DNA of 64,000 nt from an uncultured bacterium (GTDB taxonomy: Bacteria; Verrucomicrobiota; Lentisphaeria; Victivallales; UBA1829): assembly GCA_902780135.1 (NCBI GenBank), contig CACZEK010000007.1, positions 62,001 through 126,000 of the forward strand, given 5' to 3'. A program made the position numbers and the translations under genes. Numbering within the stretch: the stretch's first letter is position 1; each line of letters starts with the position of its first letter. Positions 1-64,000 of this stretch are shown here, in pieces. The notes under the pieces were generated by a model. It was not told where the DNA came from. It was given only the letters and a program-made list of their open reading frames with translations, and searched no databases.

Positions 1-243
1 CGGGATCCACGGCAGATTGTGGAACATGCCCCATGCCGCGCCTTTGTTCGTGAGGTGCGTGAGGTCGAAAAAGCCGGGGATGACCGTGATGCGTTCGTGC
101 AGATCGATATGATGCAGCACCAGGAGCTTGGTCGCCTGGTCCAGGATCGCCAGAAACAGCGCGAAAAACGCGGCCGCGAGAATGATGCGGCGTTCCCGGG
201 ACGAACCGGGCGTCATGCGGGCTTCGGTCGTGAAAAACTTCAT
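1..243 (-). CDS. lspA: Signal peptidase II (lipoprotein signal peptidase), 3' end outside the window
   Basis: This inner-membrane aspartic protease removes the signal peptide from prolipoproteins after lipidation. The 81 visible residues begin at an ATG (243..241) and run off the left edge, so the second half is missing. The first hydrophobic segment (about residues 19-34) is followed by the family box DQATK (35-39), and the start of the next conserved block, NKGAAWGMF (66-74), is present; both match the LspA pattern. It lies 114 bp downstream of the DksA-like gene on the same strand, a dksA-lspA order seen in other bacteria. At least two predicted lipoproteins in the window (3604 and 8091) would be substrates. 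The C-terminal catalytic aspartate cannot be checked here. Confidence 0.88.
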   Translation of the reverse strand, partial: MKFFTTEARMTPGSSRERRIILAAAFFALFLAILDQATKLLVLHHIDLHERITVIPGFFDLTHLTNKGAAWGMFHNLPWIP

Positions 244-357
244 AACGGATGGGAAAATGGTGCGGACGAAGACAAACATGCGGCAGGATGAACCGGGCGG
301 CGCGGCGCCGGAAAAGCCTCCCGGACGCCGCGGCGGGATCTGTCCTGCCGCACGGGG

Positions 358-1662
358 TCAGCGGCGGCGCATCCCCTCGCTCGCTTCCTTACGGGACTTG
401 CACGCCACGCAGAAACGCGCATAGGGCTTGACCTCGAGGCGGGCGGGGCTGATCTCCTTGCCGCACTCAATGCAGATGCCGTATTCGTTTTCGTCGAGGC
501 GGGTCAGCGCTTCGTCGATCATTTCGATCACGGTGCCCTCGTCGGAAAGCAGGCCGAGCTCGAAATCGTGCTGGAAATTGTCGCTGCCGAGGTCCGCCAT
601 GTGCGTCGCCATGCCGGCGCCGGGACCGGATTTCCGGTTGGTCAGGGCATCGGCGCGGTGAATGTTCAGCTGGTCCTGATAGCCGGCTCTCAGGTCAAGC
701 AGAAGCTCCCGGTAGTGCTTCTTCATCTTCGGGGAAAGATGCGATTTCCGGATGACGTGTCCGTTGGCCTCGGCAAGATTCTGGAACGCCGCGACCTCGG
801 CTTTCGTGACGATGCGGCCGTGGTGGGAAGCCTGGATGTCTTTGTTCTTGTCCAGTTTCTTTTTGGAGGAAGCGGCTGAAACCGCGGATTTGGAAGCGGG
901 TTTCGCCGGAGCAGCGGCCTTCTTTGCAGGAGCGGCGGTCTTCTTCGCCGGGGCAACAGCCTTCTTCGCGGGAGCGGCTTTCTTCGTCGGAGCAACAGCC
1001 TTCTTCGCAGGAGCGGCGGCCTTCTTCGCAGGAGCAACAACCTTCTTCACAGGGGCGGCCTTCTTCGCCGGGGCGGCCTTCTTCGCGGGAGCGGCGGCCT
1101 TCTTCGCAGGAGCGGCCTTCTTTGCGGGAGCGGCCTTCTTCGCAGGGGCAACAGCCTTCTTCGCGGGAGCGGCCTTCTTAGCCGGAGCGGCGGCCTTCTT
1201 CGCGGGGGCGGCCTTCGCCGGAACAGCGGCCTTCTTCGCCGGAGCGGCCTTCTTCGCAGGGGCAACAGCCTTCTTCGTAGGGGCAACAGCCTTCTTCGCC
1301 GGAGCGGCCTTCTTCACAGCGGCGGCCTTCTTCGCCGGGGCAACAGCCTTCTTAGCCGGAACAGCGGCTTTCTTCGCGGGGGCGGCGGCCTTCTTCGCGG
1401 GAGCGGCCTTCTTTGCAGGAGCGGCTTTCTTCGCCGGGGCGGCCTTCGCCGGAGCAACAGCTTTCTTAGCCGGAGCGGCCTTCTTCGCCGGGGCGGCCTT
1501 CGCCGGAGCAACAGCTTTCTTAGCCGGAGCGGCCTTCTTCGCAGGAGCGGCCTTCTTTGCGACGGGTTTGACAGCTTTCTTGGCGGGAGAAGCCTTCGCA
1601 ACAGTTTTTGCCGACGGCTTGGAGGCCGGTGTTTTGGCCTTCCCGGATTCAATCTTTTTCAT
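358..1662 (-). CDS. Histone-H1-like Ala/Lys/Pro-repeat protein fused to a DksA/TraR-type zinc finger
   Basis: This 434-residue protein has two unlike parts. Residues about 10-285 are a low-complexity array of PAKKA/APAKKAV units, very basic and resembling eukaryotic H1 tails and bacterial AlgP/Hc1-like proteins, so probably DNA-binding. Residues about 290-434 are DksA/TraR-like: a helical stretch, then a four-cysteine zinc finger with C397, C400, C418 and C421. DksA proteins bind the RNA polymerase secondary channel and usually have about 120-160 residues. The acidic DxxDxA tip motif of E. coli DksA is not obvious. A good Shine-Dalgarno (AGGAG) lies 9-10 nt before the ATG. The repeat array is prone to length change. 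A role tying nucleoid binding to transcription control is inference. Confidence 0.85.
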   Translation of the reverse strand: MKKIESGKAKTPASKPSAKTVAKASPAKKAVKPVAKKAAPAKKAAPAKKAVAPAKAAPAKKAAPAKKAVAPAKAAPAKKAAPAKKAAPAKKAAAPAKKAAVPAKKAVAPAKKAAAVKKAAPAKKAVAPTKKAVAPAKKAAPAKKAAVPAKAAPAKKAAAPAKKAAPAKKAVAPAKKAAPAKKAAPAKKAAAPAKKAAPAKKAAPVKKVVAPAKKAAAPAKKAVAPTKKAAPAKKAVAPAKKTAAPAKKAAAPAKPASKSAVSAASSKKKLDKNKDIQASHHGRIVTKAEVAAFQNLAEANGHVIRKSHLSPKMKKHYRELLLDLRAGYQDQLNIHRADALTNRKSGPGAGMATHMADLGSDNFQHDFELGLLSDEGTVIEMIDEALTRLDENEYGICIECGKEISPARLEVKPYARFCVACKSRKEASEGMRRR

Positions 1663-1966
1663 CTGTTACAACTCCTGGGTTTGCGGCTGTCGATTGCCGG
1701 AACGATGTGTGTTTTTAGGATTGGCGAAACAAAACGGGGCGAAAGCTTCAACCGTGTGCGGATCAGGGCCGTCAACCCGTTATATCTCAATTAAAGCATT
1801 TAAAATAGCACTAAAAATATGATAATCAAGCCGGAAGAATTGAAAAAAACGTTTTTCGCTGTATATTTTTATGGCCGGAGTACCGCCGCTCCTCAAATCT
1901 CCCGCGGCGCATCCCGGACATCACCCGCCTTTTTCCGACCGCACCACGATCGCCTCTGGAGAAAAC
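1663..1966. other. Divergent intergenic region
   Basis: It separates the minus-strand H1/DksA gene from the plus-strand PHP gene. The only clear signal is the plus-strand promoter at 1840-1867. No convincing promoter for the minus-strand gene was found. No RNA gene or repeat was seen. Confidence 0.5.
1840..1867 (+). promoter_or_regulatory. Sigma70-type promoter of the PHP gene
   Basis: TTGAAA (1840-1845), a 16-bp spacer and TATATT (1862-1867). Transcription would begin near 1874. An ATG at 1871 would sit at the very 5' end without a ribosome site, which supports translation from 1967. Confidence 0.65.
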
Positions 1967-2842
1967 ATGATCGACCTTCACATGCACAGCAGCTGTTCCG
2001 ACGGGACCCTGACGCCGGAGGAACTTGCCGCCGCCGCCCTGGACCTCGGGCTGGAGGCCGCCGCGCTGACCGACCATGACACCGTCTCCGGCGTGAGGCG
2101 TTTTCTGTCCGCGGCCGCGGGGACGCCGCTTCACGCCGTGCCCGGCGTCGAACTTGCGAGCATGCTTTTCAACAAGGACATCCACATCGTCGGGCTGTTC
2201 ATCGACCCGGACAACGCCGCGCTGCTGTCCGCACTGGAACAGATGCGGCGGTGGCGCGAGGAACGCAACGCGGAAATGGTGGAAAAACTCCGTTCGAAGG
2301 GCTATGAGATCACGATGGACGAAGTCCTGGCCGAGGCGGGCGGCGAGAGCGTCGGGCGTCCGCACATGGCGTCCGTCCTGCTCAAAAAAGGCTGTTTCCA
2401 GGACATGCAGAGCGTGTTCAACCGCCTGCTCGGACGCAACGGCTCGTGCTATGTCCTCCGCAAATACTACCCGGTCGACGCCTGCATCCGCCTGATCCAC
2501 GAGGCGGGCGGCCTGGCGGTCTGGGCGCATCCGCTCCACGCGGCGCACGGCGCGCGGGCCGCCCTCCGCAAGATCGGAACGCGCCTGATAAGCTGCGGCC
2601 TCGACGGCCTCGAATGCTATTATTCCATGTTCGCCGAAGAGCAGCAGGCAGACGCGCTGGAATTCGCGCGGGCGCGCTCCCTGCTGGTCTCCGGCGGAAG
2701 CGATTTCCACGGGGCGTCCCATCCCCAGGTCAGAATGGGCACCGGGATCGGCGGCAACCTCGCGATCCCGTTCGAAATCTACGAACGGCTCCTCGCCGCA
2801 AAGCAAACCAGGGATTCCCATGACAGCGAAAAAACAAGTTGA
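1967..2842 (+). CDS. PHP-domain phosphoesterase (YciV/RnaAM-like)
   Basis: The 291-residue protein is a PHP-fold metal-dependent phosphoesterase. Metal ligands are visible: HMH at 5-7, D12, DHD at 36-38, then GRPH, WAHPLH and a C-terminal SDFHG. Family members act as 3',5'-nucleoside bisphosphate phosphatases or 5'-3' exonucleases that trim RNA; the exact substrate here is not certain. The ATG at 1967 follows GGAGAAAAC and directly begins the family-typical MIDLHMHS. The reading frame extends 32 codons upstream, but that part has no ribosome site. Its end overlaps trmB by 23 bp, so the two are probably translationally coupled. Confidence 0.85.
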   Translation: MIDLHMHSSCSDGTLTPEELAAAALDLGLEAAALTDHDTVSGVRRFLSAAAGTPLHAVPGVELASMLFNKDIHIVGLFIDPDNAALLSALEQMRRWREERNAEMVEKLRSKGYEITMDEVLAEAGGESVGRPHMASVLLKKGCFQDMQSVFNRLLGRNGSCYVLRKYYPVDACIRLIHEAGGLAVWAHPLHAAHGARAALRKIGTRLISCGLDGLECYYSMFAEEQQADALEFARARSLLVSGGSDFHGASHPQVRMGTGIGGNLAIPFEIYERLLAAKQTRDSHDSEKTS

Positions 2843-3428
2843 CGGCATCGTGATGCTCCATAATCTTTACACCCGGCTGGAAAACGTGGTCCCCATGCCG
2901 GAGCCCGGGATGCGCGTCGAGCTGGACCTCGGGTGCGGCGACGGCGAATTCGCGCTGGCGCTGGCGGAACGCCGTCCCGACGTGTACGTGATCGCGGCGG
3001 ACATGCTGCTCGGACGCGTGCGGAAGGTGCAGAAACGCGTCCTGCGGGACCGCATGGCCAACCTGCACGTGCTGAAAAGCGAATCGCGCGTGCTGATCTC
3101 GCGGACGATCCCCGACTCCTTCGTCGACCGCGTGCACCTGCTCTGCCCGGACCCGTGGCCGAAGGCGAAACACCGCTGCCACCGCCTCATCACCTCGGAC
3201 ATCATGATGCAGTTCGCGCGCATCCTGAAACCGGACGGGGTGTTCCATTTCTCCACGGACAACGCGGAGTACCTGGAGATCGCTGACCGGACCGTGGCGG
3301 GCTCCGGCCTCTTCGCGCCGTCCGACACGTCGCTGACCGCCGACGTCGCGGACATCAAGACCGGGTTCGAGCTGCTCTGGGAATCCGAAGGAAAGACGGT
3401 GACGCACCGCGCCTGGCGGAAACTCTGA
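2820..3428 (+). CDS. trmB: tRNA (guanine-N7-)-methyltransferase
   Basis: TrmB makes m7G46 in the tRNA variable loop from S-adenosylmethionine. The 202-residue sequence has the SAM-binding motif LDLGCGDGEF (35-44), the catalytic signature PDPWPKAKH (110-118) and the tRNA-contact box STDNAEY (145-151), in the family order and spacing. The length is normal for a short bacterial TrmB. The ATG at 2820 lies inside the end of the PHP gene, giving a 23-bp overlap. A GC-rich hairpin with a T-run follows the stop. Confidence 0.93.
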   Translation: MTAKKQVDGIVMLHNLYTRLENVVPMPEPGMRVELDLGCGDGEFALALAERRPDVYVIAADMLLGRVRKVQKRVLRDRMANLHVLKSESRVLISRTIPDSFVDRVHLLCPDPWPKAKHRCHRLITSDIMMQFARILKPDGVFHFSTDNAEYLEIADRTVAGSGLFAPSDTSLTADVADIKTGFELLWESEGKTVTHRAWRKL

Positions 3429-3457
3429 TCCGGCAGCCGCCGACGGCGTCGGAACGG

Positions 3458-3487
3458 CCGCGGCTCCGGACGCGCGGCGCGCTTTTT
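3458..3487 (+). terminator. Probable intrinsic terminator after trmB
   Basis: A GCCGCG/CGCGGC inverted repeat and a further GCGC stretch run into TTTTTT. The stem is short and could fold in more than one register. Confidence 0.45.
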
Positions 3488-3520
3488 TATGCTTTTTTTG
3501 GAATTCTTCGGAAAAAAGAC

Positions 3521-3549
3521 TTGATTTGCCCGCCGTGATATGATATATT
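3521..3549 (+). promoter_or_regulatory. Promoter of the TRL-family lipoprotein gene
   Basis: TTGATT (3521-3526), a 17-bp spacer and TATATT (3544-3549). A Shine-Dalgarno-like AGGAGA follows about 45 bp downstream, just before the ATG at 3604. Confidence 0.72.
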
Positions 3550-3603
3550 GCTTTATCAATAATACGCTTCAAACTGCAACTCAATTATCAGGAGACAGAT
3601 CAC

Positions 3604-3984
3604 ATGAAAAAGTCCCTCAAGCTCGCCGTTCTTTCCGCCTGCGCCGTCCTCGGCGCCCTCGCAGCCACCTCCTGCGCCACCCCGTTCCCGCTCGGATGCC
3701 TCTACACCGACGTCACCATGCCCGGCAGCATCGGCAGCGGCGATTTCGAAGCCAACCGCTACGGATCCGCTTCCTGCTACAGCATCCTCGGCTGGGTCGC
3801 CGGCGGCAACGCCTCCATCAATGAAGCCGCGGTTAACGGCGGCATCGACCACGTCTCCTGGACGAACCGCAAGGTCACGAACTACTTCGGCATCTACGGC
3901 ATCTACAAGACCGAAGTCTTCGGCACCGGCAAGGCGCTCGGCCCCGACCAGACCCTCGCCCCGACCAGCAATCCCCAGAAGTGA
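3604..3984 (+). CDS. TRL-like family lipoprotein
   Basis: This 126-residue protein carries a lipoprotein signal: two lysines, a hydrophobic stretch and a lipobox LAATSC with C24 as the probable lipidated residue. The mature part resembles the TRL-like family: a Gly/Ser-rich segment, SCYSILGWVAGGNASI, a short helix, then a strand ending YFGIYGIYKTEVFG. No biochemical role is established for the family. It is a single gene with its own strong promoter. It would depend on LspA, which is encoded at the start of the window. Membrane placement (inner or outer) cannot be decided. Confidence 0.75.
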   Translation: MKKSLKLAVLSACAVLGALAATSCATPFPLGCLYTDVTMPGSIGSGDFEANRYGSASCYSILGWVAGGNASINEAAVNGGIDHVSWTNRKVTNYFGIYGIYKTEVFGTGKALGPDQTLAPTSNPQK

Positions 3985-4133
3985 CCGTTCCTCCGAACTG
4001 AACCCGTTTCAGCCGGACTGAACGCATCGGCGGTTTTCACGACGGCGCCGCGGAGCATCCCTCCATGGCGCAGGCGGAATGCCGCTGTTTTTTTGAACCG
4101 GCACGGTCCGGCTCGAAAGGGAACTCTTTCGCC

Positions 4134-4964
4134 ATGACGTTTCTCGAGCTGAAAAAGACGTTTGCGGAACGTTTTTCGCAGGCTGGATTCGAGGCGGCTG
4201 ACCTGGAGGCGCACTTCATCCTCTGCGAAGCAGCCGGATTCCCCGACCGCGAATTCGCGCTCCACGCCCATGAAACGCCCGCGCCCGGCGTGCAAACCCG
4301 CGCGGAATCCTTTCTGGCGCGCCGCCTGGCGAACGAACCGTGGCAGTACATCTTCGGACATGCGCCGTTCCGCGACCTGGAACTCGCCGTCGGGCCGGGC
4401 TGCCTGATCCCGCGCCCGGAAACGGAGTATTCCATCGACCTCATGCTCGACGGTTTGCCGTACGGGGCGGCCGTCTGCGAACTCGGCGCGGGCAGCGGCG
4501 CGATCTCGCTGGCGCTCGCCTCGGAGCGGCGCGACCTGACGGTCGTCGGCGTCGAGCTTTCCCCGGACGCGCTGAAATGGGCGGAACTCAACCTGAAAAA
4601 ACTTGCCCTGCCGAACGTGAAGTTCCTGCACGGCGACCTTTTCGCTCCCGTCGCCGGACGCCGGTTCGACCTCGTCGCCGCGAATCTCCCGTACATCCCG
4701 GACGGCGACCGCGGGAAGCTCCCGCCGAACGTGCTCGGCTACGAGCCCGCGGAGGCGCTGTTCGGCGGCGGCGACGGGCTGGACGTCATCGCCCGCGCGC
4801 TGAAGGATGCTCCGGCGTTCCTGAAGCCGGGCGGCCGCGTCTTTTTCGAGCTTGACCCGTGCAACGCGGACCGGGCGTTCGAGCTCGCCTCGGAATCCCT
4901 CCGCGCGCCCGCGCTCCTGCACGACCAGTACGGCGCGATGCGCTTCCTCACGGCTCAAAAGTAA
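4134..4964 (+). CDS. prmC: Peptide chain release factor N5-glutamine methyltransferase
   Basis: PrmC (HemK) methylates the GGQ glutamine of release factors RF1 and RF2. The 276-residue protein has the N-terminal helical domain, the linker IPRPETE (92-98), the SAM motif ELGAGSGA (116-123) and the catalytic loop at 184-187. That loop reads NLPY where the family normally has NPPY; the flanking residues (VAA before, IPDGD after) are otherwise typical. The ATG at 4134 is chosen because it begins the domain and follows AAAGGGA; the frame is open from 4065. It converges with apgM, with three hairpins in between. Confidence 0.88.
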   Translation: MTFLELKKTFAERFSQAGFEAADLEAHFILCEAAGFPDREFALHAHETPAPGVQTRAESFLARRLANEPWQYIFGHAPFRDLELAVGPGCLIPRPETEYSIDLMLDGLPYGAAVCELGAGSGAISLALASERRDLTVVGVELSPDALKWAELNLKKLALPNVKFLHGDLFAPVAGRRFDLVAANLPYIPDGDRGKLPPNVLGYEPAEALFGGGDGLDVIARALKDAPAFLKPGGRVFFELDPCNADRAFELASESLRAPALLHDQYGAMRFLTAQK

Positions 4965-5036
4965 GCCCGGACCGCCACATCTGACGATCCGGGCACGCAT
5001 TGCGTGTCGAGCGGTGCGCGGCTTGCGCTCGCGCAC
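4965..5036. terminator. Hairpin cluster between convergent prmC and apgM
   Basis: Three inverted repeats lie side by side: GCCCGGA/TCCGGGC (4965-4971 and 4988-4994), CACGCA/TGCGTG (4994-4999 and 5001-5006) and GTGCGCG/CGCGCAC with loop GCTTGCGCT (5014-5036). No T-run is present. The last hairpin resembles those downstream of ackA and metG and probably stops or protects both transcripts. Confidence 0.55.
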
Positions 5037-5067
5037 AAACGGTCTTATCGGTTGTTCCGTTGTTTTC

Positions 5068-6291
5068 TCAGAGGCCGAGCACCATTCGGATGAACGCGTC
5101 GCCGGTCATGAACCCGAGCGAACCGTTCGGCGCCGCCTTCTCCGAATACTCCGTGACGGAATCGGGCTGGATGTGCGGCCCCCAGATGCAGACGGGCACC
5201 GGGGTGCGCGTGTGCTGGCGCATGGAGAGCGGCACGGGGTGGTCGGGAAGGACCGCGAATGTGACGCCGCGCCCCTGAAGCGCCTCGACGACGGGCTTGA
5301 TGATGCGGTTTTCGAAATCGCGGATCGCCTGCATTTTGAGGTCGAGACGCCCCTCGTGCCCGGTCTCGTCGATGGCTTCCAGGTGCACATAGACGAAATC
5401 GTGGTCCTCGATCGCGCGGATGGCCGCGACCGCCTTGCCCTCGTAATTCGTGTCGATGTAGCCGGTGGCGCCCTCGACGGGGATCACGTCCATCCCCGCG
5501 CACTTGGCGATGCCGGAGATCACGTCGACCGCCGTGATCACGGCGCCGGTCTTGCCGCCGTAGCGTTCCGAGAATTTCGGGAACGACGGCGTGCGGCCCG
5601 GACTCCACGGCCAGATCGCGTTGCCCTTCGCCTCGCCGGACTTCACCAGCGGATGCTCCGCCAGAAACGCCGCCGCGTCCGCCCAAAGCTTGTTCAGGAA
5701 TTCCACCGTGTAGGCGGCTTCCTTCGTGTCGTCCAGCGCGGTCCACGGGAGCTCGGCGACCGGGATGTCCTGCGAGGAATCCGGCTTGTAGTAGCCGACG
5801 TTCGGGGAGAACTCGGGTCCGTGCAGGATCAGGAGGTTGCGGTAGCTGACGCCGGGATAGAACGTGAGCTTGTCGGAACCGAAGCGCTCCTGAAGCGCCT
5901 CCATCAGGACGCGGGCGTGTTCCTTCGTGATGTGCCCGGCGGAGTAATCCTTCAGGATGCCGTCCTCCACGGTGATCAGGTTGCAGCGCCACGCGACGTC
6001 GTCGGACGCGAGCGGGATGCCCTGGCTGACCGCCTCGATCGGGCCGCGTCCCGGGTAGTACAGCGAAGGCGCGTAGCCGAGCACGGACATGTTCGCCACG
6101 TCGGATGAGGTCGGGTAGCCCTCCGGCAGGGTGAGGAACGTGCCGGACGCGCCGTTGGCGGCGATTTTGTCCATGGTCGGGGTCGGAACCGCTTCGAGCG
6201 GAGTCTTTCCGCCGAGTTCGGGAATCGGAAGATCGGCCATCCCGTCGCCGAGGAAGACGACGGCCTTGCCTTTCAGGTCGCATGCGTTCAT
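5068..6291 (-). CDS. apgM: Cofactor-independent phosphoglycerate mutase, ApgM type
   Basis: This enzyme interconverts 3- and 2-phosphoglycerate in glycolysis and gluconeogenesis without 2,3-bisphosphoglycerate. The 407-residue sequence is the short 'archaeal' ApgM type, not the roughly 510-residue GpmI type. It opens with the metal-binding box FLGDGMADLP (13-22), and the phosphoserine nucleophile is expected in PTSSDVANMSVLGY (60-73). Further metal ligands appear in the C-terminal DETGHEG and LPDHP segments. The start ATG has GAAAGGGAAA about 9 nt upstream and a promoter at 6345-6373. ApgM is common in archaea and several anaerobic bacterial lineages. Confidence 0.92.
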   Translation of the reverse strand: MNACDLKGKAVVFLGDGMADLPIPELGGKTPLEAVPTPTMDKIAANGASGTFLTLPEGYPTSSDVANMSVLGYAPSLYYPGRGPIEAVSQGIPLASDDVAWRCNLITVEDGILKDYSAGHITKEHARVLMEALQERFGSDKLTFYPGVSYRNLLILHGPEFSPNVGYYKPDSSQDIPVAELPWTALDDTKEAAYTVEFLNKLWADAAAFLAEHPLVKSGEAKGNAIWPWSPGRTPSFPKFSERYGGKTGAVITAVDVISGIAKCAGMDVIPVEGATGYIDTNYEGKAVAAIRAIEDHDFVYVHLEAIDETGHEGRLDLKMQAIRDFENRIIKPVVEALQGRGVTFAVLPDHPVPLSMRQHTRTPVPVCIWGPHIQPDSVTEYSEKAAPNGSLGFMTGDAFIRMVLGL

Positions 6292-6344
6292 GGTTGTGTT
6301 TCCCTTTCTGTCATGCCGTTTGTTTGATCGTTTCTGATGCTAAT

Positions 6345-6373
6345 AAGATACCATGCCGGAGACGAAAAGTCAA
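6345..6373 (-). promoter_or_regulatory. Promoter of apgM
   Basis: On the minus strand: TTGACT (6373-6368), a 17-bp spacer and TATCTT (6350-6345). It is divergent from the LexA-like gene promoter, about 90 bp away. Confidence 0.65.
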
Positions 6374-6405
6374 GGCGGCCCCGAGAGATTCACGCTGAAA
6401 ACATG

Positions 6406-6457
6406 CGTACATTTGTACGTATTTCGTGAAAATAGTTTCAAGAAACTTGCAAGTTTC
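6406..6457. promoter_or_regulatory. Two palindromes, candidate operators of the LexA-like regulator
   Basis: CGTAC-ATTT-GTACG (6406-6419) and a perfect 16-bp palindrome GAAACTTGCAAGTTTC (6442-6457) lie between the divergent apgM and regulator promoters, the second just 2 bp upstream of the regulator -35 box. Position and symmetry fit autoregulation by a dimeric repressor. This is an inference. The 16-mer is also the two outer arms of the 40-nt repeat placed back to back. Confidence 0.45.
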
Positions 6458-6459
6458 GC

Positions 6460-6488
6460 TTGAAAGCGTCAAAAAACGGATGTATTGT
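6460..6488 (+). promoter_or_regulatory. Promoter of the LexA-like gene
   Basis: TTGAAA (6460-6465), a 17-bp spacer and TATTGT (6483-6488). The -10 box is weaker than others in the window. Confidence 0.5.
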
Positions 6489-6583
6489 ATCTTCACGGAA
6501 AACATTTCGCATCAACCATCCATGCCGACCGGGACGTCCGTTTCACTCGGCGGCGCCTTAATCAGACACCAGGACCGAGCACC

Positions 6584-7150
6584 ATGAAGAAAATCACGAA
6601 ACGCCAGTTCGAAATCGCAGGTTTCATCCGGGACTTCATCGGCAAAAACGCCATTTCCCCCACCCTCTACGACATCGCGGAATACTTTTCCATCAAACCC
6701 TCGACCGCCGCCGCACATATCGCCGCGCTGGAACGCAAACGCGTCATCGTACGCCAGAAGGGCCGGCGCAGGAGCATCCGCCCCATCGGAATGGGATCCG
6801 GCCTGCCTCGGAAAGTCCCGGTCTGTGTTCCGTTCTTCCTGAAGAACAAAAATCTCTCGGGCGCTCCTTCCTCGTTCTACCATGTGGACGCCAGCCTCCT
6901 GCCGGATCACGTCCGAACAAAAGATCTGTTCGCCGTACGCGTCGGCGCTTTCAACGGACTTCCGCCGGACTCCGATGTGGAGCCGGGCGACATCCTGATC
7001 GTTTGGACGCGCCCGGAACACCTCCACCCGGGCATGATCGTGCTGGAACGCTCCGAGTCCTCATCGACATGTCGTCAGGTAAAAGCGGATTCGGAACCGG
7101 GACCGGGTGTGGTCGGACAGGTGATCGCCCTCCTGCGCCCCCTCAAATAA
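6584..7150 (+). CDS. LexA-like winged-helix regulator with a degenerate S24 domain
   Basis: This protein has 188 residues. The N-terminus (1-65) is a LexA-type winged helix: TKRQFEIAGFIRDFI, then a SPTLYDIAEYF helix and a STAAAHIAALERK recognition-helix equivalent. The C-terminus looks like the LexA/UmuD S24 fold (LFAVRV at 115-120, DVEPGDILIV at 131-140). The region that should carry the catalytic serine (GDSM in LexA) reads GAFNGL (121-126), and no Ala-Gly cleavage site is visible in the linker. It is therefore probably not self-cleaving. The start at 6584 begins the domain; an in-frame upstream extension to 6485 has no support. Its targets are unknown; the palindromes upstream suggest autoregulation. 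Confidence 0.75.
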   Translation: MKKITKRQFEIAGFIRDFIGKNAISPTLYDIAEYFSIKPSTAAAHIAALERKRVIVRQKGRRRSIRPIGMGSGLPRKVPVCVPFFLKNKNLSGAPSSFYHVDASLLPDHVRTKDLFAVRVGAFNGLPPDSDVEPGDILIVWTRPEHLHPGMIVLERSESSSTCRQVKADSEPGPGVVGQVIALLRPLK

Positions 7151-7299
7151 CCCGCAGACCGTACACAACGCGGTCCGCCGCCCGCGGCCGGATGGTTCCC
7201 CGTGTTTCATGGCGCCGAAACGGGAATCCGGCGATTCAGCGGGATTTCCCCCATTTTGCCGGATATCGAAACGGATAACGGGTGTTTTCGAGTTTCCCC

Positions 7300-7375
7300 C
7301 AAGTATCAGGGAAAAAAGCGGAGCAGGCGTTTTTCCCCAAATTTCAGTGAAAAAGGCGGAGCAGGCGTTTTTCCC
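7300..7375 (+). repeat. Two 38-bp tandem units carrying only the left arm of the hairpin
   Basis: CAAGTATCAGGGAAAA (7300-7315) and CAAATTTCAGTGAAAA (7338-7353) are diverged left arms. Each is followed by the same GCGGAGCAGGCGTTTTTCCC spacer, at exactly 38-bp periodicity leading into the first complete hairpin at 7376. Confidence 0.7.
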
Positions 7376-7415
7376 CAAGTTTCAGTTAAAAGGAACTTGT
7401 TTTAACTGAAACTTG
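7376..7415 (+). repeat. 40-nt hairpin repeat, copy 1
   Basis: Left arm CAAGTTTCAGTTAAAA, loop GGAACTTG, right arm TTTTAACTGAAACTTG: a perfect 16-bp stem with an 8-nt loop. It is preceded by CCCC and followed by GCGCGTATTGCGCG, the orientation taken here as plus. Confidence 0.9.
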
Positions 7416-7611
7416 CGCGTATTGCGCGCACTTCGCATACACGGGTATGAGCGTATGCGGCTATGTGCACGTGCGGGAGGGACAAGACACTTTCCCTCAA
7501 TCATCCGCCAGACGACAACCAAACGCCTGCCAGATGTCCTTGTCTGCCGCCTGACATCGAATTTTCAACCGCTGTTTGAACCGTCGTTCAATTGAACTGG
7601 AGCTTTTCCCC

Positions 7612-7651
7612 CAAGTTTCAGTTAAAAGGAACTTGTTTTAACTGAAACTTG
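7612..7651 (+). repeat. 40-nt hairpin repeat, copy 2
   Basis: Identical to copy 1 over all 40 positions, preceded by CCCC and followed by GCGCGTATCGCG. Confidence 0.9.
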
Positions 7652-7822
7652 CGCGTATCGCGTGTATGCGGCTATGTACACGTGCGGGAGGGACAAGACA
7701 CTTTCCCTCAATCATCCGCCAGACAACAACCAAACGCCTGCCACATGTCCTTGTCTGCCGCCTGACATCGAATTCTCAACCGCTGTTTGAACCGTCGTTC
7801 AATTGAACTGGAGCTTTTCCCC

Positions 7823-7862
7823 CAAGTTTCAGTTAAAAGGAACTTGTTTTAACTGAAACTTG
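7823..7862 (+). repeat. 40-nt hairpin repeat, copy 3
   Basis: Identical to copy 1 over all 40 positions, preceded by CCCC and followed by CGTGTATTGCGCGCACTTCG. Confidence 0.9.
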
Positions 7863-8025
7863 CGTGTATTGCGCGCACTTCGCATACGCGAGTATGAGCG
7901 TATGCGGGAATGTGCATATGCGGGAATGTGCGTCCGAGAGAGAGACGCCGCTTTAGGGTTTTCAGGGTTCCTGCGGGAAAGGGCGAAAAAGCCTGCTGCG
8001 TTTTCGCTTTTTTCCCCTTGCGCGC

Positions 8026-8053
8026 TTGACTTTGCGGAAAAAGGTCCTACATT
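8026..8053 (+). promoter_or_regulatory. Promoter of the small lipoprotein gene
   Basis: TTGACT (8026-8031), a 16-bp spacer and TACATT (8048-8053). The coding start lies about 37 bp downstream, with GGAGAGG before it. Confidence 0.6.
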
Positions 8054-8090
8054 ATGATACCGTGCATTTTTTCAACCGGAGAGGCCTGCC

Positions 8091-8483
8091 ATGTTCAGAT
8101 ATCTTTGTTTTTTCTTTGCCGCCGCGGTCATCCTGTTCAGCGGCTGCCGCAGTACCGTTGAGAACAACCACCGTACCGCGCAGGAGCTTTGCCGGTACAT
8201 GATGCAGCGGACCGGCGGCACGTTCGACGGCACGATGGCGGTCGAGCCGATCCACGCGGACGAGGGCTTCGCGCTGAAAGTCGCCAACCGCCAGGTGGCG
8301 TTCTACAAGTTCAACACGAAGTACAAGAAGGCGCGTGCGAAGATCGAATACGTGGACAAGAACGGGTTCATCTACATCTACGGGTTCAAGTTCCCCGCCG
8401 TCTCGCGCGGTTCGTTCATCATGGTCGACTACGAGGAGAATCCGCTGAAGGACAAGCTCCTCGAGGCGTTCAACAGCTTCTGA
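8091..8483 (+). CDS. Small hypothetical lipoprotein
   Basis: The 130-residue protein has a signal peptide with a lipobox ILFSGC (C19 lipidated). I do not recognise the mature domain. It starts with a short helix (NNHRTAQELCRYMMQ) and continues with alternating strands (FALKVANRQVAFYKF, ARAKIEYVDKNGFIYIYGFKF), suggesting a small beta-rich periplasmic or membrane-anchored domain. A GGAGAGG ribosome site precedes the ATG, and the gene has its own promoter. It stands directly upstream of the ABC exporter, which has a separate promoter. Envelope function is inferred only from the signal and the neighbours. Confidence 0.65.
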   Translation: MFRYLCFFFAAAVILFSGCRSTVENNHRTAQELCRYMMQRTGGTFDGTMAVEPIHADEGFALKVANRQVAFYKFNTKYKKARAKIEYVDKNGFIYIYGFKFPAVSRGSFIMVDYEENPLKDKLLEAFNSF

Positions 8484-8589
8484 GCCGCGGCACGGCCGCG
8501 GCGGAAAGCATTTACGGCAATCCCCGGAAAAGCGTCCGTGCGCGCGGGGGGGAGCTTTGCCGTTTTTCGGCAAAAACAGCCGATCTTTC

Positions 8590-8618
8590 TTGAATCCGGC
8601 TCTTTTCCGTGCTATATT
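8590..8618 (+). promoter_or_regulatory. Promoter of the ABC exporter operon
   Basis: TTGAAT (8590-8595), a 17-bp spacer and TATATT (8613-8618). It probably drives the exporter, kinase-like and FAD-oxidoreductase genes as one unit. Confidence 0.7.
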
Positions 8619-8671
8619 GTCTGTTGACTCTTTTTTATTTTTGAATGAAAACATCTCCCCGGAGACCGGAC

Positions 8672-10723
8672 ATGAGCAGCACTACAGACAATGATTCCAA
8701 CTTCAAAGCCCAAAGTTATCTGCGGCTGCTGAAATACACCCTGCCCTACTGGAAACGCCTCACGTTCGGCATCCTCTGCGGCATGCTCGTCGGCGGCTCG
8801 CTGTTCTTCGCGCTGCTGCTGGTGCCGCAGCTGGTCGGGCTGGTGGACTCCGGCGGCAACATCGGCGCTTCCGCGGACCAGCGGACGGTCTCGGCCGAGG
8901 AACTCGGACAGCTGCGCGAGATCGCGGCGGACCAAAATATCGACGACGCGGAGAAGGACCGCCGCATGGAGGAAGTCCTGTCCGGCCCGCCCGACGACGA
9001 CCCCAAGCTCACCCGTCTGCTCGGCCAGGCGAAGGACGCGATCGAACGGTTCCATCTGCCCTGCTCCATCGAGGGCAAGACGATCCGGATCGAATGGCCG
9101 GTCAAAAAGAGTTTTGAGATCGTCACCGAAGACGGACGGATCGCGTGGCAGCTTTTCGCGATCTACATCACGTCGTTCGTGCTGGTGTGGTTCCTGCGGA
9201 GCCTGGGGATGTACCTCAACGGCTACTTCACGCGCTACGTGGGCATCCGGGTCGTCGCCGACATGCGCAACGCGATCTTCCGCAAGCTCACGCACCAGTC
9301 GCTCCGGTTCTACGGCGACATGGACGTGGGCCACCTGATCAGCCGCTGCACCAACGACACGTCCGCGCTGGAATACTCCGTGTCGCACTCCATCGAAGAC
9401 CTGACCAACGCGCCGCTTCAGATCCTGGGCTGCGTGGCGGCGATCGTGGTGGCGTGCCGCCAGTTCGACGACTACGGGCTGGTCATCCTGCTGGGCCTGG
9501 GGCTGGGGATCGTCATCATCCCGATCGTCATCGTGAGCCGCATCGTCCGCAAATACTACAAGCGCAGCTTCGCGCGCATCGCCGACGTGTTCTCCCGGAT
9601 GCACGAGGTCTTCTCCGGCATCCGCGCCGTGAAGGCGTACTATGCGGAGGAACGCGAAAACGAGCGGTTCCGCGCCGTGAACCGGAAATACTACCGCCAG
9701 GCGATCAAGGCGATGCGCCTGCACATCATGTTCACCCCGCTCATGGAAATGGTCGGCGTCACCTCGACCCTGATCTTCCTGCTGTACTCGTACAAATGCG
9801 GCATCACCGTGACCGAACTCGCCGCGCTGCTGACTCCCGCGATGATGGCGTTCCGCCCGATCAAGGACATCTCGAAAGTCTTCGCCAGCCTGCAGCAGTC
9901 CATGGCGGCCGCCGACCGCTACTTCGCGCTCCTCGACACCGACACCTCCCTGCCCGAGAAGGCGGACGCGGTCGAGCTGAAGGAGTTCAAGCAGGGCATC
10001 GCGGTCCGCGACGTCTGCTTCTCCTACGACGACCGGGTGGTGCTCGACCACGTGTCGTTCGACATTCCGCACGGCAGCATGGTCGCGGTCGTCGGCGAGA
10101 CCGGGTCCGGCAAGTCGACCATCGCGAACCTGCTGGCGCGCTTCTACGACGTCGATTCCGGCTCCATCGCCATCGACGGCGTCGACCTCCGCGACTACAA
10201 GATCTCCTCGCTCCGCCACATGATCGGCGTGGTGAACCAGGACGCGATCATGTTCAACGAGACCATCGCCGCCAACATCGCCTACGGCAAGCCCGACGCC
10301 TCCATGGACGAGATCGTCGCCGCCGCCAAGCTCGCCAACGCCCACGAGTTCATCGTGAACGGCCCGCACCCGCAGGGGTACGACACCGAGGTCGGCGAAA
10401 AAGGATTCAAGCTCTCCGGCGGCGAAAAACAGCGCATCTCCATCGCGCGCGCCATCCTCCGCAACCCGCCCATCCTGATCCTCGACGAGGCCACCAGCGC
10501 GCTCGACACCGTCACGGAAAAGCTGGTCCAGGAGGCGCTGAACCGCGTGATGTCCAACCGCACCGTCTTCGCCATCGCCCACCGCCTGAGCACCATCCGC
10601 AACGCCGACATGATCCTCGTCATGCAGAACGGCAGGATCGCGGAGTTCGGCAAGGAAGCCGACCTGCTCGCGAAGGAGGACGGCATCTACAGGCGCCTGC
10701 ACAGCACGCAGTTCAGCCTGTAA
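8672..10723 (+). CDS. MsbA-like ABC exporter (fused membrane and ATPase domains)
   Basis: The 683-residue half-transporter belongs to the type IV exporter (MsbA/LmrA) family. The membrane domain comes first, then the ATPase: Walker [10 protein letters not shown] (about 474-482), signature LSGGEKQR (about 580), Walker [13 protein letters not shown] (about 600) and the switch histidine in AHRLSTI (about 636). Lipid A or a lipid-linked glycan is the likely cargo, given the next gene. Between the first and second membrane helices lies an extra charged segment of about 95 residues that typical MsbA lacks. The ATG at 8672 is preferred because GGAG lies 9 nt upstream; the ATG at 8645 has no ribosome site. 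Confidence 0.88.
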
Positions 10724-10738
10724 GCGAGGCGCGCCCGC

Positions 10739-11560
10739 ATGACGAAGGACTGCCAGGCGACTCCGGTCTTCTCCCCGCCCGTGTTCCGCACGCTCCGTTC
10801 CTGGAGCTGGGCGAGGAGCGATTTCGCCGACGAGTTCCGGCGGCTTTCGGACGCGGGCGCGTTCCGTCCGGACGGGCCGTCCGAGACCATCTGGCGCACG
10901 CGCGCCAAGTTCGTCCTCCGCGTGAAGACCTCGCTCGGATTCGACGTCGCATACAAGAGCTTTTTCGAGGTCAAAAACGTCCATCATTACCTGCTGCGGC
11001 AGTCGCCCTGCGCCGCCGAGGCGGCAAACTACGCCCTGCTCGCGGACTTCGGATTCCCCCTGCCAGACCTGCTCGCAACCGGCGAGCTCCGCTGCGGACC
11101 GCTCCTGAAAAACGCGTTCATGGTCTCCCGGTTCGTCGAGGGATTCCGCAACGGCCTCGACTTCTTCAAGGAAGGCATTTACACGAACGACGAACCGCTC
11201 CTCAAGGAATTCTGCCGCGCCCACCTGGCGCTGCTCGCGAAACTCCACGACCGCGGCTACGCGCACGGCGGTTTCACGCCCGCAAACCTGCTGTACCGGC
11301 GGGAACCCGGCGGCGGCATGAAGCTCTGCTGGGTCGACGTCGCCGAGTGCTCCCGCTCTCCGCTCACCGTGCCGATGATCGCAGACGACATCATCCGCCT
11401 CTTCCGTTACCTGAAGCTCTCCCCGGCGGTCCGCCGCGAGCTCGAGGCCGCCTACCTGGAAGCGGTGAAAGTCCCCCGGACGAACGCCGACGAACTCTAC
11501 GGCGTCCTGGAAAAACGCATCGCGACGCGCCTGAAACCCTGGGCCGTCATGACGGAATGA
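10739..11560 (+). CDS. Kdo/WaaP-family LPS kinase-like protein
   Basis: This 273-residue protein resembles lipopolysaccharide kinases of the Kdo/WaaP family, with a protein-kinase-like fold. Visible elements are a strand-rich N-lobe ([18 protein letters not shown], whose lysine may bind ATP), an [23 protein letters not shown] catalytic-loop equivalent and CWVDVAE carrying the metal-binding aspartate. In the catalytic loop the usual HGD/HRD aspartate is replaced by glycine (HGG, about 175-177), so activity is uncertain. It lies 15 bp after the ABC exporter and overlaps the next gene by 4 bp (ATGA). The context supports phosphorylation or another modification of LPS core. Confidence 0.68.
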
Positions 11561-13215
11561 CCCGCATGAATCCCGATTTCCATTCCAACGCGTCCGCCGC
11601 GCCGGCGTCCGGGAAGGACGGGAACGCCCCCGGAAGCGCGATGCCCGCGCCCCGTGATCTCTCCGGGAAAAAGGTCGTCATCATCGGCGCCGGCCCCGCC
11701 GGACTGACCGCCGGATACAAGCTCCTGCGGGCGAACCGGAACATCCGGGTCGTCATCCTGGAGGAATCCGGCGCACTGGGGGGCATTTCCCGGACGGTCG
11801 TCCACAACGGCAACCGGATGGACATCGGCGGACACCGTTTCTTCTCCAAGGACCCGGACGTCAACGCCATGTGGCAGGAGCTCATGCCGCTGCAGGGGAA
11901 ACCCTCTTTCGACGACATCCTCCTCAACCGGAGCACCTCCCTCGCGCCGGGCGGCCCCGATCCCGAGCGGACCGACCGCGTGATGCTCGCCAGGCCGCGC
12001 GTTTCGCGGATCTACTACAAGCGCCTTTTCTTCGACTACCCGGCGAAAATGAACTGGAGCACGTTCCGGAACATCGGGTTCCTGACCGCGTTCCGGGCCG
12101 CCCTGAGCTATCTGCGCGCCGTCCTGAGCCCGCTCCCGGAAAGCTCGCTCGAAAACTTCTACATCAACCGGTTCGGGCGCAGGCTCTACGCCATGTTCTT
12201 CGAGGGATACACGGAAAAAGTCTGGGGACGCCATCCGCGCGAGATCTCCGCCTCCTGGGGCGCGCAGCGCGTGAAGGGCCTTTCCATCACCGCCGTCCTC
12301 AAAAACGTCTTTTCCAAATGCGTCCCGCGCGCCCGCCGGAAGGTCGAAACGTCCCTGATCGGCGAATTCCTCTACCCGAAATACGGACCCGGCCAGCTCT
12401 GGGAAGCCGTGGCGTCCGAGATCGAGCGCATGGGCGGCGAAATCCGCCTGAACCACCGGGCCGCGCAGGTCAGGACACAGAATGACCTGGTAAAAGAGAT
12501 CGTCTGCCAGACGCCCGCCGGAACCGTGTCGTTCGAGGCGGATTTCGTGATCTCCTCCATGCCGGTGAAGGACCTGGTCGGCGGCATGAACGATGTCCCG
12601 CCTGAGCTCGCGGAGATCGCCGCCGGGCTGCCCTACCGCGACTTCGTCACGATCGGCATCCTGGTCGACAGGATCAATCTGCGCAACGAAACGAAGCGGA
12701 AGACCCTGAACGGCATCATCCCCGACTGCTGGATCTACGTTCAGGATACCGGCGTCAGGCTCGGCCGTATCCAGATATTCAACAACTGGTCGCCGTACAT
12801 GCTCCGGGACCCGGAGCGCTCCCTTTGGATCGGCCTGGAGTATTTCTGCCGCGAGGGCGACGAATTCTGGTCCATGTCCGGGGAGGAATGGAAGGCGTTT
12901 GCCGTGTCCGAGCTGGTGAAAATGGGCATCCTCAACCCGGACCAGCCGGTCCGGGATTATCACGTCGAAAAAGTGAAAAAAGCCTATCCCGCCTACTTCG
13001 ACACCTATGCGCGGTTCGACGCGCTGCGCGACTACCTGGATTCCTTCCAAAACCTGTACTGCATCGGCCGCAACGGCCAGCACAGGTACAACAACATGGA
13101 CCACAGCATGGTTACGGCGTTCGAGGCGGTGAAACACCTTCTGGCGGGGCAGGGCGGCGACAGAAACGCCGTCTGGAACGTCAACACGGAAAAGGAATAC
13201 CACGAAGAATCATGA
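11557..13215 (+). CDS. FAD-dependent oxidoreductase (amine oxidase / UDP-galactopyranose mutase-like)
   Basis: The 552-residue protein has an N-terminal Rossmann motif [18 protein letters not shown] (about 41-58), a ribose-binding Glu about 25 residues later ([13 protein letters not shown]) and the motif [10 protein letters not shown] (about 88-97) of FAD oxidoreductases related to protoporphyrinogen oxidase and UDP-galactopyranose mutase. Near the C-terminus, [22 protein letters not shown] is the second FAD contact. Substrate is unknown; homologues often sit in glycan loci, matching the exporter and kinase upstream. Start at 11557 overlaps the previous stop (ATGA); the ATG at 11566, with GACGGA upstream, is an equally possible start. 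Confidence 0.78.
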
Positions 13216-13667
13216 GCGGGGTTTCTTTCCGCGCATCGATCCTTCAGGGCATGATCGGGACGACGTTCCGCAAAATCATAATCGTACCGGACCGGGCAGG
13301 GATCCGTTGTCCCGTCCGGCATTTTATTTATACATTTTAGAGAGAAGTTATTGATTGATTATTTTTCCGCTTGAAAAAGCCAAAACGTCAATAACGGACA
13401 AAAACGACAAAATAACCGTCAAATCCGACCGTCATTCCGTCAAAAGCATGATATGAAACATATTATAAAATGACGGTTAAATCGTCATTCGCCATATCAT
13501 GCCGGTGCGAACACCCCCTGCCGGCTTTTTACCAATTCCAAGAATTTTATTAATAGCCGCAATCGTTCCGCGTCAAGTTTTCCATGTTCATCCCGGTCAT
13601 GATCCCGACCGTTTCCGGCCCCGCCAAGTTTCAAATATTTTCTGCTATCAGGTAGCAATGCCGCCGG
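13216..13667. other. A+T-rich intergenic region with TGACGGT/ACCGTCA boxes
   Basis: It lies between the convergent FAD-oxidoreductase and LRR-lipoprotein genes. No gene is apparent. From 13386 to 13487 it contains many CGTCA/TGACG words in both orientations, and a nested palindrome at 13446-13502. Similar boxes recur at 16475-16580 on the other side of the LRR gene. Confidence 0.55.
13446..13502. terminator. Nested palindrome, probable bidirectional terminator
   Basis: The outer arms GCATGATATG (13446-13455) and CATATCATGC (13493-13502) are a perfect 10-bp inverted repeat. The intervening DNA contains a second hairpin AATGACG-GTTAAAT-CGTCATT. It sits between convergent genes. Confidence 0.5.
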
Positions 13668-16031
13668 TCAGATGAAATAGTCTTCTCCGAGTATCAGTTT
13701 CATCAAATGCCCATAGTGTTCCTTGATATACTGTTCGCAACCGGCTCCGTCGAACGCGCTCGGATAAATCTTCGTCACGCTCGCGGGGATTGCGATCTCC
13801 TTCAGGGATCGGCAGTCCCCGAACGCCATGGATCCGATAAAGGTCAGTCCATCCGGCAGGACCACGCGTTTCAGGTTCTTGCAGCCATTGAAGGCGCGGT
13901 CGTCGATCCTGCTGATCCCGGGCGACAGCACGACTTCCTCCAGGCCCGTGCAGCCCCCGAAAGCTCTGCTGCCGATCGTGCGGACTCCCTCCGGCAGCTC
14001 GACGCGCTCCAGGGCCGTGCAGCCCTCGAAGGCGAAGTTGCCGATCGTGCGGGCTCCCGGCAGGACTACGCGTTTCAGGCTTTTGCACCTCCGGAACATG
14101 CCCGCCGGGATATCCGTGATCCCCACGGGAAGCACGACCTGCTCCAGCGAGGCGCATCCCTGGAACAGGTATTCGGGGATATTCTCTGGATTCCCCTTCA
14201 GTTCCGCGCGCTTCAGCTCCGTGCAGCCGTTGAACATGCCCAGCGACGCGGATATGTCCCTTATGTCGATTTCACCGTAAATATGCCCCTCCTCCAAATT
14301 CGTCACGCTCGCGGGGATCGTGATCTCCCGGATCGCGCTGGATTTGAACGCCTCTCCCCCGATGCTTGTCACACTGTTCGGGATCGTCACGCGTTCGACG
14401 CGGCAGGACTCGAACGCCCGGGACGCGATTTTGCGGATGCCCTCCGGCACCTCGTATTCCCCCTCGAGGGTGACCGGTACGTCGATCAGGATCTTCTTCT
14501 CGTAGTCGATCAGGGAACCGTCCGCCATGTACCGGAACCGCGTGTTCGCCGGAGACAGAAACTTCAGCCGCGTCGTCTCGAGGTCGAACGCATTCTCCAG
14601 CAGCTTGATCGAACCCGGAATGGTCACCGTTTTCAGGTTTTCGCACTGGTAAAATGCAAACATTTCGATCTCCTGCAGCCTGCCGTCGGCCGGCATCGTA
14701 ATGCTTTCCAGGCTCTTGCAGCCCGCGAACGCGCCTCTCCTGATCTCCTTTGCGCTGTTCGGGACATTCACCGTCTTCAGCGACGTGCAGCCCTCGAACG
14801 CCGAGTACCCTATGACCTCGATGCCCTCCGGGATCTCGATGCTTTCCAGCGCCGTGCATCCGCGAAACGTATTGTCGACCAGCCATATCGTGCGAGGCGG
14901 CGGAAACGTGAGATGCCTGAGGCTGGTGCAATTCGCGAACACGCCGCCTCCGTCAAGGAATACCGGATGGTCCAGAGGCAGAACGATCTCCTCCAGCGAT
15001 GAGCAGCTGGAGAAAGCCCCTCCCCCGATCTTCACCACGCTGTCCGGGACCCTGATCTCCCGGATGGCGGTGCATTGGCTGAACGCACTTTGACCGATCT
15101 CCTTCACGCCCTCCGGGATCTCGATGGATTCCAGTTCCGCGCAGGAACGGAGAGCGGCTTCCGGGATCGCCTCGAGTCCTTCCGGGAACTCGAAGCGTTT
15201 CAGTTTGCTGCAGCACGAAAAAACTTCATTCTTCAGGACGACGCTCCCCGGGGACGGCTGCGCGCCTTCGGGGTCCTTCCGGAACGTCACGGTCTCGAGG
15301 TTGGAACACTGGTAAAAAGCGCGGCTGCCGATGGTAATGCGCGCGGGCAGCGAAACCGACTTCAGGGACGGAATGTTTTTCAAAGCAAGTTCGCCGATCG
15401 ACTTGACGGAGTCGGGGAACGTGACGGACTTCAGTTTTTTGCAGTCCTGGAAAGCATTGGTGTGGACAGCCGTAACACCGTCCGGAACGACGAAATCCGC
15501 CTCGCCGGGGTCCGGCACATAACAGAGCGTCACCTTGTCCGGCGTCGGACTGCCGTCGTAGTACACATACTCGAACTCCATGCCGGAGGAATACGCGCTC
15601 TTGGGGATGTAGGAAGACTCCCCGGGTTTGATTTTGCTGAGCAGGGCGGCATCCGACACGGTTGCGACCTTTTTCTTTTCCGCGGCGGGTGCGCCATCCG
15701 ACACGGTTGCGACCTTTTTCTTTTCCGCGGCGGGTGCATCGGACGGTGCGGAATCCGTGACGGAATCCGCTGATACAAGGTGATGCTCTTCCGGAACAGC
15801 CTCCGTTTCGGCTTGTTCGACGGGAACAGCCTCCGTCTCGGCTTGTTCGGCCGGAATCTGCCGTTTTTCAATGTCGGAAGATTCCGCCGGATCCTCCTCT
15901 CGTGCGCAGGAAACGAACAGCGAAAACAGGATAAGGACGGAAGCCGCCGCCCAAAAAACGATGGAACACGTCGCTATCCCGGTTTTCGAGGCGGAAACTG
16001 TTCGATCATAGATCGTTTTTGAGGAAAACAT
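13668..16031 (-). CDS. BspA-type leucine-rich-repeat lipoprotein
   Basis: This 787-residue protein has a long N-terminal signal with a lipobox LFVSC (C42). A repetitive spacer follows, with PVEQAETEAVP-type repeats and two copies of AAEKKKVATVSD. From about residue 195 to the end come roughly twenty BspA-type LRR_5 repeats of the form LKSVTFPDSVKSIGELAFKNC. Such proteins are exposed adhesins or substrate-binding proteins in gut and oral bacteria; ligand and surface placement here are inferred. The gene stands alone between A+T-rich intergenic regions, which could mark acquired DNA, although the gene itself is G+C-rich like its neighbours. Confidence 0.85.
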   Translation of the reverse strand: MFSSKTIYDRTVSASKTGIATCSIVFWAAASVLILFSLFVSCAREEDPAESSDIEKRQIPAEQAETEAVPVEQAETEAVPEEHHLVSADSVTDSAPSDAPAAEKKKVATVSDGAPAAEKKKVATVSDAALLSKIKPGESSYIPKSAYSSGMEFEYVYYDGSPTPDKVTLCYVPDPGEADFVVPDGVTAVHTNAFQDCKKLKSVTFPDSVKSIGELALKNIPSLKSVSLPARITIGSRAFYQCSNLETVTFRKDPEGAQPSPGSVVLKNEVFSCCSKLKRFEFPEGLEAIPEAALRSCAELESIEIPEGVKEIGQSAFSQCTAIREIRVPDSVVKIGGGAFSSCSSLEEIVLPLDHPVFLDGGGVFANCTSLRHLTFPPPRTIWLVDNTFRGCTALESIEIPEGIEVIGYSAFEGCTSLKTVNVPNSAKEIRRGAFAGCKSLESITMPADGRLQEIEMFAFYQCENLKTVTIPGSIKLLENAFDLETTRLKFLSPANTRFRYMADGSLIDYEKKILIDVPVTLEGEYEVPEGIRKIASRAFESCRVERVTIPNSVTSIGGEAFKSSAIREITIPASVTNLEEGHIYGEIDIRDISASLGMFNGCTELKRAELKGNPENIPEYLFQGCASLEQVVLPVGITDIPAGMFRRCKSLKRVVLPGARTIGNFAFEGCTALERVELPEGVRTIGSRAFGGCTGLEEVVLSPGISRIDDRAFNGCKNLKRVVLPDGLTFIGSMAFGDCRSLKEIAIPASVTKIYPSAFDGAGCEQYIKEHYGHLMKLILGEDYFI
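15655..15737 (-). repeat. Tandem duplication inside the LRR gene
   Basis: Two near-identical units of about 45 bp encode AAEKKKVATVSD twice in the spacer after the lipobox. The duplication preserves frame, so spacer length may vary between strains. Confidence 0.75.
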
Positions 16032-16527
16032 CCAGACTACCTCATTTTCTCACAGACGGAGTGAAACAGTTTAATTTTATCATACAATATCATGTCGACT
16101 GAATATTTTCAAGTTGAAAAACAAAAAAAAGAAACCATGACACGGAATAAATAATTATTAATAAGTATTAATGTATTGAATTAGAACAGAAGGAACGCAT
16201 GAAAGAAATAGAGGATGACAGAAAAGTAAAAACTGAAAGCCAAAATCGGATGAAATAAAAAAAGACGGATATGGTTTCTATTGGAACAAGTCTGAATATA
16301 AATTATTATATTTCTGAAACAGGTAACGTAATATAATATATTGTATATAAGATAATGTGATTGATCAAGATGGATGGCATAATTGATTAAAGATACAGAT
16401 TGTCAGAGAATAGACAAGTAATCCGTTATTCTTTGACGACTGTTTCGTTAATCGTTTGATAATCAATAGAAAAGAAATGACGGTCAAACCGTCGGATTCA
16501 ACCGTCATTTTGTCATATCACTGATTA
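16032..16527. other. A+T-rich gene-free stretch upstream of the LRR gene
   Basis: Base composition changes sharply to A+T-rich here, with many ATTATTAATA-type runs. No open frame or RNA gene could be supported. Near its right end is the hairpin terminator of thiI. Promoter-like TATAAT words are too frequent by chance to assign one for the minus-strand LRR gene. Confidence 0.5.
16475..16510 (-). terminator. Probable terminator of thiI
   Basis: Inverted repeat AAATGACGGT (16475-16484) with ACCGTCATTT (16501-16510). Read on the minus strand, the stem is followed by a C/T tract, TTTCTTTTC. The arms share the TGACGGT box seen around 13420-13490. Confidence 0.55.
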
Positions 16528-17784
16528 TCAATCAACTGTATCATGTGACGGAATATCCGTCAAACCGTCATCCGTCACCAGCTTGATCTCGTCAAATGCC
16601 TTCTGGACCGCTTCGTCCATGTTCGGAATTTTCGATTCCTCGAATTCGACAAAATGAAGCTTGGCATGAATGACGGGAGAAGGCGGCGCGAAGACTGTGC
16701 AGCTGTCCGCCATCGGCTCGATGGAAATATCGAACGTGCCAATATCCTCCGCGCGGGCGATCGTCTCCAGTTTATCCATGCCGCAAAGCGGACGCACGAT
16801 CAGATCCGGCACGGCGCGGTCGATCACGGACATGTTCACGACCGTCTGGCTGGCGACCTGCCCGATCGCCTCGCCGGTCACGATCCCGTACAGATTCTTC
16901 TTTCTGCAGAGTTTCGAGGCGATGCGCATCATCATGCGGCGGTAAAGGACGGTGCGGAATTTCGGATCGCAGTTGTCGCGGATCAATTTCTGAACTTCGG
17001 AAAGATTGCAGGCATACAGCACGCCGTGCGGCTGGAACCTGTTGATGATCTTCGCGATGCGCCAGACTTTCGTGACGGATTCGATCGGCGTATAGGGATA
17101 ACTGTGGAACGTGAGGAAGTCCATCCGGCAGCCGCGTTTCATCGCCATCGCGCATGCCACGGGCGAGTCAATCCCGCCAGAAAGCATGCCGAGCAGCGGA
17201 GAATTGGAGCCGACCGGAAGGCCGCCGCGCGCCTTGACCGTTTCGAGGAAGATCGTGGAATTCTTTTCCCGGATCTCGACGCCTATGGAAATATCCGGGT
17301 TCATCAGGTCGACCTGTATCCTGTTTTCGCCGAACATTTCCTCTATCATGCTCGCGGTTTCGATCTCGATCTCCTTGGAGCGCAACGGAAAACTCTTGTC
17401 GGAACGCCGTGCTCTCGTCCGGAATTTTACGGGACGGCCGAGCGTTTCAAGTTTCTGTTTGAACAAAGGCTTTACAGCGTTTTTGATATGGTCCAGAACG
17501 GCTTCGATGGTGCGTTCCCCCTCGATGCAGAAGGAAAACGAATCCAGGCCGAAACAGTCTTTCAGGCGTTCTTTCAGATACTCCTGTTCCTCTTCCGTGA
17601 AAATCTCAAATTCGTTTTTATGGATGAAAATACGGCCGCGCATTTTCACGAAATTCAAACCGGGAACACGGTCTTTCGTCATGCGTTTCATATTGCGTAT
17701 CAGCGCATTTTCGAACATGCTGCGGTTGTTTCCCTTCGTCGCGATCTCGTTGTAGCGGCAGATGATGGAATTGTAAAGCGCCAT
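16528..17784 (-). CDS. thiI: tRNA 4-thiouridine synthetase, short form without rhodanese domain
   Basis: ThiI adenylates U8 of tRNA and transfers sulfur to give 4-thiouridine; it may also serve thiazole synthesis. The 418-residue protein has the N-terminal ferredoxin-like and THUMP domains (about 1-165) and an adenylating PP-loop, LSGGIDSPVA (about 199-208). It ends near residue 418, so the C-terminal rhodanese domain of the E. coli protein (482 residues, with the persulfide cysteine) is absent, as in many Gram-positive and anaerobic lineages. Another persulfide donor must supply sulfur. It lies 21 bp after recF, probably in one transcript with dnaN and recF. Confidence 0.9.
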   Translation of the reverse strand: MALYNSIICRYNEIATKGNNRSMFENALIRNMKRMTKDRVPGLNFVKMRGRIFIHKNEFEIFTEEEQEYLKERLKDCFGLDSFSFCIEGERTIEAVLDHIKNAVKPLFKQKLETLGRPVKFRTRARRSDKSFPLRSKEIEIETASMIEEMFGENRIQVDLMNPDISIGVEIREKNSTIFLETVKARGGLPVGSNSPLLGMLSGGIDSPVACAMAMKRGCRMDFLTFHSYPYTPIESVTKVWRIAKIINRFQPHGVLYACNLSEVQKLIRDNCDPKFRTVLYRRMMMRIASKLCRKKNLYGIVTGEAIGQVASQTVVNMSVIDRAVPDLIVRPLCGMDKLETIARAEDIGTFDISIEPMADSCTVFAPPSPVIHAKLHFVEFEESKIPNMDEAVQKAFDEIKLVTDDGLTDIPSHDTVD

Positions 17785-17805
17785 AGTGATATAACTCCTG
17801 TAGGA

Positions 17806-18876
17806 TTAGACAGCGCGTCCGGCTGTAATATGAACGATCTGTGAATGTTGCGTCAGAGGATTGTCCGGGATTTCCGTGAAGGAACAGAACACCTGTTTCG
17901 CTTCCGATATCTTATGATAAAACGCCTCCTGCGTCTTTTTATCGAGATCTCCGGTGGCGTCATCCACGATAACGACCGTGTTGTCCTTTGACATGGAATG
18001 ATTTTTGACAATATCGAATTCCGCTTCCTTCAGCGCGAACGATGTCGCGCGGCACTGTCCGCGGGAACCGTAAAGTTTCAACGATTTCCCGTCCGCGACA
18101 AAATCGAAATCGTCAAGATGCGGTCCGGTCGTCGTATATCCATTCAGTCTGTCTTTTTCCAGATTCCTCTCAAGTTTTTCCTCAAAGATTTTCGGGTCGG
18201 AAAGCTCGTGAACCGTCTTTAATTTCAGTTGCAGATCGGCAAGCTCCGGCTTCAATTCCGCCATGATGTTTCTCATAAAATCGGATAAGATTCTGAGATG
18301 GATTTCACGCGTCTGAACGATCTCCGATCCGTATTTCGCAAGCGACGGATGATACGACCGGATCACATCGTTGTTCGCATCTTTCATCCGCAGCAAACAG
18401 TTCCTGTTTTTTACACCGTTATAATACGCCTGCAGCGCGGTGAAATATCCGTGGTCCAGCATGGAAATGAACATATCCATGAACTTCCGCCTCACCTGGG
18501 AACGTCCGGTGATGATCTCCGGGTCGTCCGGCAGAAACGTAACCGTGTTGAACGAACCGGCGAACTCGCTGGCGCGTGCGACATGCTTTCCGTCCACGAC
18601 CAGTTTCCGCGTCTCGCCGAGCTCGACCGCGAGCTGTTTCGACCAGTCGCGGAACGAAACGGAAGCCCCGACGAGCGCGGACGGCGCATGCAGCCGTATC
18701 ATTTCCGAGGTGCGCGACGTGCGGAACGACCTCAGATTCGCAAGGTAAAACAGTGCCTCCAGCAGACTGGTCTTCCCCTGTCCGTTCGAGCCGCAGAGAA
18801 ACACGTTCGGCGCCTCGAAACGCAGGGACACCGATTCGAACAACCGGAAATTCTGCAGGACCAGTGAATTTACCAT
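17806..18876 (-). CDS. recF: DNA replication and repair protein RecF
   Basis: RecF is an SMC-like ATPase that loads RecA at gaps with RecO and RecR. The 356-residue sequence has Walker A GSNGQGKT (29-36), the ABC-type signature around LYGSRGQCRATSFAL and Walker B VVIVDDATGDLD near the C-terminus. The usual Walker B of RecF is LLLDDVxSELD; DDATGDLD is a modest variant. It follows dnaN at a distance of 151 bp, keeping the classical dnaN-recF order without dnaA or gyrB, and precedes thiI. Confidence 0.92.
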   Translation of the reverse strand: MVNSLVLQNFRLFESVSLRFEAPNVFLCGSNGQGKTSLLEALFYLANLRSFRTSRTSEMIRLHAPSALVGASVSFRDWSKQLAVELGETRKLVVDGKHVARASEFAGSFNTVTFLPDDPEIITGRSQVRRKFMDMFISMLDHGYFTALQAYYNGVKNRNCLLRMKDANNDVIRSYHPSLAKYGSEIVQTREIHLRILSDFMRNIMAELKPELADLQLKLKTVHELSDPKIFEEKLERNLEKDRLNGYTTTGPHLDDFDFVADGKSLKLYGSRGQCRATSFALKEAEFDIVKNHSMSKDNTVVIVDDATGDLDKKTQEAFYHKISEAKQVFCSFTEIPDNPLTQHSQIVHITAGRAV

Positions 18877-19027
18877 GAAAACGCCGAAAGATTACTAAAG
18901 ATGAAGAGATTGAATACGGAAGTCCCGCCGCATGCACGGTTTGAGCTTACGGCAGGACTTTCAGCACGTTTTTCAGCACGATCACATTTCTCCGACCGCA
19001 CTGTTTGCGCCGCATGACTTGCTGTTC

Positions 19028-20125
19028 TTATTTGTTCCTCATCGGCATGATGACGTACAGGAAGCCGTCGCCGCTCTCAATCGCGATCGGGCTCATGACG
19101 TCGTTCACCTTGATGAACACGTTGTCGACCTGGATGTGCTTGAAGGGATCCAGGAAGAAGTTCGAGTTGAACGAAGCGGACATCTCCTCGCCGTCGTACT
19201 GGATGGGCACGCTCTCGCGGCCTTCGCCGATGTTGCTGTTCGTTTCGAAGAGCATGCTGTCGGACTTGAACGTGAGGGACACCTTCGGCGAACCGCTTTC
19301 CGCGAGGGTCACGCAGATGAGCTCGAGCGCATAGATCACGCTCTCGCAGGAGACGGTGACGGTCTGCTTGAAGGAAGCCGGGATGACCTGGCGGTAGTTC
19401 GGATAGTTGCCTTCGATGAGCTTGGACGTGATCACGGAAGCGCCGACCTCGAACACGACCTGGTTTTCTGCGATGTTGATCGCGACTTCGCCTTCCTTTT
19501 CGAGGAGGCGCTTGAGTTCGTTCGCGGCCTTCTGCGTGATGATGATGTCGCCCTCGGAACCTTCCGGAAGCTCTTCGAAGACCTTCTCGCAGAGCGCAAG
19601 GCGTTTTCCGTCGGTGGCGACCGCGGTAAACTTGCCGTCGCGGACGGAGAACAGGATGCCCTGCAGGACCTTGCGGGAATCTTCGAGGCTGGCGGCGTAT
19701 GCAATGCGCTCGATGATGACCGCCATGTCCGCCTGCTTCATGGAGAAGGAACGGATGAATTTGACCTCATCCTTCTTCGGATAGTCGGCGGGGTTGAGTC
19801 CGAGCAGCATGATGGACGCGGTGCCGCATTTGATCGTGGAGTGGAAATTGTCTCCGCTTTCGATCTCGATGAACTCGCCGCGGAACTTGGAGACGAGGGT
19901 GAGCATCTTCTTCGCGGGCAGGGTGGTATTGCCGGCTTCGATGACCTCGGCATCGACGACAGTCTCCATGCGGATCTCAAGGTCGGTGCCGGTAAGCTTC
20001 AGTTTTCCGTCCGCTGCCTCAAAAAGAATATTGGAGAGTACGGGAAGGGTATTGCGCGTATTGACGATATTGCCGACCCTCTGCAGGGCTTTCAGCATGG
20101 TCTCTCTGGAAATTTTGATTTTCAT
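19028..20125 (-). CDS. dnaN: DNA polymerase III beta subunit (sliding clamp)
   Basis: The clamp encircles DNA and tethers polymerase III. The 365-residue sequence has three similar domains in tandem and the ends expected of DnaN: MKIKISRETMLKALQRVGNIVNTRNTLPVLSNIL at the start, with the C-terminal YVIMPMRNK replacing the typical MPMRL. The central TDLEIRM and ATDGKRLA segments are also family-typical. GGAGG lies about 10 nt before the ATG. The upstream region is shared with the divergent SIS gene. No dnaA or DnaA-box cluster is visible nearby, so this is not clearly an origin. Confidence 0.95.
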   Translation of the reverse strand: MKIKISRETMLKALQRVGNIVNTRNTLPVLSNILFEAADGKLKLTGTDLEIRMETVVDAEVIEAGNTTLPAKKMLTLVSKFRGEFIEIESGDNFHSTIKCGTASIMLLGLNPADYPKKDEVKFIRSFSMKQADMAVIIERIAYAASLEDSRKVLQGILFSVRDGKFTAVATDGKRLALCEKVFEELPEGSEGDIIITQKAANELKRLLEKEGEVAINIAENQVVFEVGASVITSKLIEGNYPNYRQVIPASFKQTVTVSCESVIYALELICVTLAESGSPKVSLTFKSDSMLFETNSNIGEGRESVPIQYDGEEMSASFNSNFFLDPFKHIQVDNVFIKVNDVMSPIAIESGDGFLYVIMPMRNK

Positions 20126-20312
20126 GGTGGATTTGCCTCCGATCTTCCGGCGGTCTGCTTTTTTGCCGTCCGGGAAAAGTTATTGAGATTGGTTTCTGAT
20201 ATGATTTTAACCTGAATTGAGCAAAAATAAAAGGAGTAAGGGGTGTCAACAGTGTCAACAACCCGCCGTTCCCGCTTCAAACACTTTTTTCGGAAGATGT
20301 TCACAAAACGGT

Positions 20313-20341
20313 TTGACTTTGTACGGAAACGGTGTTCTATT
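20313..20341 (+). promoter_or_regulatory. Promoter of the SIS-uppS-cdsA-glgB operon
   Basis: TTGACT (20313-20318), a 17-bp spacer and TCTATT (20336-20341), one mismatch from the usual TATATT of this window. An AGGTG ribosome site follows before the ATG at 20385. Confidence 0.6.
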
Positions 20342-20384
20342 AACAATGCGACCTTTTATTAAACCCTGTTGGCAGGTGACGAAC

Positions 20385-21041
20385 ATGAATATGAACAACA
20401 ATGTCAAGAAGCACATGGATGATCTTCTGGCACGGTATCCCGATCTCCGGGACACCGCGGAAAAAATCCATACATTATATTTTAACCTTGAAAACGTATT
20501 TTTCAAGAACAAAACGTTATTTATCTGCGGAAATGGCGGAAGTTGTTCTGACGCAGAGCATTTTATTGCCGAGCTCGGAAAAGGGTTCCTGAGCCGCCGC
20601 CATATCCCGTCCGAACTCGGCGACGCTCTGGAGGCCGCCTATCCCGGCGAAAACTTCCCGGAAAGGATCCAGAGGGGGTTCCGGGCGATCTCGCTGAACG
20701 GCCATCCGGCGCTTGCCTCGGCGTATACCAACGACGTCGATCCGCTCATGACGTATGCCCAGCAGCTGTACATTTTCGGCACGAAGGGGGACGCCGTGCT
20801 CGGGATCACGACTTCCGGCAATGCGAAGAATATCCTGAATCTCTTCAAAGTGGCGCGCGTGCTCGGCATATCCACATATCTCCTGACCGGGAACAACGAG
20901 GAGGGTGTGTGCAGAAAATACGCCGACTTCATCCTGGACGTCCCGGCGCGGGAAGCCTACCGCGTTCAGGAATACCATCTGCCCATCTACCACGCACTGG
21001 CGATGATGCTGGAGGAAAGGTTCTATGGCGCAGGAGAATGA
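20385..21041 (+). CDS. SIS-domain protein (GmhA/DiaA-like phosphosugar isomerase)
   Basis: This 218-residue SIS-fold protein carries FICGNGGSCSDAEHFIAEL (47-65), the phosphate-binding and catalytic signature of sedoheptulose-7-phosphate isomerase GmhA and its paralogue DiaA, and later ITTSGNAKNILN. GmhA starts ADP-heptose synthesis for LPS core; DiaA instead binds DnaA. The divergent dnaN makes DiaA conceivable, but the downstream envelope genes and the isomerase signature favour GmhA. The start at 20385 follows AGGTGACGAAC; the upstream frame extension to 20217 precedes the promoter. It overlaps uppS by 17 bp. Confidence 0.78.
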   Translation: MNMNNNVKKHMDDLLARYPDLRDTAEKIHTLYFNLENVFFKNKTLFICGNGGSCSDAEHFIAELGKGFLSRRHIPSELGDALEAAYPGENFPERIQRGFRAISLNGHPALASAYTNDVDPLMTYAQQLYIFGTKGDAVLGITTSGNAKNILNLFKVARVLGISTYLLTGNNEEGVCRKYADFILDVPAREAYRVQEYHLPIYHALAMMLEERFYGAGE

Positions 21042-21735
21042 ACTCAGACATGTGGCCGTCATCCTGGACGGCAACGGACGCTGGGCGGCACAGCACGGCG
21101 TGGAACGCAAGGAAGGCCATCTGGCGGGCGCGAACCGCGTCGTGGATTTTATGAACTACATCTCGCGCTACGAATCCATCCGCTATGTCACGCTGTATGC
21201 GTTCAGCACGGAAAACTGGAAGCGGTCGAAGGAAGAGGTCGACGCGCTGATGAACATTCTGGCGCAATTCCTCGACGACAACCTCGAAGTCCTGCTGAAG
21301 GAAAAAGTCCGCCTGCTCACGGCGGGCGATATTTCCGCGCTGCCGGAATCCTGCCGCGTCCGCCTCGACAAAGTGAAGTGCGAAACGGCAAAGGAATTCA
21401 CACGCACGTTCATCCTCGCGCTCAATTACGGTTCGCGCATGGAGATCACCGATGCCGTGAAATCCATTGCCGCCGAGGTGAAAAGCGGTACGCTTTCCCC
21501 GGAAGACATCACGGAAAAGACGGTGGCGGACCACCTGTATCTCCCCGAAGTGCCGGATCCCGACCTGCTGATCCGCACCAGCGGCGAGGAGCGCGTCAGC
21601 AATTTCCTGCTGTGGCAGATATCCTACAGCGAGTTTTATTTCACGAAGACCTTATGGCCCGATTTTGACATCAACGAGTTCGACAAGGCTGTCCGGGCGT
21701 ATTACGGCCGGAAACGCAGATTCGGAGGCAGATAA
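21025..21735 (+). CDS. uppS: Isoprenyl transferase (undecaprenyl diphosphate synthase)
   Basis: UppS condenses isopentenyl diphosphate onto farnesyl diphosphate to make the C55 carrier for peptidoglycan and LPS sugars; undecaprenyl phosphate is also the carrier used by ArnC in this window. The 236-residue sequence has HVAVILDGNGRWA (9-21) with catalytic D15, the YAFSTENWKR substrate loop and the C-terminal RTSGEERVSNFLLWQ signature. It overlaps the SIS gene by 17 bp and lies 3 bp before cdsA, a classic uppS-cdsA pair. Confidence 0.95.
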   Translation: MAQENELRHVAVILDGNGRWAAQHGVERKEGHLAGANRVVDFMNYISRYESIRYVTLYAFSTENWKRSKEEVDALMNILAQFLDDNLEVLLKEKVRLLTAGDISALPESCRVRLDKVKCETAKEFTRTFILALNYGSRMEITDAVKSIAAEVKSGTLSPEDITEKTVADHLYLPEVPDPDLLIRTSGEERVSNFLLWQISYSEFYFTKTLWPDFDINEFDKAVRAYYGRKRRFGGR

Positions 21736-21738
21736 TCC

Positions 21739-22629
21739 ATGTCAACCCTCGCAAAACGCACGTTCAGCTCCATTGTACTTCTTTCCCTTCTGGCGGGAGC
21801 GGTGTTCTTCCCGTTCGAGGTAAGAAGATGGTTTTTCACGGTTCTCTGCGCCCTGCTCGGATTCGGCGCATCGTGGGAATGCTGCGGCATGCTCAACGGA
21901 CCGAATCGGTTCAAGGGGCTCAAGTGGTTCATTTCCGCCGCGCTCGTGGCGGTCGTGTTCTTTCCGATGGTTCAGAAACGCTATCTGCCGTTCTGGCCGG
22001 GGATCTCCTTCGACCTTGCGCTTTTCGCGTTCATTTTCTGGATGATCGTGCTCTCGACGAACAAGAACCAGGAGGCGCTGCGCGCCGCGGTCAACGGGTT
22101 TGCCGTGTTCTTCCTGTTCTCCATGGCGCTCAAGCTCATTTCCGGCATTTACTACACCTACAATTTCTATGGAAACATCCCGGCGACGTTCCTGCTGTTT
22201 ATCCTCGGTACGAAGAGCGGCGACATCGGCGCGTACCTCATCGGGTCGCTGTGCAATGCCGTCACGCACGGAAAAAACCATAAGCTCGTTCCGTCCATCA
22301 GCCCGGCGAAGTCGTGGGAGGGGCTTGTCGGCGGACTCGTTTTCTCCGTGGGCGTCACGCTCGCCATCTATGCGATCTGCTCCGACAACCGGAACGGCTA
22401 TGAATGGTGGGACGGCTACGGCTACTTCAAAATGGCTGTAATAGGCGTCCTGCTGTTCTTCGGCGGCATGGTGGGCGACCTGGCGGAATCCAGCCTGAAA
22501 CGCACCTGCAACGTGAAGGATTCCGGTCATTTTCTGCCCGGGATCGGCGGACTTTTCGACCTTGTCGACAGCCTGATCGTCAATTCTTTCGTTTTCTACT
22601 TCATTCTGTTCTTTTTGAACGCCCGGTGA
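21739..22629 (+). CDS. cdsA: Phosphatidate cytidylyltransferase
   Basis: CdsA makes CDP-diacylglycerol, the branch point of phospholipid synthesis. The 296-residue protein is polytopic with about eight hydrophobic segments. The signature appears near the C-terminus as SSLKRTCNVKDSGHFLPGIGG, followed by LFDLVDSL. Compared with the family pattern (HGG and DRxD), histidine is replaced by isoleucine and the arginine by leucine, so the motif is slightly degenerate, but the aspartates and KD pair are kept. GGAGG lies about 10 nt before the ATG. Position directly after uppS supports the call. Confidence 0.88.
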   Translation: MSTLAKRTFSSIVLLSLLAGAVFFPFEVRRWFFTVLCALLGFGASWECCGMLNGPNRFKGLKWFISAALVAVVFFPMVQKRYLPFWPGISFDLALFAFIFWMIVLSTNKNQEALRAAVNGFAVFFLFSMALKLISGIYYTYNFYGNIPATFLLFILGTKSGDIGAYLIGSLCNAVTHGKNHKLVPSISPAKSWEGLVGGLVFSVGVTLAIYAICSDNRNGYEWWDGYGYFKMAVIGVLLFFGGMVGDLAESSLKRTCNVKDSGHFLPGIGGLFDLVDSLIVNSFVFYFILFFLNAR

Positions 22630-22657
22630 CCATTCGCCCTACAGGAGGACGTTTCCC

Positions 22658-24892
22658 ATGAAAAAGCTTTCCGACACGCAGGAAAACAGGGTCATGAACG
22701 AGATACTCGCCGGATCCTGCCGCAATCCGCACGATTATCTCGGCATGCACCAGGTTCCGGGCGGGGTGGCGGTCCGCGTGTACGATCCCGAGGCGGAATC
22801 CGTCACGGTCATCGCCGGAAAGAAACGTTATCCGATGACGAGGGAAAACGAACAGGGTATCTTCACTTGCCTCTTTGCGAGGAGAAAGAACCTGTTCGCG
22901 TACGAGGTCGAAAAACAGTACGCGGACAGCACGTTCACTTCGGCGGATCCGTACTGCTTCCTTCCCACGCTCGGCGAGATGGATATTTACCTTTTCAACC
23001 AGGGGGAGCACCAGCGCGTCTACGACGTGATGGGGGCGCATGTCCGGAACCTCGGCGGAGTGGAGGGCGTTTCGTTCGCGGTCTGGGCGCCGAACGCGCA
23101 GCGCGTTTCCGTGGTCGGCGACTTCAACTGCTGGGACGGACGGCGTCACCCGATGCGCATGCTGGGGCTTTCCGGCATCTGGGAACTTTTCATCCCCGGC
23201 CTCAAGCCCGGCGACGTGTACAAATTCGAGGTGAAGGGCTCGGACGGTTCCATCGTCCTGAAGCTGGACCCGTACGCCCGGCGGACCGAGCTGCGCCCGA
23301 ACAACGCCGGCATCATCGCGCAGGCGGAGCCGTTCCAATGGACCGACGACGCCTGGATGAAGAAGCGCGCCGCGACGAATCCGGTCGACAGCCCCATGAA
23401 CATCTACGAGGTGCACCTCGGCACGTGGGGCGGCCCGGGCCTGAAGCTGCCCGAAGTGAAGGAGACGTTCAACAACTACCGCGAACTCGCCGTCGCGCTT
23501 GCCGATTATGTGCGGAAAATGGGCTATACGCATGTGGAGCTGCTCCCCGTGATGGAGCACCCGCTGGACCAGTCGTGGGGCTATCAGGTGACCGGATTCT
23601 ACGCGCCGACCGCGCGCTACGGTTCGCCGGAGGATTTCGCCTGGTTCATGAACTACATGCACGAGCACGGCATCGGCGTGTTCCTGGACTGGGTCCCGGC
23701 GCATTTCCCGCGGGACACCTTCTCGCTCGGGCGTTTCGACGGGACGGCATTGTACGAGCACGCCGACCCGCGCAAGGGCGAACAGAAGGACTGGGGGACC
23801 TACATCTTCAATTTCGGGCGCAACGAGGTGCGGCAGTTCCTGATCGGCAGCGCGCTGTTCTGGCTGGATCAGTACCATGCGGACGGGCTCCGCGTGGACG
23901 CCGTCGCCTCCATGCTTTACCTCAACTATTCGCGCAAGGACGGCGAATGGATCCCGAACCAGTACGGCGGCTGCGAAAACCTCGAGGCGATCGCGTTCAT
24001 CCGCCACCTGAACGAACTCGCGCACAAGCTGTACCCCGGCATCTCCATGATCGCCGAGGAATCCACGTCCTGGCCGGGCGTTTCCCGTCCGCTCTATGTC
24101 GGCGGTCTCGGCTTCACGTTCAAATGGAACATGGGCTGGATGCACGACACGCTCGACTACTTCAAGCTGGACCCGATCTACCGCAGCTACCACCACGGCC
24201 AGCTCGCGTTTTCCATCTGCTACGCGTTCTCCGAAAACTTCATCCTCCCGCTCAGCCACGACGAGGTCGTCCACGGAAAACTCTCCCTCTTCGGCCGCAT
24301 GTCCGGCGACTACGTGCAGAAATTCGCCAACCTGCGCGCGATGTATGTCCTGATGGCGACGCACCCGGGCAAAAAACTCATCTTCATGGGCGGAGAGTTC
24401 GCGCAGGTGATCGAGTGGAACTGCAACAACCAGTCCGTCGACTGGCTCCTGCTCAAATACCCGGCGCACGACTCCGTTCACCACATGGTCGCCGACCTGA
24501 ACAGGTTCTACCTCGGCCAGCCGGCGCTGTGGGAGGACGACTTCACGCCCGCCGGATTCCAGTGGCTCGACGGCGGCGATTTCAGGCAGTCGGTCTATTC
24601 CTTCATCCGCTGGGACAAAAAACGCAAGGCGCCGCTCGTCGTGATCCTGAACCTGACTCCGGTCGTGCGCGACGATTTCAACGTCGGCGTCCCGCTCCCC
24701 GGCGAATGGGTCGAGGTGTTCAACACCGACCGCGAGGAATACGGCGGGACCGGGCTGCTGAACGGGCAGAAGATGCTCTCCACGCCCGGCGAATGCCACG
24801 GACAGAAGCAGTTCATCACGCTCCGGCTCCCGTGGCTCGGCGCGGTCGTCCTGGCTCCGAAATCCGCCGCAAAGAAGAAATCCGGAAAATAA
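22658..24892 (+). CDS. glgB: 1,4-alpha-glucan branching enzyme
   Basis: GlgB (GH13, CBM48-containing) introduces alpha-1,6 branches in glycogen. The 744-residue protein has the N-terminal carbohydrate-binding modules (including FAVWAPNAQRVSVVGDFNCWDG), then the GH13 barrel. The nucleophile lies in GLRVDAVASMLY, the acid/base in IAEEST and the transition-state stabiliser in LSHDEVVHGK. AGGAGG precedes the ATG. It is 28 bp after cdsA and probably the last gene of this operon. With glgC at 56174 it implies glycogen synthesis; a glycogen synthase is not in the window. Confidence 0.95.
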   Translation: MKKLSDTQENRVMNEILAGSCRNPHDYLGMHQVPGGVAVRVYDPEAESVTVIAGKKRYPMTRENEQGIFTCLFARRKNLFAYEVEKQYADSTFTSADPYCFLPTLGEMDIYLFNQGEHQRVYDVMGAHVRNLGGVEGVSFAVWAPNAQRVSVVGDFNCWDGRRHPMRMLGLSGIWELFIPGLKPGDVYKFEVKGSDGSIVLKLDPYARRTELRPNNAGIIAQAEPFQWTDDAWMKKRAATNPVDSPMNIYEVHLGTWGGPGLKLPEVKETFNNYRELAVALADYVRKMGYTHVELLPVMEHPLDQSWGYQVTGFYAPTARYGSPEDFAWFMNYMHEHGIGVFLDWVPAHFPRDTFSLGRFDGTALYEHADPRKGEQKDWGTYIFNFGRNEVRQFLIGSALFWLDQYHADGLRVDAVASMLYLNYSRKDGEWIPNQYGGCENLEAIAFIRHLNELAHKLYPGISMIAEESTSWPGVSRPLYVGGLGFTFKWNMGWMHDTLDYFKLDPIYRSYHHGQLAFSICYAFSENFILPLSHDEVVHGKLSLFGRMSGDYVQKFANLRAMYVLMATHPGKKLIFMGGEFAQVIEWNCNNQSVDWLLLKYPAHDSVHHMVADLNRFYLGQPALWEDDFTPAGFQWLDGGDFRQSVYSFIRWDKKRKAPLVVILNLTPVVRDDFNVGVPLPGEWVEVFNTDREEYGGTGLLNGQKMLSTPGECHGQKQFITLRLPWLGAVVLAPKSAAKKKSGK

Positions 24893-25034
24893 TAACTGCC
24901 GGACGCAGTGTCGCTATTATCGGCGGCAGCAAAATCTGTTTCGTTCCGCGAATTTGCAGGCAGCTCCGGCGTGCGTGCCTGCCTTGGGAACAAATCCGAG
25001 ATGAATTCTTTTGTCCGAAATAGGCATGGACCGT

Positions 25035-25062
25035 TTGACTTTTTCCTGCGGTGTGATATATT
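25035..25062 (+). promoter_or_regulatory. Promoter of the abiE operon
   Basis: TTGACT (25035-25040), a 16-bp spacer and TATATT (25057-25062). The leader to the ATG at 25153 is about 85 nt. AbiEi antitoxins usually repress their own promoter, so an operator is expected here; no clear inverted repeat was found. Confidence 0.65.
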
Positions 25063-25152
25063 GTTTTTATTCTTTTCGCTATTAAGAGCGTAATAGTATA
25101 GCGAGAAAAGAAACTTTCGACTGGAAACAATTGGGAAAATGAGGCGAAGGAC

Positions 25153-25746
25153 ATGGAACAATACGACCTGATGGATCGGCTTGTAGCGGCAGGGAACGGT
25201 TATCTCCAGGCCTCTGTCGTTCGTGAGCACGATATTTCAAAATACACGCTGACGAAGTATTTGAAAACACGCGGTATGGTACGAACAGCACATGGCGTAT
25301 ACGCCGTCGTGGATGCGTGGACGGACAGCTATTTCCTGCTTGCTGTTCGAAACGGCAGAATCGTGTTTTCACGCGAAAGCGCCCTCTACTTGCATGGGCT
25401 GATGGACCGGGAACCGCCCGCAACCATCGTTACGGTACCAGAAGGCTACAATTCCACACATATTGCCAGACAGGGCGTACGCGTCATTCATTCCAAGCCT
25501 GAATGGTACGTTTTGGGTGTCACGAAGGTTAAAACCGCATTCGGGAACGAAGTGCCCGTGTATGACCGTGAACGGACGATCTGCGACTTGATCCGCTGCC
25601 GCAAGAATATTGAAATTCAAACATTCCGGACGGCCATGCGGGAATACATGAGCAGCGAGAAAAAGAACCTCGGCTATCTGATGCGCTATGCCAGGAAACT
25701 TGGCATTGAGGACAACGTGCGAATCTATACGGAGGTGATGCTGTGA
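25153..25746 (+). CDS. abiEi: AbiEi-type antitoxin / transcriptional repressor (type IV toxin-antitoxin)
   Basis: The 197-residue protein matches the AbiEi family. It has an N-terminal winged-helix segment (about 1-60, with DISKYTLTKYLKTRGMVRTAHGVYAV), then the conserved FSRESALYLHGLMDREP block and the C-terminal YDRERTICDLIRCR helix region. AbiEi antitoxins repress the operon and neutralise AbiEii without a stable protein complex (type IV). The stop overlaps the toxin start (GTGA). Composition is visibly less G+C-rich than the flanking glgB and secDF, suggesting transfer. Confidence 0.9.
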   Translation: MEQYDLMDRLVAAGNGYLQASVVREHDISKYTLTKYLKTRGMVRTAHGVYAVVDAWTDSYFLLAVRNGRIVFSRESALYLHGLMDREPPATIVTVPEGYNSTHIARQGVRVIHSKPEWYVLGVTKVKTAFGNEVPVYDRERTICDLIRCRKNIEIQTFRTAMREYMSSEKKNLGYLMRYARKLGIEDNVRIYTEVML

Positions 25747-26585
25747 TTACGACATCCATGCAGCTCAAGGCGAAAACCCGCAATCTGTCAGGCGGAGACA
25801 ACGGCCGCGCGTTGGTTCTGATAAGGACGTTTATCATGGAACGTTTTCTGGAACGCGTGGCACAGTCTTCCTACCGCGATAAGTTCATTTTGAAGGGGGG
25901 TATGCTTGTTGCCGCGATGGTCGGACTTGAGGCCAGGGCAACGATGGATATTGATACGACGATCCAGTCCCTGCCGTTGACGATGTCGGATGCCCGGAAA
26001 GTCATCGACGATATTCTCCGGATTGATGTTCAGGACGGCATCACTTTCACCGTTACTAAGGTTTCTGAAATCATGGAGGAGCACGACTATCCGGGAATCC
26101 GTTTCACGTTGGAAGCGTCGCTCGACAATCTGCGTCAGGTTATCAAGATCGACATCTCCACGGGCGACATTATCACACCGCACCCTGTGCCGTATTCCTA
26201 CAGGCTGATGTTCGAGGACCGCTTCATTTCTCTGTGGTCGTATAACCTCGAAACTCTGCTTGGCGAAAAACTGGAAACAATCATGGCGAGGGAAACGGCC
26301 AACACCAGAATGCGCGATTTCTACGACATCCATGTCCTGACGCAGCAGGTGACCATTGATTACAAGGTCCTGCACGATGCGTTCATGGCGACCAGCCTGA
26401 AACGGAATACCACGGATATGCTGCCGCGATTCGATGCAATCCTCGATGAGATACGTTCCGATTTTGCGATGGAGACTATGTGGGACAAATTTCGGCGCGA
26501 CAATTTTTACGTCGGCGAGCTCACCTGGTCCGAGGTGAATGAGAGCGTGAAGCGGCTCAAGACCGCTGCGCTTGATAAAGCTTGA
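25743..26585 (+). CDS. abiEii: AbiEii-type nucleotidyltransferase toxin
   Basis: The 280-residue protein is an AbiEii/AbiGii-like nucleotidyltransferase. It has FILKGGMLVA (48-57), the catalytic aspartates in ATMDID (D69, D71), a DISTGD segment around residue 138, and LLGEKLETIMARE followed by RMRDFYDIHVL, all typical. Related MenA-type toxins modify tRNA 3' ends, and AbiE systems act in abortive phage defence. The start codon is GTG at 25743 within the antitoxin stop; the ATG at 25758 is an alternative. All catalytic residues visible to me are intact. Confidence 0.9.
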   Translation: MITTSMQLKAKTRNLSGGDNGRALVLIRTFIMERFLERVAQSSYRDKFILKGGMLVAAMVGLEARATMDIDTTIQSLPLTMSDARKVIDDILRIDVQDGITFTVTKVSEIMEEHDYPGIRFTLEASLDNLRQVIKIDISTGDIITPHPVPYSYRLMFEDRFISLWSYNLETLLGEKLETIMARETANTRMRDFYDIHVLTQQVTIDYKVLHDAFMATSLKRNTTDMLPRFDAILDEIRSDFAMETMWDKFRRDNFYVGELTWSEVNESVKRLKTAALDKA

Positions 26586-26655
26586 CCGCACCATCAACGG
26601 AACAAGAGTGTCACGCTCAAAAAAACGTATTGTCAAGCTTCTTGAATAGTTGAAA

Positions 26656-27030
26656 ATGAACAGGACTAACAACAATTTGCGCATGTCAACGGTCAGGTGG
26701 CTCGGACGTCACCTGGCAATCGATCTGGATTTGGGTGCTCTTACTGTTTCCGAGTACACCTTGATTATGAAGACTCTCCGTGCCGTTGCCAAAAAAGGCA
26801 ATACGATGGAGCCGGATATCCCCATCCGACTGGTTGACGCCAAGGAAGCCGCCGACATCCTCGGCATCAGTTACTCCCAATTCAGAGCTCTCGAATTCGA
26901 GGGTGTCCTGCGCATTCCACGGAAAATGCTCGGCAGGAAAACAGTCCGGTACAGAATTACCGACATCAACAATTTCATCATGTCCGACGATGCGACGAAG
27001 AGAGAGAATGACACGGATGAAACAGCCTGA
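26656..27030 (+). CDS. Small excisionase/MerR-like helix-turn-helix protein
   Basis: This 124-residue protein contains, at about 60-110, a helix-turn-helix of the excisionase/AlpA type: LVDAKEAADILGISYSQFRALEFEG, then basic RKMLGRKTVRYR and ITDINNF. The N-terminal 55 residues are not recognised. Such proteins commonly direct recombinases or regulate mobile genes. It is 70 bp downstream of the abiE toxin and has similar composition, so it probably belongs to the same acquired islet. No integrase is present. The frame also allows a TTG start 6 nt upstream, and an internal ATG near residue 12 is possible. Confidence 0.6.
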   Translation: MNRTNNNLRMSTVRWLGRHLAIDLDLGALTVSEYTLIMKTLRAVAKKGNTMEPDIPIRLVDAKEAADILGISYSQFRALEFEGVLRIPRKMLGRKTVRYRITDINNFIMSDDATKRENDTDETA

Positions 27031-27096
27031 TTTCTCGGACGACACCACAAAAATCGAAGACATACATATATTTTCGGGTATTCCCGCGCATGCGCG

Positions 27097-27134
27097 CAGG
27101 CTTCGGCTAAAACACGTTCCTTTACTGAAACTTG
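27097..27134 (-). repeat. Degenerate copy of the 40-nt hairpin repeat
   Basis: On the minus strand it reads CAAGTTTCAGT-AAA, GGAACGTG, TTTTAGCCGAAGCCTG, then CGCGCATGCGCG. It lacks two bases in the left arm and its right arm is diverged, but the flank beyond the right arm is still the GCGC-rich palindrome seen after intact copies. It appears to be an old copy in a non-block position. Confidence 0.7.
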
Positions 27135-27292
27135 AGTGATTTCCTGAGTTTTTGTTTGATTCCGTCCGATTTCTTTTTCTTCGGACAATAAGGCATGTCA
27201 TGTCATTTTTTCATTTGTTCGGCTTCATGCCTGAAACACTTGTTTGCGTCTTCTTTTTTATGGGGAAATCCGTACTTTTTCGGAAAAAAATC

Positions 27293-27320
27293 TTGTTTCT
27301 TCGGAAAAAAGGTGTATATT
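27293..27320 (+). promoter_or_regulatory. Promoter of yajC-secDF
   Basis: TTGTTT (27293-27298), a 16-bp spacer and TATATT (27315-27320). Confidence 0.6.
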
Positions 27321-27371
27321 ATAGTTTTACGCATACAATTTTAGCTTCAACATAACCAGAAAGTTTTGAAC

Positions 27372-27812
27372 ATGGCAAACACTTCCTTTGTCGTTTTCGC
27401 GCAGGCCGCTGACGGTTCCGTGACCGCAACCGCCGCCGCGCCTGCCGCAGAGACCTCCACCGCCCAGACCGGCGCGGCCGCACCCGAAGCCGGGCAGCAG
27501 CAGGTCCCGCCCCCGAGCAATACTATGATGATGGTCCCGTTCATCATCCTGATCGGCGTTATGATCGCGATTTCGATCCGCACCAGCAGCAAGGAAAAGA
27601 AGAAACGCGAAGAGATGATGAATTCGATCCGCAAAGGCACGAAGATCATGACCAGCGGCGGCATCATCGGCGAGATCGCCGAAGTCCAGAAGGACCAGTT
27701 CATGCTGAAGGTCGCGAACAACGTCCAGATCGCCATTTCCCGTTCCGCCGTCGCGCAGGTCATCCAGCCCGCCGCCGACGCCGACACGAAAGCCGAGGTG
27801 ACGAAGAAATGA
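27372..27812 (+). CDS. yajC: Preprotein translocase subunit YajC
   Basis: YajC is the small accessory subunit of the SecDF-YajC complex. The 146-residue protein has an Ala/Pro/Gln-rich N-terminal tail (about 10-48), one membrane helix (about 52-70, MVPFIILIGVMIAISI) and the conserved cytoplasmic domain KKREEMMNSIRKGTKIMTSGGIIGEI. The N-terminal tail is longer than in E. coli (110 residues). ATG at 27372 is preferred to the TTG at 27366. Its stop overlaps the secDF start by 4 bp, confirming the identity by context. Confidence 0.93.
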   Translation: MANTSFVVFAQAADGSVTATAAAPAAETSTAQTGAAAPEAGQQQVPPPSNTMMMVPFIILIGVMIAISIRTSSKEKKKREEMMNSIRKGTKIMTSGGIIGEIAEVQKDQFMLKVANNVQIAISRSAVAQVIQPAADADTKAEVTKK

Positions 27813-30466
27813 AGAACAGCAAGAGCACATTCGCCATTTACTGCGTCTTTGCGCTCGCCGTGATCGGCGTGTTCGTCGCAGCCATGTTCCCGCTGAAGCA
27901 GAGCGATTTCTACGAGACGTTCAGCAAACTGCTCGCCGATCCCGCGGATCCGACCATTCAGAAGGTGGTCGAGCGCGCGAAGGCGCTCCAGCAGGAAGAC
28001 AAGATCAAGTATCTGTATCCCTCCACCGCCCTGGAAGCGGCGTCCCGCGAGATCCGGATGCCTTCGGAGGAAGGCGGTTCCGGCGCGTACTCCGTCGACC
28101 TCGTCCACTTCGTGAAGCCGAACATCGTGAAGGCGCAGAAGCTCCAGAACAACGGCGACGTGATCTCCCTGGTCCGCAAGAACGCCTCCGGCGCGATCCG
28201 CCTCGGCATCGACCTCAACGGCGGCGCGGAATTCCTCCTGCACCTCCAGGCCGACAAGGAGATGGACGGCGCGCAGTTCGATTCGTTCCGCGACAACGCC
28301 ATCGAAACACTCCGCAAGCGTCTGGAAGCGCAGAACTACTTCGAAACGGAGATCTCCCCCGCCGGCCAGGACTTCGTCTCCGTGCGTGTGCCGTCCGTCA
28401 ACTCCGACGACCGCGCCAACCTCGAAAAGCTGATCCTCCGTTCCGCGAAGCTTGAATTCCGCCTCGTCCATCCGAACAACGACGTCGAGGTGCCGAAGTT
28501 CATGGCGTACCTCGCCGCGGGCGGCGATCCGGATTCCTATCCCGACACCCCGTCCGAAGCGGAATTCCTCTCCGAGGAACGCCGCGACGGCAACAACCTG
28601 ATCACGGACTACACCCTTGTCGAGACGACCGTCCAGATGGAAGGCGACAACATCAAGGACTCCTACGTGACCATGAACGAGTTCGGCCAGCGCGAGATCC
28701 TGCTGTTCTTCAACAACGCGGGCACCGTCCAGTTCGGCGAAGTCACCGGCAAGCACGTCGGCGAACGCCTCGCCATCGTGCTCGACGGCCAGCTCTACTC
28801 CGCGCCGACCCTGCTCTCCAAGATCGACGGCGGCACGGCGCGCATCACCGGCTCCTTCTCCCAGGAGGAAGCCAAGAGCGTTTCCGACGCCCTGAAGAGC
28901 GGCAGCCTGCCCTTCGTGATCACGATCGCGTCCCGTTCCGACATCGACGCCACGGTCGGCCAGGAGACCATCCGCAAGAGCATCTACAGCGGTCTCCTCG
29001 GCACGGTCCTCGTGATGATCTTCATGCTCATCTACTACCGCCTCGCCGGCCTCGTCGCGAACATCTCCCTCCTCGTGAACACGGGCGTGCTGCTCGGCGC
29101 CATGGCGGCGTTCGACGTGACCCTGACGCTCCCCGGCATCGCCGGCATCATCCTCACCCTTGGCATGGCGGTCGACGCCAACGTCCTGATCTACGAGCGC
29201 ATCCGCGAGGAACAGGACGCGGGCAAGTCGCTCGAATACGCCGTGAAGACCGGTTTCGACCGCGCCTTCTCCGCCATCTTCGACTCGAACGTGACGACGC
29301 TCTTCACCGGCGCCATCCTCTACTGGCAGGGCACCGGCGCGATCAAGGGGTTCGCCATGACGCTCGTCATCGGCATCTTCACGACCATGTTCTCGGCGGT
29401 CTTCCTGTCCCGCCTGCTTTTCGAGTTCTTCCTGATGCTCCCGCTGAAGCTGAAGAAGATCAACATGATGATGTTCCTGCCGCATCCGCACTTCGACTTC
29501 ATCAAGTTCCGCTTCGTCGGGTTCGGCATTTCCGCCTTCATGATCCTGCTCTCGCTCACGACCATCTTCGTGCGCGGCCGCGACGCCCTCAGCATCGACT
29601 TCACGGGCGGCACCCAGCTGATCGTCAGCTACGTACCGAAAGACAAGACCATGGCGCAGATCCCCGCCGGCGACATCGAAAAGGTCCTGGAGAAGGAAGG
29701 CTACGACGCCAAGGCGACCTACAAGAAGATCACCGACGAGGAGAACGTCGAAGGCAAGAGCGTGCTGGAACTCGTCGTGCGCGACCGCGGCACCGGCACG
29801 GTGTCCCAGGAGAACGCCGACACGCTGATCCGGAAGCTCGACGAAGCGTATCCCGACGTGGAGCTCACCAAGCTCTCCGAGTCCACCCTCGGCGCACTCA
29901 TCGGCGCGGCGTTCACGCGCTCCGCCATCAAGGCGCTCATCTGCGCCATGATCGGCATGATCATCTACATGGTCATCCGCTTCCAGTTCTCCTACTCCAT
30001 CGCGGCGAACATCGCCCTGATCCACGACTCCATCGTGGCGACCGGCCTGTACCTCCTCTTCGGCGGCCAGATTTCGCTGCAGGTGGTGGCTTCGCTGCTG
30101 ACCCTGATCGGCTACTCGGTCAACGACACCATCGTGATCTTCGACCGCCAGCGCGAAAACCTCGCCACGCGCAAGGGCATGAGCTACTTCCAGATCGTCG
30201 ACCTGAGCTTGAACCAGACGCTCGCCCGTACCATCCTGACCTCCGTCTGCGTCCTGCTCGTCCTGGTCTGCCAGCTCGTCTTCGGCGGCGACGGCATCCG
30301 CGACTTCGTGGCGGTCATCCTGATCGGCTGCGTGGTCGGCTGCTACTCCTCCATCTTCGTCTCCCCCATGATCACCGCCTACTGGCACAAGGAAGAGCGC
30401 AACATCTCCTCCGAAGGCCCGGATGACGCGAAGAAGGACGAAAAGGACGAGGCCGTCAAGGCCTGA
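27809..30466 (+). CDS. secDF: Fused protein-export membrane protein SecD-SecF
   Basis: SecDF uses the proton-motive force to complete Sec-dependent export. The 885-residue protein joins both subunits. The SecD half has a membrane anchor, GAIRLGIDLNGGAEFLL (the P1 entry motif), a large periplasmic domain and five helices including IAGIILTLGMAVDANVLIYERIREE. The SecF half begins near residue 560 with HFDFIKFR, then DALSIDFTGGTQL, and ends with helices containing GYSVNDTIVIFDR. Both proton-relay regions (DAN and NDT) are intact. A strong intrinsic terminator follows. Confidence 0.95.
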   Translation: MKNSKSTFAIYCVFALAVIGVFVAAMFPLKQSDFYETFSKLLADPADPTIQKVVERAKALQQEDKIKYLYPSTALEAASREIRMPSEEGGSGAYSVDLVHFVKPNIVKAQKLQNNGDVISLVRKNASGAIRLGIDLNGGAEFLLHLQADKEMDGAQFDSFRDNAIETLRKRLEAQNYFETEISPAGQDFVSVRVPSVNSDDRANLEKLILRSAKLEFRLVHPNNDVEVPKFMAYLAAGGDPDSYPDTPSEAEFLSEERRDGNNLITDYTLVETTVQMEGDNIKDSYVTMNEFGQREILLFFNNAGTVQFGEVTGKHVGERLAIVLDGQLYSAPTLLSKIDGGTARITGSFSQEEAKSVSDALKSGSLPFVITIASRSDIDATVGQETIRKSIYSGLLGTVLVMIFMLIYYRLAGLVANISLLVNTGVLLGAMAAFDVTLTLPGIAGIILTLGMAVDANVLIYERIREEQDAGKSLEYAVKTGFDRAFSAIFDSNVTTLFTGAILYWQGTGAIKGFAMTLVIGIFTTMFSAVFLSRLLFEFFLMLPLKLKKINMMMFLPHPHFDFIKFRFVGFGISAFMILLSLTTIFVRGRDALSIDFTGGTQLIVSYVPKDKTMAQIPAGDIEKVLEKEGYDAKATYKKITDEENVEGKSVLELVVRDRGTGTVSQENADTLIRKLDEAYPDVELTKLSESTLGALIGAAFTRSAIKALICAMIGMIIYMVIRFQFSYSIAANIALIHDSIVATGLYLLFGGQISLQVVASLLTLIGYSVNDTIVIFDRQRENLATRKGMSYFQIVDLSLNQTLARTILTSVCVLLVLVCQLVFGGDGIRDFVAVILIGCVVGCYSSIFVSPMITAYWHKEERNISSEGPDDAKKDEKDEAVKA

Positions 30467-30487
30467 CCTTTCCCGGACTGATCCACC

Positions 30488-30523
30488 AAGACGGCATGCC
30501 CTCCCCGGCGTGCCGTCTTTTTT
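30488..30523 (+). terminator. Intrinsic terminator of yajC-secDF
   Basis: Stem AAGACGGCATGCC / GGCGTGCCGTCTT around CTCCCC, followed by TTTTTT. It is the clearest Rho-independent terminator in the window. Confidence 0.85.
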
Positions 30524-30674
30524 CGTGTCCGCGCGGCGGTTTGCGCCGGGGATACCGGCGCGGACATGGAGCCGTCCGCACGGCCGCGACGCCGCAACGG
30601 GGGCGAAACGGAGAGCGTCTCCGGACGCCATGCAATCTTTTCCGTTTTTTTTGCCGCGTTTCGCGGGCGCGCGC

Positions 30675-30703
30675 TTGCATATCTTCAATTACAGGGGTAT
30701 ATT
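30675..30703 (+). promoter_or_regulatory. Promoter of the arn operon
   Basis: TTGCAT (30675-30680), a 17-bp spacer and TATATT (30698-30703). No PmrA-like or other repeat-type activator site was recognised, so basal rather than two-component-controlled expression is possible. Confidence 0.7.
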
Positions 30704-30748
30704 ATATTAATATTATTTATCGCAACAGTTCAGACAGGACACTTTTTT

Positions 30749-31900
30749 ATGCGCGAAACATTTCTGCCGTTCTCCAAGCCCTCGATCCAGGAATGGGAGA
30801 TCTCCGAGGTCGCCAATGTGCTGCGTTCCGGCTGGATCACCACCGGCCCGAAGAACGCCGAATTCGAAAAGGCGTTCTGCGCCTACACCGGCGCGAAATA
30901 CGCGATCCCGCTGACCTCCGAGACGACCGTCATGCAGGCGCTGTTCCGCGCGCTCGGCCTGAAGCCCGGCGACGAGGTCATCACGCCCTCCATGACGTGG
31001 GTCTCCCTGCCGAACGTCGTTTCCCTGTACGGCGCGAAGCCGGTCTTCGTCGACTGCGACCGCGACACGCTCATGGTCACGGCGGACGCGATCGAGGCGG
31101 CGATCACGCCGCGCACGAAGGCGATCGTCCCGGTCCATTTCGCGGGCGGCGTGCTGGAGCTCGACAAAATCCGCGCCGTCGCCGCCAAACACAACGTCAC
31201 GCTCATCGAGGACGCCGCGCACGCGCTCGGCGCCGAGTTCAAGGGCGAACGCATCGGCAAGCGCGGGCACGTGATGTTCTCGTTCCACCCGATCAAAAAC
31301 ATCACCACCGGCGAGGGCGGCATGTTCGCCACGGACGATTCCGCGCTCGCCGACCGCGTCCGCAGCCTCAAGTTCCACGGCCTCGGCGTCGACGCCTACG
31401 ACCGCCAGACCATGGGCCGCGCCCCGCAGGCGCAGGTGGTCGAACCCGGCTTCAAGTTCAACATGCCGGACATGCAGGCGGTCCTGGGCATCACCCAGCT
31501 CACGCGCGTGGACCGCATGAACGCCGAACGCGGCCACCTGGCGGCGCTCTACCGCGAACGCCTCGCGGACATCCCCGAGCTGATCCCGCTGGCGCGGCCC
31601 GCGTACGAATACAAGGATTCCTACCACCTGATGGTCGTGCGTCTGGACATCGACAGGACCGGCATCACGCGCGACGACTTCATGTCCGAGCTCAAGAAGC
31701 GCAACATCGGCACCGGACTGCATTTCCGCTGCGTCCACGGCCAGAAATACTACCGCGAAGCCTGCCCGGTCCCGGCGGGCTCCCTGCCGAACACCGAGTG
31801 GAACAGCGAGCGCATTTTCTCGCTGCCGTTCTTCCCCGGCATGTCCGACGCCGACGTCGACGACGTGATCGACGCCTGCAAAGAGATCCTGGCGAAGTGA
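30749..31900 (+). CDS. arnB: UDP-4-amino-4-deoxy-L-arabinose aminotransferase
   Basis: ArnB is a PLP enzyme of the DegT/DnrJ/EryC1 family that aminates UDP-4-keto-pentose to UDP-L-Ara4N. The 383-residue sequence begins with FLPFSKPSIQEWEI, matching ArnB, and contains LIEDAAHALGAEFKGERIG and the PLP lysine in FSFHPIKNITTGEGG. The residues IPLTSETTVMQALF cover the phosphate-binding part. ATG at 30749 is the only start downstream of the promoter that begins the domain. It is the first gene of a five-gene arn cluster, which makes the specific assignment firm. Confidence 0.92.
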   Translation: MRETFLPFSKPSIQEWEISEVANVLRSGWITTGPKNAEFEKAFCAYTGAKYAIPLTSETTVMQALFRALGLKPGDEVITPSMTWVSLPNVVSLYGAKPVFVDCDRDTLMVTADAIEAAITPRTKAIVPVHFAGGVLELDKIRAVAAKHNVTLIEDAAHALGAEFKGERIGKRGHVMFSFHPIKNITTGEGGMFATDDSALADRVRSLKFHGLGVDAYDRQTMGRAPQAQVVEPGFKFNMPDMQAVLGITQLTRVDRMNAERGHLAALYRERLADIPELIPLARPAYEYKDSYHLMVVRLDIDRTGITRDDFMSELKKRNIGTGLHFRCVHGQKYYREACPVPAGSLPNTEWNSERIFSLPFFPGMSDADVDDVIDACKEILAK

Positions 31901-31911
31901 GGTAAGACTGC

Positions 31912-34032
31912 ATGGCGGGCGGATTCGACATGATGCGGTTTCAGAAGTGCAGCGACACGCTGATCCCCGAAATGCGCAAGAACGCGAAGTGGATCACGTT
32001 CTGGGTGTTCGCCTGCTTCGTCCTTTTCTTCGGACTCGGCATCTACCCCGCCATCCGCTCGGAGGCCCGCTGGTTCGAGGTCGTCCGCGAAATGCTTATG
32101 ACCGGCGACTGGCTGCATCCGCGCATCAACGGCCAGGCGTACTTCGACAAGCCGCTCGTCAGCTACTGGTTCGCCGCGGTCGTTTCGAAGCTCGCGGGCG
32201 GACACGTCACCGAGCTTTCCGTCCGTCTCCCGAGTACGCTTTTCGCGCTCGCCGGGCTCGCCTGCATCATCTCCGTCGCCCGCAAGTTCTATTCCGAGCG
32301 CACGGCGTATCTGGCGGGCTGGATCCTGCTCAGCACGTATTCGTTCATCGTCTGGGGCCGCCTCGCCGAGGCGGACATGGAGCAGACGGTCTTCATCGTG
32401 ATGGCAGTGACGGTGTATCTGTTCCACCGCGAAACGCCGTCCTTCTGGGCGTATTTCGCGTTCTGGGGCTGCTGTGCGGTCGGGGCGCAGACCAAGGGGC
32501 TTCCGGCCTTTGTCATCCCGCCCGCGCTGGCGCTCATCGACTGTGTCGTCCGGAAATCGTTCCGGGTGCATCTGAACTGGAAATTCTTCCTTGCGCTGTT
32601 CCTCGGCGGCCTCTGCCTGTACGCCGTGCCGTTCGTGCTGGAGGCGCTGACCTCGGAGCATTACGGCGCGAGCGGGATCGTGCTGGTGTTCCGCGAGAAC
32701 CTGATGCGCGTGTTCAATCCGTGGGACCACAACAAGGACCCGTTCTACGTGTACTTCCTGTATCTGCCGCGCCTGATGATCCCGTGGACGCCCTTCTTCA
32801 TCTTCGCGGTCATTGATTATGTCCACGGGCTCATCCGGCGCAAACAGACCTCGAAGGATACGCTGTGGCTGTTCGCCTCGATGGTGTTCATCTTCATCCT
32901 GTTCTCCGCCTCGCGGTCGCGCCGTTCGTACTACATCCTGCCGATCGTGCCGTGGTGCGCGCTCTTCACCGCTGTATGGTTCTCCGAGCCGCAGGAGGGC
33001 TGGACGTTCCTGCGGAAGATCACCGACAAGTTCTTCCGGCTGGTGGATGTCCTGATTCCGGTTGCGGCGGGAATTCTTCTGCTTGTTTCCGTTGCCGGGT
33101 TCGGAATCCTGATCTATAGGGCCACGCATGCTTTCTGGTTTGACCTGCATCTCTCCTCCTTTTCGAGTGAGGGCCGGGCGAATGCCGACCTGATATCGCT
33201 CCTGGCTTTCTTTGCTTTGTACGCATTTCTTTTCAGCATCTTTTGGCTGGTCATCTGGCGGAAATCGCGGAAGAAACTGCTCCGCGAGGGAGCCGAAGGC
33301 GCGTTTGCGCCGTCCGCCGATCCGCTGAACCGCGTGGTCCCGTTCGTCGCGTTCGTGCTGTTCTGCGTCTTCTCGGTCGTGATCCCCACGCTGAGCGAAA
33401 CGGAGGCGTTCGAGTCGACGGCGCCGTTCCTTCGCAGTCACGGTGCCGGTCTGAAAAGGATCATGGCGGAGGATCCGGATTTCCTGAAGCGCACGGCCTT
33501 CTTCGGTTCGGTCGGCGGCGCGGAATTGGCGTACTACATGGATCTTCCGGCGCCGATTCGTTCGTTTTCGCTGGAAAAACTGGACGACACCAACCGGACG
33601 TTCACCTCTGACACGGTCGAAATCGAGGGGCCGGACGAGTTCCGTATTTTCCTGGCGGACGTCCTGGAGCACGGCGGCATGGTGATCACGCGCGGCGACT
33701 GGGTGGCCGAACTGGAGGAATCCGAAGAGGGAAGGGAGTTCCTGGCTCTGCTTCAGGCCGAGTCGGTCTCAGAGCAACTGTCCGAACGGTTCCTATGCCC
33801 AGACGAAAAAATGGCCCTCTTCACCTCGCCGATGAACATCATGCAGGAGTATGAGTTCAAAAAGCTACGGAGAAAACCCGGCTGGCCGGACGACCCCGCA
33901 CTGAAGCGCAAATACAAAAAACTGGACAAAAAACGCGTGTACATTTACTATCATCCATCTTTCCGATACCTCGAATCCATTCGCGAAAAGCACGCCGAAG
34001 CTGACGGCGCAGAAGGGACCCCGCAACCATGA
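31912..34032 (+). CDS. arnT: ArnT-like lipid A aminoarabinose / PMT-family glycosyltransferase
   Basis: This 706-residue polytopic protein belongs to the PMT/ArnT (GT-C) family. The first periplasmic loop contains the catalytic-type motif SEARWFEVVREMLMTGDWLHP and then YFDKPLVSYW, as in ArnT, which moves L-Ara4N from undecaprenyl phosphate to lipid A phosphates. The N-terminal two thirds has about eleven membrane segments; the C-terminal roughly 200 residues form a soluble periplasmic domain. AGGT lies 8 nt before the ATG. It overlaps arnC by 4 bp. Acceptor specificity is inferred from the operon. Confidence 0.87.
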   Translation: MAGGFDMMRFQKCSDTLIPEMRKNAKWITFWVFACFVLFFGLGIYPAIRSEARWFEVVREMLMTGDWLHPRINGQAYFDKPLVSYWFAAVVSKLAGGHVTELSVRLPSTLFALAGLACIISVARKFYSERTAYLAGWILLSTYSFIVWGRLAEADMEQTVFIVMAVTVYLFHRETPSFWAYFAFWGCCAVGAQTKGLPAFVIPPALALIDCVVRKSFRVHLNWKFFLALFLGGLCLYAVPFVLEALTSEHYGASGIVLVFRENLMRVFNPWDHNKDPFYVYFLYLPRLMIPWTPFFIFAVIDYVHGLIRRKQTSKDTLWLFASMVFIFILFSASRSRRSYYILPIVPWCALFTAVWFSEPQEGWTFLRKITDKFFRLVDVLIPVAAGILLLVSVAGFGILIYRATHAFWFDLHLSSFSSEGRANADLISLLAFFALYAFLFSIFWLVIWRKSRKKLLREGAEGAFAPSADPLNRVVPFVAFVLFCVFSVVIPTLSETEAFESTAPFLRSHGAGLKRIMAEDPDFLKRTAFFGSVGGAELAYYMDLPAPIRSFSLEKLDDTNRTFTSDTVEIEGPDEFRIFLADVLEHGGMVITRGDWVAELEESEEGREFLALLQAESVSEQLSERFLCPDEKMALFTSPMNIMQEYEFKKLRRKPGWPDDPALKRKYKKLDKKRVYIYYHPSFRYLESIREKHAEADGAEGTPQP

Positions 34033-34997
34033 CAACGCCCGAAATCGAACTCTCCCTCGTCATTCCGGTCTACAACGAGGAGGAAAACCTGACGGAGCTT
34101 ATCGCCCGCACGACCGCGGCCTGTGACAAGCTCGACTGCACGACCGAGATCATCCTGGTGGACGACGGCAGCGCCGACCGCAGCATGGACATGATCATCG
34201 AGGCGTCGCAGAAGGACCCGCGCATCGTGGGCGTGATCCTGACCTCGAATTTCGGCCAGCACGCCGCCGTGACCGCCGGACTCCAGACGTCGCGCGGCAA
34301 ATACGTCGTCACGCTCGACGCCGACCTGCAGAACCCGCCCGAGGAGATCTACAAGCTCCTGGAAAAACTGCGCGAGGGCTACGACGTCGTCGGCTCCATC
34401 CGCGAAAAACGCCAGGACACGTTCTTCCGCAAGTTCGGCTCGAAGATGGTCAACCTCATGGTCCGCAAGCTCTGCAACGGCAAGACCATGACCGACTACG
34501 GCTGCATGCTCCGCGGCTACAGCCGGAGCGTCGTGGACGCGATCCTGCTGTGCCACGAGAACGGCAAGTTCATCCCGATGCTCGCGATGTCCTACGCGCG
34601 CAAGTCGGTCGAGGTGCACGTGAAGCACGCCGAGCGCGCCGCGGGCGAGTCCAAGTACAGCGTGATGAAGCTCATCGCGCTTCAGTACGACCTGCTGACC
34701 GGCACCAGCACGTTCCCGCTGCGCCTCCTGACCTTCTTCGGGTTCGGCGTTGGCGCGTTCGGCGTGCTGTTCGGCATCTACGTCTTCATCCGGTCCCAGA
34801 TCGACAAGGACTGGGGCGCGTACGGCACGTTCGCGATGTTCGCGATCGTCTTCGTGCTCATGGGCATGCAGTTCGCGTCCATGGGGCTGATGGGCGAGTA
34901 CATCGGCAAGATCCACCTGAACTCGCGCGCCCGCCCTCAATTCTTCATCGAATCGATTCATCGTAAAGAAAATACCCAACCCAAAGAACAGGAGTGA
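34029..34997 (+). CDS. arnC: Undecaprenyl-phosphate 4-deoxy-4-formamido-L-arabinose transferase
   Basis: ArnC is a GT2-family enzyme that loads formyl-Ara4N on undecaprenyl phosphate. The 322-residue protein has LSLVIPVYNEEENL (9-22), the metal-binding DAD in TLDADLQNPPEE, and two C-terminal membrane helices. RAAGESKYS in the middle is the conserved substrate loop of the ArnC/DPM1 group. The start overlaps the arnT stop (ATGA). Dolichol-phosphate mannose synthase-like enzymes are the main alternative, excluded mostly by context. Confidence 0.92.
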   Translation: MTTPEIELSLVIPVYNEEENLTELIARTTAACDKLDCTTEIILVDDGSADRSMDMIIEASQKDPRIVGVILTSNFGQHAAVTAGLQTSRGKYVVTLDADLQNPPEEIYKLLEKLREGYDVVGSIREKRQDTFFRKFGSKMVNLMVRKLCNGKTMTDYGCMLRGYSRSVVDAILLCHENGKFIPMLAMSYARKSVEVHVKHAERAAGESKYSVMKLIALQYDLLTGTSTFPLRLLTFFGFGVGAFGVLFGIYVFIRSQIDKDWGAYGTFAMFAIVFVLMGMQFASMGLMGEYIGKIHLNSRARPQFFIESIHRKENTQPKEQE

Positions 34998-35003
34998 CAC
35001 CGC

Positions 35004-36995
35004 ATGAAAGCTGTCGTCTTCGCTTACAACAACATCGGATGCATCGGCATCGAACAGCTCGTCAAGGCAGGCGTGACCGTTCAGGCCGTCTTCACCCACG
35101 CCGACGATCCCAACGAAAACCTCTGGTTCCGTTCCGTCGCCGAAACCGCCGCCTCCCTCGGCATCCCGGTCTTCGCGCCCGAAGACGTCAACCATCCGCT
35201 CTGGGCCGCACGCATCAAAAAGATGGCGCCCGACTTCATCTTCTCGTTCTACTACCGCAAGGTCATCGGCAAGGACATCCTTGCCATTCCGAAGAAAGGC
35301 GCGTTCAACCTCCACGGCTCGCTCCTCCCGAAATACCGCGGCTGCGCCCCGCTGAACTGGGCCGTCATCAACGGCGAAAAGGAATCGGGCGTGACGCTTC
35401 ACAAGATGACCGCGAAGGTCGACGCGGGCGACATCGTGGCGCAGGAGAAGTTCGCGATCGCGGATTCCGACACGGCGAAGGACGCCCACCTGAAGGCCGC
35501 CGCCGCCGCCGAAAAACTGCTCAAAAAAGTCCTGCCCTCCGTGCTCGCTGGCAAGGCGAAAGGCAAAAAGCAGGATGAAAAGCAGGCGACGTACTTCGGG
35601 CACCGCTGCCCCGCCGACGGCCTCATCGACTGGACGAAGGACGCCGTGTCCGTCCGCAACCTCGTGCGCGGCGTGACCCGTCCCTTCCCCGGCGCGTTCA
35701 CGTTCATCGCCGCCCAGAAATACTTCATCTGGGACGTCACGGTCGTGCCTCTGAAGAAGAAAGCCCCGGCGGGCACCATCGTCTCCGTCGCGCCGTTCGT
35801 GATCGCCTGCGGCAAGGGCGCCGTGCAGGTGAACTTCGCGCAGAAGGACGGCGGCCTGTACACGACCGGCGAACAGCTCGCCGCGGACAGCCGGTTCACC
35901 CCGAAGATGATCCTCACCAATTCGCCGGTCGTCGGCCCGAAGCGCAAGAAGAGCGTGCTGATCCTGGGCGTGAACGGCTTCATCGGCAGCGCCATCAGCA
36001 AGCGCCTGCTCGACGATGGCAACTACGAGGTGTACGGCATGGACCTCCGCAGCGGCTACATCACCGACCTGCTGTCCCATCCCGACTTCCACTTCTTCGA
36101 GGGCGACGTGCAGATCAACCACGAGTGGATCGAATACCACGTCCGCAAGTGCGACGTGGTGCTGCCGCTGGTCGCCATCGCCACCCCGATCGAATACACG
36201 CGCAATCCGCTCCGCGTCTTCGAGCTCGACTTCGAGGAGAACCTGAAGATTGTCCGCTACTGCGCCAAGTACAACAAGCGCATCATCTTCCCCTCCACCT
36301 CCGAAGTCTACGCCATGTGCGACGACGAGAACTTCGACGAGGACAACTCCCGCCTCATCCTCGGCCCGATCCGCATGCAGCGCTGGATCTACTCCTGCAG
36401 CAAGCAGATGCTCGACCGCGTGATCTGGGCGTACGGCGCGTCCCGCGGCCTCAAGTTCACGCTCTTCCGCCCGTTCAACTGGATGGGACCGAAGCTCGAC
36501 TCGCTTTCCTCCGCCCGCATCGGCAGCTCCCGCGCCATTACCCAGCTCATCCTGAACCTGGTGCAGGGCAACCCGATCCTCCTCATCGACGGCGGCGCGC
36601 AGAAACGCTGCTTCACGCACGTGACCGACGGCATCGAGTGCCTGTTCCGCATCATCGAGAACAAGGGCGGCCTCTGCGACGGCAAGATCATCAACATCGG
36701 CAACCCGGACAACGAAGCCAGCATCAAGGAGCTCGCCGAAAACCTCGTCGAACTCTTCAACGAGCATCCGCTCCGCAAGAAATTCCCGCCGTTCGCGGGG
36801 TATAAGGAAGTCGAAAGCGGCACCTTCTACGGCGCGGGCTACCAGGACTGCCAGCACCGCAAGCCCAGCATCCGCAACGCCATGAAGTACTGCGGCTGGA
36901 AACCCGTCGTGCCCTTCCGCGAATCCATCAAGCAGACGCTCGACTTCTTCCTCCAGCAGGCGATCTCCTCCGGCGAGTTCGGGATAAAAAAATGA
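35004..36995 (+). CDS. arnA: Bifunctional UDP-Ara4N formyltransferase / UDP-glucuronate oxidative decarboxylase
   Basis: ArnA supplies both reactions at the two ends of UDP-L-Ara4N synthesis. The 663-residue protein has a formyltransferase domain (about 1-300) with [13 protein letters not shown] and the catalytic aspartate in VDAGDIVAQ, then a short-chain dehydrogenase-type decarboxylase (about 312-663) with NAD motif [23 protein letters not shown] and the YSCSK catalytic pair. Length and domain order equal E. coli ArnA (660). AGGAGTG precedes the ATG, and the stop overlaps arnD by 4 bp. Confidence 0.95.
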
Positions 36996-37879
36996 AAATC
37001 GCCATCCGTGTAGACGTCGATACGTTCCGCGGCACGCGCAGGGGGGTGCCGTCCCTCCTGCGCACGATGGACCGCCACGGCGTCCGCGCGGCGTATTTCT
37101 TCTCGGTCGGCCCGGACAACATGGGGCGCAACCTGTGGCGTCTGCTGAAGCCGACCTTCCTGTTCAAGATGCTCCGCACGAACGCTCCCGGGCTGTACGG
37201 CATGGACATCCTCCTCATGGGGACGGCATGGCCGGGACCGGCGATCGGGCGGCGCAACGAACAGGTGTTGCGCGACTGCGCCGCCGCCGGGCATGAGATC
37301 GGGCTTCACGCCTGGGACCACTGCAAGTGGCAGAACCGCATCGCGTCGTTCTCGCCCGAGCTCATCATGAAGCATCTGCGCCTCGCGTACGACGAGATCG
37401 AACGCATCACAGGCAAGCCGCCCGTCTGCTCCGCCTCGCCCGGCTGGAAGACCACCGACGCCGTGCTCGCCGCCAAGGAGACGTTCCATTTCCGCTACAA
37501 CAGCGACTGCCGCGGCAGCTCCGTCTTCCGTCCGGTCGTGAACGGCAAACAGCTCGAAACGCCGCAGATCCCGCTCAACATGCCGACCTACGACGAACTG
37601 CTCGGCCGCGACGGCGTCACGCGCGAAAACTACAACGAACGCCTCCTCGCCACCGCCTCGCCCGACGGCATGAACCTGCTGACCATCCACGCCGAGGCCG
37701 AGGGCGGCATCTGCGCCGACCTCTTCGACGACTTCCTCAGCATGGCGAAGGCGCGCGGGATCGAATTCTGCGCCCCCGGCGCCCTGCTGCCGCAGGATGT
37801 TTCTACAATTCCGTCCGGCTCCATCCGGTCCGGCGTGCTCCCCGGCCGCGAGGGCTGGATGGCGCTGCAATCCGAATAA
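36992..37879 (+). CDS. arnD: 4-deoxy-4-formamido-L-arabinose-phosphoundecaprenol deformylase
   Basis: ArnD removes the formyl group on the lipid carrier so that L-Ara4N can be flipped and used by ArnT. The 295-residue sequence starts [20 protein letters not shown] (metal-binding DVD) and has [17 protein letters not shown] with the conserved histidines, and a late TIHAE motif, as in the polysaccharide-deacetylase fold of ArnD. It completes the set arnB, arnT, arnC, arnA, arnD. The flippase genes arnE and arnF do not follow. Confidence 0.93.
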
Positions 37880-37899
37880 ACGCGTTTCCGGGGCGATCT

Positions 37900-38532
37900 A
37901 TGGGCGGTTCAGGGCAATACACGGTCATCCTGGCGAACGGGAGTTTCCCCCGCCGCAAATGCCTCCTGGAGACGCTTCGCACCGCCGCACGGATCGTCTG
38001 CTGCGACGGCGCCGCGTCCGCGCTGCTCCGCGCCGGACTGGAACCCGACCTCGTCGTCGGCGACCTGGACAGCCTTGACCCCGCGCTGAAGAAACGCTTC
38101 GGGAAGCGCCTTGTCCACGAAACCGAACAGGAGACGAACGACCTTTCGAAGGCGTTCCGGGCGTGCATGGCGCGCGGCTGGAAGACGATCGTGATCCTCG
38201 GGGCAGGGGGCCGCCGCGAGGACCATCTGCTCGGCAACGCGTCCCTGCTCCCGCTCTTCGCCGCCGCCGGGGCCGACGTCCGCATGGAGACCGATTACGG
38301 CACGTTCCTGTCCGTCCTCAAATCCGCCTCGTTCCGCCGTCCCGCCGGCACGAAGGTCTCCATCTTCAGTTTCCACCCGGAAATGCCGGTCACGGCGACC
38401 GGGCTGGTGTATCCGCTCGACAAGCTCCGCCTGCCCTTCTGGTGGTGCGGCACGCTGAACGAGACGAACGCGCCGGAGTTTTCCCTCGCGTTCGACGGCC
38501 GCGCGCCGCTGCTGCTGTATTTCCCGCGCTGA
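37900..38532 (+). CDS. Thiamine pyrophosphokinase
   Basis: The enzyme converts thiamine to thiamine diphosphate using ATP. The 210-residue protein has the family elements: VILANGSFPR, CCDGAASALLRAGLEPDLVVGDLDS, the EQETNDLSKAF block and the ILGAGGRREDHLLGNASLL catalytic segment. The C-terminal beta domain that binds thiamine is recognisable but more diverged. It lies 20 bp after arnD, on the same strand and without an obvious promoter, so it is probably cotranscribed with arn genes although unrelated in function. Confidence 0.87.
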   Translation: MGGSGQYTVILANGSFPRRKCLLETLRTAARIVCCDGAASALLRAGLEPDLVVGDLDSLDPALKKRFGKRLVHETEQETNDLSKAFRACMARGWKTIVILGAGGRREDHLLGNASLLPLFAAAGADVRMETDYGTFLSVLKSASFRRPAGTKVSIFSFHPEMPVTATGLVYPLDKLRLPFWWCGTLNETNAPEFSLAFDGRAPLLLYFPR

Positions 38533-38587
38533 TCTGATCTTTCGCGCGATTCCTTTGGAAAAAAGGGAGATATGCCGCCGCATTTCC

Positions 38588-38616
38588 TTGCATTTTTCAG
38601 AGGATTATGCTATATT
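38588..38616 (+). promoter_or_regulatory. Promoter of ackA
   Basis: TTGCAT (38588-38593), a 17-bp spacer and TATATT (38611-38616), the same boxes as the arn promoter. Transcription would begin after the ATG-like codon at 38607, so ackA must start at 38664. Confidence 0.75.
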
Positions 38617-38663
38617 ATTTACTTTCATTCGATTTTAAACCCAGAAACCGTAAAGGATTCCGC

Positions 38664-39872
38664 ATGAAAATTCTCGTGATCAACTCCGGCAGCTCCTCCC
38701 TCAAATTCACCCTCTTCGAGATGGAAGGCGGCAGCAACACCGTCATCGCATCCGGCCTCGTGGAGCGCGTCGGCACCCCGACTCCGAACCTCATCATCAA
38801 GCGTCCGGACGGTTTCAAGTTCGAAGAATCCCCCGAAGGCGTGAAGAACCATGCCGACGGCCTCCGCGCTGTCTGCGCCAAGCTCGTCGATCCCCAGATC
38901 GGCGTCCTGAAGAGCCTGTCCGAAGTCAAGGCGATCGGCCACCGCGTGCTCCACGGCGGCGAAAAGATCACCGCCCCGGTCAAGGTCGACGAAGCGGTCA
39001 AGGACATCATCCGCGAGTGCATCCCGCTGGGACCGCTCCACAACCCCGCCAACCTCAGCGGCATCGAGGCGTGCGAAGAGATCTTCGCCGGCGTCCCGAA
39101 CGTCGCCGTGTTCGACACCCAGTTCCACCAGACCATGCCCCCGGAGGCCTACCTCTACGCCATCCCGATGGACTACTACAGGAAGTACGGCATCCGCAAG
39201 TACGGCTTCCACGGCACCAGCCATCGTTTCGTGACCCTCTCCACCGCCGAATTCCTCGGCAAGAAGCCCGAAGACATCACCATCATCACCTGCCACCTCG
39301 GCAACGGCTGCAGCATGGCCGCCGTCAAGAACGGCAAGGTCATCGACACCACCATGGGCCTCACCCCGCTCGAGGGCCTCATGATGGGCACCCGCAGCGG
39401 CGACATGGACCCCGCCGCCGTGCTCCGCATGGTCCAGGTCGGCAACACCGCCCAGGAAGTCGACACCATCCTGAACAAGAAGTCCGGCCTGCTCGCCATC
39501 GGCGGCATCGGCAGCGGTGACATGCGTGACATCGTGAACGCCGCCGACTCCGGCAACAAGGACGCCGCCCTCGCCCTCAAGATGTTCATCCGCCGCATCG
39601 TCAAGTACATCGGCTCCTACTACGTGCTCCTCGGCGGCGCGGACGCCATCGTCTTCACCGGCGGCATCGGCGAACACTCCCTGCCCGAACGCAAGGCGAT
39701 CCTCGACGGCATCGCCTGCCTCGGCATCAAGTGCGACGACGCGAAGAACAACGAATGCTTCGGCAAGGCGGGCGTCATTTCCACCGACGACAGCGCCTGG
39801 AAGGCAATCGTCATGCCCACCAACGAAGAGTTGATGATCGCCCTCGAGACCGTCAAGACCCTCGGCCTCTGA
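38664..39872 (+). CDS. ackA: Acetate kinase
   Basis: AckA makes ATP from acetyl phosphate in fermentation. The 402-residue protein has MKILVINSGSSSLKFTLFEM at the start, GHRVLHGGE, FDTQFHQTMPPEAYLYAIP, the catalytic-arginine region TRSGDMDPAAV and IVFTGGIGEHS near the end. AAAGGA precedes the ATG at 38664; the open frame to 38607 includes the promoter and is not translated. Phosphotransacetylase, often adjacent, is not in the window. Very biased codon use (GGC, GCC, AAG) and a consensus-like promoter suggest high expression. Confidence 0.97.
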   Translation: MKILVINSGSSSLKFTLFEMEGGSNTVIASGLVERVGTPTPNLIIKRPDGFKFEESPEGVKNHADGLRAVCAKLVDPQIGVLKSLSEVKAIGHRVLHGGEKITAPVKVDEAVKDIIRECIPLGPLHNPANLSGIEACEEIFAGVPNVAVFDTQFHQTMPPEAYLYAIPMDYYRKYGIRKYGFHGTSHRFVTLSTAEFLGKKPEDITIITCHLGNGCSMAAVKNGKVIDTTMGLTPLEGLMMGTRSGDMDPAAVLRMVQVGNTAQEVDTILNKKSGLLAIGGIGSGDMRDIVNAADSGNKDAALALKMFIRRIVKYIGSYYVLLGGADAIVFTGGIGEHSLPERKAILDGIACLGIKCDDAKNNECFGKAGVISTDDSAWKAIVMPTNEELMIALETVKTLGL

Positions 39873-39891
39873 GGAAAAGCCTCCCGCGACA

Positions 39892-39992
39892 GTGCCCGGC
39901 TCCGTCCGGGCACGTGCTCTCGCGCAGCAGAGCACCGCATCATCACACGCAGTGTGTGCCCCGGAACCCTGAAAAAGACGGGAATCCGGGGC
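39892..39992. terminator. Hairpin cluster between convergent ackA and the deacetylase gene
   Basis: Four inverted repeats: GTGCCCGG/CCGGGCAC (39892-39913), GTGCTCT/AGAGCAC (39914-39935), CACAC/GTGTG (39944-39956) and GCCCCGGA/TCCGGGGC (39958-39992). The first two share arms and loop with the cluster after metG. Beyond them (40072-40105) are short GGAATGAC repeats. No gene lies in 39873-40169. Confidence 0.6.
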
Positions 39993-40169
39993 ATATTTGT
40001 ATCTGCTTATTAGTTGTTAGTCCCTGTCGGAAGAATGCGGGATGACGAACGGCAAATCTTTGCAAATCAATGAAATGACGGAATGACGACGGAATGACGG
40101 ATGAAATGCCGGTGAATGAATCTGGCAGAATACGCCTCAAAATCTTTGAAATAAAAGAAGAAAAAAATA

Positions 40170-40958
40170 TTATTCCGGCTGGAGCCGGTCGAGATACGCG
40201 CCGAAGGTCTCGAACGTGCCGGAACGGCCGAGGCTCGCGATGAGGCGGCGCAGGCGGCTGCACTGGGATTCGCCGGCATGACGCACGATGTAGCCGGGGA
40301 TCTTCCACCGGGGGGCCGCGGCGCGTTCGTGATATTCCCACGGATGCGAATACATGTTGAAGAATCCGGTGGCGGCCATGGCGGTCTTCGCCATCGGAAG
40401 ATAGAGCGGCAGGGGGAGGTTCTTGAAGGAAAGCCAGAAGAGCGGGAAGCGGACCACGGGCAGGGCGGATACGGGCATCTGCCACAGGCCGCACGTTTCC
40501 CGGAATGGCTTCAGCGGGGCGGTGAAATTGCTGTAGCGACCCGGCAGCCAGACGGGATTCAGGGAGGATTCGTATTCGTATCCGGCGTCCAGGATGTCCT
40601 GCTTGCCGACTTTGGCGAGGCGCGCCATGCGGAATCCGCGGACGGGCATGCCGATGATCTCCTCCAGGGCCTCGCGGGAACGCTTCAGGTCGGCGGGCTC
40701 GAACGCGGTGTGGGAGTAGCCGTGGGACGCGATCTCGTGGCCGGAATCCTTCATTTCTCGCACGAGACCGGGGAACTCCAGCGCGAATGCCGCCGTAACG
40801 AAAAACGTGACGCGCGCGCCCGTTTCGTTCACGATCCTGAGGACACGCCGCGTGCCCTCGCCCGCGATGGAAAACATGTCGTCGCGGGAGATCTCCGTGC
40901 CGAACTCGGCCGGCAGGTCGAATTCCTCGATGTCGAACGAAAGCAGGATGCTTTTCAT
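40170..40958 (-). CDS. Polysaccharide deacetylase family protein
   Basis: This 262-residue carbohydrate esterase family 4 protein has the metal-binding LSFDIEEFDLP near the start and HEIASHGYSHTAFEP (about 75-89), the HxxxH zinc motif. It resembles the deacetylases found with exopolysaccharide/XrtA loci. A likely catalytic segment, FRMARLAKV, follows, where the typical FRAP arginine-alanine-proline is altered to FRMA. Its substrate is unknown. It is 3 bp after a glycosyltransferase gene, suggesting joint action on a surface glycan or lipid carrier. Confidence 0.8.
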   Translation of the reverse strand: MKSILLSFDIEEFDLPAEFGTEISRDDMFSIAGEGTRRVLRIVNETGARVTFFVTAAFALEFPGLVREMKDSGHEIASHGYSHTAFEPADLKRSREALEEIIGMPVRGFRMARLAKVGKQDILDAGYEYESSLNPVWLPGRYSNFTAPLKPFRETCGLWQMPVSALPVVRFPLFWLSFKNLPLPLYLPMAKTAMAATGFFNMYSHPWEYHERAAAPRWKIPGYIVRHAGESQCSRLRRLIASLGRSGTFETFGAYLDRLQPE

Positions 40959-40961
40959 CGG

Positions 40962-41711
40962 TCAGTCCTGCGCCGGGCGGCGCTGTTTTTTTCGGAACCA
41001 GTGCGCGGGCATGATGCGGAGGAAATGCCCGAGCTCGCGGAACAGGATGCGCCAGCCCATTTTCGAGAAGGCGAGTCCGGGGCGCAGCGTGAGCGGGATC
41101 GTGTCGATGCGGAGCCCGCGGTCCCAGGCGAGCAGGATGAATTCGGTGTCGAACAGGAAGGTGTCGACCGTGGTGTCCAGGAACGCCTGTTTCCCGGCGC
41201 CTTTGAACGCCTTCATCCCCGCCTGCGTGTCGAGGCAGCGTTCCGGCATTCCGAGCAGGAACCTGTTCAGACGGCGCACGCCCTTCGAGATGAACTTGCG
41301 GAGCGGATGCAGCGCCTTGCCGTAGTCGGCGCCGCGCACGCCCATGACGACGTCTGCGCCGGAGTTCAGGCGGTCGAACGCCTCGGCGGCGCACCGCCAG
41401 CCGAACGGGAAATCGCCGTCGGTGTAGATCTGGAAGTCGCCGTCCGCCTGCTTCAACGCATGGCGCAGGCAGTAGCCCTTCCCGCGGTTGACGTCGTACG
41501 AGGAAAAGACGAATTCGTCGGCGGCGGCGCGGATGGCGTCCAGCGCCTCGTCCGGATAGCAGGACTTCGGGGAGCCGTCGTTCGCGAGGATGACGCGCAG
41601 GGTCGAGCCGCGTTCGTTCAGCGCCTTTTTAAGCTCCGCGACGGATTCGAGCAGATGGTTCAGCCAGCCCTCGTGGGGTTTGTAGAAGGGGAGAATCAGG
41701 TCGGTTTTCAT
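40962..41711 (-). CDS. Family 2 glycosyltransferase
   Basis: The 249-residue GT2 protein has DLILPFYKPHEGW at the start, RVILANDGS, NRGKGYCLRHALKQADGDFQIYTDGDFPF with the metal-binding TDGD in the place of the usual DADL, and a C-terminal CLDTQAGMKAFK segment typical of polyprenyl-phosphate sugar transferases. No membrane helices are evident. It is followed by the deacetylase gene (3 bp) and lies 41 bp after ruvB. The donor and acceptor are not predictable. Confidence 0.82.
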   Translation of the reverse strand: MKTDLILPFYKPHEGWLNHLLESVAELKKALNERGSTLRVILANDGSPKSCYPDEALDAIRAAADEFVFSSYDVNRGKGYCLRHALKQADGDFQIYTDGDFPFGWRCAAEAFDRLNSGADVVMGVRGADYGKALHPLRKFISKGVRRLNRFLLGMPERCLDTQAGMKAFKGAGKQAFLDTTVDTFLFDTEFILLAWDRGLRIDTIPLTLRPGLAFSKMGWRILFRELGHFLRIMPAHWFRKKQRRPAQD

Positions 41712-41752
41712 ATGGTGCGCGCGGGGGGGGCGCGGAGGATGCGGGATTGAGG

Positions 41753-42820
41753 TTACTGGAAGAAATCCGGCTGGTCGGAATCGCCTTTTTTGGCGGATGC
41801 GCCGCGTCCGGTGAGGCGGTTTTTCGCCGTGAGTCCGAAGAGGGACCAGGATTTGTCGGTGGCGATGCGTCCCTGCGGCGAACGCATGAGGTAGCCCTCC
41901 TGGATGAGGTAGGGCTCGTAGACTTCCTCGATGGTGCCTGGGTCTTCGCCGATGGCGACGGCAAGCGAGTTCAGGCCGACCGGGCCGCCGTTGAAGTTGG
42001 CGACGATGGTCTCCAGGATGCGCTTGTCCATCTCGTCGAGGCCGTTGCTGTCGATCTCCATCATGGAGAGCGCCTTGCGTGCGGTCTCGTCGTCGATCGT
42101 GCCGTTGCCCCTGACCTGCGCGAAGTCGCGCGCCCAGGACAGCAGGTTGTTGGCGATGCGCGGGGTGCCGCGGCTTCTGCGGGCGATCTCGAACGCGGCT
42201 TCCGGGGTGATGCCGACGTTCAGGATGCGGGCGGACCGCTGCACGATCTTCTGAAGGTTCTCCGGGTCGTAGTAGTCCAGGCGCGGCGCGAGCTTGAACC
42301 TGGCGCGGAGCGGTGCGGAGAGGAGGCCCTGGCGCGTGGTGGCGCCGATGAGCGTGAATTTTGCGAGGTTGAGGCGGACGGAGCGTGCGCCGGGTCCCTG
42401 GTCCAGCATGATGTCGATGAAGTAGTCCTCCATGGCGCTGTAGAGGTATTCCTCCACGGCGGTGTTCAGGCGGTGGATCTCGTCGATGAAGAGGATGTCG
42501 CCGTCCTCCATGGACGTGAGCAGGCCGGCGAGGTCGCCGGGCTTTTCGATGACCGGGCCGCTGGAGGACTTGATGCTCGCGCCTTTCTCGTTGGCGATGA
42601 TGTAGGCGAGGGTGGTCTTGCCGAGTCCGGGGGGACCGTAAAGCAGGAGGTGTCCGAGCGGCTCGCTGCGCCGTTTGGCGGCCTCGACGTAGACTTTGAG
42701 GCGTTCCTTGACGCTGTCCTGACCGGGGAAGTCCTCGAATTTCTGCGGACGCAGGGTCTTTTCGACCGTCTCGTCGCGGCGGTTCAGCGTCGAGGTGATA
42801 TATCGTTCGGTTTCGGCCAT
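41753..42820 (-). CDS. ruvB: Holliday junction branch-migration helicase RuvB
   Basis: RuvB is the AAA+ motor of the RuvABC resolvasome. The 355-residue sequence has the N-terminal LRPQKFEDFPGQD box, Walker A GPPGLGKT (62-69), Walker B ILFIDEIHRL, sensor 1 in TLIGATTRQGLLS and the C-terminal winged helix. The usual end motif GRxAT is present as GRIATDKSW, followed by an unusual hydrophilic tail of about 30 residues. ruvA and ruvC are absent; it lies 13 bp after mreB. Confidence 0.96.
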   Translation of the reverse strand: MAETERYITSTLNRRDETVEKTLRPQKFEDFPGQDSVKERLKVYVEAAKRRSEPLGHLLLYGPPGLGKTTLAYIIANEKGASIKSSSGPVIEKPGDLAGLLTSMEDGDILFIDEIHRLNTAVEEYLYSAMEDYFIDIMLDQGPGARSVRLNLAKFTLIGATTRQGLLSAPLRARFKLAPRLDYYDPENLQKIVQRSARILNVGITPEAAFEIARRSRGTPRIANNLLSWARDFAQVRGNGTIDDETARKALSMMEIDSNGLDEMDKRILETIVANFNGGPVGLNSLAVAIGEDPGTIEEVYEPYLIQEGYLMRSPQGRIATDKSWSLFGLTAKNRLTGRGASAKKGDSDQPDFFQ

Positions 42821-42833
42821 TTTGGATCGTGCG

Positions 42834-43856
42834 TCAGATCTGGACGTTGTTGCTCAGTTCCTGCAGCACGACGCCGGTGCCCTTGACGACGGCGTTCAGC
42901 GGATCGTCGGCCACGAAGACGGGGAGGTTCATCTCTTCGGAGATCAGGCGGTCGAGGCCGCGGATCATGGCGCCGCCGCCCGCGAGCATGATGCCGCGGT
43001 CCATGAGGTCGGAGGCGAGTTCCGGCGGGCAGTGTTCGAGCGTGGAGCGCACGGCGTCGACGATGCTGGCGATGGGCTCCTGCAGGGCGGTGCGGATCTC
43101 CAGGGAGGAGACGCGGATGCTCTTCGGAAGTCCGGACACGAGGTCGCGGCCCTTCACTTCCATGGATTCCTCCAGGTCGGGCACCTGGTATGCGCTGCCG
43201 ATGCGGATCTTGATGTCCTCCGCCATGCGTTCGCCGATGAGCAGGTTGTACACGCGCTTCATGTGCTGGATGATGGACGAATCCATCTCGTCGCCGCCCA
43301 CGCGACAGCTGCGTTTCTCCACGATGCCGGCGAGCGAGATCACCGCCACTTCGGTCGTGCCGCCGCCGATGTCGACGATCATGCTGCCGGTCGGCTCCGC
43401 CACGGGCAGGCCGACGCCGATCGCGGACGCCATCGGCTCTTCGATGGTGTGGACCTTCGCGGCGCCCGCGTGCATGGCGCTGTCCTGCACGGCGCGGCTT
43501 TCGACCTCGGTGATGCCGGAGGGGACCGCGATGAGGACGGTGGGGCGGAAGATGCGCTGGTAGGGCGCCATGAAGTTCTTCGCCTTCAGGATGAAGTAGC
43601 GCAGCATTTCCTCGGTCACGGCGAAGTCGGCGATCACGCCCGCCTTCATCGGACGGATCGCCTTGATGTTCATGGGGCAGCGTCCCAGCATGCGTTTCGC
43701 CTCGGCGCCCACGCTCACGACCACATTGTCCTTGATCGCGACGACGGACGGCTCGTTCAGCACGACGCCATGATCCTTGACGTAGACCAGACAGTTCGCG
43801 GTACCCAGATCAATTCCGATATCGCTCGAAAAGAATTTTGAAAATCTGAACTTCAT
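42834..43856 (-). CDS. mreB: Rod-shape-determining actin-like protein MreB
   Basis: MreB filaments position the cell-wall elongation machinery. The 340-residue sequence shows GIDLGTANCLVYVKDHGVV at the start, the phosphate-2 loop VDIGGGTTEVAVISL and the adenosine motif MLAGGGAMIRGLD. GGAG lies 9 nt before the ATG. mreC and mreD do not follow; ruvB does. A rod shape would be expected, but cocci with mreB exist. Confidence 0.96.
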   Translation of the reverse strand: MKFRFSKFFSSDIGIDLGTANCLVYVKDHGVVLNEPSVVAIKDNVVVSVGAEAKRMLGRCPMNIKAIRPMKAGVIADFAVTEEMLRYFILKAKNFMAPYQRIFRPTVLIAVPSGITEVESRAVQDSAMHAGAAKVHTIEEPMASAIGVGLPVAEPTGSMIVDIGGGTTEVAVISLAGIVEKRSCRVGGDEMDSSIIQHMKRVYNLLIGERMAEDIKIRIGSAYQVPDLEESMEVKGRDLVSGLPKSIRVSSLEIRTALQEPIASIVDAVRSTLEHCPPELASDLMDRGIMLAGGGAMIRGLDRLISEEMNLPVFVADDPLNAVVKGTGVVLQELSNNVQI

Positions 43857-43959
43857 TTTTGCGGTCTCCAGAGGGGTTGTTTTCAGGCTGCATCATCCGG
43901 TCTATATCATAATCTAGCCCGCGTTTTGCAGGAAGTAAAGCGTGTTTCCGTTTTTTTTC

Positions 43960-45228
43960 TTATTTTTTCAGTCGCTCCGGCACATGCGTATGGCGGACCA
44001 TGTCGTCGAAAGTCTCGCGGTCGCGGATCACGGTCGCCTCCGCGCCGTTCACCAGCACCTCGGCCGCCCGCAGACGCCCGTTGTACTGATAGCTCATGCC
44101 GAACCCGTATGCGCCGGCGTTTTCGACCACGATGAGGTCGCCGGGGCCGAGGCTGGCGGGCAGGCTGCGTTCCTTGACCCAGTAGTCGGTGTTTTCGCAC
44201 AGCTGGCCGCAGAGGCCCAGGTTCTCGCGCGGCTCGTTCTCCTTGCCGTCGACGTAGATGTGGTGGTACGAGCCGTAGAACGCGGGGCGGACGAGCACGT
44301 TCATGCCGACGTCCGTGCCGACGATCCGCGTGTAGGATTCCTTCACGGCGTGGACGCGCCCGATCACGTATCCGGCGTTTCCGACGAAGTAGCGCGCGGG
44401 CTCCATTTCGAGGCGGGGCGGCTTCATGCCGTATTTCTCCACAAACGTCTTGAAGACTTCCGCGGTCTTTTTCGCGGCGGATTCCAGGTCGAGGGCCGCC
44501 TCTCCGGGTTCGTAGGGGATGCCGAGCCCGCCGCCGAGGTCGATGAATTCGAAGTCGATCCCGAGCTCCTTGCCCGTCTTGCCCACGATCTCCATCAGCA
44601 GGCTTGTGACGAACGGGAAATAGTCCGCGTCGGTGATGCAGGAGCCGGTCATCATGTGAACGCCGAACCGCTTCACGCCGGCTTCCTTCGCCATGCGGAA
44701 CGCCGCGGTGACCTTGTCCGGGTGGATGCCGAATTTCGCCTTCGGTCCGGCGTTCGTCACGTACTCGCCCACGTTGCTTTTGCCGTAGCCCGGGTTCACG
44801 CGGAAGGAGATGACCTCCGGCACGCCGAATTTCAGGAGGCGCGGGAAGAGGCTTTCGTCGTCGAGGTTGATGACGGCGCCGGTCTCGATGCCCTGGCGCA
44901 GGTCTTCGTCGGAGAGGAAATTGCCGCTGAACATGATGTTTTCGCCGGTGATGCCGACGGATTTCGCCAGCAGGATCTCGTTGACGCTGGCGCAGTCGGC
45001 TCCGGCGCCTTCCTGGCGCAGGATGTTCACGATGGCCGGGTTGTTGCAGCATTTGACGGCGTAGAACATGCGGAAATCGGGATAGTATTTCCGGAACGTC
45101 GCCACGGCGTGTCTGTAATTGTCGCGGATTTTCTGTTCGTCGTAGACATAAAGCGGAGTGCCGTAGCGTTCAGCCAGCTCCGCGACCGGGATGTCGCCGA
45201 TTTTGATCCGGTTCTGTTCGAATTTCAT
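43960..45228 (-). CDS. lysA: Diaminopimelate decarboxylase
   Basis: LysA is the last enzyme of lysine synthesis, decarboxylating meso-diaminopimelate. The 422-residue fold-type III PLP protein has the Schiff-base lysine in MFYAVKCCNN (K59), the HMMTGSCITD phosphate segment, GGGLGIPYEPGE and the C-terminal substrate box around LCGQLCENTDY and GAYGFGMSYQYNGR, where ENAGAYG is the typical EDAGAYG. It is 36 bp after lptD on the same strand. G+C-rich codon use is as in its neighbours. Confidence 0.93.
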   Translation of the reverse strand: MKFEQNRIKIGDIPVAELAERYGTPLYVYDEQKIRDNYRHAVATFRKYYPDFRMFYAVKCCNNPAIVNILRQEGAGADCASVNEILLAKSVGITGENIMFSGNFLSDEDLRQGIETGAVINLDDESLFPRLLKFGVPEVISFRVNPGYGKSNVGEYVTNAGPKAKFGIHPDKVTAAFRMAKEAGVKRFGVHMMTGSCITDADYFPFVTSLLMEIVGKTGKELGIDFEFIDLGGGLGIPYEPGEAALDLESAAKKTAEVFKTFVEKYGMKPPRLEMEPARYFVGNAGYVIGRVHAVKESYTRIVGTDVGMNVLVRPAFYGSYHHIYVDGKENEPRENLGLCGQLCENTDYWVKERSLPASLGPGDLIVVENAGAYGFGMSYQYNGRLRAAEVLVNGAEATVIRDRETFDDMVRHTHVPERLKK

Positions 45229-45264
45229 GGATGCGTTGCCCTTTCGGAATGTGAAATACCCTGC

Positions 45265-47985
45265 TTAATGCCCGATGCCGACTCTCTGCCCGAACGCAAG
45301 TCCGGGCATCGCCGTGAGCCCTACGGATACGGCAAGATAGTTTTTCAGACGCTGCGAATATTCGCCGTTTCTATGGCGGTCCCAGGTCTGCCCCGTGCCG
45401 CATTCGGCGGCGACGTACCAGCAGTGGAACCGTTTGATGAGGCCGACACTGGCTTTTGTGACCAGGTTCTGGTCGATGTCGTACGTGCAGGTGGTATACC
45501 CGTGAAGGTCTTTGTCGAAGATCAGCGGGAACTCGAATCCGCCGGTGATCGTCTGGGAGCGCGTCGTCGGCGTGTACATCATGGACGTGGCGGTCATCGC
45601 GGAGAACTGGGTGCCCATGGAGTAGACGGAACGCTGCACATACGCGTCCGAATACGTGTAGCTGGCGAAGATGCGCCATTCCGGCGCGAACCGGTAGTCG
45701 ATGGACGTCGTCAGCCTGTTGATGGCGCGGCTGGCGATGCCGGGCCGTCCGACCATCTCGTTGCCTCGCCTCACCTCGTAGTCGTGGTCGTTGTTGACGC
45801 CGACGTCCAGAAGCAGTTCGGCGGAGAGCGTGAGCCCCTCGAACGGCCTGAACCTGAGGATAGTGCCGAGATCGCCGATGTGGTTGAACCGGTCGGAATC
45901 GTGGATGAAGAAGTCCCAGTACTGCTCCAGAGACAGCCATTCGTGAATGTGCCCGTTGCGCCGCGTCTGCAGGCGGTTGACGATGCCGGACCGGATGAAA
46001 TGCTGCTCCTGGATGCGGTCGATCTCGTCGAAATAGTACAGGTTGTCCGCGTTCACCGTCGGCCTCGGGATGTACGTGTAGTTCACATACGGCACGACCA
46101 CATGCCGCAGCCCGTCGAGGCCCCAGAACGCGCTCTTCACGTCCTGCCAGGCGTGGTGGAATTTCGTGTTCACCTCCACGCCGATTTCGCCGATCACGCG
46201 GAATTTCGAGCCGCCCTTGGAGTCGTAGTTCGTCACCCGGTAGCCCCAGGGGATGCCCTCGATCTCATCCGCGATGAACATCGAGGCGAGCTCCGACTCG
46301 CCGATCTCGCGTTCCGACGTCCTCGAATACGCGGTCAGGCGGATGCCCGTTCTCGGGATGATGTTGATGTTCCAGATCTTCATCGGGTAGTAGAGCATGT
46401 GGAGCGAGTCGAACCGCAGCGTGTTGTAATTCCAGATGTCCCAGATGTCCTTGTCAGGGATGTAGCGCCTTGGATAGTTGGCGGGGAAGAGTTCGTCCAT
46501 CTCCCGGTCGAACCTGCGCCAGCGCATGAAAAGCGGCGTGAGGGACATTTCGCCCTGATAGTAGATGTTCGCAAAGAGTTCCTGCCGCGGGAAATCCAGC
46601 CTCAGTTCCGGCAGGCGCTCCACGGTCGAATTGAAATCGTTGAGGCGGAGCGTCATGTACGCGCTGGCCGTGAATCTGTCGTGCTGGTATTCCAGGGACG
46701 CATAGGTCGGCGGCTGGTATTCGGTGCGGAAACGTTCGGGATAGTAGTCCCGGAGATATTCGTAGTCGCTGATCAGGTCGACCTGCATCCGGAAGTCCAG
46801 GCGGTTCGTGAGGTGCGTCAGGTTGTTCGTGCGGACTTCAAATCGGTAGTACGGGATCGAGAGGCGGGAATTGTTCTGCTTGTAGTCGGGATCGTCGGGC
46901 AGGAGCTTGTGGTCCCAGTATTCGTAGCGGTTGCGGTCGTAAATGCCGTAGAACGAAAACTCGGTGGCGGATTCCGGCGTCAGCAGGTCGGAGCTGAGCC
47001 CGTATCCGATGCCGCGTTTCTCGTACCAGTCCAGCATCAGGTTCATGTTCCAGTACGGCTCGTCCGCGAGCTTGAAGTGCTTCGCGCCGCGGATGTACCA
47101 GCCCCAGTCGCTCTGGCTTCCGAACTCGATCTTGCCGCCGAAGCTCGACAGGTCGGAGGGCTTGTACAGGACCGGCAGCCAGAGCACCGGGACGCCGTAG
47201 ATCTGGAAGAAATTGTTCTTCATCAGGATCCTGTGGTCGCCGAGCTGGTTGTCGTAGTGGAAGAGGCTGTTGTTGCTGTCCCTCGGCTCGATCGTGGCGT
47301 CGTAGGCCGCGATGGCGTAGTGGTCATGGTCGTCCTGGATGTATTCGCAGGTCGTGAACCTCGCCTTGTGAACCTTCACCGTGCCGTCGAAGAAACGGTC
47401 TGCGCGTTCGCCCACGCAGTAGAACAGGCCGGATTTGAGCGCGAAATTGGAGAACTGAAGCACGCCCGTCAGCAGATTCCCCGCCGCGCGTTCGGCGCGG
47501 ATGACCGAGGACTCCACCACGATCTCCACTTCCGCACGCTGTACGCCGAGGTCGTTCACGACATAGCGGAGCAGGGTGACGCGGGCGCGCGGGTCGTTCA
47601 GGAGCTCCTCGTACTCTTCGATCGGCATGGTCTGCACGGAGGTCGAAAGAATGGAGAACTTGACGTTTCCCGCCGCCTCGATGTCATAAAGGTCGGAATC
47701 CAGGTTCACGACGATCTTGTCGGCGGAGATCTCAATGCCGGGCGACTGGACCACGGCGTTTCCGCGCGCCACAAGATTGTCCCCGACGAATTCGTAGGAA
47801 TCCGCGGCCGCGTCGAATCCCTCCGGCAGTTTCGAGACTTTTTCGAAATCCGAAGCGCCGACCAGGTCCTGCGTGATGCGCTGTCTGGGCGGGGTATATT
47901 TCCGCTGGCCGAATGCTTCCGCCGCGTTCAGCAGCAGAAACAGCCCGGTCAGGATGAAGGCGATGTATGTGCGAGTATATCTCAA
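45265..47985 (-). CDS. lptD: LptD-like outer-membrane LPS assembly protein (TTG start)
   Basis: LptD inserts LPS in the outer leaflet. The frame is 938 residues from an ATG at 48081, but the promoter lies between, so I start at TTG 47985, giving 906 residues. GGAGAAA ends 5 nt before that TTG, and the product then begins with a clean signal peptide (RYTRTYIAFILTGLFLLLNAAEAFGQ). Next is an OstA/LptA-like beta-jellyroll (about 65-180: ADSYEFVGDNLVARGNAVVQ, ISADKIVVNLDS), a conserved FFQIYGVPVLWLPVLYKP block, and a long beta-barrel rich in Tyr/Arg. The paired cysteines of E. coli LptD are not clearly conserved. Confidence 0.85.
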   Translation of the reverse strand: MRYTRTYIAFILTGLFLLLNAAEAFGQRKYTPPRQRITQDLVGASDFEKVSKLPEGFDAAADSYEFVGDNLVARGNAVVQSPGIEISADKIVVNLDSDLYDIEAAGNVKFSILSTSVQTMPIEEYEELLNDPRARVTLLRYVVNDLGVQRAEVEIVVESSVIRAERAAGNLLTGVLQFSNFALKSGLFYCVGERADRFFDGTVKVHKARFTTCEYIQDDHDHYAIAAYDATIEPRDSNNSLFHYDNQLGDHRILMKNNFFQIYGVPVLWLPVLYKPSDLSSFGGKIEFGSQSDWGWYIRGAKHFKLADEPYWNMNLMLDWYEKRGIGYGLSSDLLTPESATEFSFYGIYDRNRYEYWDHKLLPDDPDYKQNNSRLSIPYYRFEVRTNNLTHLTNRLDFRMQVDLISDYEYLRDYYPERFRTEYQPPTYASLEYQHDRFTASAYMTLRLNDFNSTVERLPELRLDFPRQELFANIYYQGEMSLTPLFMRWRRFDREMDELFPANYPRRYIPDKDIWDIWNYNTLRFDSLHMLYYPMKIWNINIIPRTGIRLTAYSRTSEREIGESELASMFIADEIEGIPWGYRVTNYDSKGGSKFRVIGEIGVEVNTKFHHAWQDVKSAFWGLDGLRHVVVPYVNYTYIPRPTVNADNLYYFDEIDRIQEQHFIRSGIVNRLQTRRNGHIHEWLSLEQYWDFFIHDSDRFNHIGDLGTILRFRPFEGLTLSAELLLDVGVNNDHDYEVRRGNEMVGRPGIASRAINRLTTSIDYRFAPEWRIFASYTYSDAYVQRSVYSMGTQFSAMTATSMMYTPTTRSQTITGGFEFPLIFDKDLHGYTTCTYDIDQNLVTKASVGLIKRFHCWYVAAECGTGQTWDRHRNGEYSQRLKNYLAVSVGLTAMPGLAFGQRVGIGH

Positions 47986-48029
47986 CGGTTTTTCTCCGGA
48001 AAATGAATTGTCGATAGAGTTCAGAAAGA

Positions 48030-48058
48030 AATATACCACGATATTGGGGAAAATGCAA
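48030..48058 (-). promoter_or_regulatory. Promoter of lptD-lysA
   Basis: Minus strand: TTGCAT (48058-48053), a 17-bp spacer and TATATT (48035-48030). Transcription would start near 48023, downstream of the only in-frame upstream ATG (48081). This fixes the TTG at 47985 as translation start. Confidence 0.75.
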
Positions 48059-48160
48059 TCAAAAATCGCAAATCTTTCCAACTTATTTTAAAAAGAAGCC
48101 CCATTCCCTGGAAAAATGACGGAACCCGAGCAAAAGGGCGAAAGGCAGACAAAGGGGCGG

Positions 48161-48271
48161 AATCAGGCAATGGAGTGGAAATCGTGTAAAAAGGGTAAAG
48201 TCAGGCAGGGGGGGGAAATCGCGTAAAAAGGGCAAAGTCAGGCAGAGGAGTGGATATCGCGTAAAAGATGC
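48161..48271. repeat. Three tandem 37-bp repeats
   Basis: Units begin at 48161, 48198 and 48235. Each reads roughly AAGTCAGGCAGNGGNGTGGA then AATCGCGTAAAAAGGGCA, with 3-6 differences. They stop 10 bp before the first hairpin of this block. Confidence 0.8.
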
Positions 48272-48281
48272 AGAATTCAAT

Positions 48282-48321
48282 CAAGTTTCAGTTAAAAGGA
48301 ACTTGTTTTAACTGAAACTTG
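48282..48321 (+). repeat. 40-nt hairpin repeat, copy 4
   Basis: Identical to copy 1 in all 40 positions and followed by CGCGTATTGCGCG. Unlike other copies it is preceded by AAT, not CCCC. Confidence 0.9.
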
Positions 48322-48474
48322 CGCGTATTGCGCGTGAAAACGTTTTTTTGAGCCATTTCCGAAGGCTGCTCGTATTGCGCGTGAAAACGTTTTTTTGAGC
48401 CATACCCGAAGCCTGTCCGTCCGGGAAGTAACCCACAATGTCCGGGAGGCAACCCATAAAGTTCGGAAAAGCAT

Positions 48475-48514
48475 CAAGTTTCAGTTAAAAGGAACTTGTT
48501 TTAACTGAAACTTG
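48475..48514 (+). repeat. 40-nt hairpin repeat, copy 5
   Basis: Identical to copy 1 in all 40 positions; followed by CGCGTATGCGCGGG. Preceded by GCAT. Confidence 0.9.
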
Positions 48515-48662
48515 CGCGTATGCGCGGGAACGCTATGTTTGCGGACCTTTTGTGGACCTTCTGCAGCATTAAGCATGCGGGATTGTCACAAAAAAAGAAA
48601 CCGGCAACCAGGGACCGTACCGGTCTGTTTTCAAGAATGCCTGTGAACAGCAGAAGAAAACT

Positions 48663-48702
48663 CAATTTTCAGTTAAAAGGAACATGTTTTAACTGAAACA
48701 TG
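48663..48702 (+). repeat. 40-nt hairpin repeat, copy 6 (variant)
   Basis: Left arm CAATTTTCAGTTAAAA, loop GGAACATG, right arm TTTTAACTGAAACATG. The change CTTG to CATG appears both in the loop and at the end of the right arm, while the left arm changed differently, leaving two unpaired positions in the stem. Confidence 0.85.
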
Positions 48703-48886
48703 CGCGTACAGCGCGTATGCGTGGGAAAACGGATTTTGAGCCATTCCCGAAGCCTGTCCAAGTGCGCAGGTAAACACCGTCCTATTCCCCTTGTTTGTTT
48801 TCACAGCCTCTTTTGTGAGACGGAATGAGAACGGAAACCTGCCCGGACAAGATGGAGAAACATGACTGAGGATTCGGACTACCCCC

Positions 48887-48926
48887 CAAGTTTCAGTTAA
48901 AAGGAACTTGTTTTAACTGAAACTTG
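48887..48926 (+). repeat. 40-nt hairpin repeat, copy 7
   Basis: Identical to copy 1; preceded by CCCCC and by about 75 bp (48817-48886) that match, in reverse complement, the DNA next to the copies at 62.6-62.8 kb. Confidence 0.9.
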
Positions 48927-49096
48927 CGCGTATTGCGTGTATGCGCGGGAAAGCAGATTTGAGCCATTCCCGAAGCTTGCGCGTATTGCGCGTGAAAACG
49001 TTTTTTTGAGCCGTTCCCGAAGGCTGCGCGGAATGACGCATGGCGTTTACCGCTTTTCCCGCGCGCTTTTTCTTTCGTCGCGTGGTTGTTCCCCGC

Positions 49097-49125
49097 TTGA
49101 AAAAAACTCTCTGCCGTGTTATATT
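49097..49125 (+). promoter_or_regulatory. Promoter of proS-metG
   Basis: TTGAAA (49097-49102), a 17-bp spacer and TATATT (49120-49125). Confidence 0.7.
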
Positions 49126-49185
49126 ATTTTTTTCCGGCAAAACGTTTTCTTAAATTAAAATAAACACATCCGCGAGGTTTTTCCC

Positions 49186-50925
49186 ATGAAAATGTCCCAG
49201 TTGTTCGGCTGCCGTCTGAAAGAGGATCCGGCGGACGCCACCACCGCAAGCCACAAGTTTCTGGTCCGCGGCGGCTATGTCCGTCCCGTTTCCGCCGGCA
49301 TCTACTCCCTGCTGCCCGTCGGCAAGCGGGTCATCGCCAAGATCGAGGCCATCATCCGCCAGGAAATGGACCGCGTCGGCGGCCAGGAAGTCCTGATGCC
49401 GGTCGTGCTGCCCGCCGATCTCTGGATGGAGACCGGGCGCTACCAGACCGTCGGCGCGGAACTTCTGCGGTTCACCGACCGCAACAACAAGGCGATGGTC
49501 CTGGGCATGACGCACGAGGAAGCCAGCTGCCAGATCGCCCGCACCGAGATCAACAGCTACAAGCAGCTGCCGGTGATGATCTACCAGATCCAGACCAAGT
49601 ACCGCGACGAGGCGCGTCCGCGCGCCGGGCTGATCCGCGTCCGCGAGTTCACCATGAAGGACGCCTACAGTTTCCACACCTCGCAGGAGGACCTGAACGC
49701 CTATTACCAGGAGCTTCACGCCGCCTACGAACGCATCTTCCGCCGCGTCGGCATGAAGCACGTGGTCTCCATCCTGTCCAACACCGGCATGATGGGCGGC
49801 AGCGTGTCGCACGAGTTCATGCTGCTGGCGGACTGCGGCGAGGACAATATCTTCCTGTCGCCGGACGGCAAGAGCTACAAGGCGAACCGCGAGGTCGCGG
49901 TGTCCGGGCTGAAGTTCGAACGTGCCGGCGAGGAGCTCCCGCTCGAAAAAGTCGCCACGCCGCACTCCAAGACCATCGAGGAGGTCGCGTCCTTCCTGAA
50001 CGTGACGCCCGCGCAGACCGGCAAGGCGGTGTTCTACAGCACCGAGGACGGCAAGGAGCTGATCTTCGTGCTCATCCGCGGCGATTTCGAGGTCAACGAG
50101 TGCAAGCTCAAAAACGTCCTTGGCCTCAATTCAATCAAGTTCGCCGACGACAACCTCATCCGCGCCTGCGGCGCCGTCCCCGGATACGCTTCCCCGGTCG
50201 GCATCGCCGAGGTCCCCGGCAAGGTCCGCCTCGTGATCGACCCGTCCGCTGCGGGGACCGTGAACCTGGTGGTCGGCGCGAACGAGGAAGGGTTCCACTA
50301 CAGGAACTTCAACTACGGCCGCGACATGACAGGCGGCCTGGTGGCGGATGTGGCGTGCGTCCGCGAGGGCGACCCCTGCCCGGTGACCGGCGAGCCGCTC
50401 CAGTTCAAACACGGCATTGAGATCGGCAACATCTTCCAGCTCGGCCTGAAGTATTCGAAGGCGATGAAGGTGAACTACCTGGACAAGGACGGCAAGTCCA
50501 AGCCGATGTACATGGGCTGCTACGGCATCGGCGTCGGCCGCACCATGGCGTCGGTCATCGAGGACAACCACGACGACTACGGCCCGGTCTGGCCGATGTC
50601 CATCGCGCCGTACCAGGTCCACATCGTCGCGCTCCAGCCCAACGGCTCCGAGTCCGGCGAAAAGGCGGAGGCGCTGTACAACGACCTTCAGGCGAAGGGC
50701 GTGGAAGTCCTGTACGACGACCGCGGCGAGAAGGCCGGGTTCATGTTCAGCGACGCCGACCTTCTCGGCGTTCCGTTCCGCGTGATCGTCTCCCCGAAGA
50801 CGCTCGCGAACGGCATGGTCGAATTCCGCACGCGCGCCTCCCGCGACTCCGAGATGATCCCCGTGGATCAGGCCGCCGAAATCCTGGCGCAGCGCGTCCG
50901 CGCCGAGCTGGACCGCTACCTCTGA
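49186..50925 (+). CDS. proS: Prolyl-tRNA synthetase (bacterial type with editing domain)
   Basis: ProS charges tRNA-Pro. The 579-residue class II synthetase has motif 1 around IEAIIRQEMDRVGGQEVLMPVV, motif 2 TKYRDEARPRAGLIRVREFTMKDAYSFH, an inserted YbaK-like editing domain (about 230-380, with FVLIRGDFEVNECKLKN) and motif 3 GIGVGRTMA, then the anticodon-binding domain. Length and order are those of the bacterial ProS. GAGG lies 8-9 nt before the ATG. metG follows after about 20 bp. Confidence 0.96.
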   Translation: MKMSQLFGCRLKEDPADATTASHKFLVRGGYVRPVSAGIYSLLPVGKRVIAKIEAIIRQEMDRVGGQEVLMPVVLPADLWMETGRYQTVGAELLRFTDRNNKAMVLGMTHEEASCQIARTEINSYKQLPVMIYQIQTKYRDEARPRAGLIRVREFTMKDAYSFHTSQEDLNAYYQELHAAYERIFRRVGMKHVVSILSNTGMMGGSVSHEFMLLADCGEDNIFLSPDGKSYKANREVAVSGLKFERAGEELPLEKVATPHSKTIEEVASFLNVTPAQTGKAVFYSTEDGKELIFVLIRGDFEVNECKLKNVLGLNSIKFADDNLIRACGAVPGYASPVGIAEVPGKVRLVIDPSAAGTVNLVVGANEEGFHYRNFNYGRDMTGGLVADVACVREGDPCPVTGEPLQFKHGIEIGNIFQLGLKYSKAMKVNYLDKDGKSKPMYMGCYGIGVGRTMASVIEDNHDDYGPVWPMSIAPYQVHIVALQPNGSESGEKAEALYNDLQAKGVEVLYDDRGEKAGFMFSDADLLGVPFRVIVSPKTLANGMVEFRTRASRDSEMIPVDQAAEILAQRVRAELDRYL

Positions 50926-50947
50926 CACAGAAGAAAGGAACATGCCA

Positions 50948-52918
50948 ATGAGCAATAGCACATTTTACGTCACGACCCCGATCTACTACGTCAACGACAA
51001 GCCCCACATCGGGCACGCCTACACGACCGTTCTCGCCGACGTCCTCGCGCGCTACCACCGCGCCGCCGGCGACGACGTCTGGTTCCTGACCGGCACCGAC
51101 GAACACGGACAGAAGGTCGAGAAGGCCGCCGCGAAGAACGGCATGACCCCGATCGAGCAGTGCGACAGCACCGTGGTCCGGTTCCAGGAGCTCTGGAAGC
51201 GCCTCGGCATCACGAACGACGATTTCATCCGCACGACCGAGGAACGCCACAAGAAGATCGTCCGCGCCATCCTGCAGGACCTTTTCGACCGCGACCTCAT
51301 CTACAAGGCGGAGTACAAGGGCTACTACTGCGTCGCCTGCGAACGCTTCTTCACGGAGAAGGACCTGGTCGACGGCAAGCTCTGCCCGGACTGCCAGCGC
51401 GAAGTCGACACCATCGTCGAGAGCAACTATTTCTTCCGCATGAGCAAATACCAGGACTGGCTCATCCAGTACATCACCGAGCACCCGGACTTCATCCAGC
51501 CCGCGTTCCGCGCCAACGAGACGCTCGGATTCCTCCGCAAGCCGCTGGAGGACCTCTGCATCTCCCGTCCGAAGTCCCGCCTCTCCTGGGGCATCGAGCT
51601 CCCGTTCGACCAGGACTACGTGTGCTACGTCTGGTTCGACGCGCTCATCAACTACATCTCCGCGATCGGATACGGCGTCGACCGGGCGCGTTTCGAGCGC
51701 TACTGGACCAGCTGCATCCACCTGATTGGAAAAGACATCCTCACCACGCACAGCGTGTACTGGCCGACCATGCTCCACGCCATCGGACTTCCGATGCCGA
51801 AGACCATCTTCGCGCACGGCTGGTGGCTCACCGGCAACCGCAAGATGAGCAAGTCGCTCGGCAACGTGGTGAACCCGATGGACATGGCGGACAAGTACGG
51901 CGTGGACGCGTTCCGCTACTTCCTGCTCGCCGCCATGACGCCCGGCAACGACGCCTCGTTCACCGAGGAGGACTTCCTCCAGCGGTTCAATACCGACCTC
52001 GCGAACGACCTCGGCAACCTGCTGTCGCGCGTGGTGAAGCTCTCCATCAAGAATTTCGGCGGCACGCTTCCGCCGCCGCCCCCGCTCCAGCCCCTCGAAC
52101 TGGAACTGCTCTCCAAGGCGGGGCTGGCTGTCAAACAGCTGGAAACCGAGCTCAACGCCATGAAGCTCGACCGCGGGATCAACGCCGTCATGAACGTGGT
52201 CCGCGAGGCGAACAAGTTCCTGGAGCGCACCGCGCCATGGACGCTCGCGAAGGAAGGCAAGACCGACCGCCTTGCCGCCGTGCTGTACGCCGCGGCGCAG
52301 ACGCTCGAGATCGTGTCCGGCCTGCTCTTCCCGATCATGCCCGAAAAGATGACGCTCCTGCGCCGTTCGCTCGGACTCTCCGAGGAGGAGATCGCGAAGA
52401 CCGACTTCAAGTCGCTCAGCGAGTTCGCCGACCCCGGCGCGAGCGCGAAGCGCACCATGGTCGACATGCCTCCGCTCTTCCCGCGCATCGTGGTCGAGAA
52501 GTCCGAAGAGGCCGCCCCCGCGAAGCCGGAAAAGCAGAAAAAACAGGAGGTCAAGGCGCCGAAGGCGAAGGACGTCGTGGTGCCGGAAGGCATGGTCACG
52601 ATCGAACAGTTCTTCAAGACGCAGCTCCGCACCGCGAAGATCCTCGAGGCGGAGCGCATCGAAGGCAAGACGCGCCTGCTCCACCTGAAGGTCGACCTCG
52701 GAAACGGCGACGTGCGTTCGCTGGTCGCCGGCATCGCCCAGCAGTATGCGCCGGAAGACGTGGTCGGCAAGACCATCGTCGTGGTGGCGAACCTCATGCC
52801 CGCGAAGATCGCCGGATTCGAGTCCTGCGGCATGCTCCTCGCCGCCAAGAGCGAAAACAGCCTGAAGCTCGTGACCGTGGACGGCGGCGACGCCGAGCCC
52901 GGCCTGACTGTGGGTTGA
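50948..52918 (+). CDS. metG: Methionyl-tRNA synthetase with C-terminal tRNA-binding domain
   Basis: MetG charges initiator and elongator tRNA-Met. The 656-residue protein has the class I PHIGHAY signature near residue 20, a zinc knuckle CVACERFFTEKDLVDGKLCPDC (about 123-144), KMSKSLGN (about 299-306), an anticodon-binding helical domain, and a C-terminal EMAP/Trbp111-like domain (about 550-656, IEQFFKTQLRTAKILEAERIEG) that promotes dimerisation. AAAGGA is only 2 nt from the ATG at 50942 but 8 nt from the one at 50948, which I prefer. A Lys/Ala/Pro-rich linker precedes the last domain. Confidence 0.95.
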   Translation: MSNSTFYVTTPIYYVNDKPHIGHAYTTVLADVLARYHRAAGDDVWFLTGTDEHGQKVEKAAAKNGMTPIEQCDSTVVRFQELWKRLGITNDDFIRTTEERHKKIVRAILQDLFDRDLIYKAEYKGYYCVACERFFTEKDLVDGKLCPDCQREVDTIVESNYFFRMSKYQDWLIQYITEHPDFIQPAFRANETLGFLRKPLEDLCISRPKSRLSWGIELPFDQDYVCYVWFDALINYISAIGYGVDRARFERYWTSCIHLIGKDILTTHSVYWPTMLHAIGLPMPKTIFAHGWWLTGNRKMSKSLGNVVNPMDMADKYGVDAFRYFLLAAMTPGNDASFTEEDFLQRFNTDLANDLGNLLSRVVKLSIKNFGGTLPPPPPLQPLELELLSKAGLAVKQLETELNAMKLDRGINAVMNVVREANKFLERTAPWTLAKEGKTDRLAAVLYAAAQTLEIVSGLLFPIMPEKMTLLRRSLGLSEEEIAKTDFKSLSEFADPGASAKRTMVDMPPLFPRIVVEKSEEAAPAKPEKQKKQEVKAPKAKDVVVPEGMVTIEQFFKTQLRTAKILEAERIEGKTRLLHLKVDLGNGDVRSLVAGIAQQYAPEDVVGKTIVVVANLMPAKIAGFESCGMLLAAKSENSLKLVTVDGGDAEPGLTVG

Positions 52919-52946
52919 GGAGGCTGGCTGTGCCTCCACTGCGGCA

Positions 52947-53012
52947 GTGTCCGGCTCCGCTCGGACACACACTGCGTGTGCTGACATAGTGCTCTCAGCT
53001 CCGCTTGAGCAC
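52947..53012. terminator. Hairpin cluster between convergent metG and yihY
   Basis: GTGTCCG/CGGACAC with loop GCTCCGCT (52947-52968), CACAC/GTGTG around TGC (52968-52980) and GTGCTC/GAGCAC (52989-53012). Arms and the GCTCCG loop resemble the ackA cluster and the hairpin at 5014. No T-run is present. Confidence 0.55.
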
Positions 53013-53117
53013 GGAACAGTTGAAAGAATCGCGGCGGCGTCCCGAGTTTTATGGATGCCGCCACTGTTTCATGCCCGGGGGATCGGTTTCCCCGGGCGAT
53101 TATCGTCTTTGCCGCCG

Positions 53118-54566
53118 TTATGCCTTTGCCGCCTGTTCGGACTCCAGCTGGGCTTCCGGCGTGAAAGTCACCAGCGGGGTGTTTGCGGGATTGTTTTCCG
53201 CCGCGCCCCAGAGATCGGCGAGGAGCTGTTCCGCCTCGGCGGCGTTTTCGGAGCGGAATCCGCTGTCGCCGATGTTGGAGAGGCGTTCCAGGATGGTCGT
53301 CGGGATGAAGTCTCCGAGCGGGACCTTGGTCATGAACGCGTCGTCGTGGCGGCGGTCGTTCGTGACCTCGATCACGAGTCCGGCGGTCATCAGGTCGTTC
53401 AGCACGGCGCGCGCGATGCGAATCGGGATTTCAAGTTTGCCGGAGATCTCCGTGATGGTCACGGCTCCGGTCCGGTTGTTGAACGCGTCGCCGAGGAGCT
53501 TCATGATGCGGAGAGCGCAGATGGAGCGGTAGTGCATGCAGAGGGGCTGGTCGCCGGGATAGTATTCGTAGTAGTTGACGTTCTGGACGGCGAACGCAAA
53601 CTGCGCGCCGAGCAGGATCACGGTCCAGGTCGCCTGAAGCCAGAGGAGGAAGAACGGCAGCGCGGCGAAGCTTCCGTACACCTTGTTGTAGCTCGTCAGG
53701 ATCGTCTGGAGGTACATGTAGATGTACTGCGTGATGATGAGGAGCGTGCCGGTCAGGACCGCGCCCGCGAGCGCCGCCTTCGCCTTGACGCGCGTGTTCG
53801 GGATGAAGAGGTAGAGGAAGAAGAACATGACCCAGGAAAGCACAACCGGGAAGACGTAGCGGATGGCGTTCAGCAGATAGCTCTTTCCGGGCAGCCACTC
53901 GACGCCCTCGATGCTTGCCATGCCGAAGGTGTTGAGGCCGAGGAGAAGCACGGCGAAAACCGGGCAGAGGAGCAGCAGCGTGATGTAGTCGCTGAGCTTG
54001 CGGAGCATGGGCCGCCCCTGTTTGATGCCCCAGATGTCGTTGAACGAGCTTTCGATGTTGGCGAGCAGTTTCAGCGCGGTGAAGAACAGCATGCCGACGC
54101 CGATGCCCGTGATGACGCCGCCCGCGGCGACCTTGAGCGTGGTGTCCGCAAAGTTCAGGATCCATTCGGCGACCTCCTCCTGCCCGACAAAGCTCTCGAC
54201 GAGCTTTTCCCTGAGCATCTCCTCGAAGTTGAAGCCGCGCGCGATGCCGAGGAGGAGCGCGACGAGCGGGACGACCGACATGAGGGTGAGGAAGGTCAGC
54301 GAAGAAGCCCGCAGCGCGCATTTGTTCTTGATGAAGTTCTTGCCGGTCAGCAGGAGAACTCGCTCAATGGCAAGCGGGAACGCCTTGCTTTTCGGCAGGT
54401 CGGCCGTGCGGACGTTCCAGACTTTCTGCTCGATCTGTTTCAGCGGGGCGGCGCTTTCCTTTGCCGGCTGCTCCGCGATGTTGACCGCGGACTTCGTCGA
54501 GGACGGATCGGCCGTGCGGACGTCGCCGGCCGGTTGCTCTTTTTCTTTCGGGGTGGTGGGTTCCAT
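53118..54566 (-). CDS. YihY/BrkB-family membrane protein
   Basis: This 482-residue inner-membrane protein belongs to the YihY/virulence factor BrkB family (formerly misnamed RNase BN). A hydrophilic N-terminal 60-residue tail precedes about six membrane helices, with family boxes ASSLTFLTLMSVVPLVALLLG, FNDIWGIKQGRP and YGSFAALPFFLLWLQATW. The C-terminal about 110 residues look like a winged helix (ITEISGKLEIPIRIARAVLNDLMTAGLVIEV), often seen in this family. The function is unknown. The ATG at 54566 is preceded by GGAG; the upstream frame extension overlaps the TauE gene and is rejected. Confidence 0.85.
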   Translation of the reverse strand: MEPTTPKEKEQPAGDVRTADPSSTKSAVNIAEQPAKESAAPLKQIEQKVWNVRTADLPKSKAFPLAIERVLLLTGKNFIKNKCALRASSLTFLTLMSVVPLVALLLGIARGFNFEEMLREKLVESFVGQEEVAEWILNFADTTLKVAAGGVITGIGVGMLFFTALKLLANIESSFNDIWGIKQGRPMLRKLSDYITLLLLCPVFAVLLLGLNTFGMASIEGVEWLPGKSYLLNAIRYVFPVVLSWVMFFFLYLFIPNTRVKAKAALAGAVLTGTLLIITQYIYMYLQTILTSYNKVYGSFAALPFFLLWLQATWTVILLGAQFAFAVQNVNYYEYYPGDQPLCMHYRSICALRIMKLLGDAFNNRTGAVTITEISGKLEIPIRIARAVLNDLMTAGLVIEVTNDRRHDDAFMTKVPLGDFIPTTILERLSNIGDSGFRSENAAEAEQLLADLWGAAENNPANTPLVTFTPEAQLESEQAAKA

Positions 54567-54612
54567 GGTTGATTGCTCCGTGTGTGAGGGGGGAGGAATA
54601 TGAAAAACGGGT

Positions 54613-55488
54613 TCAGCCCGCGTCGGCGTCCGGGATGGGCGGGGGAAGCTCGGCGGGCGCCGTTTCCTCCGCCGGCGCGGGAGCCGGTTCGGGGGGATTG
54701 TCTGCATGCGGGGAGGGCCAGAGGAGCCTGACCGCGGAAACGATGACGATGATCTCGATGACGATCTCGAAGAAGCGCTGCGGGGCGCGTTTCACGAAGA
54801 GCACGCCGAGGACCGCGCCGAGCAGGATGAGCGGGAGCACGGGCAGGACGGCGTACACCGCGGCGGCGGTCACGCGCCCCTCGAAACAGAAGACCGGCAG
54901 TTTCGTCCAGTTCATGATCATGAAGAACCAGGCGCATGTGCCGACGTAGCGGTTCTTCGGCAGCTTCATGCTCAGCAGGTACAGCGCCATGACGGGGCCG
55001 GCGGCGTTCGCCACCTGCGTCGTGAATCCGGCGGTCAGCCCGACGACAGCGGAAAATGCCCAGTGGCTCGGAACGGGCGCGTGCTTGAAGAACGCCACGC
55101 GGACCAGATGCACGGCCGCCAGGAGCAGGATGATCCAGCCGATCAGCATGCGGAGGTGTTCCGGCCGGTTCAGGTGCCGCAGCGTCACGAATCCGAGCGC
55201 GAGCCCGAGCATGGTGTACGGGAGCAGCCGGACCACGATCTTCCAGTCGGCGTTGCGCCGGTAGTAGGACACCGCGAAGATGTCGCCCGTGCAGATCATG
55301 AGCAGCATCACGCCGGTCGCGAAGCCGGGATTCAGGTCGAACGCCACGGCAAGCAGGATCACGGGCAGCATGCCGAGTCCGGGGATGCCGGACTTGTTCA
55401 CGCCCACGAGCAGCGCGGAAACGGCGAGGATCGCCAGCTGGAACGCCGTCATGCCGGGGAAGCAGAACGCCATGAAGTCGGAGATCAT
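54613..55488 (-). CDS. TauE/SafE-family (TSUP) anion permease
   Basis: The 291-residue protein is a TSUP transporter with about eight membrane helices in two repeats. Recognisable boxes are LLVGVNKSGIPGLGMLPVILLA near the N-terminus and the matching AFSAVVGLTAGFTTQVANAAGPVMALYLL in the second half. Family members export sulfite, sulfoacetate or related organosulfur anions. The C-terminus has a Pro/Ala/Glu-rich tail of about 30 residues after the last helix. It lies 1 bp after the HD hydrolase gene. Its substrate is not predictable from context. Confidence 0.85.
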   Translation of the reverse strand: MISDFMAFCFPGMTAFQLAILAVSALLVGVNKSGIPGLGMLPVILLAVAFDLNPGFATGVMLLMICTGDIFAVSYYRRNADWKIVVRLLPYTMLGLALGFVTLRHLNRPEHLRMLIGWIILLLAAVHLVRVAFFKHAPVPSHWAFSAVVGLTAGFTTQVANAAGPVMALYLLSMKLPKNRYVGTCAWFFMIMNWTKLPVFCFEGRVTAAAVYAVLPVLPLILLGAVLGVLFVKRAPQRFFEIVIEIIVIVSAVRLLWPSPHADNPPEPAPAPAEETAPAELPPPIPDADAG

Positions 55489-55489
55489 G

Positions 55490-56155
55490 TTACCGGCGCC
55501 CCTCCTGTTCCTCGTTCAGACGGTCGAAGAACGCCCGCATGAACGCCGCCCGGTCGGCGGCGAATCGCCGCGCGGGGTCCGTCAGCAGATGGTCCGGGAG
55601 CCCGCGGAGCTTCACGAGGTATTCGCGGTAGGCGGAGTCCTGGCTGGAATACGATTCGGAGGCGAGGGCTTCCTGTTCGGTGTTGTGCAGGCAGGCGCCG
55701 ATGCGGCCCGCGAAATGGAACGCGCGCGCCACGCCGAACGCGCCGAGCGAATCGAGCTTGTCCGCGTCGTACACGATGCGCGCCTCGAGCGTGGCGGGCT
55801 TCAGGCTGCCGCGGTAGCGGTGCGTCCGCACGATCTCCGAGACATGCCGGACGAACGCCCCGTCCGTACAGCCTTCTTCCTCCAAAATGCGCCGCGCCTT
55901 GTCCGCGCCGAGCGCGGCGTGGCAGAGCCTGCCGCCGGAGGCGAGTTCCTCCGGTCGCGCCACGTCGTGCAGCAGCGCGCCGAAACGCACGGCGTCCAGG
56001 TCGCAGGCGGGTTCTTCCGCGGCGATCCGTTCGGCGTTTTTCAGCACGCGGAGCGTATGGGCGAAATCGTGGCAGCCGGGCGCGTCGCCGAGTTCGCGGC
56101 GCACCCGTTCAAACACACGGTCCCAGAGGCGGGAGGATGCCCCGGAGGAGTTCAC
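55490..56155 (-). CDS. HD-domain phosphohydrolase
   Basis: This 221-residue protein is a YedJ-like HD-superfamily hydrolase. It shows CHDFAHTLRVLKNAERIA (first metal histidine), FGALLHDVARPEE (the HD pair), HAALGADKARRIL, and a late YDADKLDSLGAFGVARAFHF with the last metal aspartate. Substrates of such enzymes are nucleotides, but none is established. It is placed 18 bp after glgC and directly before the TauE gene. The GTG/ATG start cannot be distinguished strongly; the ATG at 56155 is used. Confidence 0.85.
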   Translation of the reverse strand: MNSSGASSRLWDRVFERVRRELGDAPGCHDFAHTLRVLKNAERIAAEEPACDLDAVRFGALLHDVARPEELASGGRLCHAALGADKARRILEEEGCTDGAFVRHVSEIVRTHRYRGSLKPATLEARIVYDADKLDSLGAFGVARAFHFAGRIGACLHNTEQEALASESYSSQDSAYREYLVKLRGLPDHLLTDPARRFAADRAAFMRAFFDRLNEEQEGRR

Positions 56156-56173
56156 GGTCGGTCTCGCAGGATC

Positions 56174-57541
56174 TTATGCGTTCGACGGATCGGCGGTCGC
56201 CTTTGCTTCGGGTTCCGGTTCGGCGTCCAGCTGCGAGAGGTCGGCCGACGGATGCACCACCTGCATGGAGTGGCGTTCCTTCGGGATCACGGTGAGCCAC
56301 TTCGGATTGCCCTGTTCGTCGACGCCGAGGTCGACCACGAAATACCGTTTCTCGTCCGCGGCCTTGTCGTAGCCGATGATCGTGCCGCGCGGGATCATGT
56401 TGTGCTTGTCGATGATCGCGTTGCGGATGCGGCAGTGTTCGCCGATGTCGACGTCGGACAGCAGGATGCAGTTGTGGACCGTGGCGTAGCTGTGGACGAA
56501 GACCTTGTTGAACAGGATCGAGTCGGTCACGGTGCTGCCGGAGACGATGCAGCCGTCGCAGACGATGGAGTTGATCGCCTTGCCGATGCGCGGAAGCCCG
56601 GAGGAGTCGACCTCCTCGTTGTGGATGAACTTGGCGGGGGGCAGGCTGTAGTGGTAGTTGTTGATCGGCCAGAGCGGATTGTAGAGGTCGAGGTGCGGCG
56701 TGGTGCTCCGCAGGTCCATGTTCGCCTCGAAATACGCCTTCAGCGTCCCGACGTCGCGCCAGTAGGGCTTCGTGGAGAGGTCCTGGCCGGGGATGACGTT
56801 CGTGTAGAAGTTGTAGGCGTAGAGGCGCTTCGTCTTCACGAGCGCCGGGATGATGTCCTTGCCGAAGTCGTGGCTGGTCTTGCCCGCCTTGTGGTCGCGC
56901 TTCAGGAGCGCCAGCAGGTCGGCGGAGTTGAAGACGTAGTTGCCCATGGAGGCGAGGCACATGTTCTTGTCGTTCGGCAGCGGGATCGGGTTCTTCGGCT
57001 TCTCCTGGAACCCGACGATGCGCCACTGGTCGTCCACCTCGATGATGCCGAACTGGCTGGCCTCCTCGATCGGGATCGGGATCGCCGCCACGGTCGCGAT
57101 GGCGTTGTTGTCCTGGTGGAAGTCGACCATCTGGCTGACGTCCATGCGGTAGATGTGGTCCGCGCCGAAGACCGCCACGAGGTCCGGATCGAAGTCCTCG
57201 ATCAGGTTCATGTTCTGGTAGATCGCGTCCGCCGTGCCCTGGTACCATTCGCGTTCGCGGGTCTGCATCTGGGCGGGCACCGGGATGATGAAGTGGCCGC
57301 GCTGCTGGGCGTTCGAGAGGTTCCAGCCGTTGATGATGTGTTCCATCAGGCTCTGCGATTTGAACTGGGTGAGCACGAAGATGCTGTCGATGCCGCTGTT
57401 CACGAAATTGCTCAGCACGAAGTCGATGATGCGGTACTTGCCGCCAAACGGGACTGCGGGTTTCGCGCGTTGGTCGGTCAGCGGAGCCAGACGGGTGCCT
57501 TCGCCGCCTGCGAGGATCATGGCCAATACAGATGATCTCAT
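56174..57541 (-). CDS. glgC: Glucose-1-phosphate adenylyltransferase (ADP-glucose pyrophosphorylase)
   Basis: GlgC makes ADP-glucose, the committed step of glycogen synthesis. The 455-residue protein has the nucleotidyltransferase motif [19 protein letters not shown] (about 12-30), [10 protein letters not shown] with the catalytic aspartate, [12 protein letters not shown] and [10 protein letters not shown], and the C-terminal left-handed beta helix ([14 protein letters not shown]). AGGAGGT lies 7 nt before the ATG, a perfect ribosome site. It is the first gene of glgC-HD-TauE-yihY. An extra Glu/Ala-rich tail of about 30 residues ends the protein. Confidence 0.95.
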
Positions 57542-57592
57542 AGTTCAAACCTCCTGGATGTCTTGTGTAACGGAATGCTTCACTATTTAGAA

Positions 57593-57620
57593 AATATAGC
57601 TCCGTCCAAAGTAAAGTCAA
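57593..57620 (-). promoter_or_regulatory. Promoter of glgC
   Basis: Minus strand: TTGACT (57620-57615), a 16-bp spacer and TATATT (57598-57593). Confidence 0.7.
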
Positions 57621-57743
57621 GGCGAAAAGACAAAAAAAGACGGAAAAGCCCGTTTCCCGCCGCGGAACGGGAAAAAAGCGTCCGGGAGAACCCGTTTTTT
57701 TCGGGCGGGATGAAAAATTTTTAAAAACTTAGCCAAAACTAAC

Positions 57744-57771
57744 TTGACATCCTGAAAAACCGTGATATATT
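57744..57771 (+). promoter_or_regulatory. Consensus promoter with no protein gene behind it
   Basis: TTGACA (57744-57749, a perfect -35), a 16-bp spacer and TATATT (57766-57771). It is the best -35 box in the window and points into the 360-bp stretch before the convergent gene at 58133, where no plausible protein is encoded. Confidence 0.7.
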
Positions 57772-57777
57772 TATTTC

Positions 57778-58117
57778 ATGACAGAAAAAGCCCCGGGATC
57801 GTCCGCCGTGTGTCAGTGCAGGCGCACCGTTGTCCAAAAGGGAGAATGAGAAAAGGGGCCGGCATTCGGTTTCGCTCCGGTCATCGGCCGGAAATGAACA
57901 GAAAGCCGGTTAGGGGTAAGGCATGCGGGTCCGGTCTTCCGGCCGGGTCCGCCGGAGGGTCCCGGGGCTTTGTCTTCTTCCTTTCGCCGTTTCGTCCGAT
58001 GTGCGGCGCGACCTTTGTTTACAAGTTAGTCCAGTCAAACTTTCGGCATGATAATCGGGCGGGAAGCAGTCGCAGCGTTTTTGCAGTGGATTACCTGCGG
58101 CGGCTTCCCGCTTTTTG
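57778..58117 (+). ncRNA. Candidate structured non-coding RNA, family not recognised
   Basis: Downstream of the strong promoter, AAAGCCCCGGGA (57787-57798) can pair perfectly over 12 bp with TCCCGGGGCTTT (57960-57971), closing a domain of 185 nt. Inside are hairpins GTGC-AGGC-GCAC (57816-57827), one around GGCCG/CGGCC (57858-57889) and a C/G-rich one ending in CCGG-TCTT-CCGG (57931-57942), separated by purine-rich linkers. A terminator-like stem ends near 58117. I see no match to tmRNA, SRP RNA, RNase P RNA or a known riboswitch. A 6S-like RNA is possible but unproven. The open frame across it does not look like protein. Confidence 0.5.
58059..58116 (+). terminator. Terminator-like hairpin ending the candidate RNA
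   Basis: GCGGGAAGC (58059-58067) pairs with GCTTCCCGC (58103-58111), with an inner CGCAG/CTGCG pair, and is followed by TTTTTG. It lies 16 bp before the end of the convergent gene. Confidence 0.65.
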
Positions 58118-58132
58118 TTCCGTACGGGCGGA

Positions 58133-59527
58133 TCATTCTTCGACCTTGTCGATCTTTTTGACGGAGAAGAGCAGGATCAGGAATACCGCGAGGGCCGCGG
58201 CCGCCATGACGATCTTGTAGACCACGCCCCAGTCCTTGACGATATCGCTTTTTTCCGCAAAGTGCGGATTCGCCTTCTGTTCGGAAAGCGTGCAATCGGA
58301 CACGACGGGTTCCGTCATATTCCGCAGGACGTCCGTGAAATCCGGGGACGGCATGGGCTGGCCGGAGCCGCCGTAATAAACCCTGTAGCCGGACGGAGAG
58401 CCGTTTCCCTCCGGTGCGGCGGCGGAAGCGGCGGGCTTCAAAGCGAGGAACCGGACCTGATACACCGGGCCGGCCGCATTGAGCGCGATGTCCTTCAGCT
58501 CGTCATACTCGCCGTTGTCCAGCTCAAGCCGCCAGGTTTTGGAGCGTGCCGCGGAGAACTTGACGACGCGGTCGGAGACGGGCGTGCGGAAGGCTGCGGA
58601 GTCGAGCTTGCGGACGGTCCCCGACGCGATCAGTTTCCCGGCTCCGTCGTAGAGGCGGTACGGGCGCGAGAAAAAGACGTCGGAGCTGTCGACGGTGATG
58701 CTTTCGAGCGGCGCGAATCCGTTGGAGAAGGTCACGGCGGTCGTCCCGCCTTTTGTTTTTTGGGAAAGAATTTCGACGGGCGAGGACTCGGACACGGGCG
58801 ACAGGCTCTTCCGGTTCCGCACGATCTGCAGGGAGATGCCGTCGATCTTCGGCGACTCGCGGAATTTCTCCTGCTCCACGATGTTGTTGTCTCCCTCGAC
58901 AACGCGGAAAAGAGGCGAATCCTTGATCTCCGTGTAGTTGTCCATGACGATGACGAAGCTGAATTCGCGCACCGGGGCGGGGAACGTGATGGTGTCGTTC
59001 CTGAGGTTGACCCGGCTGGAATAATCCAGGAACGCCCCCTCGGCGATCGGATCGTTTCCGTTCGCGGCATATACCTTCACCTTCTTGTCGAAATCCTTCG
59101 CTTTGGTGAGAATGCGCAGGCCGACGGCGCGCGCGTCGTCCGAGGCGGAAAAAACCGCCGCGTCCAGGCTCGCCGAAATCCGCACGGATCCGTCCGGGAG
59201 CGTTTCGAAGCCGGTAACGGCCGCGGAGTGGCTGGACCCCACGGCGTTGTCCTGAAGGAGCCGTTTCGCCTCGCCGACGATGAACGGGCAGTTCTCTCCG
59301 TCCGGACCGACGATGCGGATGCCGTTCGGAATCGTCCCGGTCTCGCGGTGGATGTCGGCGTCGATCATGAAGACGGAGATGTCCTTCGGATGTTCGGGGA
59401 GGAGGATGTCCTTGCAGAACGGGAACGCGGCGGTCTTCTCCTCCTCGCCGGAGAATCCGGTCGCGGCCGCGAGCAGGAGGCACGACGCGGCGAAGACGGT
59501 CTTGAGGTGATTACGGACGGGTTTCAT
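58133..59527 (-). CDS. DUF3999-like secreted/membrane-anchored protein
   Basis: This 464-residue protein has a signal peptide (to about residue 28), a large predicted beta-rich periplasmic part and one C-terminal membrane helix (VVYKIVMAAAALAVFLILLFSV) followed by KKID. Its layout and its position directly behind a DUF2339 gene fit DUF3999, whose genes habitually pair with DUF2339. The sequence resemblance (ILTKAKDFDKKVKVYAANG, SPLFRV..., discoidin-like folds) is suggestive only. AAAGGAG lies 9 nt before ATG 59527; an earlier ATG at 59551 is worse placed. It overlaps the DUF2339 gene by 17 bp. Function unknown. Confidence 0.68.
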   Translation of the reverse strand: MKPVRNHLKTVFAASCLLLAAATGFSGEEEKTAAFPFCKDILLPEHPKDISVFMIDADIHRETGTIPNGIRIVGPDGENCPFIVGEAKRLLQDNAVGSSHSAAVTGFETLPDGSVRISASLDAAVFSASDDARAVGLRILTKAKDFDKKVKVYAANGNDPIAEGAFLDYSSRVNLRNDTITFPAPVREFSFVIVMDNYTEIKDSPLFRVVEGDNNIVEQEKFRESPKIDGISLQIVRNRKSLSPVSESSPVEILSQKTKGGTTAVTFSNGFAPLESITVDSSDVFFSRPYRLYDGAGKLIASGTVRKLDSAAFRTPVSDRVVKFSAARSKTWRLELDNGEYDELKDIALNAAGPVYQVRFLALKPAASAAAPEGNGSPSGYRVYYGGSGQPMPSPDFTDVLRNMTEPVVSDCTLSEQKANPHFAEKSDIVKDWGVVYKIVMAAAALAVFLILLFSVKKIDKVEE

Positions 59528-62219
59528 CGGAAGCATCTCCTTTCTGTGCAAACCGGGCGTACAGCCAGGCCCCGGCGATGAGCGCCGCGCCGGTGATCAT
59601 GCAGCCTGCGATCCGGTACAGCGCGGGCGTCCCCGCCAGATCGATCAGGAATATTTTCAGGACGGTGACGGCGAAGAGGACCAGCGCGGGAATGCGGACG
59701 ACCTTCTTCCTGCGGAGGATGCCGAACGCGAGGAGCGCGAGCGCGTAAACGCCCCAGAGCAGCGAGACCGCGATCCGCGCGCCGCCGCGCGACCCGTACA
59801 GGCCGACCAGGAACCACGTCTCGTCCGTGCTGTAGACGAACCAGAGGACCAGCGCGCTCAGGATGAAGAACCGGCTGACGGTCTGTCCCCCGGCACGGTC
59901 TCCGTTCTCCGCTTTCGCAATCGCCCCGAAGAACATTCCGGCGAAAAACAGCGCCGCCACCGCGAGAAGGTTCGGGAAGAACCGCCAGAGCGAATCGTGC
60001 ACGGAGTTTCCGCCGGACTGCCATGAGAAGATGACATACCCCAGAAACACGCAGAGCAGGAACCCGCCCGCGATCTTGATACCGGCGGCGTTCTCCCGGA
60101 ACAGCCTCGGGATCAGCGACAGGATCAGCAGGTACAGCGCGGCAGTCACGATCACGCCGCCGACCTTCAGATGCGGCAGATACGTGAACTCGCCCGCGAT
60201 CAGGAGGAAGCTCACCGCGAACGCGCACCAGAACATCGTCTTCGACGAGCGGGAGTAAGCGGGCCGGTTTTCGGTATCGGAGGACGGACCGGACGCGGGC
60301 ATCAGGTCGGCGCCGTAGCGGTTCAGCAGGAAGAATCCGCCCGCGAGCGCCGCCGTGAAGGAGCCGAAGTTCAGCAGGCGCGTCCAGAACGTGACGCTGT
60401 GGCGCCAGTAGCCGCGCGACAGGTCGAATCCGAGCAGGCGCACCGCCGCGACCATGTACACGACGTAGCTCAGGCGCAGCAGGATCACGGAGCGCGTCCG
60501 GCACGCGATGTACAGCATCGCCGCCGCCTGCGCCGACCACGCCACCGCCAGATGGTCCTGGTTCAGCAGCAGCGGGAACGTCAGCGAGATCAGGCCGCAG
60601 GCGAACACCAGCAGCGTGAGCAGCAGGTTGCGGTCCTCCAGCTTCATGCGGATCAGCAGCGCGATCTGGAGCAGGTAGACGAGCGCGCCGCCGAACGTGA
60701 TCGCGGCGGCGTATTCGCGGCCGTAAATGCGGATCGTCGGCGGGATCGCAAGCGACAGGAAGACGATGCCGTTCAGCGCGGCGAATCCGAGTTCCAGCAG
60801 CGACACCTTGCGTTTCGTGAACAGGTTGAACGCCACGGTCTGCACGCAGAACGCCAGGAAGAACAGCGTCCCGGCGGCGAGGGCGACCGTGTAGCCATGG
60901 TTGATGAGATCCGCATGCTCGAGCCAGCCGTTCGTCCTGACATACGGCATGGAATAGGTCCCGTGCCCCGGGAACGGGTTCGAGGCGGCGTAGATGCCCC
61001 AGGTGAAGAGGAACGACAGGATGTTCACCGGCTGCCACGAGCGCATCCGCGCCACGACGAGCGAGCCGACGACCAGGATCAGCATGTAGCCGTACAGCCC
61101 GGCGAGGTTGCGCGACCCGGTGTCCATCAGGACCGGCGCCAGGTAGCCGCCGCAGACCGCCAGCACCGCCAGCAGGATCGAGTTGAACCGCAGGGCGAGC
61201 GCGACGCCCGCCGCCGTCACGACGACCAGCCCGGCAAGCCCGGCAAGCGGACTCAGCAGATGGTACACCGACACGCTCGCGAACACGCACAGATACAGCC
61301 CCGCGAACCCGGCGCCGGCGAGCGCCGTCCCGAAGATGCGGTACTTCGCGCCCTTCAGCAGGCGGCATCCGATCCCGAGCAGGACCATCGTGAACAGCGC
61401 GGCGATGGAGAGACGGAATTCCGGCGGGAGCAGATTGCGGTCGTGCGTGTACTTGATGAAATACGCCAGCCCGAACACGATCAGAAGCACCGCCGCGCGG
61501 AGCATCCAGGTCGTCGCCACCGCGTATTCCTTCGGCATGCCGCCCTTGCGGTATTCCTCCCCGACGACGATCCACTGCCACATCTTCGACAGCGTATTCG
61601 CGGTGCGCTCCTCGATGGGGGAGCGTTTCATGCAGGTCCGGATATCGTCCGGTTCGGACCGCGGCGCTTGGATCGACTTTTCCATCCAGGCGCTGCTCTC
61701 TCTCGGAGCTTTGAGCGGAGATTTGGCATCGGGTGTTGTACTTGCTGAAGTGACGACGGGACGTGGTTCCGGCTGAACCGGTTTCGGAGGTTCCGGTTTG
61801 ACGGGTGATGCCGTCTGTGCCGGGGGTTCCGTGCGGACCTGCATGGGCGTGGCTTCCGGCTTTGCGGCAGGCGGCGTTCCGGTTCTGATTTCCGGCGTGA
61901 CGACAGCCGCGGATTTGACTTCCGGCTTGATCTCCACCTGTTTTTGAGGCGGATTTGCCGCGGGCTGATTTGACAGCAGGAATCCGGGCACCGTCTTGCT
62001 CTCCGTCGAGCCGGGCACCTGGATTTTGACTTCCTGCTTCGGCGGGGGCGCGGACTGCCCGGGACGCGCGCCGGCTTTCATCGCCTTTTCGATCTCTTTG
62101 AGCCGGAATGAAAGGTCCTTGAGCTTCGAGCTGCATCCGATCAGAATGATCAGGTTGATGATGGGAAGAAAACCGACAACAAAGATCAAGATAAGGATCA
62201 GAAGGATCTCATTCGGCAT
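59511..62219 (-). CDS. DUF2339-family polytopic membrane protein
   Basis: This 902-residue protein starts with one membrane helix (MPNEILLILILIFVVGFLPI), a short charged helix (KLKDLSFRLKEIEKAMKAG) and a Pro/Lys/Glu-rich linker of about 150 residues. More than twenty hydrophobic segments then run to the C-terminus. FGLAYFIKYTHDRNLLPPEFR and LLKGAKYRIFGTALAGAGFAGLYL match the typical DUF2339 start of the membrane region. The function is unknown. AAGGAAAG precedes the ATG at 62219; the 18 codons upstream to 62273 lack a ribosome site. Coupled to the DUF3999-like gene by overlap. Confidence 0.83.
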   Translation of the reverse strand: MPNEILLILILIFVVGFLPIINLIILIGCSSKLKDLSFRLKEIEKAMKAGARPGQSAPPPKQEVKIQVPGSTESKTVPGFLLSNQPAANPPQKQVEIKPEVKSAAVVTPEIRTGTPPAAKPEATPMQVRTEPPAQTASPVKPEPPKPVQPEPRPVVTSASTTPDAKSPLKAPRESSAWMEKSIQAPRSEPDDIRTCMKRSPIEERTANTLSKMWQWIVVGEEYRKGGMPKEYAVATTWMLRAAVLLIVFGLAYFIKYTHDRNLLPPEFRLSIAALFTMVLLGIGCRLLKGAKYRIFGTALAGAGFAGLYLCVFASVSVYHLLSPLAGLAGLVVVTAAGVALALRFNSILLAVLAVCGGYLAPVLMDTGSRNLAGLYGYMLILVVGSLVVARMRSWQPVNILSFLFTWGIYAASNPFPGHGTYSMPYVRTNGWLEHADLINHGYTVALAAGTLFFLAFCVQTVAFNLFTKRKVSLLELGFAALNGIVFLSLAIPPTIRIYGREYAAAITFGGALVYLLQIALLIRMKLEDRNLLLTLLVFACGLISLTFPLLLNQDHLAVAWSAQAAAMLYIACRTRSVILLRLSYVVYMVAAVRLLGFDLSRGYWRHSVTFWTRLLNFGSFTAALAGGFFLLNRYGADLMPASGPSSDTENRPAYSRSSKTMFWCAFAVSFLLIAGEFTYLPHLKVGGVIVTAALYLLILSLIPRLFRENAAGIKIAGGFLLCVFLGYVIFSWQSGGNSVHDSLWRFFPNLLAVAALFFAGMFFGAIAKAENGDRAGGQTVSRFFILSALVLWFVYSTDETWFLVGLYGSRGGARIAVSLLWGVYALALLAFGILRRKKVVRIPALVLFAVTVLKIFLIDLAGTPALYRIAGCMITGAALIAGAWLYARFAQKGDASDETRP

Positions 62220-62279
62220 GATGCTTTCCTTTTCTGTTGATTGCGTAGGAAAAATGTGATTTCCGGATTTCAAACAACT

Positions 62280-62307
62280 ACTATAGCATACGTATGAAAA
62301 AAAGCAA
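62280..62307 (-). promoter_or_regulatory. Promoter of the DUF2339-DUF3999 pair
   Basis: Minus strand: TTGCTT (62307-62302), a 16-bp spacer and TATAGT (62285-62280). The -35 box overlaps a half-copy of the hairpin arm, CAAGTTTCAGAGAAAA (62305-62320, plus strand). Confidence 0.55.
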
Positions 62308-62565
62308 GTTTCAGAGAAAAAAGTACAAATTCTTTTTTTTTGCAGCCGATTTTTGAGGGTGTTGCCGTTCGGAAAGACAATGTTTCTTCTTCGTTTTCAT
62401 CATTCTTGTCCTTCCTCGCTTCGCCAGAGATTATCCGCGTACAAAGAGAGTTCGCGCAAAAAGCTGTCTTCGTCTTTCCGGACGAGGCATTCGCGTCTCT
62501 CCACGCATACGCGCAATACGCGCACACGGGTAGCCCGCGCACACATGCAACCCGCGCCATACACG

Positions 62566-62605
62566 CAAATTTCAGTTAAAACCAGTTCCTTTTAACTGAA
62601 ATTTG
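62566..62605 (-). repeat. 40-nt hairpin repeat, copy 8 (inverted)
   Basis: Read on the minus strand: CAAATTTCAGTTAAAA, loop GGAACTGG, TTTTAACTGAAATTTG; a perfect 16-bp stem. CCCC precedes and GCGTGTATGGCGCG follows, as in the other blocks. Compared with copy 1, both outer arms changed together (G to A and C to T), keeping the pair. Confidence 0.9.
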
Positions 62606-62742
62606 GGGGATAGTCCGAATCCTCAGGCTTGTTTCTTCTTTTGTCCGGGCAGTTTCCCGGTCTCATTCCGTCCTGCAAAAGGGGCTGTGCGAGTTGCCGG
62701 GGGATATGAACAGCGCCTCCTCACGCATACGCGCCATACGCG

Positions 62743-62782
62743 CAAATTTCAGTTAAAACAAGTTCCTTTTAACTGAAATTTG
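62743..62782 (-). repeat. 40-nt hairpin repeat, copy 9 (inverted)
   Basis: As copy 8, but the loop read on the minus strand is GGAACTTG, the same as in copies 1-5. Confidence 0.9.
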
Positions 62783-62946
62783 GGGGGGGTAGTCCGAATC
62801 CTCAGGCTTGTTTCTTCTCCTGTCCGGTCAGCTTCCCGGTCTTGCTCCGTCCTGCAAAAGGGGCAGTGCGTGTTGCCGGGGGATATGAACGGGTCTCCCC
62901 GCGCATACGCGCAGTACGCGCACACGGGCAGCCCGCGCCATACGCA

Positions 62947-62986
62947 CAAATTTCAGTTAAAACCAGTTCCTTTTAACTGAAATTTG
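62947..62986 (-). repeat. 40-nt hairpin repeat, copy 10 (inverted)
   Basis: Identical to copy 8, including loop GGAACTGG on the minus strand. Confidence 0.9.
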
Positions 62987-62997
62987 GGGGGATTCCA

Positions 62998-63136
62998 CTG
63001 AGGTAAACTGGCTTTCCCGAACGCTGGGGGCATGATCCCCCCGCCTGAGGCAAACCGCCTGTTGCCCCTTCCGAACGCTGGGGGCATGATCCTGCCTGAG
63101 GCAAACCACCCCTTCCGAATGCTGGGAGACATGATT
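62998..63136. repeat. Three imperfect tandem repeats
   Basis: The core CCGAACGCTGGGGGCATGAT recurs at 63017, 63071 and (diverged) 63115, each preceded by a TGAGGCAAACC-like segment. Unit lengths are 54 and 44 bp. No hairpin arm is included. Confidence 0.75.
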
Positions 63137-63231
63137 TCGGCGTCGGACCCCAACGAGATCGGAATAACGTTACTTTTGCGTTTTTTCCTGTTTTTTTTCG
63201 GTTTTTCTTCCGTCTTTCAGCATTTCGGCGT

Positions 63232-63259
63232 TTGAAAACACGGAAAAAGCGTGTATTTT
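63232..63259 (+). promoter_or_regulatory. Promoter of the ferredoxin-like / hydrogenase operon
   Basis: TTGAAA (63232-63237), a 16-bp spacer and TATTTT (63254-63259). Confidence 0.55.
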
Positions 63260-63350
63260 CCTGTTAACGGCTATTCTTTCACACGGACAGGACACCCGAA
63301 CCGCCTGCGCCCATTTCCGGCCCGGCCCGCGGAGAAAAGGAACTGCAATC

Positions 63351-63626
63351 ATGAGCGACGACACAAAAATCGAAGTGGAGATCTTCTGCGGCATGACCTG
63401 CTACATGCTGGGGAATGCCCGAATTCTGAACATCGGTGCGTATCTGCCCGAAAAATGGCTCCCTCACATTGAGCTGATGGTGTCGCCGTGTCCCGTGGAC
63501 TGCGGGTGCCTGGACCTTGCGAAAGCGCCGTTCGCGCGCATCAACGGACGGCTTATTCAGAACGCCACGCTGGAATCCGTCTGCGAGGCGATCACCGAGA
63601 TCATGAACCGGCAGGAGGAGGCATGA
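63351..63626 (+). CDS. Thioredoxin-like [2Fe-2S] ferredoxin domain protein
   Basis: The 91-residue protein matches the thioredoxin-fold [2Fe-2S] family related to the NuoE/HndA C-terminal domain. It has IEVEIFCGMTCYMLGN with C13 and C17, a central helix and strand, then SPCPVDCGC (C47, C51, C53), and the end domain FARINGRLIQNATLESVCEAITEIM. Typical members use four cysteines; here at least four are available. It probably carries electrons to or from the hydrogenase encoded next, whose start overlaps its stop by 4 bp (ATGA). AAGGAAC precedes the ATG. Confidence 0.8.
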   Translation: MSDDTKIEVEIFCGMTCYMLGNARILNIGAYLPEKWLPHIELMVSPCPVDCGCLDLAKAPFARINGRLIQNATLESVCEAITEIMNRQEEA

Positions 63627-64000
63627 CCATGGATTATTCCAACAGTCCCGAACGGCAGCGCCGCGAACTCATGATCCGGCTCGCCTGCGAGTTCCGGAAC
63701 GGTACGCTCCAGGATACGATCGACAAGCTCCCCTGCTATGTGAAGCCGTCCGGATCCAAACCGCTCCACTGCTGTCTGTCGCACGACCGCGAAGTTATCC
63801 GCTGCCGCATCATGGCGCTTCTCGGCCTTGACGCGCAGGACGAGGAGGACGACAGCCGGTTCCCGCACGAATATCTGGATCAGGTCTCCGCGGACTCGGA
63901 ACGCCCCGAGCGTCCCCTCACGGTCGCCCGCGTGGCATGTTCCAGCTGCCCGGACGCGAAGATCGAGGTCGTCCAGAGCCTCTGCCGCAACTGTTTCGCG
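63623..64000 (+). CDS. N-terminus of a monomeric [FeFe] hydrogenase, group-B-like (cut by window edge)
   Basis: The first 126 residues are visible. RRELMIRLACEFRNGTLQDTIDKLPCYVKP (13-42), then PLHCCLSHDREVIRCRIMALLG (48-69) and ACSSCPDAKIEVVQSLCRNC (105-124) follow the N-terminal pattern of group B [FeFe] hydrogenases: a helical domain with a CC pair, and the start of a ferredoxin-like 4Fe-4S region (C106, C109, C121, C124). The H-cluster domain would lie beyond the window, so the call cannot be confirmed here. GGAGGAGG gives a strong ribosome site. Pairs with the [2Fe-2S] protein upstream; H2 formation fits the ackA fermentation. Confidence 0.72.
   Translation, partial: MTMDYSNSPERQRRELMIRLACEFRNGTLQDTIDKLPCYVKPSGSKPLHCCLSHDREVIRCRIMALLGLDAQDEEDDSRFPHEYLDQVSADSERPERPLTVARVACSSCPDAKIEVVQSLCRNCFA

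Follow-up and report, generated by a model that had tools for sequence, protein, structure and literature searches.

The glgC intergenic region

The window is a 64-kb stretch of DNA from an uncultured Lentisphaeria bacterium. Between glgC and a convergently oriented gene it carries an operator, a promoter, a predicted structured RNA, a spacer hairpin, a second operator and a terminator of the type found after flavodoxin genes. There is no flavodoxin gene, no DUF3793 gene, nor any gene at all between the RNA and the terminator, and the next gene is the convergent one. The features, in order, are as follows.

56174-57541, minus strand: glgC, the divergent neighbour, 93-97% identical to its relatives in the genus
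57650-58132, no strand: RNA cassette segment of ~480 bp, absent from the glgC junction of four relatives (L033, L034, L038 and L039)
57726-57745, plus strand: operator 1 (op1), palindrome AACTTAGCCAAAACTAACTT, TTAG-N6-CTAA, with 0 mismatches to the family pattern
57744-57771, plus strand: sigma-70-type promoter, TTGACA (57744-57749), 16-nt spacer and TG-extended TATATT (57766-57771)
57778-58022, plus strand: predicted RNA, running between a presumed start site and a point just 5' of op2, based on the promoter, closing stem and spacer hairpin
57788-57974, plus strand: conserved RNA core (covariance model R1, 161.8 bits)
57985-58008, plus strand: spacer hairpin, then CGACCTTTGTTT, a weak terminator-like site
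58023-58042, plus strand: operator 2 (op2), AAGTTAGTCCAGTCAAACTT, 297 bp downstream of op1
about 58056-58117, plus strand: terminator hairpin with T-run, resembling the hairpin behind flavodoxin in sister operons
58133-59551, minus strand: convergent neighbour, DUF3999 in the first-pass annotation; no Pfam match at E<=0.001

The promoter is a strong one: it matches 11 of 12 consensus positions, its TG and -10 box are conserved in an alignment of 18 RNA copies, and its -35 box shares its first two bases with op1; promoter-like sites numbered 3 in the scanned stretch against 0.3 expected. The first-pass annotation had described this as the only perfect TTGACA in the window. There are in fact 13 when both strands are counted, and what is singular about the site at 57744 is that it alone is followed by TANNNT at the proper spacing. 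The perfect 12-bp closing stem (57787-57798 with 57960-57971) is exactly as that annotation gave it, and the TATATT box and the terminal hairpin with its T-run are present too. Its view that the region holds no plausible protein likewise stands: the orthologous copies do not preserve the 152-aa ORF at 57762-58220, and we rejected a protein-coding reading on that ground. The convergent neighbour encodes a protein that diverges fast within the genus (about 63-74% identity) beside a glgC that is 93-97% identical.

A conserved, branched RNA

The window RNA has a predicted folding energy of -106.4 kcal/mol (z = -6.3 relative to dinucleotide shuffles), and 0 of 200 shuffles folded as well. Within its core the comparison of related copies defines the following elements, all on the plus strand.

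57788-57804: 5' arm of the closing stem P1, pairing with 57954-57970
57808-57827: hairpin P2 (57808-57814 with 57821-57827), 91% paired, 3 pairs with double changes
57833-57843: small hairpin P3, 60% paired in the common alignment
57836-57857: highly conserved purine-rich stretch AAAAGGGAGAATGAGAAAAGGG (alignments A2 and A5)
57858-57909: branched arm P4, outer stem conserved
57908-57923: conserved purine-rich linker GGTTAGGGGTAAGGCA (alignment)
57925-57952: hairpin P5 (57925-57936 with 57941-57952), 95.9% paired, 2 pairs with double changes
57954-57970: 3' arm of P1, pairing with 57788-57804

The predicted fold is that of a conserved RNA of ~190 nt with five helices, in which a closing stem encloses four branches. 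Across 21 copies 91.3% of the cells are paired, and 9 pairs show double changes against 4.0 after shuffling; 0 of 500 shuffles equalled the real alignment on any measure. The shuffle control leaves relatedness in, and these numbers are to be read as support rather than as a probability. Sliding the 3' partners out of register lowers pairing to 32-50%. Covariation of the closing stem among relatives, a check proposed in the first-pass annotation, was found: 98% of the P1 cells are paired in the 21 copies, with double changes at 2 pairs. Support is good for P1, P2 and P5; for P4 it extends to the outer stem, the inner stems differing between classes of copies yet covarying, and P3, judged by class-wise folds, is well formed in the feo class only and weak in the window copy. 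The strong copies score 126-204 bits with the covariance model on the plus strand and about 18-30 bits on the reverse strand.

Scans against Rfam 15 returned no family match for the window copy (E up to 5) or for 15 related loci (gathering threshold), and tmRNA-like and other known RNA families were rejected on this lack of a match. The known Rfam riboswitch classes, including NiCo/czcD, likewise gave no match to their curated models. The czcD/NiCo riboswitch (RF02683) and other operon leaders resemble this RNA in being structured, in lying upstream of metal-transport operons and in occurring in many copies, but the window copy matches no Rfam model, has no downstream gene and has a larger fold. 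It does not occupy the 5'-leader position of a riboswitch, whereas the copies at feo and flavodoxin operons do so by position. In the searchable literature we found no account of the RNA family.

Distribution and classes of the RNA

When 41 genomes were searched at the DNA level, 12 contained the region; 11 of these belong to the same genus, and the matches in the second genus comprise the promoter-operator part only. Of 137 genomes of the order searched with the covariance model, 14 gave a match, namely 12 of the 13 genomes of a genus of rumen Lentisphaeria (G007 is the exception), G104, and, with a short weak match, G118. Among 388 sampled genomes of the phylum no copy was seen outside the genus save the same weak G118 match, an absence weakened by the incompleteness of metagenome-assembled genomes. 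The G104 contig (G104:C28, L158), from a genome assigned to another family, was rejected as evidence of a wider distribution; it is probably contamination from this genus, because its glgC start is 95% identical to that of the window. The 12 genomes of the genus hold 20 strong copies and 1 divergent copy (21 strong copies if G104 is included), and the named relatives are uncultured Lentisphaeria/Victivallales from rumen metagenomes, such as RUG10770 and RGIG10120.

Since 12 of 13 genomes of the genus retain the region and its pairing covaries, it is, judged by these comparisons, more than chance, and they point to a real, genus-restricted, previously uncatalogued RNA of ~200 nt in rumen Lentisphaeria bacteria. 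The divergent copy (L160, G009:C8, 3433-3616, minus strand) is flavodoxin-linked and strongly diverged at 32.7 bits; it retains the purine-rich motif, both operators and the ~302-bp spacing, and should be useful for deeper covariation analysis.

The copies fall into three classes: those upstream of DUF3793-flavodoxin, those upstream of feoB or feoAB, and orphans. Sister copies of the window RNA sit between two operators directly upstream of DUF3793-flavodoxin or feoAB. In the RNA tree the feo copies group together (100/99), the flavodoxin copies make up a weakly supported cluster (71/89), and a third group consists of the glgC-linked orphans (86/83; 90/98 with G104), the window copy lying on a long branch (0.33). 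Ten genomes each carry a feo-linked or an orphan copy and never the two together: orphans occur in G000, which is the window's own genome, G001, G002 and G011, and feo-linked copies in G003, G004, G005, G006, G008 and G010, the count for G003 being weak at 69% completeness. Trees of FeoB protein and of feoB DNA were too poorly resolved for counting gains and losses of the two kinds. At L123 (4275-5339), L115 and L121 a gene fusing flavodoxin-4 and glutathione-peroxidase domains lies divergent from the flavodoxin-linked RNA, near op1, and may share the operator with it.

The orphans of the window, G001 and G011 are followed by a terminator and then a convergent gene, and all other copies except that of G002 precede operons. 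In G001 (94% complete) the orphan was the sole copy found, and no DUF3793 gene was found. In G002 the sequence behind op2 still resembles, by eye, the start of DUF3793, and this orphan may be a second case of duplication with gene loss. In four relatives (L033, L034, L038 and L039) both glgC and the convergent gene are present and the ~480-bp segment is missing, as seen with blastn/tblastn and model searches, so that a cassette would either have been inserted at the window locus or lost in those four. The three glgC-linked copies are 73-84% identical in the RNA and 52-57% in the adjacent spacer. The window terminator is 76.9-81.3% identical to the hairpins after flavodoxin, and the spacer hairpin has equivalents in the flavodoxin-class copies that vary with compensation (read from the sequences by eye). 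The simplest origin of the window copy would be a duplicated flavodoxin-type locus whose genes were then lost, leaving a predicted free-standing transcript with its own terminator.

Paired operators and a candidate regulator

The two operators lie 296-302 bp apart in 22 of 22 copies, op2 being the less perfect palindrome. In the window's own genome all six sites with <=1 mismatch form three pairs, at the window, at the flavodoxin locus and on contig C18, where feoB follows at a distance of about 4 kb. The pair on C18 (L192, G000:C18, 6992-7203) precedes a secretin-like gene, and a ~70-nt hairpin RNA stands there in place of the 200-nt RNA. The number of sites by itself is not enriched, the control pattern likewise giving 6 + 6, and the evidence from the operators is their pairing and location, not their count. 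A composite operator-promoter pattern found RNA genes only, in the own genome, G001, G002 and G011 (four of five genomes), and the control found 0.

Other genera of the family show the same layout of operator, promoter, hairpin and operator upstream of feo and DUF3793/flavodoxin genes, the operators flanking a short hairpin that is often an intrinsic terminator with a U-tail; G007, the member of the genus that lacks the RNA, also has the short form. At several DUF3793 loci op2 abuts the start codon. We considered the constant operator spacing as proof of looping and rejected it, because the spacing in other genera is 70-189 bp (DUF3793 values by subtracting positions). Two near-identical places ~8 kb apart on one contig (L012 and L021, G015:C172) combine this operator-promoter with a short hairpin and a further operator-like palindrome, upstream of a small gene without assigned identity. 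At three feo loci of other genera (L173, L176 and L184) the frames downstream of op2 start cysteine-rich (e.g. KCSCGCG), apparently an unusual FeoA N-terminus.

In the own genome feoB has, ~0.7 kb away, a gene whose product carries Fe_dep_repress and Fe_dep_repr_C domains, and in G013 the operator is located upstream of a DtxR-like gene (identity read from sequence) adjoining a DUF3793 gene; a Fur homologue is likewise present. Compared by eye with the 19-bp DtxR consensus TTAGGTTAGCCTAACCTAA (PMC7762939), the operator agrees in the TTAG/CTAA half-sites and the full box does not match, which makes it at most a relative of the DtxR box. As in DtxR/IdeR promoters, the half-sites lie over the -35 box and a DtxR-type gene is found near feoB; the differences are the N6 half-site spacing, the lack of inner repeats, and a second operator downstream of a hairpin RNA. 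Given that only the half-sites match and that a Fur homologue exists, DtxR-type control of the RNA promoter is no more than likely. The same operator is common to the window RNA and to the feoAB and flavodoxin operons, and we infer metal-dependent repression, probably by iron (or Mn).

Interpretation

The reading that we favour, with about an even chance of being right, is that the window contains a stand-alone gene for a structured, trans-acting regulatory RNA of ~190-245 nt that would be induced by iron starvation. A metal-loaded DtxR-family repressor bound to op1 over the -35 box, aided by op2, would close the promoter under iron-replete conditions; iron starvation would lift repression, and the RNA would be made along with flavodoxin and the ferrous-iron importer. 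Since the window copy has nothing to control in cis, its RNA would act in trans, using its conserved purine-rich linkers for base pairing or else binding a protein. The usual small RNA seeds directed against ribosome-binding sites are unlike such purine-rich linkers.

RyhB, PrrF and FsrA, small RNAs of iron starvation, would be functional analogues. The presumed likeness to RNAs of the RyhB type lies in repression by an iron-loaded regulator and in co-production with iron-uptake genes; the window RNA differs in being larger, branched and highly structured, in having two operators and paralogs upstream of operons, and in its probable control by a DtxR-type regulator rather than by Fur.

The majority of copies lead an operon, and a serious rival proposal makes the RNA a leader that controls the feo and flavodoxin operons in cis, as a riboswitch or attenuator that may sense iron, FMN or some other cofactor, and the window copy a duplicate stripped of its genes. 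The short hairpins, often U-tailed intrinsic terminators, between the operators of other genera, the weak terminator-like hairpin 3' of the window RNA, and a branched fold with conserved purine-rich junctions that is aptamer-like are all consistent with this proposal, and the likeness of the window terminator to the one after flavodoxin points to gene loss. A cis role is indeed natural for the operon-linked copies. On the other hand, the orphans keep promoter, operators and covarying helices despite 16-33% divergence, G001 holds an orphan only, and in relatives the corresponding kinds of gene have a plain hairpin in place of this RNA; as a full account of the window copy we regard the leader proposal as possible but rather less than probable. 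We favour the free-standing regulatory RNA because no gene stands behind the window copy and because the only copy in G001 is an orphan, and the cis and trans roles may both be true, of different copies.

An unlikely reading of the window copy is that of a duplicate, decaying or selfish, whose cassette was copied to the glgC junction and is transcribed without function. Such a duplicate would fit a segment missing in four relatives, the long branch, the G.G mismatch in P1 and the altered linker bases, but the window copy retains 89.4% of its base pairs (85-89% across the orphans), the five orphan copies alone show double changes at 10 pairs, the RNA and promoter are better conserved than the adjacent spacer, and the copy has been retained in three genomes. 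Most improbable of all is the divergent 6S RNA raised in the first-pass annotation. The length near 190 nt and the long closing stem are alike, and no other 6S RNA was found in 13 relatives (0 of 13 matched RF00013, with five control genomes positive); we nevertheless rejected this reading, given a multi-branched fold of closing stem and branches P2-P5 in place of the rod-like form and large central bubble of 6S, no match to the Rfam 6S model at threshold, several paralogs per genome that are linked to iron genes and lead feoAB and flavodoxin operons, and a genus-restricted distribution. The same annotation's other suggestion, a new RNA and lineage-specific regulator, has gained ground, for the RNA is confined to one genus, covaries, has no Rfam match and is apparently tied to an iron-starvation operator.

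Tentatively, and with more doubt than confidence, we propose that a new RNA class has replaced a plain hairpin leader flanked by two metal-regulator operators, that it would serve both as a leader of iron-starvation operons and as an independent trans-acting RNA gene, and that it can move as an operator-RNA-operator cassette. Missing from Rfam 15, the family has a proposed connection with iron starvation in uncultured rumen Lentisphaeria that can be tested. The layout of two operators and a hairpin, present at feo and flavodoxin operons in several genera, looks like an undescribed form of iron-gene control, and the orphan copies are a natural experiment on the possible conversion of an operon leader into an independent regulatory RNA.
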